This document shows positions 1 through 64,000 of a DNA stretch of 64,000 nt, piece by piece (position 1 is the first letter of the stretch; each line of letters opens with the position of its first letter). A program made the translations under genes and the position numbers. The notes beneath the pieces are model-generated. The model ran no database searches and was not told the origin of the DNA. It worked only from the letters and a program-made list of their open reading frames with translations. This DNA comes from Oehlia diaphana (taxonomy: Eukaryota > Glomeromycota > Glomeromycetes > Glomerales > Glomeraceae), in NCBI GenBank assembly GCA_003833135.1, contig QZLH01000438.1, forward strand, positions 22,519-86,518, given 5' to 3'.

Positions 1-67
1 ATATTATATCATCGTATTTTTCAGGAATAATTTCTTCAATTTCTTTTAAGTATCTTAAAATGTCCAT
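1..67 (-). CDS. First exon of a gene running off the left edge
   Basis: Reading the minus strand from an ATG at 67-65 gives an uninterrupted start, MDILRYLKEIEEIIPEKYDD, that leaves the window at base 1. It is short and acidic. I do not recognise the protein. A degenerate copy of the same coding stretch (EIIPKKYDDI, no start) lies at about 806-840, on the far side of the tandem duplication that fills 133-802. This suggests the start of the gene was duplicated together with its upstream region. Only 22 codons are visible, so the call rests on the open frame and on the repeated copy. Confidence 0.35.
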   Translation of the reverse strand, partial: MDILRYLKEIEEIIPEKYDDII

Positions 68-132
68 TTTTTACTGTAAATGAGAAAAACAGTAAACTAT
101 TAGTAAAAATGTTTTTCATGAGTATAAATTAT

Positions 133-802
133 AGCGAAGTATATGAGTCGCCTAGCGATCACTAAATAACCATCACTGAATCAGCAGACCGAAGACTCTT
201 GAAGAACTGACCATTAATCAAGAGTTCCCTATGAAAACGCAATGATAGTGCTAGTATTATTTTCCATATCATACTAAGGAGCGCAGCTTATCATCACTCG
301 GGTCAATGTTGGCACCTAGCCACCACTAATTCTCCAAAGAAAACCGACCATTGACTAAGAAGCGCAGCCATAGTCACTTGAGGCTAAATACCCATGATCA
401 ACCGAGAGCTCCCTTTGTTTTATATTCTAAAAATAATTAGGAATATAGAACTTTTGCTTTCATGAGCAATACAGCGAAGTATATGAGCCGCCTAGCGATC
501 ACTAAATAACCATCATTGAATCAGCAGACCGAAGACTCTTGAAGAACTGACCATTAATCAAGAGTTCCCTATGAAAACGCAATGATAGTACTATTATTTT
601 CCATATCATACTAAGGAGCGCAGCTTATCATCACTCGGGTCAATGTTGGCACCTAGCCACCACTAATTCTCCAAAGAAAACTGACTATTGACTAAGAAGC
701 GCAGCCATCGTCACTTGAGACTGAATACCCATGACCAACCGAACCAAGAGCTCCCTTTGTTCTATATTCTAAACCAAAAAAAAAAAGAATATAGAACCTT
801 TG
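133..802. repeat. Two-copy 340-bp tandem duplication
   Basis: Copy 1 starts at 133 and copy 2 at 473 with the same words (agcgaagtatatgag, then cctagcgatcactaaataac). They stay alignable to 456 and 802, ending in gaatatagaac. Differences are scattered substitutions and small indels, including a longer A-run near 776-786. The pair lies directly upstream of the minus-strand exon at 1-67. It may be a duplicated promoter or 5' region. No open frame spans it. Confidence 0.85.
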
Positions 803-840
803 TATATTATATCGTCGTATTTTTTAGGGATAATTTCTAA

Positions 841-2144
841 GTTTCATCTTCCATGCAGTTGTTAAATGTAAATATCCAGTGGAGGTTCTATTATTTATAT
901 TTTCTGGTAAAGATTTAAAAACTTACGAAATGAATAATTCTCATTACGAGTTTATTATAACAAATGGCTAAAGAGATTAGAACTTACACGTATAACCTGG
1001 ATAATACTCTGATATTTTTGAATTTTAAAAAACTTGAGAATAAAGCTTCAGACGAAGTCGAACATTATTCGACGTGTTGACTTGCGGGTTTGACTCCTTT
1101 TATCTCCTATTAATGGTAAAAAAGAACGTTAGTAACGTTCTTATAAACCCACTTCGGAATTAGTTAAAGAGACTAATAAAATTTACTAACATTCCTACTT
1201 CTCTCTCCTCTTCATAGTACCTTCCTGGAACTGTTCCGTTGGTTTCGAATCGTTTGAAGTGTCTGGAGAGGTCCTAAATAAAAAGAACGTTATTTAAATT
1301 AGCGCGGCAGAAAAAGTTTTAATAACGGAAAACAGATCAGATAAACAAAATATTTTGCGATTTTGTCACTAATTATCACATCACTAGGGTAGCACAAATT
1401 AGATGACATAAATGACATAAGGAGTACTCAAAACGCGGCCACGATAATACTGTAAATAACTAATTTTGATCAAGATATTTATTTTTTTTCCCATAATAAG
1501 CCTTTATGTGATCAAAATATTGCGTAATTCTATCCTAATCAAGTAATCTTTATTTACAATTAAGATATTCTGTTTTTATAATCAGTTATTCAGTTACCAT
1601 GACATAAGAAATCGATCGTCACACAAGCATGTCAAATTATCAAATAGGTTAAAACGTATAGTACTGTACATCAGGAAAACATCAGAGCACAATACGAAAG
1701 TTTTTTGAATTTATTGATTATCGGTACGCCTACTGCTCGAACTCATGGACAAATTCGAGTACACAAATAATAATTATCATTAGTTAATAAACATATTCGT
1801 GGATAAGTAAAATAAATACCTTTTGTTTATTTACTTATATTATCCCTTGGACTGTATGGGTTAAAATTAATTTTAAAAATTATTGAATTTTCAAGATATT
1901 TTAGAATCCTGTGATCCATAAAAAGATGAAATTTAGTTTGTTAGATTCCTCTCATTGAGATGCATCTAATGGTAGTGGAACTATATTGTGTAAATTGATA
2001 GATAGAAAATAAATTTTATTCTATCAGATTCTTTATTTTCATCAAAACGCCGATAATTTTATAGGATCAGTAGATAAAAAGATGTTTCAGTTTAATAAAT
2101 TTAGCTTCGATTTTTACTTAGAAAATACTATAGAATTTATTATA
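841..2144. other. AT-rich intergenic DNA, no gene recognised
   Basis: No long open frame or known motif was found. A perfect 17-bp palindrome (gaacgttagtaacgttc) lies at about 1124-1140, and part of it recurs near 1283. Confidence 0.5.
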
Positions 2145-2279
2145 ACTAGGAAACGGTAACCGTTGATGCGTCCGAAGCGTCATAAATCACATGCTCATAA
2201 TAAAATATAAAAAATCAACAATTTTTATTTAAAAAAAAAAAATACAAATTAAAAAACATAAANATGTAAATATTATAAC
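2145..2279. repeat. Dispersed repeat, copy 1 (~135 bp)
   Basis: It begins actaggaaacggtaaccg, passes through gatgcgtccgaagcgtcat, and ends in an A-rich tail. A near-identical copy lies at 5142-5275. The ambiguous base n at 2263 falls in this copy's tail. The GC-richer head and A-rich tail could suit a SINE or MITE fragment. Confidence 0.8.
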
Positions 2280-2840
2280 AATAAGTAATAATAGAATTAA
2301 ATAAATAACTTATGGCTTACCAACTAAATTAAATTACAAAATAATTTTTTAAATAAAGAAATTAGTTATATTATATAGATAATAGAAATACATATATCAT
2401 ATAACTTACACCCTGTAGTATTATTAACATATTATTAATTATTGATTAGTTAGATATAAAGATAATATAAAAGTATATTACTTACAATCTAGTTATTTAA
2501 ATTAAGAATATAATTAGTTGAATTATGTAAAATATTAAACAAATAAATATAACCTATATATTGTAACTTACCATCTGTAATATAATCAATTATTAAATAG
2601 TTGTTTAAACAAATAATTTAGTTATATGAATGTTATGTAGAATAAATAAAGTAAAAGACTAAAGATTTAAATAATTGATAACTTACTAACTACAGTATTA
2701 TTAATCATCAAATAAATTATTTAGTTATATAGAATACCATAAAAATACATTATTATTCAACTATATTAACTTACGAGCTAAATATTTAATATAATTTTAT
2801 ACAATATATAGTTAGTCTAAATTATATTTGTAGTATTTGA
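2280..2840. other. Very AT-rich spacer
   Basis: The sequence is almost entirely A and T, with repeated short words such as aacttac and atatagat. No gene or RNA was recognised. Confidence 0.5.
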
Positions 2841-2845
2841 ATTGC

Positions 2846-3240
2846 TTATGAATAAAAACTTAATATTTCAGCTTTTTTTGATATACCTTTAGATTCCTCA
2901 GCGTTACATCCTTCAAATTCCTCAATACTACTACTTTCATCAGTGCTACTTCCCTCAAATTCTCCAGTGTCACTTTCTTCAAATTCTTCGATATTACTGG
3001 AAACTAGTTTTGTTATATTGCAAATTTGGTTTAATTATATTTGATTGTTTACAATTAAGTTTTTTTAATAAATAAAAATCTTAACATTTCAAATTTGTTT
3101 TGTATATTATATTTACCTTCAGGTTCTCTGGTATCACACAAAACTAGTTTTATTATATTGCAAGTTTGTTTTAAAAATTTTGAATAATTCTAATTTATAT
3201 TATTAGTATTCATGTTATATGCTTTACCTTTATCATCCAT
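2846..3240 (-). CDS. Possible three-exon mini-gene, acidic Ser/Glu-rich protein
   Basis: On the minus strand three short pieces join in one frame at GT...AG borders: 3240-3228 (ATG, MDDK), 3143-3117, and 3003-2846, which ends in TAA. Together they make 198 nt, or 65 residues. Both introns end in the same 3' sequence (ATAACAAAACTAG), so the middle exon may have arisen by a local exon-intron duplication. The last exon is acidic and repetitive, with EEFEES and EEFEG units rich in Ser and Glu, then a basic end. No family is recognised. The matching phases at all four junctions support a real gene. Its small size, and the chance that the first exon lies further upstream, keep confidence moderate. 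Confidence 0.45.
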
Positions 3241-3391
3241 TGCTATATCAATACTCTTCTTAATTGATAAAGATAAAGTAAATATCTTTTTTTTTTATTA
3301 TTAAACGCCTTTATTAGTATGAATAAATATGGAAACAATATTAATGCAAAATGCATTATGTTGATCACAAGTACAAGATCACAATTTTCGG

Positions 3392-3505
3392 GATTTCCCG
3401 ACGGATGATTTCCGACAAGTTTGGCCGGAGTTATGCAGAGTTATGTACGAGCACGTGATCAAACTGCTAACGTTAGGCTGTCGGGAAAATGTTCTGTCGG
3501 GTAAG
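3392..3505. repeat. Imperfect inverted repeat (~28-bp arms), MITE-like
   Basis: The left arm (atttcccgacggatgatttc, from 3394) pairs imperfectly with the right arm at 3478-3505 (ctgtcgggaaaatgttctgt onward). The interval is GC-richer than its surroundings and includes cacgtg. It resembles a small non-autonomous foldback element. Confidence 0.4.
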
Positions 3506-3601
3506 CGACACAAAACTATTTTTATAACTTAATGAAATGATTTACGCAAATTGTACACAATTTTTTATTTGCTTATATATGTTGTAGGAGAAAGCGAAAT
3601 C

Positions 3602-3624
3602 TATGTGGATTCCGAATCCACATA
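3602..3624. repeat. Perfect 23-bp palindrome
   Basis: The arms tatgtggattc and gaatccacata flank a single central c. Another short palindrome with a related core (tgtggaataattccaca) lies at about 5008-5024. Function is unknown. Confidence 0.7.
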
Positions 3625-5141
3625 TGTGGATACGATGTTGGCTAGAATTAAAGCATAGGATTTCGTAATGCCGGCCAAGTTTCGATTTCCACCGGTATTC
3701 AGCAACATATATAGTACAGTATAACTTCATAAGCATAAAACCATTTTTTAAACAACATTTAGGCACCTACATACTAATTAAATTAGTACGATTTCCATAA
3801 GTCAACAATTATTTTTGTACAAGCTCTAAAAACCGAATAGGAAATACAGTGTCGCAAAATTATGAAATTATGGAAATTATATCACTGGATCACGAGTCTA
3901 ATCTTGTCTAGTGCTGTAGCTTTTGAAATTTTCTATTAAAAAAACTGGAATAAAGTATCAATTTGTTTATTTACCATATCATTGATTTATTATAATGTTT
4001 ATTACTTAATTCACCAAATTGAACTTTATTATTACTATTTAGTTAGATTTAGAATAAATGTAGTCAATAAAAGACTTGGGTGTAAGCCGTACAGATTTAA
4101 TTGATATCTTTACTCCAGCTGTAATTATTTCAGAATTTTTAATGCCGGTCGAACTATTTATGAAATATTTATTTATTAGAAGTTATCATTTATGTTCACA
4201 TGATTAGGAAGCTAATTTTTTTTTTGCAAGAGAGAAAAGATAAGAGAGATAAGAAATTTACAAAAGGTATCACTGTGATTATAAATCAAAAATTTATAAT
4301 TTGTTTTAATTTTATAAAATAGTTCGCTTATTTCTTTGACACATATGTAACTGGTAACATATTATATTACATATTTTTTTTTAATATACTAATGATAAAA
4401 AGGCTAACGCTTCATACTTTATTTAAAAAAAATTTGTGATTTAAAAATTCAAATACATAACAGATAACGATATTGTGGGATAATATGAAATTTACGAGAT
4501 AAAATATAGAAAACAAAAATGAAAATATTTAAGTATATATAATAAGGACGTTAAAAAATACTTGAAATGAGTTATTGAAAATTTCAGTAAGATTTTTAAT
4601 TGTCTGTTTAATCGCCTCTTCCTGGAGTACCAAACGATTTTTTAATTTCATTTCTGGAACGCGACCTTTCAAATACTTTTTCCATGTCTATTGTAAAGTC
4701 TTCCATGGAATTTATTATTATTATTATAGGAGAGATACTCTTCCACCCACTCGTAAATATATTTTTTTTCTCTATGCGTAAAAAGTACGTGGATGGTTAA
4801 ACAGATTAAAACAAAGAAAAATTACTTCAAAGATTTTTTCTAGGATTTAATGTTATAATTATAATAATTTGCTTACGTCGCAGATCTGACTTATTCCACA
4901 AACTACATTTTGCGATTAATAAATTAATTTAATTTTTTTTTTTAAAAAAAAAAGAGAGAACTGAAAAATTGGTTATTAATTTATGAATGACAAATTTGTC
5001 TGGGTCTGTGTGGAATAATTCCACAAAGGGGCTTCGGTTTACTCTTCCGTACCTACTCCATTTATCATATAGAGAGTTAAAATTCTCTCATTCTAAAAAA
5101 ATTATTAAAATAAATATAAAACTAATATCTAAATTTTTAAT
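3625..5141. other. Intergenic DNA with weak coding scraps
   Basis: A 32-codon minus-strand frame starts at 4706 (MEDFTIDMEKVFERS) and stops at 4608-4610. It is adjoined by another short frame (EWVEEYLSYNNNNKF) near 4720-4760. They may be remnants of one gene, but no family is recognised. The rest is AT-rich. Confidence 0.3.
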
Positions 5142-5475
5142 ACTAGGAAACGGTAACCGTTGATGCGTCCGAAGCGTCATAAATCACATGCTCATAATAA
5201 AATATAAAAAATCAACAATTTTTATTTAAAAAAAAAAAATACAAATTAAAAAACATAAAAAACGTAAAAATTATAAGAAATTAAAAATTTATTTGATATT
5301 TTTTGAATGGCGTAAAAAACTTTTAAGAAATATTAACCAGGGATCAGGGGACAAACAAATTTAAGGTTGCACCTGATCCTAAGATTTTATTGGTCATACA
5401 CGCGTGCGGACAGACAACACAATGCATGGTTTGGAGTAGAATGGAAGTGTCCTACGCATACGCTTCGGACAATAA
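5142..5475. repeat. Dispersed repeat, copy 2, possibly a longer element
   Basis: Bases 5142-5275 match the repeat at 2145-2279. Here an exact 11-bp inverted match follows: gtccgaagcgt near 5167 and acgcttcggac near 5460. This copy may therefore preserve a whole element of about 330 bp of which 2145-2279 is a fragment. A second inverted pair (gggatcagg / cctgatcc) lies inside, near 5340-5380. Confidence 0.5.
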
Positions 5476-5721
5476 TAATATAATTTTTTTAATAAAATAT
5501 CTTAAAACATTTAAAAATATCTTTATTTAAAAAATAAAATTGCAGTCATATTTGCCTATAAAACAGTTAAAAGGATAATAACATATGATATTTAAATAAG
5601 AAAACAAAAATTTGTAAATACTAGGTTAAATTGAAAAATGTTATATATATAATTATATAAATCTCACTAATCTTTGTTTCTAATACAAAAAATTTAAATA
5701 TCTGAAATATACGTAATCTTA

Positions 5722-6754
5722 TCACTCTGAACTCTTGAATAATCCATAATGCACGGATTCTCCAGTTATATCAAAGTAGTCCGCGTAACGAGTTTTTTGC
5801 AACATCGCAGAAGTATTTCCACAAATTGGAATCTGGTCATTAATCTTAAACACGTGATGATTATCCAATACGAATATGTCTTCAATATTTCCTTTATAAA
5901 CCGCGACTTGACCATAATCTTCACTACGATCTTCGAGAGGTACCTTAAAAGTACGAATGGTAATAGAATAAAAGTCATTTTTTGTTTAATTTCTGAGTCA
6001 TTTATATTGACTTTTCGATTAATTATTATAGTACGATAATCAGGATAGCCTAAACTTGTAATTAATCGCCGAAAATCCTCAATATATAATGCTCCACTTA
6101 AGCATTCTCCATAGAGAATTGGATCCTTTACGAGAGATTCGGAAATTCTACTTCCTGAAAAACATCAGAGAAATATAATTCACCTCCAGACTTAAGAACT
6201 CGAAAAATTTCCGAATACACGTTTCTTTTGTTGGTAGAAATATCGATAACACCATTTGAAACTACTACATCAATTGATTCATCATCAATTCCAATCTTCA
6301 ATATATCCTTCTTGAAAACCACATTAGGTTTATAAGCTGTTCATCAGTCATATTCACTCCAATTACTTTACCATTTGGACCAACTAATTTCGATAAAATA
6401 AAACAGTCACGACCAGAACCAGAACCTAAATCTAAAACTGTCTTTCCTTCCAATTCAGGAGGGACAACCATAATATCAGGAAAGTACTTTGGGATGAATA
6501 TCTTTTATAATTGCTTCAATGTTTGCCGGAATAGGTTCTTCTGTACAGCAAGCCCCGGTTTTTTAATCTTTGTTTGTTTTAATAACTTTTACCATAATAA
6601 TCTTTTACAGATTTAACCGTTTGAACATCATATACTTGTTCAACCTGTAAAAAAAAAATGGTTTAGTATGATCATAACTAAGTTAAAAAAACATCAGACT
6701 GCGATTAATGAGGATATTAATTACATTGTAGAGTTTTTTACAAGCTGGATCCAT
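5722..6754 (-). pseudogene. Decayed arsenite methyltransferase (AS3MT-like)
   Basis: Intact members transfer methyl groups from SAM to trivalent arsenic. An ATG at 6754 opens MDPACKKLYN, and an intron follows (6724-6645, GT...AG). Exon 2 begins VEQVYDVQTVKSVKDYYGK. In order, read in shifting frames, come a Cys-pair segment (ACCTEEPIPANIEAII), the SAM-binding motif I ([12 protein letters not shown]) near 6430, MTDEQL, the stretch DVVVSNGVIDIS with RVLKSGGELYFSD (6130-6320), and YGECLSGALYIEDFRRL near 6100. The end is at 5722. The gene carries an in-frame TAA soon after YYGKSY and at least four frameshifts or further stops, so it cannot make a full enzyme. The order and spacing match AS3MT closely. 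Confidence 0.8.
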
Positions 6755-7700
6755 TGTTATTGTAGATTTCGTTTTATAATTTATTTATTTAAGAAAACAT
6801 TCTTAATTTTTTTTTTAAAAAAAAAGACTTAATATTTATAGTTATTTTATTATTTTGGTTCACGTGATATAAGATTATGATTCATAATAAATTAAAAAAT
6901 ATTATTATCGAGAATTTGTTATTTTTTTATTATTAAGAATTTGTTAAATTAAAAATCAAAACAAATTCTACTTTTATGGTTAAATCATAGATGGATCTCA
7001 TACGGAAGTCTAATTATTGATATGCATGTAATTATGTAATTTTTTTTTTTTTTGCAAACTCGTCCACTAACTGTGTATGGTATAATATAATATATAAAAA
7101 GGAATTTCTACAACTTTAATAATCTTAAAGATTTTTAATTAACTATATCTTTATTGCTTACCATTATATAAGTATAGTTATATTAAACAAATTTGGTTAA
7201 AGCATTCATGATTAGACATTTTAATACATTTTAAGTGTAAAAGATTTACACTTAAAAATATACTTTAATATTTTTTTTTTTTTTTTTCATAGGCATGAAT
7301 AATCGCACTAACTGCTAAGTGTCACTCATCGAAAATTGGCTGAGTTTATAAATGAGTTTATTTATTTCCCGGTCACCGAGAAATCTCTAATTTTAGTTTA
7401 AAAATCACATGTTATACTTAGTGACACGATTACCCATTTATTTCATGGGAAGGGAAAACCCTATTATTCTCAGCTCCCATGAAATAAATAATACTAATAG
7501 GATGAATAAATGGAAAGATGTATTTTGTTGTAGGAATGTTGTAGGTATTTTAGAGGATAATATGGAATATCAATAGTAATTTAGATTATTGTTCAAGAAA
7601 AGAATATGGTAAATTTCATGAATTTAAAAGCAGTTGACAGATTAGAGAATTTTCAATTTCAATAATATATATCACATCAGTATAGTATAAAAAAAATATG
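6755..7700. other. AT-rich intergenic DNA
   Basis: Long T and A runs, with no gene recognised. A stretch around 7430-7500 contains two inverted copies of a tttatttcatggga-like word, forming a small hairpin. Confidence 0.4.
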
Positions 7701-7707
7701 GTATACA

Positions 7708-7812
7708 TTGTGCGTCAGATGACGCCGTCCTACATTATCGGCCCAAATTATAATGCCTTAAGTAGGTTGGCCAGCATTGCCGTCATCTGACGTCAGATGA
7801 CGCAAATCACAA
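7708..7812. repeat. ~105-bp foldback with CGTCATCTGAC palindromes
   Basis: The left end reads gcgtcagatgacg (about 7711-7723). The right end holds a perfect palindrome with arms cgtcatctgac and gtcagatgacg (about 7782-7803). The interior has tcggccca and ttggcc in opposite orientation. A related hairpin (tctgaccga...tcggtcaga) occurs downstream of the Hsp70 genes near 27948-27970. It is likely a small non-autonomous element. Confidence 0.5.
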
Positions 7813-8675
7813 GTTTTATATATATATATATATTCTATTTATGCATGCATATAGAAGTGGATTTATTTTTATTTGATGTTTGAATGTTTGTCATATCAAA
7901 AAAATTTCAACAGGGCAATTTTTTTTTATTTTTATTATAAATCAAAATCTACACATAAGTACATAATTATATTAATTCCGGATTTACAGTAAATTAAAAA
8001 ATCATCTCTATTTGTGATTTGGTTTAATGAACTTAACCTCATTCGTGAATCTTAGATTCCATTTCGTCATTTTCGACTATTCCGCAAGTTAGAACAAGAT
8101 AATACTTACTATTCTTTGTGTGTCTAACGATTTAAAGTTTAATTACAGATTAAAATAATTCGATTTGATTCTACTTGTTTTTTTTTTCATCTTCGAAAAA
8201 ACAACAATTTATGAGATTTTATAAATTAAATCCTTTCTATAACGTGATCTCATTTATTGTTCGGTTTGCATTTATTTAAGTAATTACTAATTCGTTTCTT
8301 TTTCTTGTCTCTTATTATTACACATAAATTCATTCTCTCTTCTTTCTTTTTTTTTATAATAGAGAAATTACCAAAGAATTTCCTTATTGAAGACAATTAC
8401 TTTTAGGTAGCATAGTTGAATAAAAATGTTTAAAAATTTCCCCCTTCTTTTAAAATTAAGATTATTTTCCAATCTTCAAATTATTTTAATTATTATTTAA
8501 AAAAAAAAAAAAATTGTTTCTGAAATCCGGAGTGACCAAATATTTAATATTCATTAAAAAGTTTCTTTTCTCGGTTTTCTTTTTAATGTTATTATTCTTT
8601 TTCTTTTTTCTTTTTTTTTGCTCTTAAACAGTTGATTTTTTTCTAATAATTAATTATGCTGAATTTAAATTTTTA
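7813..8675. other. AT-rich intergenic DNA
   Basis: Poly-T tracts and no convincing coding region or RNA gene. Confidence 0.4.
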
Positions 8676-9240
8676 GATCACGTGCAACCATCTCGCGATG
8701 ATACTCACATGATTGATAACGAAATAATGTCGAAATATTTTTCATGTACAGTATAATAGATTCAACTAATAATGACAGTAATAAAGATTCTTCAAGATCT
8801 CTTGTGATAACTGGGAATTCCGGTTTGCAATCATATCATCACCAACAAGATCTTGCGGAAATAGGGAATACTACGCTCATACACATACCGTTTTATTTTG
8901 AGAATAACAATGTCTTCTGATTAGCTTATTATTTAGGTCTAATTAAATCATGATCAAGTTCGTTATATAATGGCTATTTTCTGATAATTCTCATAATCAA
9001 TACGATCAAAATGAATGGTCTGTTACATTATTCGTAATATATCATATTTTTTTTTCTTTATCGTAATGAAGGATGATAATTCCAAAAAAATTTATATATA
9101 AATATATACAATATTATTTTATTAGCAGTTTGTAATATATCCTCATCATAACATGGGACTTTCGCAAATGGTTTTGGGAAGCTCATTCCCATCTCCGGAT
9201 CTTTTAACGATACCGGTATCTACTACATTTAATCCGGTAT
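8676..9240 (+). pseudogene. Degenerate Asn/Gln/Ser-rich coding relic
   Basis: Plus-strand open pieces in shifting frames read like protein: HVQPSRDDTHMIDNEIMS near 8680, DSTNNDSNKDSSRSLVITG near 8760, DNSHNQYDQNEWS near 8985, and MGLSQMVLGSSFPSPDLL near 9152, which ends at a GT-like border (ccggtatgtttaa). The composition suggests a low-complexity linker of a regulatory protein. Stops and frame changes separate the pieces, so this is probably a dead gene. No domain was recognised and the boundaries are approximate. Confidence 0.3.
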
Positions 9241-10064
9241 GTTTAATAATTATTTAATTTCCTGTACACCAAACAAATCATGACGCAGAAAAACGTTTTG
9301 TTTTGGGTATCGACAACCTATGTTTCGCTGCGCCACTTCTAATTAATATGCTGAATACTATAACTTTTAAATGGGAGAGCCAACTTTAAGTTTGCTTATA
9401 CACGGAGACCTTGTAAGTACAAACTATTTATATGATATAAAATATATTTAATTAATATGTATTTAACACATTCTTTTTCTTTAGCATTCTGAAAATGTCT
9501 TAATACAAAGAGTTACAATAAAATTCTTCAGTATCACTTAAAACTACTTATGGGTCAGAATATCGAAGATGCTATGCAATGATTATATGTGATCCAATAT
9601 GTTAATAGACTTAGACTTCGCGATAAAGCCTTCCTCTATGAACAATACTGCTGACAAGCTTCTATGTAATCTGGCATATGCGTTCAGTCATTTGTGATCA
9701 GGTTTTTCTAATCAGACATTTACTTTCAGGAATTGTGTTCTATTATATACGTCCAGTCTTTATTACTATGAGCCCAATAACTAAAAATCACGAACCCGAT
9801 ATGAGCAAATACAAATACTTTATTTAATTTTTTGATACACTTGCATATAATTAAATGGAATTCGCAACAAAGTTCTCATGATATGTTACTTTAATTCATT
9901 TACTTAACATGTATAATGATTAAAATTTGCGTTTTTTTTTTGTTTCTTCTTTTTTTTACTTCTTTTTTTATTCTTCCTTCTCTTTCTATATCACTAGAGA
10001 GCCTTTTTGCAGGGACAGTTGATGGGTCTGCATCATTAGCTAATGGTGTGATTAATGGTTCATA
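9241..10064. other. Intergenic DNA with possible further debris
   Basis: A short coding-like piece (KTFCFGYRQPMFRCATS) lies near 9290-9340 and may continue the relic upstream. Otherwise AT-rich with long T runs at 9935-9980. Confidence 0.3.
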
Positions 10065-11470
10065 CATATTATTTTAATTTCACCAATATTAGAAAAACTA
10101 TGTTCGTCCTGCTAAGGAAGCGTGAGCGTGTGGTTTTCATTGGAATCTAAGGAACGAGCATCAAAGTCCCCTCCATGTCGTAACATCTGGTGAGCGATTG
10201 ACTCAAAATAACTGCCTAGGGCTGAATTACTTTTGCCTCCTTCAAGACTTCATCTAGATCCATAAACAATTTATCCGTTATTATCTTTTTGACAATCACA
10301 TAATCAGACGCAAATCTAATAATTTTCTGCCACCTCCAATTTCTTCATCATCTTCGACCCCTTCAATTCCAGCATCATCTCTCTCTGCTGGTAAGTTTGT
10401 TCAAATATGGACAAGTTTGTGACATACATCATCTTTGCTATCGCTTCCACCAATATATCTAAGTATTTTTTCATCACATAATCCAATTGCATCTTTGAGC
10501 CGACGTTGACCAGAGCACCCACCAAACATACCTAGTGATCCCTCCCCATTCTTTAAACAACTTATGAACCTTATCAACACTAAGGTTTTTGAAAAGTTCA
10601 CTCCTGCATATATTGATTTCATTCCAGGACCACACCGGCATGTATCGTACGGTTGGAATCTTTTTATTGAATTCCTTATAATGAGCTTTCAATGAAGAGC
10701 AGATAAGAATTGTTTGGCCTCAACTATATCTGGATCTCTACCATCCACGATATACCAAACACCAGAATCATCAAGGTATCTGATAATTTCATAAGTGTGA
10801 AGTGTCTTGTTAAGATAAAAGACCTCTTCGTGATCAAATAAAATAACTCGACTTGGTTCATTCGTGGTACGGATTTAATATTGCGAGATAATAAAGCAGG
10901 TAGTATCCGAAGAAAGTTTTCCCAATTCCCGGGTTTCCTGAGATACGCAATCGTCTTACATTATCATCAAAAACTACTGCGGTTAGGTCATTATAACATT
11001 TACGAATGAAGAGTTTTGAAAGTTTGCTATTTTTTCCAAAAAAATGACTTTTCAGATAGCTCAAGAATAAATCATTTTCATCCATATAAAATAATGTATT
11101 CTTCAAAGCTTTCCAAAGTTCGACAACTTTTCATCCACAATCTTTATGTACATGGCGTGAGACTCTGTATAATAGGAAATAGCGAAAAAACAGTGTAAGC
11201 TGAATGGTTATAAAAAGTTAATAGGTGTGTTGACTTTGTTACGACTCACTTACCAGCAACGGGTTGCTCTACGATAACGCGAATGTGTTTTTTGGCGGGT
11301 TTGACGATAAGAAGCAAAGTGTTTGGTATTACCGTATATGATTATATATCAGACAGGTGAATCACTCGAAGCAACGTTGACCCTCCATAGAGTGAGTTGA
11401 GTGGCTTTTGTCGAAAAGATCGTTATCAGCAATTTTGAAAACGGAACGATATTCGCGAACAATACGCCAA
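10065..11470 (-). pseudogene. Broken Crinkler (CRN) effector with RHS-type P-loop domain
   Basis: Crinklers are effector-type proteins with a ubiquitin-like N-terminus, often followed by a P-loop ATPase domain and a toxin or nuclease tip. On the minus strand, 11470-11225 preserves the end of a CRN N-terminal module (AKKHIRVIVEQPVAGK) followed by a GT-like donor. Then 11200-10858 carries a Walker A motif (RISGNPGIGKTFFGYYLL), and about 10840-10720 a YIVDGRDPD Walker-B-like stretch. 10692-10474 has MPVWSWNEINICRSELF, matching the MPxWS...E motif of RHS/CRN P-loops, and about 10210-10170 has FESIAHQMLRHGGDF. At least five frameshifts or stops separate these blocks, so the gene is dead. Family knowledge comes from published descriptions of CRN-RHS effectors. 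Confidence 0.75.
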
Positions 11471-13021
11471 ATATTAGATTTGATCAGTTACAATGAAAAT
11501 TATTGATAATATAAACATTATAATTAATAAATTTATAAATTTATAAAGAATCATTTATTTTATAACGTAAAAATTTAGATTAATCAATAGTAATCAAAAA
11601 TTTTACGTCCGTTCATTATGTGAATTTATTATTATTATTTCAATTTAACTTGATCATCGATGATCATACTGAAGTTATGCAAAGTAAAAATAAAAGAATT
11701 AATTATAGTCAACTTAAAAATAAAATAAAATAAAGTCAGGCGTAATCAGACATAATCTATTGTATCAAATAACTATTTATAACAAAGCCACTTTAATATC
11801 ATGTAAATTTAAATTTGAATTTAATATGGCGACTATATGTTTTGTTTATCTGGAATATTATTAAATCAACCTATTAGATGTATTTCCGTACTATCAAATA
11901 AGGCCCCAATAATTGATCTCCTATCAAATATTGAAGTACTTGCGTGTTCACCTTTATTAAAAAATATTAATCATGATACCATTGAAAGACACAATAGCTT
12001 TATAATTACTCACCTGTAGTACATTCATAAGAATTCCTATGGTCCAGCGAAGAAAGATCTTGTTATTTACATTTCATTTCAGATTTTTCAATGTTATCTT
12101 GATTAAAATCGGAATCATTAATTTTTGACCAAGAAAACCAATGATGTCACCTAATGTCCATTTTTGAGGTGATTTATCATTTGGAGGAACACTCGTCATG
12201 TTCTTGTACGTTTGAAGACTTTTTCTTCGAAAGGCCAAAGCCAAAATTAACCCTTTTCCCACGACACACACGGAATGTCGATTTGGCCCGAATTATGCTG
12301 ATCATGCATATGAGATGAAAATGAATTGGGTGGTCCATTCTTTTTACAATTAGCTGTAAATTATTAAAATTATAAGATTTTTCAAGTAGGGTATCAAATC
12401 TGTTCACCAAAACATTATGTCAATTTACCAATTCGGCATTACGGCTATTCGGCATGTACTAATTTAGGTCTGGTGTATATATTTCGGCATTACACGGTGT
12501 ATTGCCAAATTACCGTGGGTTAATTCACCACCATGTATTAATCAATCGCTCACAATAATTATTATTACGCATAATTACAGTAAACTGCTCAAGAAATTGG
12601 TGATAAATCTCGGTTGCTTTCATTTTGATAAATAAGTGCAATCAAATTTACATTATTTACGTTACGGAAATCAAAGATTTCTTTATTATTAAAATCCAAA
12701 ATTTATAATAAATATTTTTCGTTATACATTAAACTTTCATTTTAATAATACATGACAAATTCTGAACCTATCCAGTAATTGATGACTAAAATATTACAAT
12801 CAGGAAAAAATTAATATCATAAGTTTAAAAACAAGGAAAAGTTATATAGTAATCAGAATATATAATTACTTACCGGATGACCTTTGGAACAATGTCCTAA
12901 TGAATTTAAAATAATTAATAAAATTTATTTATTTTTAAGATCATTAAAATAAGTTATGATAAACTTACCTGATTTATTAAGTTTTAAGTCTCGTAGTTTG
13001 ATCAATTTTTTCATTTCTGAT
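11471..13021. other. Intergenic DNA with short relics and repeated TTCGGCATTAC motifs
   Basis: A minus-strand scrap at 12074-12410 includes PPNDKSPQKWTLGDIIGFL, which loosely resembles the first helix of SAM domains common in this fungal group; the frame is broken. The 16-mer ttggcccgaattatgc lies at 12283-12298, and ttcggcattac occurs twice near 12432 and 12483. The rest is AT-rich. Confidence 0.35.
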
Positions 13022-13450
13022 AAGTCTCCCTTCGGTTAGATTTCAACCAACAAAAACGCATTGCAACTTTGCACGTTTCTACGTCACAATGGGTGCAAAG
13101 AATATTAAAAAATGTAGAGATGAACGCAATGCAATTCTCGTAATTTTGAAGGATGTTTCTTATGCGCGTGGAGAGAATCGATTGCAATGTAATGTGATCA
13201 TTTCAAACCCATTTGGCGAGCTACGTGAACTCGACACGTTCGGCTTTCCGGAATTAATAGACGCACGATATTGGATCTGAGTTGCCTTTCTTGATAAGAT
13301 GGCTCTCGATCTTAAAGTTGGACCAAAATTCTTTGAAAAATACGAATATCTTTCAAAGTTTCAGAATATGATAAAGAAAAAATTACATTGCAACAGCACG
13401 ACGCGTTTCTGGCAGCTTTTAATCTACAACATACGTAAAAAATCGCGTTA
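13022..13450 (+). pseudogene. Coding relic, inverted copy of the bromodomain-gene tail
   Basis: Bases 13022-13106 match, in opposite orientation, 16390-16471. Both can be read as NQQKRIATLHVSTSQ. Beyond this, an ATG at 13089 opens 63 codons (MGAKNIKKCRDERNAILVIL...) ending at TGA 13278-13280. The same frame then stays open to about 13450 (VAFLDKMALDLKVGPKFFEK). The single TGA and the disturbed start point to a dead gene piece. No domain beyond the shared tail was recognised. It may be the 3' part of a second bromodomain-gene copy lying in the opposite orientation. Confidence 0.4.
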
Positions 13451-13544
13451 AAGATATTACCAAAAAAACAAAAAAAAAAAAAAAAATTTATTACATACAT
13501 TCATGACTTTATAGTGTTCATAATATGGTAACTTTATTGTAACT

Positions 13545-13690
13545 AATTCTGTACAAATAAGTTCCATTTGATTTTCCCAAAATTCAACGTTGATTTTATG
13601 TGGCCACATCCTAATATAACATCCCCAATAGGAAATTCACATTTAAGTGTCTCTTTAGTTTGATCTTTCCAGCATTCAAGGCAGAAAAGA
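13545..13690 (-). pseudogene. Cys-rich coding scrap
   Basis: The minus strand reads FCLECWKDQTKETLKCEFP, then GDVILGCGHIKS, before a TAG near 13545. The spacing C-x2-C ... C ... C-G-H recalls NF-X1-type zinc-binding segments. There is no start and no partner exon nearby, so this is treated as a fragment. Confidence 0.3.
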
Positions 13691-13713
13691 AATATATATA
13701 TATATCATATAAT

Positions 13714-14640
13714 AATAATTCTCGTTACATATTTAAGGAATTTAACGTTCCTTCCACTTCGCTGAGTTCTCTCACACCTTATTATTCACTGCCCATAAAC
13801 TCATACTTTCTCCATCTCCTAACTATATAAGATAAGAATGGTAAAAAATAAAAACATAAATTAAATAATAATCCTTGTTCCACAAACACTCGATCTCGAC
13901 TTCATAAGAAGTAGCGTTCCTTCCAAGCCGAAACATAAAGACTACGCACTTCTCAATTATACGCTATCTACAAACCTTCCCATCCCCTTTAACTGCAAAT
14001 ACACCAAATAATAATCCTCGTTGCACACCAAACACCTTTGATCTCAACTTCATAAGAATTTAACGTTCCTTCCAACCAAGACACTAATACTAATCATAAC
14101 GCTATCCGTCAACTATAACTTTCCCCATCTTTAACCACAAATACATCAAATAATAAATCTCGTTGCGCATCAAGCTCAACTCCATCAAAGGAATTTAACG
14201 TTCTTTCTACATCACAAGACAAAGAAAATAACCAATTATACATTATCCATCAACTCATATTTTCCTCATCTTCTCTAACTATACAAGTTAAAAAGAAAAT
14301 ACATCGAATAATAATCCATGTTGCACATCAAACACTCCTGATCACGTTTCTTCCACATCATATAACCAAGGAATAAATAGAACACACTCTATTATATGTT
14401 ACCCATCAACTCGTACACTTTCCCATCTCTTTTAACTACAAATACATCAAATGGTGATCCTCGTCCTACACTAAACACTTGATAACAATTTCATAGAAAA
14501 TTTAAAATTCCAAGCTAAGACATAAATACTACACATTCAATTATACGCTACTATCAACTCCCCTAACTACACAATAAGAAAGAAAATATATCAAATTATA
14601 TTTCTCATTACACGCAAAACACTATTTGATCACAACTTCA
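13714..14640. repeat. Degenerate ~145-bp tandem array, about seven units
   Basis: Units start with variants of aataataatcctcgttgcac near 13714, 13865, 14007, 14149, 14307, 14450 and 14594, at intervals of 142-158 bp. Each then carries caaacact, a gatctcaacttcat block, an aatttaacgttccttcc block, attatacgctat and ccatctc...taactac. The strand shown is C-rich and G-poor, unlike its flanks. Divergence between units indicates an old array. No open frame runs through it. Confidence 0.8.
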
Positions 14641-14665
14641 TCAATAAGATATTCAACTTCCATTA

Positions 14666-15546
14666 CTATAACCATGCAGGCACGGAAGATATTGCATCAG
14701 CAGCTTTTACAAAAGATCCTACAGTTGCAAATTTTCCTAAAATAACTTTTTGGTAACGACTAACGAGTTCAAGACGATGAATTTCACAATTGGCTTCTCC
14801 AATGAGTTCGTTCACGTTTGTTAATTGAATTTGTAAATTCTCCCTCATTGCAATTGTCATAATTCTTGATCTGGCTTGTTCATTTGAGGTATTCTGAACT
14901 GAAAGTTCGTTAGAACTGGTTAAACTCTCAAGAATCAATAATCAAAAGCCTCTAAATCTAAAGCTTCTATTAAGAAACTTTCTAATGCAATCCCCTGCCT
15001 CATCAAAGACCGCACAATTATTGACAGAACATACCACAAAGATCTCAGAGATTTCGTGTAATTAAAATCTCTTGAAAGATTTAGAAAAGGACAGACATCA
15101 TTAAATACGTAAGTATGTTGTTCGACATATTTCGTCAAGTCCATAATACAGTCAGACCTCCATATAATCAAAGACCGCATAATTATTGACAGAACATATC
15201 ACAAAGATCTCAGAGATTTCGTGTAATTAAAATCTCTTGAAAGATTTGGAAAAGGAAAGACATCATTAAATACGTAAGTAAGTTGTTCGACATATTTCAT
15301 CAAGCCCATAATACAGTCAGACCTCCATATAATCAAAGACCGCATAATTATTGACAGAACATATCACAAAGATCTCAGAGATTTCGTGTAATTAAAATCT
15401 CTTGAAGATTTTGGAAAAGGAAAGACATCATTAAATACGTAAGTATGTTGTTCGACATATTTCATCAAGTCCATAATACAGTCAGACCTCCATATAATCA
15501 AAGATCGCACAAGTCTCATCGGACGTCGTTCGATACAATTTATCAT
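14666..15546 (-). pseudogene. Relic gene containing in-frame 55-codon repeats
   Basis: Minus-strand frames run through the 165-bp array. Because 165 is a multiple of three, each unit encodes the same 55-residue block (IIWRSDCIMDL, YVEQHTYVFNDV, RDFNYTKSLRSL). The copy nearest the 3' end has TGG after SLRSL (SLRSLW), while the other two have TGA, so the frame is closed there. Past the array the minus strand continues as an open stretch 14938-14666 (SSNELSVQNTSNEQARSR, IHRLELVSRYQKVILGKF) without an ATG. No family is recognised. The gene is probably non-functional. Confidence 0.4.
15002..15515. repeat. 165-bp tandem array, three copies plus a stub
   Basis: The word atcaaagaccgca starts units at 15002, 15167 and 15332, and a variant starts at 15497, giving exact 165-bp spacing. 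The copies are nearly identical, so the expansion is recent compared with the 145-bp array nearby. The period equals 55 codons. Confidence 0.9.
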
Positions 15547-16228
15547 ATTTTTGCTTAATTTTAATAATTGGGATTCTGTTACTAATCACTTAAAGTTTTC
15601 ACACTGCTGAACAATCAATCTTGTTTATTAGACTTTGTAGTTATTTAAAGGTGAAAACAACGTGAAGAACGAAAGTCATGCACGATGTATCTATAAAGGG
15701 TAGGGTGTTTATTTAAGTACTTTCGAAATATTATTGGTTAAATTTGTAGATCAACCAATAATATATGTGTTTACATAATACGATGTATGCAAAAATCATA
15801 GCTTTCACACTTTTTCATACAATTAATCCTGGAGTAAGTTTTTTTAGGTCTATTTTAAAAGAAATTTTATATGTATTTTGCATTTTATAACCTTTAGTGA
15901 TTTTTTTTAGTGAATTTCTTTAAGCTTTGATTTAGCAAAAATAGTTCTCTGATTTCTCTTTGCTATAATGATACCGACAATATCTACATTCACAAGTTCC
16001 AATAATATAACTTTTGACCGACTATTTGACATTATCTCTATTCATAATAGAATAACTATTACTGTAGTCCCTTTTAACAATGACATAATTAATAATATAA
16101 ATTAATGTAAATCACATATTTTTTTATTGATCAAAATGGAAAGACATTCAATTGAAACTTTTTTCTCAACCATTAATATGTTCGTTCATATCAAGACAAG
16201 AGAATGAAATAATCAACTTACCGATAGT

Positions 16229-16400
16229 GTGGTTTCAATTCAAAACAATAAAATAATTTTGAGGAAAAGGTATTTGCTATTTGGTAACGAAGAAAAAAAT
16301 GAACTAGAAGAGGAGCTAGCAGTAAAGGAAAGAATTATTGAAGTGGCAAATGAAAACTTGAACAACATACAAGAAAAAAGGAGCTACAAATATTCTTTGA
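16229..16400 (+). other. Short coiled-coil coding-like stretch
   Basis: A plus-strand open stretch reads EEKNELEEELAVKERIIEV, then ANENLNNIQEKRS, a charged coiled-coil-like sequence. The apparent frame runs on into the antisense of the bromodomain-gene tail, so only the first part is a candidate coding scrap. The start is GTG, not ATG. Confidence 0.25.
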
Positions 16401-17222
16401 ACCCTTGTGATGTAGAGACGTGCAAAGTTGCAATGCGTTTCTGTTGGTTGAATCTAACCGGAGGGAGACTTCCACGTTCGAATGTGTCAAAAAGAGGAGA
16501 TGACATCGGATCTAAACGTTCAGCGGCAGCATGGGGAAGTTTGCAACGTTACTACCGCTCCTTGTAACTTGGCGGAACGAATACAAAGATGCTATATATA
16601 TTTTACTAATTTACACGCGAAAAAAAAAAAAATATTAAACAAAAGAAAACGTTAAAAAAGAAAACATGAATACCTTTCAATATTTGGTGCTACACTACAA
16701 ACTTCACCAAATTCTTCATGAAGGAGTTTAGCACCAATCTGAGCAAGTACGAAGTCCAATTTATTTAGATCATGTGGTGGTTTCGAAAGTTTCGTTGTTA
16801 AATCGACAAAACACGCAAGCATCGATCTGCTTCTTTGAATATTACGGAATCTTCCCGATGGAATTTGAATGCATTATAAATAATCTGTGCTAAATCATCA
16901 TAGAATTTTTAAACTGCACCATCGTATTCTCCTGCCCAAAGATTATGTTCAACCGTTGTCAAATCCATCAACCGTGTAACGATTTGGTGGTAAATGTAAG
17001 CAGATTCGTCTACAGGATTGACAAAAGGGCGACACCATGCTTGAGAAACAAACAATCCAGCATATATGTCCCAAGACGAAGCAATAGCTCACGACTTAAT
17101 ATTTGATCGTTTAAACAAAGCGATTCCAGATATTTTCGCAGCGCTATCGTCTGTTTTGGCTCTGGTTCGGGTACATCAGGAACCGTGAGCGAAAATTTGA
17201 TGGGCATTCGCAAAGACAGCAT
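16390..17222 (-). pseudogene. Broken bromodomain gene
   Basis: Bromodomains bind acetyl-lysine in histones. An ATG at 17222 opens MLSLRMPIKFSLTVPDVPEP, 70 codons to a stop at 17010. With a frame change the sequence continues RPFVNPVDESAYIYHQIV and RLMDLTTVEHNLWAGEYDG. A TAA follows, then KFYDDLAQIIYNAFKFHRED and SVIFKEADRC. This matches the fold's PxD...PMDLxT...Y...F..D...NA pattern, including the conserved Asn (YNAF). Downstream come KLDFVLAQIGAKLLHEEFGE and APNIE, a likely GT border (aaaggtattc), and a second exon from about 16590 with FVFVPPSYKER, ERLDPMSSPLFDTFERGSLP and QQKRIATLHVSTSQ. At least three frameshifts or stops are present. Confidence 0.7.
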
Positions 17223-17229
17223 GCTATAG

Positions 17230-17605
17230 AATTATGTTCTATCCATTTTTATACCAGGAAATAAAGAATATATATGCGAGAAAAGGATAATGACGTGAAG
17301 ATATCTAAGTCAGCTTCCTTGCTATGAAGATTTTTTTTTTACCTGATTTATTACTAGTTGTATAAAAATAGAGCTTTTCTTTACGTTGTCACATATTCCT
17401 TATTAAGCCTTATTATTAAATTTGATGAAACAAATAATGGTGATGACATAAAGTAGACCAATGATGAATATTTATAATTTGAGGCCTCATTGAGTATTTA
17501 CAACTTACAAGCAAGTTAAATTTTTAATTGATACTTGCTGGATTATTGTACAAAATTCCTCTGTGTTAGTAGTAATTTCTCTCATTGACAAATTACACTT
17601 TATTC
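17230..17605. other. AT-rich intergenic DNA
   Basis: Nothing recognised beyond poly-T and short AT repeats. Confidence 0.35.
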
Positions 17606-17609
17606 ATTT

Positions 17610-18160
17610 GGATCGGATAGTACTATTGTTGAATGTCAATTACAGCAACAAATACGTTTAAGTAGAACAACTTTCAATGACCGATTATCAATTTGTGAAA
17701 ACTAAACCGTTACGTGTCTTACAGCCAAAGCACAGACTTAGTGAATAAATAATAAGACGTGATGACTTATGATTTCATAAGCTCTAAGATATGATGGTCT
17801 AAAACTTACTTCTATAGATCTTGATCAAGCGTATCTTCATGAAGATAATTTAAATATTTATTTTATGCTAAACCTTTGGACAATTGGTTCGGTAATACGT
17901 GTTCAGGATCCTAATCATGCTAGGAAATTGCTGTTAAGACTGATGCTTATTTAGCGCAATATCAGTTCGATATTTAGTTTTCTTTAACTAATTAATCACC
18001 GTTTAAGAATGATGGATGATGTTACAGAATATAGAACTTTTCTTCAAGGGAGAATCAATAAAGAATTTTGGCAAGTTAATCACCAGCCTTCCCAAACTAG
18101 AGCTCCATAATGTGTTATTAAAGATGTCTCACCCTTAATACCATCCTTCCCTAGCTCCCT
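17610..18160 (+). pseudogene. Short coding debris
   Basis: Plus-strand pieces read DSTIVECQLQQQIRLSRTTF and NDRLSICEN (17615-17704), then MMDDVTEYRTFLQGRINKEF and WQVNHQPSQTRAP (18010-18108), each ended by a stop. Codon use looks like protein rather than spacer. No family is recognised and the two pieces may belong to different dead genes. Confidence 0.25.
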
Positions 18161-18587
18161 CTATTTTAAACTACTAGCTAAAAGATAGAATGTTTCCCCT
18201 GTCTGTATTCCCATCACACTGAAACAATGTTTAAAATAATAATGAAGAAATTCAGTCAGGTATCGAAACGAACCCTTGATTTATCTTTTTAGTGAGCAAT
18301 TTATTTTTTTAGAACTAAATAGAATTTGATTTATTAATATTATTATATTTATATTATTAGGTAATTACCATTATAGTCAGAAACGAATTGGTGGATCCTC
18401 CTTTCTCATTCCACCTTCTATTAATCCTTAATCATTCAACCTCAATACTAACTTCTTTAATGTCATACCAACCACAACTCATATCACACATTTCTTGTAA
18501 TCCTTTTATACTTTATTAAATTTTATTACATATATTCTTATATTCCTTTAAAAAACTTTTTTTATACTCCTTTTTAATATGTGACAC

Positions 18588-18865
18588 CTCTAAAAATTTT
18601 AAAACAAGTAGAAATTGAAGAAAATAAAGTAGAAATTTTAAGAAGAGGATCAAGTATTAAAAACACATCGGGAGAAAATCAAATATCAGATGAAAGCGAG
18701 ACACCTGAAAAAAGTACAAAGTTCTGAAATACTAAATGAGAAAGAGGAAATTGAAGTCGAGTTTAGACTAATTTTGAAAACTTGGGATAAATAGTGGCGA
18801 GGAGAAAGATACAAATATAGAGGGGTTTACGACTTCATCCGGTAATAAAAATGTGTATCGATAAT
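18588..18865 (+). pseudogene. Acidic coding relic with frameshifts
   Basis: Plus strand: KILKQVEIEENKVEILRRGS and SGENQISDESETPEKSTKF end at TGA near 18726. An overlapping frame continues SSEILNEKEEIEVEFRLILK, and a third gives NSGEEKDTNIEGFTTSSGNK. The acidic Ser/Glu composition is continuous across the frame changes, so this looks like one decayed gene tail. Confidence 0.3.
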
Positions 18866-20984
18866 TTACGTGTTTCAAATTACGCAAAAATTTATAATGG
18901 TATTCAATTGGAATTATCAATCTATAACCTTATACAAATTATAGTAATTCAAAATTATCGTAAGATCTTAGTCAAATATGTGTTGCATCAGTTCTTTTAA
19001 TCTTACCTTATTAAAAAATATTTGGTTGTACATTATTTAAATTTTTTTATTATCAAAATGATTATATTCAACTTGTATTATTACCACTTGGATTTTTTGT
19101 TCTCGATGATAGTTAGATTTTGGAATTATCCATTTCATTCCTTTTTACATTCCTTTATATTTCCTTATACACAATTTATGTATCCAAATTTCATTTGCAA
19201 TATTGTATGGCGCTTCCTTAGATATTTTACATGTTCTGATCAATATGCCTCCACGGAGAGTTTTGTTAAACGAAAATTTTTAATTCGGATATACTGTAAG
19301 TTTGGAGCTGATGGCTCATGTTTTTTCAAATACCGTATATTGTCAATACTCAATAGAATTCAAATAATGTAAATAATGTATTATACTGAAAATATTATTA
19401 ATATAAAAAATTATTTATTAATATAATCTTTTAAATTTTATTAGACTATCTTGGCATGACTGATGCTTGCTACAGCGACAACTGCTGTTATATTTTTAAT
19501 TAAATTATGGATCATTGGAAAGATCGTTGATATTTACTGGTGAATTGTCAACCATCAAAATTTCGGTGTAGTGTGTGCAATTTGAAAGTTTCATTTATCT
19601 TACAATGGAATAAGATCCAATTTGACAAGTTTGCAATGCGTCCTTTCACAAAAATCATCCCTATTTCCTTTTTTTAAATCCTCAAATCATGTTATTTCCT
19701 TTTTTTTCATTATGAACTTTGATGGTTTCACATTTTCCTAGTTTCTTATTTCGGCTTACTAGAAAAAAAAATTTTGATACTTATGTAATTTTCGACATAG
19801 AATTGTGTCACTTAAAATAATTTTTGTAGAATTTAAGTAGAAAGCTGTTAGAAACAAAATTATAGGAGAAAATTGCCAATCTTTTGAAATCAAAGTAAAG
19901 TCGGTATGTATTTGATATTATTAATCTAGTCCGTTTAAGGAATAATTTGACGAAAATCTAATTGTGAAAAAAAAAAAGAATTTATTTAATCAATTGTGAA
20001 AAAAAAAATAAAAATTTTTTAATTACACAAGTTAATTTATTAAATCGATTTAATTAATTACATAACATAATTTAAACTCAATAAGGCTCCGAAGATTAAT
20101 TTAGCAACTGTAATATATTGTTTATTACTTTCTTAGGAAGTATTTTGGAGAGTAGTCCTTCGTTATCAAAACTACTCCCAACACTACACGAATTACATAT
20201 AATATCGAGCTACGTCACGAGTTACAACATTCATTGACTTAATTAGTGACGTAACTGACGTAGCTAAAAAAAGAAAAAGTCTGCACCCTTAATATACACA
20301 TTCTCAAAAGAGATATATTGGGAATCATAAAGCAATAATAGAACTAACACAAATCTTTAGAAGTACAGATGGATTTAGGAGAAATTAAATGCTTATTGTT
20401 CAGTCCATAAAAAGATTTTTAAGAGTCAAAGTGATGAACAGATATAAAAATGTACTTGGTTAAATTTCCATTTGGTTCATTGATTGTGAATCGTAGAATA
20501 TGTTTTAATAAATAAATTATAAATTGATTTATTATTTACTTATTGTATATATCGCCTATACTTTTTAAATTACTAGAACAAAATTTTATTTTCAAAATTT
20601 TTTTTTTTTCATTAAATTGTTATCTTATACAGTAGATGTTTATATAATGTTAATTAAGCGAATTGTTAATTGTATAGCACATACTATTTTTTTAATATTT
20701 GATACATTTAATATATTGCAAATTAATTAATTAAAGCGCTTATATATGTTTTTTTTTTAAATTAAATGATTTGTAGGATTTATAACCCCGTCTACGTGTA
20801 TTCTGATTTGGCTGATTTTGATTAGATGAGAAATTGCATCATTATAAACTTTAAACAGTAACCAAAAAACGTACAGTCTGTATTTTGTAATGAAAAATTA
20901 ATTTTTACTTTAACAAGGAGTTAAGTAAATCCTGTTGTAAGATGATGTAACTAAATATTCAATTTAGATACTTCCTGATTGATA
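18866..20984. other. Long AT-rich gap, no gene supported
   Basis: A hydrophobic 116-codon plus-strand frame at 19022-19372 has the composition expected of T-rich noncoding DNA. A repeated tgaaaaaaaaaa word occurs near 19965 and 19998. Nothing else was recognised. Confidence 0.35.
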
Positions 20985-21180
20985 AAAGCAAAACATTATT
21001 GAATGGTGTGGTGCACACAAACATTTTAATTCCAACTGAAGAGCAAATGGATGATTCCAACACTTATATTGGTTGTTTATAAAAACAATATCAGGAATTA
21101 CATCAAATATTATGATTATGCAGACTTTGCTAATAAAGAAGAAATAAGTAATATTCTTCCTTTGCTGAAACTGTTTAATT
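20985..21180 (+). pseudogene. Frameshifted coding scrap
   Basis: Plus strand: LLNGVVHTNILIPTEEQMDD and SNTYIGCL, then a one-frame shift into NNIRNYIKYYDYADFANKEE and ISNILPLLKLFN. The composition is protein-like. No family is recognised. Confidence 0.3.
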
Positions 21181-21189
21181 AGATCTTTC

Positions 21190-21675
21190 AATCATGTGGC
21201 AACGTTTTAAATAAATTTTAATTTTAATAAATCACAGGTACATTAAAATTATGATATTATTCTCACTTATAGATAAGTCTTTGGTTATATCTTTTTATTG
21301 CATCGATAACTTTGTTTTTTTAGTATTTGTTGTAAAAAGTTCTTATCTGTTACAGAAATCATTGCAATCATCACATCATCATTAATAAAGTCAATGATTT
21401 CTTGTTTTATTATAATCCGCTTGATGATATTGTTAATTACTGTATCGAATAATAACGTATGAACAGAGATGTAGACTCTTATCGTTGACATAAAAAATTA
21501 TAATATTAATAATTTACATCAAAGATTATTTAAAAATTAGTGACACAATAAAATGTACCTTTTACCTAAATGTGCCGACAAGCTAAAATACAGTGGTAAG
21601 ACAATTATACTAGTCTTTTTTATGATAACTCTTGCGTAACCTTTCATTTGTAAAAATATGTAGTCTTTTGGGAGT
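21190..21675. other. AT-rich spacer with one small ORF of doubtful value
   Basis: A minus-strand ATG at 21491 opens 68 codons to 21285 (MSTIRVYISVHTLLFDTVIN...). Its composition is not clearly coding and it has no recognisable domain. Confidence 0.2.
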
Positions 21676-21678
21676 CTA

Positions 21679-22760
21679 TGGATGAGCCTTCGTTAAAAAA
21701 GTTCTTAGATTTCCGATTAAAAGCAAACGATTTGAAAGATAGAGATACAGAGCACTATCAATACAAAACCGAATTGGAAATCATTAAAAATTTAACATGA
21801 TGAAAATTCTGAAATTGAGGCAAAGGCGACAAGTTGGTTAAAACAATTTAAGGCAAGTGTACTTATTTATTCGATAACTGTGCGACACCAACTACCATAC
21901 TAGTTGTGATTGGTACTGGGAAAGGTTGCGACTTATCGGTGTGCACATCATAAATGATCAAAGTTGTGTTCTACATTGTTATCAACTACCGTGCTGGTTG
22001 CAACTGGTTGTGGGAAAGGTTGCGATTTGCCTACGTTTTCTTTACAATAAATTTGTCATTTTTTTCTTCTTTTCTAACTTGAAATATTTTTATTAAAATG
22101 ATAAATTATCAGATCAGATAAACCATTTTTGGGATCTTCAATTGAAAAGACAAAATATTCTAGCGGAGTTTAAGTTGCATGTTGTTGATTATACAATACT
22201 TCCTAATACCTTCAAACAGAACGAACTGGAGAACCAGATGTGTCTCGAACAGACCAAACACATTCTGGATGCAACGAGAGAGACCGTAGGTCAAGTTCTT
22301 TTCTTACAAAAATCAATTGTCAAAAGATTTGAAAACCGCGTATTAGATGCTATATGGTAAATTATATAAAATTAAATGGCGCGTTGAAATTTTCGTTGTT
22401 TAATATCCAAAGAGTTTTTAAATCAAATAAACACTTCCGTAAAATTCCTTTCATTATTAACTCAATATTATAAATCATATAATAACTAATATATTATCAT
22501 ACTGTTTAAGATTTTTCATGTTATTTGTTATTTTGTTTTCTCACCACTAGATTTCTCACGTTTATACATATAACTTTTTTCTTACTCCGCAGCTAAAACT
22601 GTTGTATTATTTTCTCCGAGCCTGACCTCGTTGAAGGAAGCGCTGGCAAGAAATTATCAAAAACATTGAAGCCTGAACGAGATAATACGCAATTAAGGTA
22701 TGAATATTTCGGCTGTGCCCAAAGAAACGATTTCAGAGCTCGCGACTAAAGACTATTTTT
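21679..22760 (+). pseudogene. Multi-exon coding relic, family unknown
   Basis: Plus strand: ATG at 21679 opens MDEPSLKKFLDFRLKANDLK to a stop near 21800. A frame change gives HDENSEIEAKATSWLKQFK, ending at a GC-AG-like donor (aaggcaagtg). A second piece, from about 22115 to 22360, reads NHFWDLQLKRQNILAEFKLH ... ETVGQVLFLQKSIVKRFENR. A third near 22620-22700 reads PDLVEGSAGKKLSKTLKPER before a ggtatga donor. The 'EGSAGKKL' segment resembles charged linkers in CRN-like genes, but that is a guess. It lies about 300 bp before a CRN N-terminal fragment on the same strand. Confidence 0.35.
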
Positions 22761-23066
22761 TTTCGTATAGATTTCTGAGGACCTTACTAGATCACGGAAT
22801 GCAAATAACATGAAATTTCGGCGGGCTTTGTAAGATTATTGTTATGAATTATTATTTATTTTCCGACACTGTGTTTCGTGTAAGATAACTATCGGCAATA
22901 CTCATTCAAAAAGTTAATAAAACGTACAGGTATCATTGTCTTATCAATTCTATTAGTATATATTGTTGTATTTTGTCAACAAATTTGAACTAGACTTGCG
23001 GCTAAAAGAGTTCCTTGATGATAACATAAACTACAACCGTTTATGTGTTTTTTCCAACACAGAAAA

Positions 23067-23219
23067 ATGCGTTCTGTCAACATAAATTGTCTGGTTCTAA
23101 GAAAGCCATTCAGAAATATAATCTCTATCAAAATTAAAGAAAACGAAACAATTGGCGAATTCAAAAGACGTATTAAAGTCGAAAAGGATTACTTTGGATC
23201 GTGCCCCTTGGATCAATAA
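23067..23219 (+). pseudogene. Crinkler (CRN) N-terminal domain fragment
   Basis: An ATG at 23067 opens 50 codons: MRSVNINCLVLRKPFRNIIS, then IKIKENETIGEFKRRIK, with TAA at 23217-23219. The pattern (hydrophobic strand, INCLVLxKPFxN, then a KIxxNETIxxFKxxIK helix) is that of the ubiquitin-like header domain at the N-terminus of CRN effectors in this fungal group. The header is cut short and no downstream CRN body is recognisable, so it is treated as a fragment. A second, unrelated CRN relic lies at 10065-11470. Confidence 0.55.
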
Positions 23220-23527
23220 AGGGTCTTTTTATATTATTATTACATGAGTCTTTACAGAAAACACATCCTGAATATCGTACTGCGTATTTATTGGGTTCCG
23301 GGACATGAATATGAAGATGGAAAATATAATTTTGGAACAAACAAAATTAATTGACTTTTATTAATAATGCAATCTATTGTTTTAATAAAGTTTGTAATAA
23401 TTTGTGATCAATTGGAATAATATTTTTAATTATCATCATTTTTTACAAATATATTATTAAAAGGATTTCTCACCAAATAATGAAAAATAAAGGCAGCGGA
23501 AAATAAATTGAAAACAAAAAATATTTT

Positions 23528-23645
23528 TTAATTTTTGACTTCAGTTTCACCAGGATTCTTTGAAATACAAGCTACAATCTTGATTTTGTCAACAGGTAAC
23601 GATTCATGTTCCAATTTGAAATTAGGATTCTTAATAATGAATGTC
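23528..23645 (-). pseudogene. 3' end of an unidentified gene
   Basis: The minus strand reads FIIKNPNFKLEHESLPVDK and IKIVACISKNPGETEVKN to a TAA at 23530-23528. The upstream frame is closed by stops. The length and composition are coding-like; the family is unknown. Confidence 0.3.
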
Positions 23646-23649
23646 TACT

Positions 23650-24220
23650 TCATCACAAAATCGATAAGTATGAAGATGTCCAGTCAATAATTAAGTTGTG
23701 ATATATAAATTTAATGAAACAAATTTTATTCAATAATATTGAATCAGATGCTTATGTTTGACTTTATTTTCAAGAGATTCCGCCATACTTTTATCAACTT
23801 TGAATTGAAAATAATAATAAATATAAATTTGATTTTGTAAATAATATATTAACAGTTAACAAATATATACAGTATACAGTATATATATTATATATATTTC
23901 ACGGATCAAATCATAATGGATTTATTCACAATATTAATTTTTTAAAACATAACCTTCTTCGCTAGTTATATTTATCTACTGTAAATATAATTTAATTTTA
24001 ACATAATTAAAATAATAATAATAATTTATTTTTATTTATCCTGGATATATAAACTGGTTACGTTATTTCCCAATTCCCAAAATACTCTTAATTTCAGACT
24101 AAAAAATTTTTTTAAATAATCACATGTCAAATGTATCAATTTCAAAATAATGCGCAAATGAAAATTTTTTTCTTATTCCCAACCTTTTATAAACTAATTT
24201 GAATATAATCAAGTCCTTTA
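23650..24220. other. AT-rich spacer
   Basis: Contains a tata repeat patch near 23870-23900. No gene was recognised. Confidence 0.35.
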
Positions 24221-24500
24221 GTGAAGAATTTGATTGGCGGGTTCGTTATAAGAATTTAATATCACGTGCTCGGCATAAAATTGTCGACTATAATTGTCAA
24301 ATAGATTTAATATATAAAAATATTTTACGTAATAAATATTTAAAACCTGGCCGACCTGTTGCGAAATAAATTGGAACACTGTTCAATCTGTTCATGCATT
24401 TGGTCAAACAAAAATACATGAAGTTTTTTGAATTACAAAATCTGCATATACAATATATATTACAAAGGATCCCACAAAAGGAATAAGTAGCCCTCATTGG
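24221..24500 (+). pseudogene. Coding relic of unknown family
   Basis: Plus strand: EEFDWRVRYKNLISRARHKI, then VDYNCQIDLIYKNILRNKYL and KPGRPVAK to TAA near 24367. A shifted frame continues INWNTVQSVHAFGQTKIHEV. It ends 180 bp before the intact 475-codon gene. No domain was recognised. Confidence 0.35.
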
Positions 24501-24683
24501 CAAATTACGCCTTTGTGATGATAAATATCTATTATATGATTCTATGAAGAAATGTTTATTTGTGCTACATTATGCTTTAAACAATATTCTTAATTATCCC
24601 CTTCTTTTTATACTTAAATACTCATCATCAAAGTCTGACTTTTTTTTTAAAAAAAAAAAAAGAAAGGGAGAGAAGAATAAAAT

Positions 24684-26111
24684 ATGTCAATCAAAGTAAC
24701 TAAGAATTCAAATTTCATTGAAGAATCTACAAATTTTAAAAATTTTGAAAATAAAAATGTTTCAGATGCTATAACTCTTATTCGTGAATATTACGAAAAG
24801 ACTGAATCACTTAGTAAAGAAAACAAGAAATTAAAAGAAGAATTTGAGGAAATAAATAATTTAATTAATAATAAAAAAATCAACGCAGAACTTTCAGAAT
24901 ATATTAAACTTTCTCAATCTCATAAAGAATTACGTGAAAAGTTTAACTCTTTATCATCGCAAAAACAAACAATTGAACAACAACTTAAAGAAAAAACAAA
25001 TGAAATAGAAAAAAGTGTGCAATTAGTTGAAGCTAAAGATAATGAAATAAAGAATTTAGAAGAAACTAATTCAAATTTGAAAGCTGAAGCATTAAAATAC
25101 CAATCTGCACTTGGAGCTGCAACAAATTTTCAATTAGGCGATGATGATAAGAATAATTCTGTCAGGTTAAATGAAGATATTGAACATTTACAAGATACGT
25201 TGGAAGATTATGTCACCAACTTAAGATCAAAGATAAAGATTAATTATAAAAAAGTGAACAAACTTTTCGTTCATTATAATTGTAATTTAGAAATGAAAGC
25301 TCGAATTAAAGATACAACTCTCATTAAGGCATTATTACAACGACATGTAGTTGAATTCATTTATGAAAATGCAGTTAAATATTTCGAGGATGTTAAGAAT
25401 ACTGATGAACCTCAATCACTTGAATCAGAAATTAATTTCAAAGTAAATGAATTGATAAATCTAACGGATAAATTCGCGAAAACACGGTTTGAAAGTGGTA
25501 AAGTTACTTCAGCTATACCTATTAAAATAAGACAACAAATTTATTCAGCATTAAGCAATTATGGATTTTCTGATATAATTAATGATAAACAAGTAAAGAA
25601 CGAACATAAATTCATCAGTCAGTTCAAGAAACAACTCAATCAAGAAATTGAATCTTATAGGGAAATATCGGATCATAAGAAGAAAAAAAAGTGTGAAGAG
25701 CTAGCCGCTAAAATTATTCGAGAAGTTGTCAAATTATTTTTTTTTCGGCTTAAAACTCAAGAACCAATCGCGAAATGGAAATGGTTTGACAATAATGATA
25801 AAATTGATTCAATTCAAATGACAGGATCCTGGGATGAGGATGATCTTGAAAATGCAGTTGTTGAAATATGTATTTTTCCTCTTATTTATAAAGATCCTAA
25901 TTCTTACTCAACAGAATTACAAATTTACACTCCAGCAAAAGTTTTTATTCGTGATGATAATTCTTTTTCGTCAGAAGAAAATAGTGAAAATGATGTTAAC
26001 GAAGAAAAAGGTAAAGAAAGTAAAGAAAGTAAAGATGGCAAAAACAATAAAGCTAATAAAACCAGTAAAAGTAGTTTTAGTAAAATTTTTAAACCGTTTA
26101 ATAAGAAATAA
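24684..26111 (+). CDS. Intact 475-residue coiled-coil protein, single exon
   Basis: An uninterrupted ATG-to-TAA frame in an otherwise decayed region. Residues about 40-150 form a charged, Leu- and Glu-rich coiled coil (SKENKKLKEEFEEINNLI). Residues about 150-420 look globular and contain RQQIYSALSNYGFSDII and GSWDEDDLENAVVEICIFPL, the latter resembling the C-terminal end of lineage-specific fungal proteins. The last 50 residues are a Ser/Asn/Lys-rich tail (SKESKDGKNNKANK) ending FKPFNKK. There is no signal peptide or membrane segment. The start context is aaaatatgtc, and a polyadenylation signal follows about 80 nt after the stop. Function is unknown; a structural or scaffolding role would be a guess from the coiled coil. 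Confidence 0.85.
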   Translation: MSIKVTKNSNFIEESTNFKNFENKNVSDAITLIREYYEKTESLSKENKKLKEEFEEINNLINNKKINAELSEYIKLSQSHKELREKFNSLSSQKQTIEQQLKEKTNEIEKSVQLVEAKDNEIKNLEETNSNLKAEALKYQSALGAATNFQLGDDDKNNSVRLNEDIEHLQDTLEDYVTNLRSKIKINYKKVNKLFVHYNCNLEMKARIKDTTLIKALLQRHVVEFIYENAVKYFEDVKNTDEPQSLESEINFKVNELINLTDKFAKTRFESGKVTSAIPIKIRQQIYSALSNYGFSDIINDKQVKNEHKFISQFKKQLNQEIESYREISDHKKKKKCEELAAKIIREVVKLFFFRLKTQEPIAKWKWFDNNDKIDSIQMTGSWDEDDLENAVVEICIFPLIYKDPNSYSTELQIYTPAKVFIRDDNSFSSEENSENDVNEEKGKESKESKDGKNNKANKTSKSSFSKIFKPFNKK

Positions 26112-26188
26112 TGTTCACTTTATTTGTTTAATATTATATTTTTTTCCTTACTTTTATATATACATATACTGTATATATAGCGATTTCA

Positions 26189-26194
26189 AATAAA
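26189..26194 (+). terminator. Polyadenylation signal AATAAA
   Basis: A canonical AATAAA lies in caaataaagat, about 80 nt after the stop of the coiled-coil gene on the same strand. Confidence 0.5.
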
Positions 26195-26229
26195 GATAGA
26201 TAACTGTGTCATAAAATGATAATTCAAAC

Positions 26230-27690
26230 TTAAGCAGCCCTTTGTAAATTTCAAAAATTAGTAAAATAATTTTGTCCGTTTGTTAGTAGTCGTAAGTTCC
26301 ATTTGACCAAATGACAAAATTAACTCGTCTATAGATCCATCAATCTTGAGAATGCCTAATAATTCCATTCCATCACAAATATTCTGTTTCATCATATTTT
26401 GTAAAAAAAAATAGATAAACATGTAGCACTAATCTGAGAAATTTTCAACAAATTTCTTGATCAATATCAACATCATCTCTTTTTGCTATACAATGAAATT
26501 ATTGTATAAACTCATCGAATGTATTCTCAACATTTCTAAAACCATCTCAACACTTTAATTCTATATGTAAATTTAAGTTTTCGATTCTTTAGTACGAGTC
26601 TTACGCTCTCGTTGTTTTTCATAACTGAATTTATCGTGTAAACTTAGTCCATATAATGTTGTTCGATCTTTTATAGTTTTTTTTTTTTAAGTTCTATTTT
26701 TCAAATATTCTGATTGGCCAAATCCTCCAACCAGATATATACAGTAATTGAACATTCATCATGACAATTATCAAGTTGAATTCCTATCATTTAAAGATTT
26801 TTTTCAAAAATAAGATCAAACATATGATTATGTTTCTTCAATCAATCATTTATTTTTATCAGTAATAGCTTTTTATAATCGCCTGCAATTTTAGTTTTAA
26901 ATGGCGTTCCCTTAGAGAATGATGGTTTTCCTACTTTTTCACTTTATCAAAAATTCTTTGTCATATTCGAGGACAGTATTCATCTTATATTGACCAGTAG
27001 AACCATTAGACCTGTATAACAATAAACAAAAATTATAAATCACACCACAGTTATATGTATTAATTATTTTTTTTATTTATTATATAATTTTTTTTATTTT
27101 ATATTATTAATAGTCTAATTAAGATGTTTCCATTAATAAAATATTATAATTCATATTGCAATATTAAATGCTATAGCATATACTTCACATATATTTTTCT
27201 TAGTTTTTCAATTTTTTTTTATTTTGTAATATTTGTGATATAAAAAAAAAAGAAACAAGTAAACTTTTTCTGACCATTTTCAGGGGTGCTGACCATTTTA
27301 ATTAGAGTGACTTCTTAGTTTAAGCTATAGTTTTCATGAAAACGCATACTATGGTGTTGAGCACCAGTGGTGTGATTTAGTAAAGTCGTTAAAAAATTAT
27401 TATTATTGTTATTCAAAAAAATATCATTTATTTATACTGTACGCCATAAACTCGTAATGGTGAAACAAAAGCTTGAATATTATCAAGAATGTTAATTACC
27501 GAATATGTGGTTCCAAAATTTTAATATTTCAAGCTCGCGTTAATCAAATATTTCAAAATTTTCTTAAATACTCATAAATGTAACCACTGCACGAAATATC
27601 ATTTATGTAGAAAAAAAAAATATCTCTTACGAATTATTACTTTTAATTATAGGTACCACTCGGTCAATATCTTTTCCTAAAAAGTGATAT
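26230..27690 (-). pseudogene. Decayed Hsp70 copy with internal deletion
   Basis: The 3' half (26230-26830) aligns by eye with the end of the intact gene at 28385: the tail, the antisense of GQSEYLKNRI as ctgattggccaaatcctcc, and the YGLSLSDK region as catataatgttg. It then jumps at about 26850 to exon 3 (antisense of PKIPVDYKKAI and of NTVLEYD near 26970). The end of exon 6, and all of exons 4 and 5, are missing. The 20-nt exon 2 survives at about 27520 (antisense of DFGTTYS), and a trace of exon 1 lies near 27650. Multiple stops are present. It forms the left end of a duplicated block whose second copy has its own decayed Hsp70 at 31717. Confidence 0.75.
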
Positions 27691-28384
27691 TGATATATAA
27701 GATAAAACACAATCGGAAAAAGTTTATTAAATTAAGGAATTGTTAATATAATCAATTAATTCTATTGTGTTCCTTATCTCTTTGTATTGTTCTTATCAAA
27801 ATTACACAAATGTCAAATATCGCGTTTTAGAATGTATTAAAATCTTATTTTACATACCCATTTGCACATTTGAATGTGATAAAAATCTAATATCACAATT
27901 TTCTTTCCAGAAATGGAAACAATAACGGGACAATTTGAGCGAATTGTCTGACCGAAATTATCGGTCAGATGACCTAAATTTGAAATTGTTTGTTACATAT
28001 TTTAAATTATTTGCAAGTTTAAAGTTTCTGTTTTATAAAAAAGGTATTATTAATTATTATTATATTGGTAACTTTGCTTTCATACAATAAGATGCAACTA
28101 ATATTGTACAATTTACGCCTTATTAACTTATACTTTCAATCCGTTAAATCAGGAAACCATTTTCAATTTTTGTGAAAATTATTAGCTTGAAGTAGTAGCT
28201 ATCGGACTATCGGACCTTCAGACGTCTTATTCCATCAGATGACTTACAATAATATAAAATCAATAAAGATATTTATAGTATATAAGAGACAAATCAAACC
28301 TTGATTAAAGTTTATTTGTACATCTTCGTTATCAATAAATATGATAAATTGATAGTAAATTATTGTGTAATTATTTAAACCTTA

Positions 28385-30532
28385 TTAATACTCTTTTTTA
28401 ATTTCAAAAATGGCAAGATAATTCTGCCCATTCGTTTCATTCCTTGCAGTGGCTTTAAGTATTTCCATTTGACCAAATGACAATGCAAAACTAACTTTCC
28501 TATCAGGTCCACGATCCGTAAAGTAAATCTTAAGAGTTCCCAATAGTTCCATTTTATCACAATATTCTACTTCATCATCTTTTGTATAATGAATGTAAAA
28601 CGTAGCACTTTCTTGAAATTCATTAACAGGACATAAATTATCTACACGAATTTCTTCATCAAATTCAACGACATCTCCTCTTTTCGCTATCGGGTGAAAT
28701 TTATGTATATACCCATCAGATGTTACTCGTTCTGGTGGATCACCTTTTTTAAACCATTTCAACACTCTAATTCCATATGTATAATTGAGTTTTCGATTCT
28801 TTATTATGAATCTTACATTCTCGTTAATCTTCATATTTTTCATTTTATCACTTAAACTTAATCCATATAATGTTGCTCCACGAACTACTGCTGCAATAGG
28901 ATCCTTAGAAACGACGATAGTCTTTACTTGATCCTTGAATTTTTCTTCAATTCTATTTTTCAAATATTCTGATTGACCAAATCCTCCAACCAGAAACATA
29001 ATCGAACATTCATCTCGACAATTTTCAAGTTGTATTTCTATCATTTTAAGAATTCTATTTACGAGAGGATCAAACATCGATTTTATTGTTTCGAAATCAA
29101 TTTCAATCAACCAATTATTATCTTCCATTAGTTTTTTAGTTTCGTTATTAACAAATTTTCTAAGAACTCTAATGACCTCCTTAACATCTAAATTATATTG
29201 AAAATCTGTATCTTTACCAGTGAATCGAAATTTAGCTCTTCGACAAAAATGTTGAACCATATATTGTAATGATAAACTCTTCTTATCTCGTAGTTTGTCA
29301 ATTGTTGAATTTCCCACTATACTACCCAAATGTTTGAGGAATGCTTCGTCGATAAATGAGCTTCCACAATAATCTCCGATTCTCTCTGTAACTTCGCTTA
29401 ATTGATCTTCATCCACAAGTTTACGTGTTGTCAAATCTACTGTGCCACCTCCACAGTCAACGATCATAAAAGTTGCTGTTTAATCATTTATAAAGTTTAA
29501 TGTTTAAAATAGATTAAGGGAGTTAATTCGAATTATATTCGATAGATTACAGTACTTACTTCCTGTTGAAGCCAGAGAATGTTCATTTAGACATTTTTTC
29601 ATACAATAAATTGCTGCAGCCTCAGCTAAAAAGAATGAAATGAAATTAAAAAAAAAATATTGAGGTCAAATAATATAAAAATTGTATATTCAATTTACTT
29701 ACGTTCCGTAGTGAATTGTAAATATTCCATATTTTCTTTACGAATTAATTCAGCTTCAAGTGAACATTCTCTCATTATCGCCAATTCTTTCTTTGAATAA
29801 TCTGCGGGAACACTAATTACTAGAAGAACATTTTCATAAAAATTCACATTTGGCCAATGTTTACTTATTCTAGCTTTTATTAACTAAAAGATAAAAAAAA
29901 AAGAAAATAAAAATTATTAAATTTTAATTCTATTAATATATGAATGTTATATTTACCTTTCCCATTTCTCTAAGATAATCGGCAATAGCTTTTTTATAGT
30001 CGACCGGAATTTTGGGTTTTAAATCATCATCTAATTTTCCAAAACTTCCTAAATATAATTTAAATAATCCAACAGATTTAGGTTCATCTTTATCCATATT
30101 TTTTCTTTCAGCTTTTTTAGCAAATGCTAATTTTCCCCATTCTGTCACTTTTTCAAAATTATCATCATATTGAAGAACTGTATTTGTTTTAAAATGACCA
30201 GAATATCCACTCCATTCGGTGTTAGTACAAACTTCTTGGTTAGCAGAAGTAACATGACAATAAGCAAATCCCTATCAAACAAAAATTTCATAAATTATAT
30301 AAAAAAAACTAAAATTTTATAATATATTTAAAGAAATTTAAATTACCGAATAGGATGTCCCAAAATCTTTTTTTTTTTATATATATAGGAAAAGATAAAA
30401 ATGCGTTAAATATTTTATTATTTTTAATCCGGTATTTCTCAATCCAATATAGTACATAATTACTGTACCTAGACCAACCACTACGCGAATATCATGTTCA
30501 TTTTTATCTCTTTTCTCATTTTTCTGAGACAT
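28385..30532 (-). CDS. HSPA12-like Hsp70 gene A, six exons, 578 aa
   Basis: Hsp70-type ATPase. Exons on the minus strand: 30532-30469, 30366-30347, 30271-29957, 29883-29703, 29625-29560 and 29475-28385. They sum to 1737 nt with every phase consistent and all introns GT...AG. The ATG at 30532 gives MSQKNEKRDK. Nucleotide-binding motifs include DFGTSYSG (phosphate loop 1, split over exons 2/3), EPEAAAIYCMK (exon 4/5), VDCGGGTVDLTTRKL (phosphate loop 2, residue about 221) and FLVGGFGQSEYLKNRI (adenosine motif). The C-terminal third is short (ARNETNGQNYLAIFEIKKEY), without the EEVD end or a standard lidded substrate domain, as in HSPA12-type members. No heat-shock element was convincing upstream. 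It is neighbour and near-duplicate of the copy at 33524. Confidence 0.92.
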
Positions 30533-31716
30533 TTCATAAAAAAAAAGGTAGAAATATATTTAAAAAATAATCTTTAATTCAATTTAGAAGAATTTGTTTG
30601 TGATGATAAATCACATTAAGCTATTGAGGGGTTTATATTTATTATTTTAATTCATTAAAACTTAACCGGATAAAATTTTATTTAATTAGGGAAGTAGCAC
30701 AAAATTACAATTCTATTCTATTCTATTTTTGATTGTTTATACGAATGAGTTTCTTATCAGGAAACACAAATATCGTTTCTTTCATTCTTTGAATACCTGT
30801 TCTATTCATTAAACCATTTGAATGTAATACTGCAACAATACCATTCGAAAGCGGAAACAGTATAGATCAATGTTGATATAAAGACAAGAAATTACAAAAA
30901 TAGAATCAAAGAGATTTAGATGGATGATTTTGTGTACCTTCAGTTCAAAATTGGTATGATTAACCCTAGCACAGATCATTTTTTGGTAGATGGTTACTAT
31001 TACTGGAATGAGTCAAGTATTCAATTGATGACTATTTATATAAATCTCCATTTTTTTATTAACAAGCACAATTAGGTTTCATTTGATTCTTTGAAATCTC
31101 GAATGACTTTTTATAAGACGACACGTACTTTACAGACATAAACATTTTGAAAAGCTTTGCCATACACTTCTGAAGTATGTAATTATAACTAGTACATCAT
31201 AGTAATTGACTCTGTGCGTGATTATTGCACGTTAATTAAAGTACATCTGATTTCCATAAAGGTTTACATGTGCATATCAAATAGTATTCCTTAATGCTTG
31301 TTAATAAATATTATTAAGTAGTTCGCGGTTTCGTACTATCCCGTAGTACTACTGTTCACAGCCGAGTCAGAGGTTAAATACCGAACAGAACTGAATCGAA
31401 TCGCATCGAATTACTTATTCTATATATGCTCGCTCAATCAAGAATCTTTTACTTTATTATCGAAAAAGAAATTTATCAAATTCGTAATGAATAACGTACT
31501 TCGTTAATTAACTAAAGAATGACTTTTAAAAATCGATGACCTATTATTCTCGTCATTTTTAATGGAGTATGAATGATGATAAGCTGGATAGCTCGCAACA
31601 AAGGGTTTAAACAAAATCACATGACATATTTATTTAGGTTATTGTTCCCACTTTTGGAAAATCTGTTAAAATTCACACGAATAATTTTAAAATTACAAAT
31701 CACAATAGAATTGTCC
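30533..31716. other. 5' flank of Hsp70 gene A, duplicated at 35671-37180
   Basis: Much of this stretch aligns with the 5' flank of gene B. Matching words include accggataaa...attagggaagta near 30670 and 35785, and aaaatcacatgacatatttatttagg near 31610 and aaaatcacatgacagatttatttagg near 37065. No other gene was found. It is part of the tandemly duplicated block. Confidence 0.6.
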
Positions 31717-32890
31717 CACCGGATGTTACTCGTTCTGATGGGTCGCCATTAATTCCATAAGTTTTCGATTTTTTAATACGAATCTTACGTTCTTGCTATT
31801 TTCATATTAGTCCATATAATGCTGTTCCATCGCAACGGGTGGGAACGACGATAGTTTTTACTCGATTTTTAAAATTTTATTTTTCAACAACTAGATACAT
31901 AATTGACATAATTATCAAGTTGAGTTCCTATCATTTTAAAGATTTTTCAACATTAGGATCAAAACTGATTTATTTCTTCAAATTCAATTTCGATCAACCA
32001 TTTATTTTCATCCGTCGGTTTTTTGGTCTCTCCATTAACGTATTTCTTAAGAATTCTAATAACATTCAACGGGACGTTGAAAAAAATGACGTAACTACCT
32101 AAGGTTCAAAAGTCTGCACCACTATTGATTTCTCAATTGTTGAATTTCCTATTATACTTCTTATCATTTATATATTAAGTAACTTCCACATTAATCACCG
32201 GTTCACATCGTAACTTGTTTTTCCCAACGAGTTTACGCGTGGTCAAATCTACTGTAACATTTCCGATCATGAAAGTTGTTAATTATATTATTTAACGAAA
32301 AAAAAATTTTTATCGTAACAAACTACTGTAATTTGAAAACTACAATAGTGCAATACTTACTTCCTATTACTGTACATGGCTTTCCAGATAAGCAGCTTCA
32401 GCTAATTAAAAAAAAATAATTTGAAATGAATTCATTTTGCTTGAATACTCTACAGGAATGCTAAGGATCAAATAATGTTTTCATAAAACTTCACCCCCTC
32501 TAGGCTTTATAATTCGGTTGAGGTTTAATTTAATTGATATTTGTTAATATTACTACTACTTTCCCATTTCTCTAAGATAATGAGTAGATAGTATAGCTTT
32601 TTTTATAATCAACCGCAGTATTCGTCTTAGACCAATACTGTACTGTCTGTACACCATATACTCGTAATGGCGTACTTGAATATTATTAAGAATGTTGATT
32701 ACCGAACATGATGTGATTCCAAAATCTTAAAAAATAAAGGAAGAAGAAATATTTCAAGTTCGCTTACTATACCAACCATATCATTTTTCCAAGTCAAAAA
32801 GAAGAATTATATTTTTTATATTTTAAAAAAAAAATTTCAAATCAAAATTAAATATTCCTTTTAATTATAGTAGGCACCACTCAGTCACTA
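31717..32890 (-). pseudogene. Decayed Hsp70 copy, second block
   Basis: The left end opens in the middle of exon 6 (antisense of VTSDG as catcagaacgagtaac). Further along come antisense traces of YGL, of the FDPLV region near 31960, of VDLTTRKL near 32240 (tacgcgtggtcaaatctact), exon 5 near 32380 and exon 3 near 32560-32640. Exon 2 is near 32700 with a small insertion. Frames are broken throughout. It occupies the same place relative to gene B as the relic at 26230 does relative to gene A. Confidence 0.7.
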
Positions 32891-33523
32891 TCCTTTTCTG
32901 AAATAAGATATATAAAACACAGCCAGAAAAAGTTTATTTAATTATTATTATATTCAATCTATTGTGTTCTTTATCTCTTTATATTATTTTCTTATCAGAA
33001 TTATAGAGGCACTAAAGTCTTATTTTGTCTACTCATTTTACTATTTGAAATTTTCCAAAAGGCAGAAACAATAACGAGCGAATTGTCTGACCTAAATTAT
33101 TGGTCAGATGACCTAATTTGAAATTGCTTGTAAATCTAAAGGTATTATTAGTGTGTTGGTAACTTGGTTACTAACAAAATGAGATGCAATTAATATTATA
33201 CAATTTACGATTTATTAATGCAGCTTCTTTCAGCCCGGAAATTATTTTCAATTTTGTGAAAAATTATTAGCTTGAAGTAGTAGTTATCAAAACTTTCAGA
33301 CGTCATATTTCTTATAATAATATAAATTCAATATAAAGATATTTGTAGTATACTATTTGAAAATTGAAACAAACCAAAACAAATCGAGTTTATTTAATAG
33401 ATAATTGATTATATTTAAATATAAATTTATACATCTTATCAATAAATATAATAGTTATCAATTGTGTAATTAGATAATATTATTCAAGATACTCAATTAT
33501 CATTTCATTATATTTAAACCATA

Positions 33524-35670
33524 TTAACGCTCCTTTTTAATTTCAAACGTAGCAAGATAATTCTGCCCATTCGTTTCATTCCTTGCAGTGGCTTTAAGTA
33601 TTTCCATTTGACCAAATGACAATGCAAAACTAACTTTCCTATCAGGTCCACGATCCGTAAAGTAAATTTTAAGAGTTCCCAATAGTTCCATTTTATCACA
33701 ATATTTTGCTTCATCATCTTTTGTAAAATAAATGCAAAATGTAGCACTTTCTTGAAATTCATTAACAGGACATAAATCATTTACACGAATTTCTTCAGTA
33801 AATTCAACGACATCTCCTCTTTTCACTATCAGATGAAATTTATGTATATACCCATCAGATGTTACTCGTTCTGGTGGATCACCTTTTTTAGACAACTTCA
33901 ACACTCTAATTCCATATGTATAATTGAGTTTTCGATTCTTTATTACGAATTTTACTTGCTCGTTAACTTTCATATTTTTCATTTTATCACTCAAACTTAA
34001 TCCATATAATGTTGCTCCACGAACAACTGCTGCAATAGGATCCTTAGAAATGATGATAGTCTTTACTTGATCCTTGAATTTTTTTTCAATTCTATTTTTC
34101 AAATATTCTGATTGACCAAATCCTCCAACAAGAAACATAATTGAACATTCATCTTGACAATTTTCAAGTTGAATTTCTATCATATTAAGAATTCTATTTA
34201 CAAGAGGATCGAACATCGATTTTATTTTTTCAAAATCAATTGTAATCAACCAATTATTGTCTTCCATTAGTTTTTTAGTTTCGTTATTAACAAATTTCTC
34301 AAGAACTTTAATGGTTTCCATTACATCCAACTCATATTGAAAATCTGTATCTTTACCAGTGAATCGAAATTTAACTCTTCGACAAAAATGTTGAACCATA
34401 TATTGTAATGATTTGATCTTTTTATCTCGTAGTTTATCAATTGTTGAATTTCCCACTATACTACCCAAATGTTTGAGGAATGCTTCATCGATAAATGAGC
34501 TTCCACAATAATCGCCGGCTCGTTCCGTAATTTCACCTAATTGATCTTCACCCACAAGTTTACGTGTTGTCAAATCTACTGTGCCACCTCCACAGTCAAC
34601 GATCATAAAAGTTGCTGTTTAATCATTTTTAAAGTTTAAGGTTTAAATAGCTTAAGATCTAATTCGAATTATAATTAATGAATTACAAAACTTACTTCCT
34701 ATCGAAGCCAGAGAATGTTCATTTAGACATTTTTTCATACAATAAATTGCTGCAGCTTTGGCTAAAAATAATGAAATAAAATTAAATTAAAAAAAAATAT
34801 TGATGGTCAAATAATATAAAAATTGTATATTCAATTTACTTACGTTCTGTAGTAAATTGTAAATATTCACTATTTTCTTCACGAATTAATTCAGCTTCAA
34901 GTGAACATTCTCTCATTATCACTAATTCATTGTTTGAATAATCCGTGGGAACACTAATTACTAGAAGAACATTTTCATAAAAATTCACATCTGGCCAATG
35001 TTTACTTATTCTAGCTTTTATTAACTAAAAGATAAAAAAAAAAAGAAAATAAAAATTATTAAATTTTAATTCTATTAATACAGTATATGAATGTTATATT
35101 TACCTTTCCCATTTCTCTAAGATAATCGGCAATAGCTTTTTTATAGTCGACCGGAATTTTGGGTTTTAAATCATCATCTAATTTCCAAAACTTCCTAAAT
35201 ATAATTTAAATAATTCAACAGATTTAGGTTCATTTTCATCCATATTTTTTCTTTCAGCTTTTTTACCAAATGCTAATTTTCCCCATTCTGTCACTTTTTC
35301 AAAATTATCATCATATTGAAGAACTGTATTTGTTTTAAATTGAGCTGAATGTCCATTCCATTCGGTGTTAGTACAAACTTCTTGGTTAGCAGAAGCAGTA
35401 TGACAATAAGCAAATCCCTATCAAATGAAAGTTTTATAAACTATGAAAAAACTAAAATTTTATAATATTTAAAGAATTTTAAATTACCGAAGAGGATGTC
35501 CCAAAATCTTTTTTTTTAAAAAAAAAATAAATAAATAAATAAAGCGTTAAATACTTTAGTACGGTAATCCTCAATCAAATATAGTACATGATTACTGTAC
35601 CTAAACCAACCACTACAAGAATTTCATCGATTTTTTTTCCATTATCTTTTTTCTCGTCTTTCTGAGACAT
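33524..35670 (-). pseudogene. HSPA12-like Hsp70 gene B, one-base frameshift in exon 3
   Basis: Same six-exon plan as gene A: 35670-35601, 35517-35498, 35417-35104, 35024-34844, 34761-34696, 34614-33524, with ATG at 35670 (MSQKDEKKDNGK). Exon 3 is 314 nt instead of 315. A T-run at 35182-35184 has lost one base compared with gene A, giving a TAG at 35180-35178 after LYLGSFGN. This truncates the product near residue 110, before phosphate loop 2. The other exons are open, and exon 6 alone encodes 360 intact residues (VDCGGGTVDLTTRKL, FLVGGFGQSEYLKNRI). Exon 2 encodes DFGTSSS where A has DFGTSYS. It is either a very young pseudogene or a base-call error in a homopolymer; if the latter, the protein would be 580 residues. 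Confidence 0.85.
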
Positions 35671-35821
35671 TTCATAAAAAAAAAAATTAAATTTTAAAAA
35701 AACTTTAATTCAATATAGAATATTTATTTTTGATGATAAAACGCAATATTGGGATTTATATTTATTTATTATTCATTGACTTGACCGGATAAAGTTTATT
35801 CAATTAGGGAAGTAACACTAG

Positions 35822-36170
35822 TACTCTTGTATTTTTACATATGAATTTCTTATGAAGAAACACAAATCTCGCGTCTTTGAAGTCTTTTTGTTCATTGAAT
35901 GTCGGAAGTAATGTTAACTATAACATCCAATTGACCAACTGACCTACATGTGTTGCTATCATGCTATGTTAGATCAACGTTGATAAATTCTATTATACTA
36001 TTGATTGTTCATACGTATGAATTTCTTATGAAAAAACACAAATCTCGCGTCTTTGAAAGCTTTCTGTTCATTGAATGTCGGAAGTAATGTTAGCTATAAC
36101 ATCCGAACATCCGATTGATCAGCTGATCTACATATGATGCATGTGATGTTACGTTAGAACGTTGATATAA
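35822..36170. repeat. Local ~180-bp tandem duplication upstream of Hsp70 gene B
   Basis: Both copies carry atgaatttcttatgaa, acacaaatctcgcgtcttt and attgaatgtcggaagtaatg. They start near 35835 and 36018. The flank of gene A has a single looser version near 30740, so this duplication arose in block B only. Confidence 0.75.
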
Positions 36171-36179
36171 AGATAAGAA

Positions 36180-37378
36180 ATTACTAAAATTAAAAAATTA
36201 AACCAAAAGGAGATTTAGATGACTACAGATTATGTGCACCTTCAGTTCAATCGTCTTAATAATCTTGTATGATTACCCTAGTGCCTCATATATATATATA
36301 TATACTTGTAATTAACTTGTTCATTACACCAATGAGTCTTTGAGATAATCATCTTTATAAAGTTACTATTATTGGAATGAATCAAATTCATTTATTGCTG
36401 TTAACAGTTAATAAATCCCTGGTTTTTTTAACAAAGAATTTTAGCAAATTAGGTTCACATTTGGCAATTCTTGAAAATCTCAAATGATTTTTTATAACGT
36501 ACTTATTTACAACCAAAAGAATTTCCATATATTTCTGCGTACTATTACTCAATAATATTAGTTCGGAATCAAACAAACGATTCCAATCTAGATTGCTAAA
36601 TCATTAAGGAATACCATTGATATGCACATCAGGAACCTTTACTAGATATCGGACATACTTTAATTACTTTGATGTAATTATAGCCTTGTACTGAGTACGG
36701 TTCCATATGTAGTACTACTTTTCAGAGCTGAGTCAGAGATTATGTGACCGAATACCGTTCAATATTTGCTCAATCAAGAACCTTTTCATCCTTACTTTAT
36801 TATCGAATGAAAATAATAAAGTTATCAAATTCAGAAAGATAAAATTTTGAACTTATTGTTCCGATTGTTTTGATCAGAGAAAAGATGAAATCTGCATCTG
36901 TGGGAATACAGGTAAGTATGTATAACCTGTGTTAATTTCCATTTTAAAATAAATTATGCATTCATCATGAATGTACTTCATTAAAAATTTACTAAATAAT
37001 GTCTTTTAAAACCAATGACGTCATTTTTAATAGAGTATTAATATACAGTACAAAGGCTTAAACAAAATCACATGACAGATTTATTTAGGTTATTGTTCCC
37101 ACTTTTGGAAATCCGATACTGATATTTTTAAATTCACACGAATGATTTAAAGATGACAAATCACAATAGAATTTGACCAACTATATTATTTTGAGGAGTA
37201 AATGTTTATTCCTTTAAATTTAAAAAGCTTTTCATAAACGTAAAATGAAGAAAAACTCTATGACGTTTAAATGAAATATTTCAAATTTGAAAAAAAAATT
37301 TAATAGCTCATAATGATATCATCAGATTGATAAGATAAATAAATAGTTGGACTTTTTTTTTTGAATTCAAGAGATTTT
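36180..37378. other. Divergent intergenic region between Hsp70 genes B and C
   Basis: Bases up to about 37180 belong to the duplicated 5' flank of gene B. The last 200 bp precede gene C on the plus strand. A ta repeat lies at 36288-36303. No further gene was recognised. This region probably holds the promoters of both genes, which point away from each other. Confidence 0.45.
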
Positions 37379-39522
37379 ATGAAAATGTCTTGGAAAAGTG
37401 ATGTTCGTGTGGTGGTTGGTATAGGTAATTACATTTTATAAATAAAAATAGTGTAAATATTAAAATTTTAAAAGTTTAACGCAAATTTGATATGTTTCTT
37501 AAATAATAAAAGATTTTGGAACCACGTATTCGGTAATAAATTGCTAATTTCTTGAATCTTTTGCTTCAATTATCTTAGTTATATAATGTGTTTAATATAT
37601 GTTATTTCTTTGATTAATAATTTTAACGTAGGGATTTGCTTATCGTTTTACCGATTTTGCTGGGGAAATTCATACAAATAAAGATTGGGAAGGATACGTC
37701 GGTAAATATAAGACAAATACCGTTCTCGAATATGACGATAATTTTAAAAATGTGGTAAAGTGGGGAAGACCGGCGTTTATTAAAGGAACAACAAACGAAG
37801 CGGATGATACAAATGAACCAAAATCTGTTGGATTATTTAAATTACATTTGGGAAGTTTGGGAAAATTACAAGATCATTTAAAACCTAAAATTCCAGTTGA
37901 ATTTAAAAAAGCTATTATTGATTATCTTAGAGAAATGGGAAAGGTAATAACAAATATTAATTAAGTTAAACCTTAAACGTATTGTTTCATATAACAATAT
38001 ATAATTTTTTCCTAGTTAATAAAAAAAATAGTTGAAAACGTAGAAGGTATAAAGTTTCATGAAAACGTTCTTTTAGTTCTTAGCGTTCCCGCGGAGTATT
38101 CAAAGAAAGAATTAGCAATAATGAGAGAAGGTGCATCTGAAGCAGGTTTAATTAAAGAAGAAAATTCTGAATATTTGCAATTTACTACAGAACGTATGTA
38201 TTCCAATAATTTAATTAAAGCAATAAATAATTACTTAAAAAAAAGAGGCATTTCAAAACTAAAATCTTTTTTAATTAGCTGAAGCTGCTGCAATATATTG
38301 CATGAAAAATTGTCTGGAAAGTTACGAGATAGGAAGTAAGTATACTACTATTATAATTACGGTTCAGATCAGTTAATTAGTTTGTAATGTTAAAACAAAT
38401 TTTATTTAAATTATATCATTAGCAACTTTCATGATCGTTGACTGTGGAGGTGGAACGGTAGATTTGACCACGCGTAAACTCGTCGGTGAAAATCAATTAG
38501 GTGAAATTACGGAACGAGCCGGCGATTATTGTGGAAGTTCGTTTATAGACGAAGCATTCCTTAAACATATAGGAAGTATAGTAGGAAAATCAACAATTGA
38601 TAAACTACGAGATAAAAAAAGCAAGTCGCTACAACGTATGGTTGATCATTTCTGTCGCAAAGCTAAATTTCCTTTTACTGGTGAAGATACAGATTTTCAA
38701 TACGATTTAGATGTTCTAGATGTCATTAAAGTTCTTAAGAAATTCGTTAATGACGAAGCTAAAGAACTATTAGAGAAAAATGGTTGGTCGATTGAAATTG
38801 AATTTGAAGAGATCAAATCAATGTTTGACCCTATTGTTGAAAAAATCATTCAGATGATAGGAACTCAACTTGATAATTGTCGCGATGAATGTTCGATTAT
38901 ATTTTTAGTTGGAGGATTCGGCCAATCAAAATATTTGAAAAATAGAATTGAAGAAAAGTTCAAAGATCGAGTGAAATCTATCGTTGTTTCTAAGGAACCT
39001 GTTGCAGCAGTTGTTCGAGGAGCAACATTATTTGGATTAAGCTTATATGATAAAATTTATAATATGAGAAATGATGAGGATGTTGTATTCGTATTAAAGA
39101 ATCGAAAACTCAACTTCACATATGGAATTAAAGTATTTAAACCTTTTAGAAAAGGTGACCCACCAGAACGTAAAACATCCAATGGGTTCATACAGCGATT
39201 TCATCGTATAGCAAAAAGAGATGATATTGTTGATATCGATAGTGAAATTCGTATATATAATTTATGTCCTGTTAGTGGATTTCAAACCTTTGCTACATTT
39301 TATATTTATATCACAAAAGAATACGATCCAAAATATTGTGATGGAATGGAAGTGTTAGGAACTCTCAAGATTGACCTTTCAAATAATGGAACTGATAGAC
39401 AAGTTAGTTTTGCATTATCATTTGGTCAAATGGAACTACTTACAGCCACCGCGAGAAATGAAACCGATGGACAAAATTATCTTGCTACTTTTGAAATTAA
39501 CAAAGAGATAGGAATTGTTTAA
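37379..39522 (+). CDS. HSPA12-like Hsp70 gene C, six exons, 570 aa
   Basis: Plus-strand exons 37379-37424, 37513-37532, 37632-37943, 38016-38193, 38279-38335 and 38423-39522 sum to 1713 nt in a single frame, with GT...AG introns at the same positions and phases as genes A and B. The start is MKMSWKSDVRVVVGI; the Met at 37385 is an alternative. Motifs: IDFGTTYSG across exons 1-3, EPEAAAIYCMKN, VDCGGGTVDLTTRKLVGENQ (residue about 210) and FLVGGFGQSKYLKNRI. The C-terminus (ATARNETDGQNYLATFEINK) is short and lacks EEVD. It is more diverged from A and B than they are from each other and lies in the opposite orientation, so it predates their duplication. Confidence 0.93.
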
Positions 39523-40260
39523 GTTATACATATATAATTTAGTTACCATATACTGTATAATAGCGATAATGCTTTATAATCTTTGAAATAAATATGACAT
39601 ACTATTTAACTTGTTTTTTCCCATGAACGGAGTCATTTTCTGTTGAGAAATAAATAGAAATAAATAGTTTAAAAATAACACTAATACAGTAAATCCGGAT
39701 AAAAACAATATCATAAATCAAAACTTCAAATTGAATATAACTTTTATTGAACCTATCAACAGAAGAGTATGTATTTGACGGCCTGTTAATTTCAATCCAA
39801 ACCATTCGAATTTAGTGTCAAATGTTAAATCCTATCTTTTATCATATAAATATTTAAGTTCTACGTGTATAATTCCAATATGTGAATAACGGGCAGAAAC
39901 TGCAGTAAGTTTCATAAAGGTAAAAAACAATGATAAAAAACTTCTGTTCCAAAAGAGAAATATGTTTTTACATTGTGAAACAACTTTTTTTAATTCATAC
40001 ATGAAGTTCATAGCGCAAGCAACTACTATACGTTTACAGGTGAATCTTGAAATTTATTTTGTTAAAAATCATATTACCTATTTTATCATCGCCTCAACCT
40101 ATACTATCGTTTTGATTAACCAAATTTATTTATACTCGGCAAATGTAATAATATATCGTTAACTAAATTATTTTGTTATCATCTAATAATTGAAATTAAA
40201 TTGAATCCAAAAGCATATTGATTTTTAGATACTATTATTTTTGAATTCAATATTCTTTTT
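39523..40260. other. AT-rich intergenic DNA after Hsp70 gene C
   Basis: AATAAA-like words follow the gene near 39588 (gaaataaatatg). Short frames on both strands here look spurious. Confidence 0.35.
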
Positions 40261-40823
40261 TTAAATCTTGAATTTCTTTATCTTTTTCCTGATATTGAAT
40301 TCCTTCTTGAATTAAACGATTTTTTTAGTTTTGTCATATTATTCTTTAAACCTTCTGAATTTCTTTATCTTTTTCTTGGATCATGGCATCTATCTCGTTG
40401 ATCATGACATCCTTCTCTTGGATCATGGCATCCTTCTTTGGATTATGATATCATAGGTCATCTTGAACTATTTTATCCTTTTCTCGGACTATATCACTTT
40501 TTTCTTTTTCTCGGATTATGTTGCTCTTTTCTTAGATTAGGGATTACGTTGACTTTTTCTCGGGCTATGTTAACCTTTTCTCGGGCTATGTTTACAATGT
40601 CTCGGGCCATTTTAACCTTTTCTTGGAGTAATTTCTTCCTTTCTTGAACTATGCAATTCTTTTCTCGAATTATTTTAGTCTTTTCTTGGATTAAATTAAT
40701 CTTTTCTCGGACCATATTATCTTGATCATAGACCATCTTATCATTTTCTTGAATTAATCTATCCTTTTCTTGGACTATATTTTCCTTTCTTGGATTATTC
40801 GGATTATAGTATCCTGATGACAT
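40261..40823 (-). pseudogene. Heptad-repeat (REK/QEKD) protein gene, copy 1
   Basis: The ATG at 40823 opens MSSGYYNPNNPRKE, followed by seven-residue repeats (NIVQEKD, LIQENDK, MVREKIN, IIREKNC). A frameshift near 40550 diverts into a wrong frame ending at 40494. In the correct frame the repeats resume as SDIVREK and DKIVQDD, meet a TGA, and then continue as DAMIQEK and DVMINEI to DKEIQKV and TAA near 40350. The repeats would make a long charged coiled coil. It shares its design and its ending with the copies at 59-63 kb, 19 kb away on the same strand. Disabled by one frameshift and one stop. Confidence 0.6.
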
Positions 40824-41559
40824 AATATTCTAATGGTGATTATATAATCTAGTAGTGACATAACTAAGGTCATAGGACTTCATAACATAATTCACAATCT
40901 AGCGGTGACTTGCTCTTTACTCATTTCATTAATACTAAGTCGTTCATTTATGAAGTCCCGGTTCATTTCGATTTCCATTATCCAAACGTCCTGAACCTAC
41001 AAAAAGCATTCTGGGAAACGTTCAGAGCAGAACGTAACTTTACGACAACATCTAATGTAAAAAAAGCGCCCATACAGAAACAAGGAGAGCAAATTTATAA
41101 TTTCCTCCTTACATTCTAAGCAAGGTTGTCACATCATTCTAAATATCCTTCCTTCCCCTTCACTATAGAAGCATTTTTAATATTAACTTAATTTCGCACT
41201 TGTAATTAATTATCTTGTAAATTATCAAAAATCTTAAGAACATGGTTGATTAATTAGTGCAAATATTCCGACTGAGGTGAAGCGGACATTAAGAAAGAAA
41301 AACGATTTAACAATTATCATTTATTTACCACGTTCGTAATCAGATTTATCTGACTCATTTTCATCTATAATAATATATAATACTATAGCTCCTATTGTTT
41401 GTTTTCGCACAAAAAATGTAAAAATATTTGTTAGACGTTGCTACTTTTTTTTCGATACAAATTTTATTTTTAAAATATGAGAATATTTGAAATGTGACGA
41501 AACCTGGAACATAAATAGAATCTTGGAAAGGTTTTTTTTATTTTTCTAATTGTTCCTTT

Positions 41560-41980
41560 TCTTCTTTTTTAGGTAATTTTTCAAGTCTCTGGACGTGAAG
41601 ATGGGTAAATAGAAAAAAATCTGGTCAAGTCTCTAAGCGTGGTGAATACCGGTAAGTAAAAATAAAATCTTTTGGTTTTTTATTTAATTTGTCAAACATT
41701 ACTAACTGTTCGAAAGAAAATGTTTAAATTTTTTTATATTAATGAACATTACTAACCATTTTTTTTTTAGGTTAAATGAAAAACTGAGACAATGCGAAGA
41801 TTCACACACTTTTCAAGTTATGGAGTTTTTTTGAGTCTCTCTGAGTATAGGATAACGGTAATTAAAAAATATTTTTTTTTATCTTTATTGCTCTTTTTTA
41901 TTATGATGAACTTTACTAACAATTTGTTCTTTTCTTTTTTTAAATGTTTTGTATAAGGGTAAAAAATGTAAAATGAATCT
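41560..41980. repeat. Degenerate exon-like units in series
   Basis: Three loosely similar pieces (aagtctctggacgtg near 41582, aagtctctaagcgtg near 41627, gagtctctctgagta near 41834) are each followed by a ggtaa donor-like word. The longer spacers carry aacattactaac and a t-rich acceptor ending ttttag. This looks like serial duplication of a micro-exon with its intron. No open protein is recoverable. Confidence 0.35.
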
Positions 41981-42159
41981 CAGAACATTTCTATAAGAGG
42001 ATAACATTCTATACATCATCACATAATTTTTGTAACTTTTAATAATAATTTTAAAAATTAATATATAATTAGATGTGTCTTAGTAATTTATTAATGAAAC
42101 CATTTTTATTTAATATTCTTGATTAATTAACTTTAGAAAGGACACGTAATAATATATTT

Positions 42160-42310
42160 AAGGATGGTCATCAGTCCTACCGGTCCTACTCGGTCCTGGA
42201 CCGGTCAGTCCCGGAACTTGTAGGACTGGACCGCGGTCTTGCATTTTTTTGTGGCGCAGTAGAACCAGTCCCAAGGACCGACCAGTCCTCATACCAGTCT
42301 TCATATAATA
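42160..42310. repeat. GC-rich patch of ggtcc/ggacc repeats
   Basis: Bases 42165-42290 repeat ccggtcctac, cggtcctgga, ggaccggtca and cagtccc in both orientations. The high local GC contrasts with the AT-rich surroundings. It abuts the left end of the retrotransposon but lies outside the LTR. Confidence 0.6.
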
Positions 42311-42442
42311 AATGATTTTTATATTAAATAAATCTATTAATCTGATTAAGGTCTTTATAAAATAACATAATGACTGACCAATTCCTAACCAATTAATAAT
42401 GACAATCACTTCTCCCTACTTGTAGAGTTGCCTGTCAAATGC

Positions 42443-43294
42443 TGTGACGGGCGGTTGCCATGGCAAGATGCTGCCACCATCTTGGTCACAAGGGGTAAAG
42501 GTTAGTAAGGTTAGTAATTAACATAACATGAAAAATTAAGTATGAGCTTAGTTTAGTGGATTTTGGTTATGGCGAACTATTGCTCATGATATTTGGGCAT
42601 AGTTTTCCGATCGGTTATGATTTATACATTCATCGATATTAATACATCAACATTTTTTTGTAGTTAATGTAGATAGTTCAAGTCTTTTAGACATTTCGGT
42701 ATTGATAAGGTTCGTTAGTTAGTTCGGGTATTTAAAACATTTTGGTGTTAGTACGTTTCAATGGTTAATGTTAGTATTATCTTTATACTTTGTTCAGTTA
42801 ATTTATGTATACAATTTCATGCATAGTTCCATTAAAAATTTTAGGTTTTATTATTTATAAAGTTCGATATTTATTATTTTTCATAAAAATATTAAAGTAT
42901 TTAAGTTCAATTTTCACTGAGACAATTCTGTCTTCTTGAGACGTTTCTGTCTGAAAAATCTCTAAAAAAAGGTGGGTTTTCTGGTCTATTTTATATCTTC
43001 TGACGTTTTACTAATTTTATGTGATACTAAAATACTATTGGTATTCTAAGTTATGCTACACTAAATGATCTTCATGCTGATCACTAGGTCCTTGATTGAT
43101 CGTCAGTTCGGGTGCTTCTTGTTGATCATCTGGTCAGATGATTTTCCTGTTAAATGATCTTTATGATTATGTAATCATCATTTAGGGTCACGTGATTGTT
43201 GATCATTACGTTATTCTTCAATTAATTTCTGTTGATTTCGGTTTGCTTACTACTTTGTAGTTAATTATATGTTATGGTGAATTCTGGCACTACA
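42443..43294 (-). repeat. 3' LTR
   Basis: On the plus strand it begins tgtgacgggcgg and ends ttctggcactaca. It matches 51997-52868 throughout, lacking two short segments present there (near 52490 and 52620). Divergence is by scattered transitions. Confidence 0.92.
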
Positions 43295-43313
43295 AACTTC
43301 CCCCTCCTTTGAA
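43295..43313 (-). promoter_or_regulatory. Polypurine tract
   Basis: The minus strand reads aaaggagggggaagtt directly before the 3' LTR start (tgtagtgcc). This is the expected second-strand primer site of an LTR element. Confidence 0.8.
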
Positions 43314-43341
43314 AATTTGTGTCCTCACAAATCTCTAAGGG

Positions 43342-44553
43342 TTAGTTTCTATAATAATACTTCTTTAATAATTCACCATTTATCAGTTTTCTTAATATTC
43401 TACCATCCAGTTCTTTTAATTTGTATGATCAATTTAGATCTTCTTCGTGTATAAGGTATGGTCCTCTTCACTTATCATTCAGTTTTCCTGAATGTTAGTT
43501 ATCTCTTGATGCGTTATAAATTAATACTTGATCTCCTATCTGAAATTTTTCTTTCCTTTTCGTTTTGTTATCATGATATTCTTTTTGCTTTCTCTGTGCA
43601 TCAGCGATATTTTCTCTTACTTTATTTCTATTGATTGGTAGTTTTTCCATTAGTTGACTTTCTCTGATGTCTTGTTCGCTGGTATGTTCGTCAATTGGAA
43701 GTCTTGCTTCTCTTCCATATACTAAATAAAATGGTTTGACTTTTGTAGAGCTATGTATTTTGTTCCTATAAGCAAAAAATACGAATGGTATCTTCTCATC
43801 CCAGTTGTTATCTTCCTGCAATTTAGTTAGGGATTCGCATAAAGTTTTGTTAAATCTTTCTACTAATCCATTGGTTTGTGGATGATAGTTTGTTGATAGG
43901 TTGTGTTTTATATCAAATCGTTCCATTAATAAGTGGACTATTTTGTTGTTAAAATGAGTTCCTCTATCGCTTATTATCTTCTGTGGGCATCCATGTCTAC
44001 ATATGATTTCTTCATATATAAACTTTACAACTTCCTCAGCTGTGTTTCTTTTAACTGCTTTAGCTTCTGGCCATTTTGTGAAATAGTCTATTGTTACTAT
44101 AATGTATTAGTTCCTTCTTTTTGTACTCAGTAATGGTCCTACGAAATCTATTCCAATTTGATAAAATGGTTCCTTGATTTTGATCGGTATTAATTCATTC
44201 TTTTCTGAAGGTTTTCCTCTTTTTTGACATTTTTCGCATGATTTCACATATGCTTCTATGTCCTTCATCATTCCTTTCCAATAATACTTTTCCTTGATTT
44301 TATCCTGAGTTGCTTTTATCCCAAAGTGTTCTGACATGTCATGGTCATGAGACATGTACATTAATCCTGTAATTTCATTTGATTTAATAACCCTTAATTC
44401 TTCTCTATTCTTGATTCTATATAGTATTCCTTTATTGGTTTTATATTTTGGATTTTTGGTTATGTTATTGATTATTTCTTGATAATCTTTCTCGTTCATG
44501 TTCGGTGGTGTTTTTCTGACTATTAATTTTTCATCAGGCTTTTGAGCTCTTTA
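43342..44553 (-). pseudogene. Integrase of the Ty3/Gypsy element, with nonsense codons
   Basis: Integrase inserts the cDNA into the host genome. In one minus-strand frame from about 44551: the H2C2 zinc-binding region (MSHDHDMSEHFGIKATQDKI, then VKSCEKCQKRGK), first catalytic Asp in QIGIDFVGPL, an in-frame TAA at 44109-44107, then ITIDYFTKWPEAK-like core sequence, second Asp in KIISDRGTHFNN, and catalytic Glu in HPQTNGLVERFNKTL. Further stops at 43497-43495 and two TGAs interrupt the C-terminal segment (GKLNDK, RGPYLI, KLKELDGRILRKLINGE) before TAA 43344-43342. All DDE residues survive, but the frame holds at least four stops. Confidence 0.9.
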
Positions 44554-45311
44554 TATACTTTTTTCCAACTTTTATTATCATTTTTAATCTTTATACTCCT
44601 ATATTTGAATGTATCTTCATAGATATTCTGATATTTCTTGAACATATTTACCATGTCCATGTAGTCTCTTTTTGTTAATGTTGGGTATGATGTTCGATGG
44701 CCTGTATTACTCTTTTTGGTTTCTCTATTTATGTAATTTTCCCAGCATTGGTCATTTTCTAGAAATATTACAATTGTGTTGTCTATAATATGTTTGTGTT
44801 TGAATATTTCTTGCTCCATCTGGTGATTTCCATAAGGAGTAATTAATCCTCTGTCGAAACTTTGAGTCTTCTGGTAGAAATATTCGCAATAAGGAGATTT
44901 ATCTAATATAATTATGTCCTTATTGTCATAGGTGATGATCCTTTTGTTGATATGCTCGACTACTTGTTTTCTGAACAACCATTCATATTCTTTATTCAGT
45001 GGATTAAACCTTTCATTGTCTTGTCTCCTTCTTTTGAAAGTGTTAAATTTTACCTTCAGATGATTCTTCTGAAGTTCTTTAATCAAATTGTTCACTACTG
45101 TTGACTTTCCTACTCCATTAACTCCATCTATTATTATGAGCTGAGATTCTTTTTCTCTTTTTGTGACCTTCAATAACCATTCTTTGGTGATTCTATCCAG
45201 GTTTAGTAACAAAGCTTCTTTATCATAAAAATATCTTGTTTCATCCTCTTCTTGAGTTGTATCTTTCATCCATGAATTTTCAGTTTTGATGTATTTAGTT
45301 TTTCTTTGCAT
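44523..45311 (-). CDS. Intact P-loop nucleotide kinase (thymidylate-kinase-like) inside the retrotransposon
   Basis: The ORF has 262 codons, ATG at 45311 and TAA at 44525-44523. Residues 58-73 are LIIIDGVNGVGKSTVV: a hydrophobic strand and a Walker A loop (G63-T71). Residues 133-147 read IIILDKSPYCEYFYQ, placed like the DRxxxS/DR(Y/H) element of thymidylate and deoxynucleoside kinases. Near residue 180 IVIFLENDQCWENYINRE looks like the strand-helix leading to the basic lid. Length fits TMK plus a 55-residue N-terminal extension. It lies 46 nt after the RNase H stop and overlaps the upstream part of the integrase frame. Those two share a frame and this ORF uses another. It is the longest unbroken ORF in the element. 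Expected role: phosphorylating dTMP or a related nucleotide to aid reverse transcription. Substrate is inferred. Confidence 0.85.
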   Translation of the reverse strand: MQRKTKYIKTENSWMKDTTQEEDETRYFYDKEALLLNLDRITKEWLLKVTKREKESQLIIIDGVNGVGKSTVVNNLIKELQKNHLKVKFNTFKRRRQDNERFNPLNKEYEWLFRKQVVEHINKRIITYDNKDIIILDKSPYCEYFYQKTQSFDRGLITPYGNHQMEQEIFKHKHIIDNTIVIFLENDQCWENYINRETKKSNTGHRTSYPTLTKRDYMDMVNMFKKYQNIYEDTFKYRSIKIKNDNKSWKKVYKELKSLMKN

Positions 45312-45357
45312 CTTTTACAGAGATGTTATAAAATTTAAAATGATTTAGGCATCCTTT

Positions 45358-45965
45358 TTATACTTTTTCATACTTGAGCCTTGATAAGACATCTGCATTT
45401 TTATTCTCCTTTCCTGCTCGGTGTTTAATTGTGAAGTCGTACTGTTGTAGTTTCATCATCCATCTAGCTCGCTTCCCTTTTGGTATTTGATCTTTCATTA
45501 ATCCTTTTAAGGCTGAGTGATCAGTTATCACTCTAAATTTTCTGTTGATCAGGAATTTGTGGAAATGTTCTATTCCCCATACTATTGCTAAGCATTCTAG
45601 GTCGGTGACTGCATAGTTTGTTTCTGTATTGTTAGTACCTCTGGCTCCATATGCAATTACTACTTCTTTTCCTTCATCATTTTTCTGTGATAATATCACT
45701 CCTAAGCCTTTTGCTGAGGCATCAGTTATTAGTATGAACTCTTTGTTGAAGTCGGGATGTACTAATATTGGTTTTGATGTCAATCTCTCTTTTAGAGTAT
45801 CAAACGCTATTTGTTGCTCTAATCCCCATTTAAACTCTTCGTCTTTTCTGATAAGTTTGGTAATTGGTTTTGCTATTTTTGAGAAATCCTTTATGAATTT
45901 CCTGTAGTAGGAACATAGTCCTAGAAATGATCTTACTTCTCTAACAGTTTGTGGTGCTTTTATTT
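45358..45965 (-). pseudogene. RT connection and RNase H domain
   Basis: The open frame from about 45960 reads KAPQTVREVRSFLGLCSYYR and KFIKDFSKIAKPITKLI (RT thumb/connection). From 45783 come TSKPILVHPDFNKEFIL, TDASAKGLGVILSQK (RNase H first Asp), ETNYAVTDLECLAIVWG (catalytic Glu), FRVITDHSALKGL (Asp) and KENKNADVLSRL. TAA lies at 45360-45358. All catalytic acids seen are intact. It is separated from the RT segment by a frameshift near 45970-45985, where an extra ctacaa-like copy appears, and by a TAA. Confidence 0.9.
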
Positions 45966-45977
45966 GTTAGATCTTCT

Positions 45978-46826
45978 CTAAATTTCTGTTATTAGGTTGT
46001 AGTCTTGTAGACCATTCTCTCCTATTACATGTCCTAAAAATTCGATGTTTCTTTCTGCAAATTTACATTTCTTTAATTTTAATAGTAGGTTGTGATTTTT
46101 AACTTGTTCTAGTACTTTTTCTATATGTACTAAATGCTCTTCAAAACTCTTGGAATATATCATAATGTCGTCGATATATACTTCAACAAATTCTCCTATG
46201 TAGTCTTTCAATACTTTATCCATTAATCTCTGAAATGTTCCAAGGGCATTTTTCAGTTCGAATGGCATTACATTATATTCGAACAGTCCTTGTGAATATA
46301 TAAAGGCTGTTTTCTTTTTATCCTCTTCGGCCATTTCTACTTGATGAAATCCTAAAGCTAAGTCCATACTTGTGAACCATTTTGCAGTTTGGTATTTATC
46401 TAATAGTTCGTTAATTCTCGGTAATGGATATGCATCAGTTTTGGTTATAGCATTGAGCTTTCTATAGTCAATACAAAATTGGTAATTTCCGCTCTTTTTT
46501 CCTGCCAGTGTTACTGGTGATGCCTAGGGGCTAAAAGATTCTCTAATCTTTCCTAATTTTAGGAGTTATTCGATCGCCTTCTTGATGAACTTTCTTTTAT
46601 CTTCTGTTTCCTTATATCTCTTCTACATAATAGGTTTTTAGTTCAGGTCCATTTCTATTCTATGTTCTATTAGATTGGTGGTTCTTATTTTCTCTTGATC
46701 GTATTCAAAGATATCTTTGTGTCTCTTCAACAGATCTTTAATTTTAATTTGTTTCTCAGTTGTAATTTGTCCAGTAAATATTTTATCTTCAAATTTATCG
46801 GTGATATTAGATTTCTTATTTTGCAT
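45978..46826 (-). pseudogene. Reverse transcriptase core, interrupted by stops
   Basis: In one minus-strand frame: FTGQITTEKQIKIKDLLKRH, DIFEYDQEKI, stops near 46638 and 46625, KRYKETEDKRKFIKKAIE, a TAA, LLKLGKIRESFSP, TAG at 46526-46524, ASPVTLAGKKSGNYQFCIDY, YPLPRINELLDKYQ, FTSMDLALGFHQVEM (first Asp), FELKNALGTFQRLMDKVL, and the active site VYIDDIMIYSK. It ends KKCKFAERNIEFLGHVI before the frameshift. The stops replace positions that are usually Trp, Gln or Glu. Confidence 0.92.
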
Positions 46827-46987
46827 CTTTACTGTTTCTCCTGGATTTAGGCCAAGACTATTTATTTTGCTTCGTCATCATCAGACGAATCATCCTCTTG
46901 ATGTGATATGGTAAATATTTCTATTTCTTGGTCTGTTTCCTACTCTGATTCTTCTGACTCATATTCTCTTTCATAGTCTGTTCAGTT

Positions 46988-47413
46988 TTATTTCTTGAAG
47001 TAATATTCAATTAGTATTTCAATAATTTCTTCACCATCTTGTAAGGTTAAGGTTTTGTCTTCAAAGCTGATATTAGCATTCCATTGTTCTAATATATCAT
47101 TTCCTATAATTAATTCACTTTCTTTAGAGTCAATTACTTCTATTGAGGTAGATATTAGCCATTTTTGAACTTCAATTTCTATGTTCGATTTTCCTAATGA
47201 AGCTATTTTATTACCATTTGCCATGGTACATCTGATTTTGCTCTTTTCAGTGATTGGTATTTTTAGTGCCTTTCTTAGGTTGTTGGTCATGACACTTACT
47301 GCAGCTCCTGTGTCAACTATTGCTTTCATTTTCTGACTTTCTAGTTTGATAGTTATTTTCAATGCAGTGGTTATATCTAATTTTTCGGTGTTGTTTGGCA
47401 TATCCTGATTCAA
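46988..47413 (-). CDS. Retroviral-type aspartic protease of the element
   Basis: 141 codons open. MKAIVDTGAAVSVMTNNLRK holds the catalytic DTGA motif, followed by MANGNKIASLGKSNIEIEV, with IIGNDILEQWNANISFED as the flap/ILG-like region near the end. It cleaves Gag-Pol in living elements. It lies between the CCHC/linker part of gag and RT, in a frame different from RT. Confidence 0.88.
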   Translation of the reverse strand: MNQDMPNNTEKLDITTALKITIKLESQKMKAIVDTGAAVSVMTNNLRKALKIPITEKSKIRCTMANGNKIASLGKSNIEIEVQKWLISTSIEVIDSKESELIIGNDILEQWNANISFEDKTLTLQDGEEIIEILIEYYFKK

Positions 47414-47452
47414 CTGGTCATTTTTCTTAATTTCTTTATAGTCCGAGTGTAG

Positions 47453-49682
47453 TCATTGTTGTTCTCTCAAAACTCTCTCATATTTTGTAACTTTGACTAA
47501 TTCTGAGGCTATTTTTGGATTCAATTTAACTAGCTGAGCGAGATTAATATTAGGTCTCATGTTCTTCATGTCTTCCACTATATTGTACTCTTCAGTTCCT
47601 TCTTCAAATTGGTTAGGTCTCCTAATATATTTCCCTTGTCCTTTAGGTACAAATCTTCTTTTGGGTTTTTCATCAATATTCATGTTGTTGTTCGGTGATG
47701 GTCTAAAATCATTTAAGTTTGGTTCATTATTTTCGGTGGTCTTAAATCCTTGAGTTGGGTTTACTTTATTTGCTTTTACTCTTGCTCTAGTTACTCTGTC
47801 TGCAGGATAAAGTTCTCTCTCTTGGTAATATAATTCATACCCATCATCATACTCTTTTTCATGATCATTATATTGATCATAATAATATCCTTCATCATCT
47901 TGTAAATCCATTACATTTACTCTTCTGTTATTGTCAGTGTTGTTACTATTATTACCATAATTATTATAATTACAGGTTCTGGAAGTGTGTCCTGGCTGGT
48001 TACATGTAAAACATGTTAATCCTTCCCAATTTCTCGGTTGTTGTCTTGTTGATAATTTCTTGAGTTTCTGTATGGTTGATTGTTATATTGATTTTGAGGC
48101 TGATTGTAAGGTCAGTTTTGATATGGGTTATTTCTCCTCTCTCTAGTGTTATTTTCAGTTCGTATATTCTTACCTCCAATTTATTGATTTTCATCTCATC
48201 AAATTTCTTTGTTAATTCATCTATATCATCGGTGGTGACATTATTGTTAACTTGTTTTGGTTGTAATTGAGTTGTTTGAATGCTAGAAATAAATATATTG
48301 TGTGTGAGGTCCTTTAGATTTTTTCTCACTCCTGCTTCTACATTTTTAGCCACTCTCATAGCATCTGCTAGATTTCTTGGTAATTGGATTTTAACATGGA
48401 ATTTGATACCTGAGTTTAATCCATTGATGAAGTACATTACTTGCAAAGGTGCTCCTATTGCATTATCTCTATTAGCTTTCTTTACTACTTTCACGAATCT
48501 AGCGTAATAATCAGTTACTGATTCTGTATCCATTTGCTTGATTGTTGTTAATTCTTATACCCATTGCTCTTTCTTACTATCACTAACAAATTTTTCTAAA
48601 AATTTGGTCTTAAAATTCCTAGCTCCTCCATGATGGGTGGCATCTTCCCATTTGGCCATTCCATGATTATCGTTGTCATGAATCTTATCTTGGACCCAAT
48701 CAAGAGCCATATTTCTAAGATATCCATATACTTTTAAAACTGTATTCATATTATCTTCCCAATGGTTTACTGCCATTGCATGTTCGAATAATTCAACCCA
48801 TTGATATGGATCTTTGTCCTCTTTTCTGTGGAATGGAGGTACTTGTAAATGAATCATTTATTCCCTCATGGCTTGTATAGCTTGCTGTTGTTCTGTAATA
48901 ATATTGTCATATTAACAGTGTTCGATTCTGGTGGATTAGTTGGGTCAATTCCATATATTCTATGGAGAAGTTGGGCCATTTCATCTCTAGTTGCGGCCAT
49001 GTTTATTAGTAATATTGGTGGTATAAGTGGTATTTTTGGAGGTTTGATTGGGGTCTTTGGTTTCTTTGTTATTAGTTTCGGTTTTCCTTTTCCTTTATTT
49101 TTATTCAAATCCTTTTCAGATTCTGATGAGAAGGAAGACGAATTTTGAGTGCTTTTATAGGACCCTGGATATCTCCAAAACAGGTCATAAGTTACACTTT
49201 CGGCAGATTGGCCCATTTTTCAGGGGCTCAAAAAATCATTTTTTGTAAATATCACGGCATCCAGTGGTCCAATTTTGATGAACTTTTTTTAAATTGTAGA
49301 GCTAATTGAGGGCTACAAAATAAAAAAAAGTTCATTAAAATTGAATTACTGGATGCTGAAATATTTACAAAAAATGATTTTTTGAGTTTTAGCAAAAAGG
49401 GGTGTTTTTGGCCAAAAGTCCATTATGACCTTTATATTAAATATCTGGGGTCCTGCTTTTATAAGATTTTGAAGACTGATCGTCACTCTGATCATCAGAT
49501 TTTTCTGTGTTCGATTTTTCTCCTGATTCTTCTGAATAATCTCCATGATAATCTTCATCACTAGAGTCAGGTATTTCTTGGGTTTCCCTATAATCACTAG
49601 GTCCTAGAATTACAAGTTCAGGGTGTAACCTGAGTATTACTTCCATCATTTTGTTTCTCTTCTCCTCAGTGATTGGTCTCAA
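47453..49682 (-). pseudogene. Gag capsid/nucleocapsid region, split by a MITE and frameshifts
   Basis: From 49682: MRPITEEKRNKMMEVILRLH, an acidic stretch, and the MITE at 49160-49453. The same frame then continues (QNSSSFSSESEKDLNKNKG), with MAATRDEMAQLLHRIYGID near 49000. Capsid (48857-48000) has FHRKEDKDPYQWVELFEHAM, DTESVTDYYARFVKVVKKAN and MYFINGLNSGIKFHV. The CCHC zinc knuckle CFTCNQPGHTSRTC is at 48013-47972. A linker (47911-47453) has acidic Tyr-rich and basic parts. A TAA lies near 48556 and a frameshift near 48180. Removing the MITE plus one target copy restores the gag frame at that site. Confidence 0.88.
49160..49453. mobile_element. Foldback MITE, 294 bp, with 10-bp target duplication
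   Basis: Ends are ggaccc and gggtcc. The two halves are inverted repeats of roughly 130 bp: left ...caaaaaatcattttttgtaa at about 49223, and right, after its inversion, the same word, with gcatccagt in both arms. The ten bases tgcttttata precede (49150-49159) and follow (49454-49463) the element exactly. Long terminal inverted repeats with 9-11 bp target duplications are typical of Mutator-like (MULE) non-autonomous elements. It has no coding capacity. Confidence 0.88.
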
Positions 49683-49810
49683 TTTCTCATATACTCTTCC
49701 TATACTTGGTTATATTTTGGTAACTCATAGCAGAATTTAGGATCTATCAGGGAATATACTTCATTTATTTCCTCTCTAGTTAACTCTAAATTTTCGTTTA
49801 ACAGGTTTTG

Positions 49811-50945
49811 TTAGGTTATTGTTATTAGTTCTTGATACTTGCTATTGGTGTTTTTAGTCCTTTGCCATTTCTCTTTCTCTTTTTCCATTTCGCTGTATTC
49901 AGCTTCACCATCTGATTCTTTCCAATTTTTGGATAACCAATTATTTAGGCTCATCTCTAAAGTTTCGTCATCTTCATTTGCATGTTTTTGGTATTCCTCT
50001 ATGAATCCTTCTTTCAATATGTGTTTGGTCAAAAACCTCAGTATTGTCCTGAGTCTAGTTATTTCTCCTTCGTCTATTTCTATTCTTTTTTTAGCTAATT
50101 GGCGTGTTATGGCTTTATGGAAATTTACTTCTCCTGAGCTACTATCCTTGGGGCTACCTGTTTTTGGTATTATTACAGATGACTTTGAGCTTAAACTTAT
50201 GCTTAAGTTTACTCTCTTTTGGTTAAATCCTCTTTTGTTTATAAACTTCTGTATTATTACATCTGTTAAATCTTCATTTATCTAAGGTTTTGGGTATCTC
50301 CATCTATCCATTTCATAGGTTATGATTCCTTGGAACTTTTGGACTTTAGTTCAGTTTTGTTCATCAGCTATTGTTTCTTCTAAATGTATTAATTCTTTAA
50401 ACTGTTTCAATGTCTTGCCTTCATTTACTATTTTCTTTACTGTGGTCTTAATTTTGTACCATAATAAGAATTTCTGAAACCTCTCTTGAAGGTCTTCATT
50501 TGTGATAGTATAGCCATATTCTAATAGTTCCTGTCTGGTGTCTATTTTTTCTTTTACTTGAGTTTGATTATGATTAAAAACTGCTTTTCCATCTTCCATT
50601 TTCAGACATGTTTCTAGGATTATGTTTATTATCTCATATAATCCTTCATGACCATATAAAGGTCTTCATTTTTCTTGTTAGGTTTTCTCCATCCAATCCT
50701 AGCATTCCATAAAATGCTTTTACAGTCCTTTCGGTGAATTTGGTCTCCATGACTTGTGGTACTAACTCTATGTATATATCCCAGAATGATAAGAACGCTG
50801 GTATCTTAGTTTCTTGGACTGGATAACATTTTTCACAAAACAAATCGCTAGGAGATTCTCTCTCATTCCCTTTTTCATGATATTCTGTGATGTGGTTCAC
50901 CTTGTTGTTGTACCATCTTCATAAATATCAGACATTGAGTTTAAG
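49811..50945 (-). pseudogene. N-terminal gag-side ORF of the element, fragmented
   Basis: The minus strand begins MSDIYED near 50935, then a frame change to WYNNKVNHITEYHEKGNERE and SDLFCEKCYPVQETKIPAFL (to 50646). Next is an ATG frame at 50599-50351 (MEDGKAVFNHNQTQVKEKID), a TAG near 50285, and NLSISLSSKSSVIIP running on to 49811 (KHILKEGFIEEYQKHANEDD). The region is acidic and helical. No catalytic motif was seen. It is probably the extended N-terminal part of Gag, or a separate first ORF. Confidence 0.6.
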
Positions 50946-51980
50946 ACTGATTTTTCAAAAATAGATCTTGAAAAAATCGTAATCATCATAGGTCTTAAAT
51001 AATTTTCGTTAGTTGTACAAACTATTTATTAGTCGTATATTATCAGTTTTGGTGTTATTAGATATTAATTAATTATTGTAAAGGTACTTTTGAGTGATGA
51101 ACTTTCACTAATCACAATGCTAGTACTTGGGTTACATCCATTAAATTAGTCTATAAAATTAAGTGGGTGGTAAAATACTTCGCATAGCTTACTTTCGCTA
51201 GTCACGATGCTAGTGCTTGGGTTCGCTAAGAAAATATTAAACAGAATTAGGGTAGAGGGGTTATAATACTTTTTTACTTACAGTCTCATCAGACGAAATG
51301 ATTTCTATAAAAATAAAATATGCTGGACTATAGCTCCCGCTAAGCTTTTGGGATATAGTGCTCATAACACTCTTGGTATTTAGATACGTTACCCTGGTTG
51401 GCTTTTCATGGGATATAGTGCCTGTAACACTGAGGGTTTTTAGTTTACCTTCACCTACAACTCTCTATTACGTACAATCTTGTCAGATACCAAACCAATT
51501 GGAATTAGTCTAATCTCTTCAGATAACACGTACTATTCCGCATTTGGATACTAAAAGAAATTTCTTAAAGATTTTTGCACTAAGTATATGCCGATTTTAA
51601 TACATAATGAATGGGATGCGGTTATTATTTAGAGTAGCTAATTCTAAATAATAGGGTTTTTCTAAAATTCTAGTCTAGAACTCCCCCTGCACCTTGATTA
51701 GCCGTCTTTTACATGTATCGTATTACTTCAGTAATCTACCAATATGGGGTGATCACACAGGATACTTTCAATACCTTTTCATATGACATGGTAATATGGT
51801 AGTCAAAGTACAACAAAAAGAAAACTATACTAAAAATTTCAGAAGTATTTTTCACGAGACTAATTAAGATGCTCGTTAAGGTTTTTACTGATGCATGGAA
51901 AATTAAAGTTCGCCAGACTGATTAAAATGCTAGCTTGGAATGAGTGACTGCTATATGAAGATAAAGCCAAAAAGATTTCT
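50946..51980 (-). other. 5' leader of the retrotransposon
   Basis: Untranslated region between the primer-binding site and gag. It holds two imperfect direct repeats: ttcactaatcacaatgctag / tttcgctagtcacgatgcta (about 51105 and 51192), and gggatatagtgctcataacac / gggatatagtgcctgtaaca (about 51350 and 51410). It may be a packaging or dimerisation region. Confidence 0.5.
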
Positions 51981-51994
51981 CAGAGCATGCACCA
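51981..51994 (-). promoter_or_regulatory. Primer-binding site
   Basis: On the minus strand tggtgcatgctctg starts two bases after the 5' LTR end. It has the TGG expected for pairing with a tRNA 3' CCA. The tRNA was not identified. Confidence 0.65.
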
Positions 51995-51996
51995 TT

Positions 51997-52868
51997 TGTG
52001 ACGGGCGGTTATCACAGCAAGATGCTGCCACTATCTTGGTCACAAGGGGTAAAGGTTAGTAATTAATATAACATGAAAAATTAAGTATGAGTTTGGTTTA
52101 GTGGATTTTGGTTATAGCGAACTATTGCTCATAATATTTGGGCATAGTTTTCCGATCAGTTATGATTTATACATTTATCAATATTAATACATCAACATTT
52201 TTTTGTAGTTAATGTAGATAGTTCAGATCTTTTAGACATTTTGGTATTGATAAGGTTCACTAGTTAGTTCAGGTATTTAAAATATTTTGGTGTTAGTACG
52301 TTTCGATGGTTAATGTTAATATTATCTTTATAATTTGTTCGGTTAATTTATGTATACAATTTCATGCATAGTTCTATTAAAAATTTTAGGTTTTATTATT
52401 TATAAAGTTCAATCTTTATTATTTTTCATAAAAATATTAAAGTATTTAAATTCGATTTTTGCTGAGACAATTCTGTCTTCTTGAGACATTCCTGTTTTCT
52501 TGAAACGTTTCTGTCTAAAAAATCTCTAAAAAAAGGTAGATTTTCTGGTCTATTTTATATCTTCTGACATTTCACTAATTTTATGTGATACTAAAATACT
52601 ATTGGTATTCTAAGTTACAATTATTTATGCTACACTAAATGATCTTTATGCGGATCACTAGGTCCTTGATTGATCGTCAGTTCAGGTGCTTCTTATTGAT
52701 CATCTGGTCAGATGATTTTCCTATTAAATAATCTTTATGATTATGTAATCATCATTTGGAGTCACGTGATTGTTGATTATTACGTTGTTCTTCAATTAAT
52801 TTCTGTTGATTTTGGTTTGCTTACCACTTTGTGGTTAATTATATGTTATGGTAAATTCTGGCACTACA
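51997..52868 (-). repeat. 5' LTR
   Basis: Matches 42443-43294, with extra segments near 52490 (cctgttttcttgaaac) and near 52620 (caattattta). Its minus-strand start is tgtagtgcc and its end gacgggcggt-type reversed (cgtcaca). Confidence 0.92.
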
Positions 52869-53549
52869 ACGCAAACTCTGAAAAAGCGTTTAAGCAGAAT
52901 ATCTCATCATCCAGTGATCATAAAAGGATGAAACCATTACCATTCAAATCATCTCAATGAGACATGTTAAATGGTGTCTAAATCATATTTCTAGGTTCGA
53001 TAGATAACTGGCAATTATTGAATTATTATCAATTAGGTTTGCCGATATAATTTTTTTCTATTAATCAGTCATCGGTCATGTCAGCAATATTAGTGGTGAG
53101 ATTTTTTATACTATGATATTATAATATAAATTATTAATATGAAATAGTCTTTAGATATATAATATTTATATAATATTTAAATTTGGTCAAATTAGTTCGA
53201 TTAATTAAAATTCATTAATTTTTAAATTATAATTCTGGCTGAAATTTTCTTAATTCTGGCCAAATTCATAATGCCAGCCTAAATTTAGTTAAAATTGGAA
53301 TTTTCAGGTCAAAGGTAACACCATATTTATGCAATATAACACATTTTCCAACAATAGTAAACATGTTCGTTCAAGGTTTGAAAAATATTTTTATAACTTT
53401 TAAAAATCAAGAACTTCGCTTTATTCAGTTGCATCTGGCTGAGGAAAGTTGTTAAAAATACGCTATTTTAATATATTAAATTAATAAACTTTTAAAACCA
53501 ACTTTTTAAACTTTTTTTTTTATAAATTATTATATCAGAACAAATCAAT
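52869..53549. other. Spacer between retrotransposon and transposase-like gene
   Basis: AT-rich, with ttctggccaaattcataatgccagcct near 53256-53282, one of several GGCC/AATGCC words in the window. No TIR for the neighbouring gene was established. Confidence 0.4.
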
Positions 53550-56159
53550 ATGTTCTCTCCTCCACTCTCACCATTATTTGTAGACTTAATAGACGAAGAT
53601 ATTGATGAAATAAATAGTGAGCATGAGAGAATTTCATTAAAATTTAATGAAATGCTTGCTTATATTAATGATGATACTGACAATACTAGTATTAGTAGTA
53701 TAGACTTTGAAGACTTTGAAAGTGAAGTTGAAGAACAAGAAATCTGTAATGAAAAAGATGAAATTATAGATAATTTAGAACAATTAAGGTTTACACTATG
53801 TGTAATTATTGATTTTATTGAAGGAAAATTTCAGCGATGTGAGAAAACTGGAAATTTAAGACAACTTCATAATTTATTTGGTGTGTGGCAAGTTGATAGA
53901 GATGCTGTTAAAGGAGTTGATGGTATTTTATCAAAATTAGGAGTGTGTGATTCCCATTTTCAATTTGACAATAAGTATTTACACAAATCATTAGACAAAA
54001 AAACAAAAAATTTTATCGAAGGAATTATTTAATGGCGTCATTGTATTTCTTGCAATAAATATGTGACTTTCTTTTCTAGAGGTACAGGATGTGCTATACA
54101 TTCTTGGCATTTAAATAAACGAAATATTCAGGTGCCTTGTATTGGACAATATTCATGTGAAGCATTACAATCATGTCCGCCTTTATGTAAACAAGCTTTT
54201 GAGAATATTAAAAATCCTAAATGCATTTGTTGCCTATGTTATGAAAATTTGGGTGGTCATATTCATCATCGTTCTGGAATTAGAGGAAAAAGTGCAGTAA
54301 CATGTATTACTGAAAAATTACACGAAGATGATATAACAAAAGGGCTTGAATTTATGGGTAATTTGTTAATTAAAATTGCGCAAACAGGAAATAACGAAAT
54401 CAAAAAAAATATTTTAATTAAAACTTTTGAAATTCTCCTTCCATTAACATCTATGACATCTATTTCAACTGCTGATACATCAATTGATCGTGAAAAATAT
54501 GAAAATATTATCCTTAAAAATCCCTCAAGTTTATTTATGATAAAGGTTCTTTTTATAAAAATTTTTAAAGAAAAAGAAATTAAAAAAAATATAGAAATTA
54601 ACGATTTTGAGGTAAATATTTCTATTTATTTAAAATTTTATTTTTTTTAAAAAAAAAATTAATTATTTTATTACTTTAACAGGAATTAGGGCGTATATTT
54701 GGACAAAAACTATGGAACTCACGAGCAAATATCAACTTAAAAAAATCTGCTATCGAATCTCCACAAACTATTCAAGAGTATTATAATGCTTTTCCAGAAT
54801 TTTTGAACAATTTCTTTTTTGGAATGATTGATGAATTATATCAGAAAAAAATAATAATATGTAATATGCAACGAAAAAAATGTCAAAAATCACCAAAAAT
54901 TATAATACCTGAACAAACAACAAAAATCGTTACATTTATTACATCAATATTATTAAACTTAGCTTTTCCTTATTTGAAGGTTTGGTTACCTCAAATTTTA
55001 GCTAGCCTTAGTCGTATGCCACGATTATTAGGTTATTTTCGACAATTATTAACAGTTTGTCATGTAACATCCCATACAGATCGACATGAACGAAAACTTG
55101 CAAAAATCCGAATAGAAGCATCAAATCCAGTAGAACGTCTGATTAAAGAAAATAATATTTGGAATATAGCTATTATTGACAACATTGACTTTAAAGAAAA
55201 AAGTTTCAAATTTGGTAATATTTATGATGTTACTCGTGGTAGTTCTCACGCAACCCTTCGAATGGCTTTTCAAGTTCAATTACCAATTGAAGTAGAAACT
55301 GATCCGGAACAGATTATTGAATTAACTGCTGAAACTCCACTATTTGGAATGAATCAGAATATTGATAATACGTTAACTATATTTCAACAAATCATATATG
55401 AGCTACTAGATTTCAAAAAAATTAATGAGGAGCTTATTTACAAAACAAATTTTAATGCAGAAACTATTAAACGTAGTATATTTACAAAATTAAATTGTGG
55501 ATGTAGTGGTCCATCTCCCAATGTAGTAATATTAGAACCAGGATCGAACCCAAATTCAGATGAAGAAATTTTGCGTGTTGCTGAAATGTACAAAGAAGAC
55601 TTTGCAATGTCAAGTCATTCCTTTTTGAATATTGTGGCAGATGAAGCTATATTTCGCCGATTAATCAAATGCCGAGAAAAATGGCCACATATAAGACCTC
55701 TTCTAGGCCAGTGGCATACATCAAAGGATTTTTGTTCAGTATTATTGGTTTTATTTTCTAGTTACGGTTTATTAAGCCTGGCATCACGCCTAGGTGTTCA
55801 TTTTTTGGATAAGTTTGAATCTGCAGTAGATTATCGTTCAACAGCACGTGTATTGGATCTTATATGGGTGGCAGTAGGAATAGCGATAAATATATTTATT
55901 GTTAAAAAAGAAATATTATTTTCCGAAATTATGGATAGTGAAGAAAATAATTATGGTCTTAAGGTATAATTATTAAAAATATGAAAAATATGATAAAAAA
56001 AATTATTTTTTATTAAAGTATTTGTATTATAACAAATTAATATTGAATAGAGTTTTTTACCATTCAGAATGATTTTTTTTAAAAGCCACCTAACACCCTA
56101 ATTAATCCTGAACGTGAAATTTTTTTTAAAAATTTTTTTATCGAAGATTAAGACCTAAA

Positions 56160-56470
56160 AAAAAAAGAAATGAATTTAGTAAAGAAACGAAAAATAAAAC
56201 AAACAAACAAAGAAATGAAAAATAAACAAATAAACCCTACTTGTTTCTACATTTCAAGAAGCTGGAAATCTGAAATTCCTAAAGAAAAAAATGAAATTAG
56301 CAAAAAATAAAACAAACAGAAAAAAGAGACGAAAAATAAAGAAACGAAACCTGTATATTTTCATAATTTCATAGTCCAAGAAGTTAACCTAAAAAGAAAA
56401 TGAAATTAGCAAAATAAAAAAAAAATAAAAATAAAAAATGAAAATTAAAGAAATGACACCTACCCGTTTT
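56160..56470. repeat. A-rich degenerate ~100-bp repeats within the long intron
   Basis: Three units contain gaaattagcaaaa, aaaataaa, gaaacgaaa and a ...cctacttgtttc / cctgtatattttc / cctacccgttttc end with atttcat. They lie in the 1094-bp second intron of the transposase-like gene. Confidence 0.45.
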
Positions 56471-56631
56471 CAGTTTCATAGAAATAGGTAAGGGTTATCG
56501 CTAGGCAAAAAAGTAAGAATGACGCCTAAATTTGCTAATTTTTCTTTCTTTATTATTAGACTCTTCTGCTTTGAACTATTGAAACGAATAGGGTTTATTT
56601 TCTTCTTTTTTCGCAAAAACTATGTCGTCTA

Positions 56632-56770
56632 ATGTTGCAAATTTCTCTTCTGCCGGTGTTGTTCCTACATCTGATCTGACAATTGAGGAAGTAAAAGAAT
56701 TGGACGCCAAATAATTTTAAAAGAGAGACTAAACAACATTGATGATGATTATATAGATACCTTGTTTTTT
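56632..56770 (+). pseudogene. 5' fragment of a SAM-domain-type gene inside an intron
   Basis: An ATG at 56632 opens MSSNVANFSSAGVVPTSDLT and IEEVKELDAK to TAA. A shifted frame continues RLNNIDDDYIDTL. The pattern (MSSNV...S.LT.EEV..., then LNN.DDD.I..L) is that of short SAM-domain proteins frequent in this fungal group, as I recall the family. It sits in the intron of the transposase-like gene, same strand, and probably explains the intron's length. Confidence 0.4.
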
Positions 56771-58031
56771 TTTTGTTTTTTATTACAGTATTATTTTTTT
56801 TTTAAATTCACCTTCGTTTATTCTTTATCTTCTTGGAACATTCAACTTTCGCAGATCTCCTCAAAAATCAATCAATCACACTTACAATTACTACCTCTTT
56901 ATATTATAAAAATTATCAAAATTTCAAAATTACAATGGCTTTAGAAAATCATTTGGGATGTTCTGAATAAAAAACTTTATTGAATATAATCAGTAATAAT
57001 TTTCTTAAAAAATATTTAATTTTTAATTTTACTTACTAACGTCTGATCTACATTCAGATATGGTACTTGTATTATAAATGGGCCGGAATCTGGAAAGCAC
57101 ATCGGATAGGAATACGCATTGGAAATTTTGGATTGCAACGAGATTCTTTATCAGCAGCTGGTCCCCTTTTTGCAAGTGCGGCAAAATCAAATTATACAAC
57201 AGCAATAGCACATTTCCTTGCCACCTTAGCGGCCCATCCTCAATTAGAAGAAAAATTACATTATTGTGGTGCTTTTAAAATTCCACATGATGCTGAAGAT
57301 GATCCTGAGAATGTACATCATATTTGCTTCGGATTTGATGAGGCTCTCGAGACATTTGGGGTAAGATTTGTCAAAGGAAATGTGACTGGGAATTTTATTG
57401 ATGAAAAGAATCTTAAAAATCAAATAAAAGCATCTCAGGACGAAAGAGAAAGGATAGATCTTTTGATGAGCGAGTACCTTGATGATAATTCAATTTCACA
57501 TAGTGAGCGGGCAGTTAAATCACGCCAAGAATCTTTGTGGGAACTCGTTAATGACCTAGTAGCAATATTTGGAATGGATAATCCATTATCACACCAATTA
57601 TTCCAAAAATATACACCAACAGAAATGCATCAGGAGGGACTTGATCGTCTTATTGCATGTTATCCAGGTGGATTGGAAAGAATTAAAGGAATATACCGGC
57701 AAGAGGTTTTAAAAATCGAAAACAGAAATCCTAAAGGTAGAAGAGCGGTAGGGGTAGTTAGGACTAAAGTGAAAGATTATAATAGTAAAAACAAATCAAG
57801 ACAAAAACTATTGCTGGATCTTCACAAACAACAAGTGACGATACAACTAAGCCACAACCTAAACAAAAAAAGCATCGAACTACTGAGGCAGAGACGGAAA
57901 TACTTTCTGCATTGAAAGTATATAAAGATAAGCTACCAGATGATGCTATTGCTTCTGTTTGTGAACTTTTATCAGGTATTTGGACCAAAAAAAAAGTACG
58001 AGAGTGGTGGAATTATCATAAGGACAAATAA

Positions 58032-58525
58032 AATGTACTTTTTTCGTAATAAAAAAAATATTTATGTATTAGTTATATGCTTTATTTAAATCAATATTAT
58101 TGTAATGGAATAAAAATTACGTAATTGTCGCAAAACTTACTATTCTAATCACCTTTTTACGCTTAAGTAACTCGATCGTACGCAAAAAAATACATATAAT
58201 TGGTAATTTAAAAAAGTGTTTTGACTTTATTTAAGGGTTGCATCTGGGGGTTAAAGCCAAAAAAATAGAAGAAAGTTGGGTATAGTAAAGTTTTTTGTAA
58301 AAGTGTTGTATTATAAAAAAGAAGGTTGAAATATTTAGGCGAAAACATAAAAAGTAGAAGTCCGTTAAAGTTTTCGTACGTTGCTCGAAAAAAAAATCAC
58401 GTTTGTATTATACAAGCATTTTTAGTAATTTATTTGCCGATCATTTTTTAATTAATGATCGGAACGTGATCTGACATGACCACCGATTGTTAACTAGAAA
58501 ATTAAATTTATCCGAATTCTTTCAC
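58032..58525. other. Spacer, AT-rich
   Basis: No gene. A gatcggaac / gatcat inverted pair with tgatcgg occurs near 58437-58462. Confidence 0.35.
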
Positions 58526-59777
58526 TATTAAGGGAAGCAAATACCAGCAGCTATATTATCTATTCCATCCCAATTTTCTTCCATACAACTAGAATCTATA
58601 TTTTCGTTATGATTAATCAGAAACTGGTCTAATCATTTCTATATCTTCCGTGTCAATATTCTCCCCAGAATTTAATACATATTGTTTTTTATTTTTCCCT
58701 GTAAGTCAATATTCTCGGTATTCTGTAAAAGCGATTTAAAAAGTATAAATTTAGCTATATATAATGAGAGAAGATAAACTCAACCTTTCCATTAGCTTTA
58801 AGTCCATATTTGGTACAAAAAATAAATAAAGTAACAACGGTTTTAATAATTTCGCCAGCCATATCTTCAATTTCTTTGTTTTTTCAGAATCTGAGCTTGC
58901 GATACTTACCAATTTCATTATATAAAATTAGCCGTATCCTTTTAACATTAATATTATTAAATCCTCTCCGAGAACTTCAAAAAGGTTTTTCATAATTTAG
59001 TGTTATAACTGATTGTATCATTCCATCAACAATAAGAAGATTCTTTTTTAATTGTCCAAAGTTCCTTGAGGGTCTGTATACTTAAACATCGTTCAATAAT
59101 GTGAATATAACTTAAAGAACACTATAATATCTTTAATTTAACTAAATTTATTTTATCATCATTTTAAATTAACATATCGGTATTTAGAAACTTTCTTTTT
59201 GAATTTAATAATTTTTGCTTTAAATCTTGACTCGTTCTATCCTTTTTTTGAATTCTCTTCTTTAAATCCTCTGAATTTCTTTATCCTTTTCATGAATCAT
59301 GGCATCCTTCTCTTGGATCATGGCATCTTTCTCGTAGATCAGGGTATCCTTTTCGTAGATAACACCATCTTTCTCTTGGATCGAATTATACCTATCCTGG
59401 ATCATGGAATCCTTCTCATGGATCATGACATCCTTCTCTTGAATTATGATATCCTTCTCTTGGATCATGGTATCTTTCTCGTGTATCATATTGTCATAGA
59501 CAGTGTTATCATTTTCACGAACTATTTTATCCTTTTCTCGGATTATGTTACATTTTTCTCGGACTATGTTGCCCTTATCTCGGACTGCGTTAACTTTTTC
59601 TCGAACTATACTAGCCTTTTCTCTGACTAAATTACCAATTTCTTGGAGCAGATTAGCCTTTTCTTGGGCTATATTAATCTTTTCTCGTACTATGTTATTC
59701 TTTTCTCGAATTATGCCAGCCTTTTCTCGGATTAAGTTAGTCTTTTCTTGGATTAAGTTAACCTTTTCTTGGGCCAT
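58526..59777 (-). pseudogene. Heptad-repeat (REK/QEKD) gene, copy 2, longest open repeat
   Basis: The ATG at 59777 opens 171 codons, almost all seven-residue repeats: MAQEKVN, LIQEKTN, LIREKAG in the first half (xxREKxN) and IHEKDTM, IQEKDVM, IYEKDAM in the second, closing DKEIQRI at 59262. The underlying DNA repeats at 21 bp. A continuous charged coiled coil is expected. Past the stop, a shifted frame reads KKRIQKKDRTSQDLKQKLL to near 59175. Further relic pieces shared with the other copies follow: MFKYTDPQGTLDN and LLIVDGMIQSVITLNYE (59000-59090), EIEDMAGEIIKTVVTL (about 58830-58880) and NENIDSSCMEENWDGIDNI (about 58560-58610). The repeat exon is intact but the downstream part is broken. 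Confidence 0.65.
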
Positions 59778-60439
59778 ATTATCTTCTCTTAAATTATTTA
59801 TCCTTTTCTTGGATTGTTACTTTCTTACAACCTCTAAAACGATGTGAAGCAAATTTCGTTACATGATAGTTTGATTTCATTGGTTGATCAGCAAGGATTT
59901 GATTGGCTGAAATCAATTTTTATTAACAGATTGATTTCGTAATGCCGATTTTGAAGGTCTCACAAAAAATTCCAAGGAAAAGATCATCCATTTGGTTCTT
60001 ATCCTTCTTATTCTTGCTCATGTGAGTCCGGGAACCGTTTTTTATCAAAAAAAGACCAAGTTTTATTAAGTTTTACTGTCTTTAAAGGTTAAAGGTTACA
60101 AACCAATATACTAACTCTGTGTAACATGTAGGTATAGTTTAAGTTCTTCCTAGTAAAACTTGGTGGAACACCGGATGTCATTGGATAGTTTGTAAGTGTT
60201 AACATTTATCCTACGGATTGAATTCTATAGTGTGTAACATTGATAAAACACGGTTTCTAAATTTAGAACTTCCCTATGCTCGCGCATCTATAAATGGATT
60301 GGCGGTCAATATTAAAACGTCACTTGGACTGATCGTCACAACGTTTTAAAATAAAACGCGCACATGATTTTTGGCCCGCATTATGCAATATTTCGTAGGA
60401 CGCTCAATCTATCATAATCTTTGAATTATTTTGTTAATT
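59778..60439. other. Spacer between repeat-gene copies 2 and 3
   Basis: Contains ttggcccgcattatgc at 60371-60386, nearly identical to 16-mers at 12283 and 61688, and cgtaatgccgattttg near 59939. No gene was recognised. Confidence 0.4.
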
Positions 60440-61354
60440 GTACAGTAATAGCATCATTCTAATTCAATTGCAGTATTATCTATCCCCAATTTCTTTCATA
60501 AAACTAATCAGCGAAGTCCTTGAACGTTAAGTTTAAAATAAAATAACGACATTTAATAATTTCATCAGTCATATCTTCAATTTTTTTTCTTATTAATTTT
60601 ATTGTATAAACTAGCCATATTTCTTTTACCATTAATATTATTAAATCTTCAAGAACTTCAATCACAATTTAATATGTTAAACTTGATTGTATTATTCCAT
60701 CAACTCTTACACGATTCTTTTTTGATTGTATACATAACAGCTTCTATTCCATAGTTTTCTTGAGGTCTGTATACTTACAATAATGTGAAGTCGTAATTTA
60801 GGAACTCCATTTTATTTTTCTATATACTTTAACTAAATTTATTTAATTATCGTTTATAATTAACATATTGGTATTTAGAAATCTTTGTTTTTAAATATTA
60901 GGCTTATTTCTTGAATCGAGTTGTCCTTTTTGTGAAACTTTTATTGATTTTATTATATTTTTCTTCAAACTTTCTGAATTTCTTTATCCTTTTCTTGAAT
61001 AATAACATCCTTCTCGTAGACAAAGGTATCCTTCTCGTGGATCATGGCATCCTTCTCGTGGATCATGACATCCTTCTCGTGGATTATGGAATCCTTCTCA
61101 TGAATCATGACATCCTTCTCTTGGATTATGATATCTTTCTCGTGGATCACGACATCTTTCTCGAATACCATGTTATCATAAACCGCGTTATCATTTTCAC
61201 GAACTATTTTATCCTTTTCTCGGACTATGTCAGCAACTTCTCGAAGTAAATTAACCTTTTCTTGGGCTATGTTATCCTTTTCTCGGATTATGTTAGCCTT
61301 TTCTCGGAATAAATTAGCCTTTTCTCGGATTAAGTTAACTTTTTCTTGGGCCAT
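60440..61354 (-). pseudogene. Heptad-repeat gene, copy 3
   Basis: The ATG at 61354 opens 129 codons with the same plan as copy 2: MAQEKVN, LIREKAN, LFREKAN and so on, a hinge KIVRENDNAVYDNM, then VIHEKDI, IIQEKDV, MIHEKDS, ending DKEIQKV at 60965. Downstream, broken pieces match copy 2 (EDLIILM near 60630, KKIEDMTDEIIK near 60565). Fewer heptads than copy 2 show repeat-number change. It lies 1577 bp from copy 2. Confidence 0.65.
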
Positions 61355-61849
61355 ACTATCCTTTCTTAAATTATGTTATCCTCTTTTTGGATTATTTTAT
61401 CCCTTTTCTTTCTTTTTGCTTACTAAATTATCTTATAATGGTTAAATCTTATCATTCAATCATTCAAATTAAGTGGCTTTCTATTTCTTTAAATCTAATG
61501 ATAATATGAAAACAAATTTCGTTGAAGACAACTGCTTGGTCAAAATGAATTACTTATAGAAATACACCGATTACAAATGATTATGTTACATATCTATAAA
61601 GGGATTAGTTAACAAAATTCTTAGCCTCTTTTCAGTTTAGTGTTTTCCCAATTTCTGATTAAAACGGTCACACACTACTGAATTTTTTTGGCCCGAATTA
61701 TGCAACATTTAATAAAATTTATCTTGGGTCGTTCGATATATCGTAACCTTTGAAAGAATTATTCTGTAAATTTTAATACAGTATCCATAAATTTTGTTTA
61801 AAATTCTTCTATTGTCAATCATAGTTTTATTTGCCAAAAAAATATAATT
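61355..61849. other. Spacer between repeat-gene copies 3 and 4
   Basis: Contains ttggcccgaattatgc at 61688-61703. No gene was recognised. Confidence 0.4.
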
Positions 61850-62887
61850 TATCCTTGAATTCTTCTACTATTAAGGAAACAAAGTCAATAGCTACATTAT
61901 CACCCCGATTTCCTTTCATACAACTAGAATCTATATTGTCTCTATGATTAATCAGTGACTGGTCCTTGAACATTAATAATTTCGCCAGTCATTTTAAACT
62001 TCTTTTTCTTTTAGAATCTTTGAGTTTGCGATGTTTACTAATTTCATTAAAAAATTTCGAAAATTACAATAAATTATGAATACCGATTTTTTTTATCATC
62101 AATATTATTAAATTCTTTCCAAGAACTCCAGTCGTAATTAAGATTATTCATTCCATCAAACTCCAAACACGACTTTTAGCTTTTGTATATATATATCAGT
62201 TTCCGTATTCCGTAGTTTTCTTGATATGCTGGATCACTAAAATATGTCTTTGTATATTTTCTATATCTAAGAAACACAGTATTATAAAATAAATTATCTG
62301 ATTTATTTTATTGCAATTCCAAGAGCTATTGGTATTTAGAAACTTCTTTTTTTTTTTGTTTTAAATCTTGGATTTTTTTATCCTTTTTTGAATTCTCATA
62401 TGGAATTTTATATTCTTATCCTTAAATCTTTTGAATTTCTTTATCCTTTTCTTGTATCATGACATCCTTTTCTTGAATCATAACATCCTTTTCTTGGATG
62501 ATAGTATCCTTCTCTTGAAGCATGCTATACTTCTCTTGTAGCACGACATCCTTCTCTTGGAGCATGACATCCTTCTCTAGGATCATGACATCCTTCTCTT
62601 GGAGTATGATATCCTTCTCTTGAATTAAAGTGTTTTTTTCATGGATAAATGCTATCAAAGATGTTGTCATTGTCGACTATTTTATCCTTTTCCCGGGATA
62701 TGTTACCTTTTTCTCGGACAATTTTGGTCTTTTCTTGGACCATGTTAACTTTTTCTCGAATTATGTTAGTTTTTTCTCGGGCTATGTTAACAATTTCTCG
62801 GATTAGGTTGACCTTTTCCTGGATAATGCTATTCTTTTCCTGGATTATGATAGCTTTTTCTCGGATTAAGTTAACCTTTTGGGCCAT
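61850..62887 (-). pseudogene. Heptad-repeat gene, copy 4, frameshifted
   Basis: The ATG at 62887 opens MAQKVNLIREKAIIIQEKN and continues in heptads to a stop at 62639. An overlapping frame (62670-62422) carries the second half: AFIHEKNTLIQEKDIILQEK, then VMILEKD, VMLQEKD and so on to DKEIQKI. The two halves are one ancestral frame, broken near 62640-62670 around the hinge seen intact in copies 2 and 3. Downstream relics include DPAYQENYGIRKLI (near 62215), FNEISKHRKLKDSK (near 62030) and NIDSSCMKGN (near 61925). Confidence 0.6.
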
Positions 62888-63369
62888 ATTATCTTTCTCT
62901 TGAATTTTTTTCTTTTTGCTTTCTAAATAGAAAAAAAATTCGTTGTGGACGGTTAAATAAAAATTTTGGGAAATTGCTGTTACGTTACTTGTTTTACATG
63001 TAAGGATACATAGGTTACAAATGATTATGCTGCATATCTATAAAAGGTTTAGCGTTTTTACATTTACTTTTTGTATGACAGTTTCTAAAGGGTTTTCGAC
63101 AAGAAACTAAATAATTGTCCTAACGACCAACGCTAGATTGATAAGTTCAGTCGATTGCAAAGCATCGAATATTAAATACAAATAATTTCCATAATAATTC
63201 TAACGATAACTACACATATTCTTTTTTCGACCCAATAATCATAATTATCCAGCACCGACAAATAATTTTGATTAAGTGATATTTGAGTACATGCGATCGC
63301 GAAATTCTGTTATTGAATTTACTTTGAGAGGAGAATTCAATATCAAATGATCTATAATAATTTCTTGTT
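62888..63369. other. Spacer between repeat-gene copies 4 and 5
   Basis: No coding signal recognised. Confidence 0.35.
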
Positions 63370-64000
63370 AAACGGTGTCTATCGTTATGTTATAGTTTAT
63401 TTTATAAAGTAGCAAATATCAACAATTATATTATCTATTTCATTATCATACAACTAGCCTTGAAAGTTGTGTCAAAAATAAAACAAAGTAACTCCGTTTC
63501 GCCAACCATATCTTCAATTTTTTTTTCTTCAGGATCTTTGAGCTCGCGAAATTTGCTGATTTCATTGTTTAAAATAATCAATAGAATTAGGAATATATTT
63601 TTTATCAACAATATTGTAAATCATCTATTTTCCAAGGACTTCAAAATTATACTGTATTGTCGTAATTTAATAAGTTATACTTTGGTTGTATCCCCGACTC
63701 TAAAGCTAAATCCTTGCTCTTGTATACAGTGTTTCTGCTCTTGACATGCCGAATCACCAATTTGTTCAATAACTCAATAACGCGAAGTTGTACTTAAGAA
63801 ATATTAATTTCTTTATTTTGATAATATAAATCTACTAAATAAGAATATAACTTATATAAATCATTAAATTTAATTGAATTATTAGAAACTTTATTTTTGA
63901 ATTTAGTATCACCGTTATAAATCTCATTTTCTTTCCTGATTCATTTTATTGAACTTCTTAAAAATTTCTTAAGTTTCGTTGTCTTTTCCTAAATCTTCTG
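63370..64000 (-). pseudogene. Heptad-repeat gene, copy 5, 3' part at the window edge
   Basis: Only the downstream relic part is inside the window. NEISKFRELKDPEEKKIEDM at about 63510-63570 matches copies 2-4, preceded by IGDSACQEQKHCIQEQGFSF near 63720-63760. The ttattagaaactttatttttgaattta stretch near 63880 corresponds to the stretch just after the heptads in the other copies. The repeat exon should start beyond 64000. Confidence 0.5.

Follow-up and report, generated by a model that had tools for sequence, protein, structure and literature searches.

Between the RNase H and integrase regions of a Ty3/Gypsy element in Oehlia diaphana lies an intact open reading frame (ORF) with a Walker A loop, which raises the question of whether a retrotransposon of this fungus carries a nucleotide kinase of its own in pol and, if so, what such an enzyme might do there. 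The window analysed here, that is, the whole stretch of 64,000 nt, contains the element at positions 42443 to 52868 (10.4 kb), with protease (PR), reverse transcriptase (RT), RNase H, the kinase and integrase following one another in that order on one strand:

51997..52868, minus strand: 5' LTR, pairing with the 3' LTR, TG...CA ends
51979..51994, minus strand: putative primer-binding site TGGTGCATGCTCTGAG, 2 nt past the 5' LTR, read from the sequence
48555..48857, minus strand: gag piece, an ORF assigned by position, no Pfam match above cut-off
48000..48533, minus strand: gag piece, weak Retrotrans_gag match (PF03732, E = 0.0066) under cut-off
46988..47413, minus strand: aspartic protease (PF13975, E = 1e-11)
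45978..46367, minus strand: reverse transcriptase piece (PF00078, E = 2.1e-26)
45358..45783, minus strand: RNase H (PF17917, E = 1.6e-35)
44523..45311, minus strand: nucleotide-kinase-like ORF P0001, 262 aa (ORF, profile, homologue and structure matches)
44107..44499, minus strand: integrase H2C2 zinc-binding part (PF17921, E = 9.9e-21), with an ATG 23 nt past the kinase stop, a start common to relatives
43495..43926, minus strand: integrase core piece (PF13683, E = 3.1e-06)
43297..43310, minus strand: polypurine tract AAAGGAGGGGGAAG, read from the sequence
42443..43294, minus strand: 3' LTR, TG...CA ends

The two LTRs were 90.2% identical over 882 columns, with 48 mismatches, and the element is flanked by ATGC (42439–42442) and ACGC (52869–52872), a possible 4-bp target duplication, imperfect by one mismatch. 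Apart from the kinase, the layout is typical of Ty3/Gypsy elements. The window copy is old and broken in several pol domains. Its integrase combines an H2C2 finger with a core, recognised in the window by PF17921, PF09337 and rve_3, and by the rve core in a relative, P0078. Two repeats were also seen: an 84-nt inverted repeat (49212–49401, with arms 81% complementary and 22 nt apart) within the element 5' of the gag pieces, and, at 40494–40823 on the minus strand of the window, an ORF made of imperfect 21-bp (7-residue) repeats that is coiled-coil-like (REKxxxxxEK).

The kinase ORF (44523..45311, minus strand) was recovered as the initial annotation had described it: 262 aa long, with GVNGVGKST at residues 63–71 and DKSPYCEYFYQ at residues 137–147, and with Pfam matches to RNase H (PF17917) and integrase (PF17921) on its two sides. 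The presence and the predicted fold of the domain are firmly established. By our own estimate, a 262-codon open frame in DNA of ~31% GC is far beyond chance; that the ORF is coding is settled by the 67 homologues (E ≤ 0.01) from a first search of public proteins, and these homologues and the copies elsewhere in the genome rule out a chance ORF. Its intactness in the window proves little, because a handful of breaks is spread over ~4.6 kb of pol and an unbroken 0.8 kb would be expected fairly often (estimate).

The proposed placement of this domain among nucleotide kinases was borne out, though weakly, by its predicted fold, which decides the matter, but not by the profile scores of P0001 itself. 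The protein fell below the curated cut-offs of PF02223 (thymidylate kinase, TMK; 23.9 against 27), PF01712 (deoxynucleoside kinase, dNK; 19.1 against 27, E = 0.0012 over positions 1–200 of 203) and, by far, the NCBIfam dTMP kinase model TIGR00041 (24.1 against 83.25), and slightly exceeded those of two general P-loop families, AAA_14 (27.4 against 27) and NPHP3_N (26.3 against 24.8). The relative P0078 passed the PF02223 cut-off (30.2), and PF02223 matched 23 of 26 members of the family as against two of the 26 for PF01712 (E ≤ 0.001). For residues 55–262, the best structure matches of the predicted fold were dTMP and deoxynucleoside kinases; the TMK and dCK/dGK scores were tied, the top Foldseek match was a deoxyadenosine kinase, and the predicted structure agrees with the TMK and the deoxynucleoside kinase folds alike. 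P0001 thus shares with the kinases of PF02223 and PF01712 the predicted fold of residues 55–262, the P-loop and the strand-3 Asp motif; it differs from them in being retrotransposon-encoded, in a 55-residue N-terminal extension and in sequence (9–15% identity in the listed structure alignments, with scores under the curated cut-offs). An Asp in the P-loop was present in 70 of 73 members, and the window and L022 copies have Asn.

Deoxynucleoside kinases have a catalytic Glu at the loop after strand 2. It is unlikely, in our judgement, that the element encodes such an enzyme, salvaging thymidine, deoxycytidine and the like, and not a monophosphate kinase: the tied fold scores, the deoxyadenosine kinase at the top of the Foldseek matches and the coverage of nearly the whole PF01712 profile favour salvage, but the P-loop GVDGxGK[ST] and the basic NTFKRRR loop after strand 2 look TMK-like, and PF01712 recognises far fewer members than PF02223. 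Slightly less probable again is a P-loop domain outside nucleotide metabolism, acting in nucleic-acid 5' phosphorylation, in ATP-dependent assembly or as a spacer between RNase H and integrase. That many P-loop families match about equally in profiles is in keeping with such a role, as is the failure to find relatives outside elements, which suggests a long separate evolution; against this, the best structure matches over residues 55–262 are dTMP and deoxynucleoside kinases, and conservation across members covers strand-3 and LID residues, not only the P-loop.

The initial annotation had allowed for a private insertion, and this was not what the genome contained. Within its 108.8 Mb, 21 kinase matches marked 15 places, or 14 if two halves on C2 are counted as one interrupted copy, and each of the 15 lay beside RNase H (upstream, 10 places), integrase (downstream, 13) or both (eight), in constant order. 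Most of these copies are broken. On C2 (147.7–156.5 kb), L035 and L026 hold complementary parts of the kinase ~8.7 kb apart, probably one copy split by a later insertion.

Recurrence extends firmly to the databases. A second search, for polyproteins, gave 38 proteins, some of them common to the first, and searching 5.77 billion proteins with a profile gave 103 at E ≤ 10 (most already found), 102 of them at E ≤ 1.4e-19 and the next at E = 6.1, with no significant match outside this kinase family. All organism-named records came from Rhizophagus irregularis, R. clarus, R. diaphanus or Glomus cerebriforme; the remaining records show no organism. Two R. diaphanus records shared most of their exact 15-residue words with genome copies (213/254 for P0067 with L022 and 94/108 for P0128 with L028) and are probably not independent relatives of them, the genome being probably that of R. 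diaphanus or of something very close; few such words were shared by P0007 (G. cerebriforme), P0074 and P0078 (both R. irregularis). In a separate observation, P0116, a metagenome protein of 393 aa from a 6198-base contig, has a NUDIX domain (PF00293, 24.8 bits, above cut-off) ahead of a distant kinase member (44% identity).

Selection on the kinase was estimated as pairwise NG86 dN/dS (omega) between copies, and the close pairs carry the argument because many dS values were saturated. Where dS was finite, kinase omega ranged from 0.05 to 0.41. Among close pairs it was 0.22 for L022–L024 (RT 0.17, RNase H 0.13), 0.14 for L023–L025 (RT 0.07, RNase H 0.08) and 0.15 for L022–L034, that is, somewhat higher than in RT and RNase H and far below 1; the dN/dS near 1 that the initial annotation had named as counting against its reading was not seen. 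Across the same comparisons (copies L022–L035 and the window), integrase omega (0.15–0.69) mostly exceeded that of the other three domains; possible causes are relaxed selection, recombination or a mapping artefact.

The kinase is co-inherited with RNase H: distances between kinases followed those between the RNase H domains of the same elements (Mantel r = 0.78 over 22 rows, which include several near-identical R. irregularis copies), and r rose to 0.885 over 21 rows when P0080, whose RNase H and kinase are from different lineages, was dropped. These values rest on RNase H alone, because a Mantel test that used RT-RNase H pieces (r = 0.34 over 24 rows) was, in our view, distorted by chimaeras and by gene models with splicing. 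In P0080 (R. irregularis), the switch between the RNase H of one lineage and a kinase mostly from another lies near the Walker A loop; either elements have recombined or the gene model has produced an artefact. P0084 and P0099 start like P0080.

Taken on these comparisons, the kinase has been kept in many copies under purifying selection, as in dUTPase elements with their pol-borne accessory enzyme. A passenger, captured by chance and spread by copying without a function, is very improbable: the window copy is indeed old (48 LTR mismatches in 882 columns) and most genome copies are broken, but the low dN/dS strongly disfavours it, and conserved motifs, presence in several species and deep divergence also speak against it.

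As regards the source of the kinase, motif and tblastn searches of prokaryotic and viral contig collections, with a reach limited to close relatives, found no relative, and a prokaryotic or viral source was set aside within that reach. For the host TMK gene, at C598, profile comparison showed similarity in the P-loop of one exon and no more (probability 84, 43 columns), and one-to-one BLASTP of that exon against the kinase gave no significant match. Searching the genome for integrase returned 50 matches, and ten upstream stretches were read. Three of these (L038, L043 and L044) run from RNase H into integrase with no kinase between, so related elements may do without the kinase. In L037, RNase H is followed by ~0.87 kb without a kinase match before integrase, and L045 retains a kinase remnant; neither RNase H nor kinase was found in the upstream stretches of L036 and L039–L042, two of which are short or partly N. 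The RNase H tree had too little resolution to tell gain of the kinase from its loss.

We consider it rather probable that a Ty3/Gypsy lineage of the Glomeraceae, which are arbuscular mycorrhizal fungi, captured a P-loop kinase of the TMK/dNK fold in pol, where it would be packaged with RT and phosphorylate deoxynucleoside monophosphates (dNMPs) for reverse transcription. Held between RNase H and integrase, the kinase would be translated as a part of the RT-RNase H polyprotein, except in some members that would make it from a separate ORF immediately after it, and would enter the particle together with RT. Its substrates would plausibly be dNMPs, most likely dTMP-like, and in hyphae or spores that do not divide, reverse transcription might then no longer be held back by dNTP supply.

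Capture of a nucleotide-pool enzyme by Gypsy elements has precedents in dUTPase, described in fungi (the basidiomycete PosPlaTy3 and Tuber/Phanerochaete elements; PMC2864245) and in the bdelloid elements Juno, Vesta and TelKA (PMC5408684), and assumed, as cited in PMC2864245, to aid replication in non-dividing cells. These elements and ours have in common a nucleotide-pool enzyme in the pol of Gypsy-type or retrovirus-like elements. However, in the accounts cited, the dUTPase of fungal elements sits at the N or C end of Pol or between PR and RT, whereas here a kinase occupies the RNase H-integrase gap. Some vertebrate retroviruses, too, have an accessory nucleotide enzyme, dUTPase, at a similar place in pol, between RT and IN (PMC5408684); the enzyme and fold are different, and retroviruses have env. 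Orchid Gypsy elements (PMC9289625) likewise retain an enzyme domain within a lineage, but theirs is an RNA demethylase (m6A demethylase, 2-ODD) in an additional ORF and not a nucleotide kinase.

The remark in the initial annotation that it knew of no described Ty3/Gypsy clade with this domain agrees with the literature searched (by title and start of abstract, with subscription journals, most preprints and supplements outside its scope), in which no retrotransposon kinase appeared among the papers listed; the word 'thymidylate' has no occurrence in the main text of two papers on R. irregularis transposable elements (PMC8647823, PMC11075540). We therefore call new the capture of a kinase as the nucleotide-pool enzyme, in the RNase H-integrase gap, and known the capture of dUTPase by Gypsy elements. 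If true, retroelements would have, besides dUTPase, another and different means of coping with scarce dNTPs, a nucleotide kinase encoded in pol, in fungi with largely non-dividing hyphae and repeat-rich genomes, and dNTP-pool limitation of reverse transcription in such fungi would become directly testable. The finding also accounts for the name thymidylate kinase that some of these pieces bear in databases, where they stand for transposon parts and not host enzymes.

How the kinase is expressed was approached through reading frames. The initial annotation had given it a frame separate from those of its neighbours, which is correct for the window (RNase H in frame 1, kinase in 2, integrase in 1) but does not hold as a general design: RNase H and the adjoining part of the kinase share one stop-free frame at seven of the ten places with RNase H (L022, L023, L024, L025, L029, L030 and L032), the exceptions being the window, L033 and L035. 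Fused RNase H-kinase, usually with RT, was also found in the predicted R. irregularis proteins P0071–P0076 and in metagenome P0002 and P0077. Other records start with Met at about the same kinase site, as read from protein record starts and not from DNA: a metagenome clade (P0009, P0013–P0016, P0018, P0024, P0026 and P0030, together with P0041 of R. clarus) and likewise P0001 and P0078. The window copy and P0078 (98/92) fall among fused rows in the tree of the kinases, which also has a different clade of own-Met records.

The integrase usually has its own conserved start. A recurrent M-x-E/K-x-x-Y, scanned with Met or Ile allowed over 16 loci, began with Met in 11 (the window, L022–L026, L028, L034 and L038–L040) and with Ile in two (L029 and L030); the three unmatched starts were MDEEEYKYL in L027 and MDEQLYNEL or MNEQLYNEL in L043 and L044. 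Both distance and frame vary between kinase stop and integrase start (2 nt in L025, 23 nt in the window), and in L030 the C-terminus of the kinase continues in frame into integrase, although the frame of this copy is broken earlier in the kinase. In L043 and L044, which lack the kinase, the end of the RNase H frame overlaps the start of integrase (ATGGATGA in L043), so a distinct integrase ORF may be older than the kinase.

We infer that the chain of pol ORFs is translated by coupled termination-reinitiation; the alternative is splicing across the pol ORFs, as assumed by gene models such as P0078. More tentative, if still quite possible, is the combined proposal of a Glomeromycotina-specific lineage in which an active dNMP kinase would form part of the RT-RNase H polyprotein, giving the particle a dNTP-synthesis step of its own beside reverse transcriptase, and pol would be an ORF chain, with integrase translated by termination-reinitiation from an ATG of its own that lies close to, or overlaps, the stop before it. 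The separate integrase start is a second testable oddity in pol expression.

Small ORFs were also observed between kinase and integrase. One of 48 aa (L022, 6577–6723; L024, 5852–5998) overlaps the integrase ATG, and in L024 its start overlaps the kinase stop; decayed small ORFs lie in the same interval in L026, L028, L029 and L034, and in L023 (6824–7078) a coiled-coil-like ORF of 84 aa overlaps the integrase ATG.
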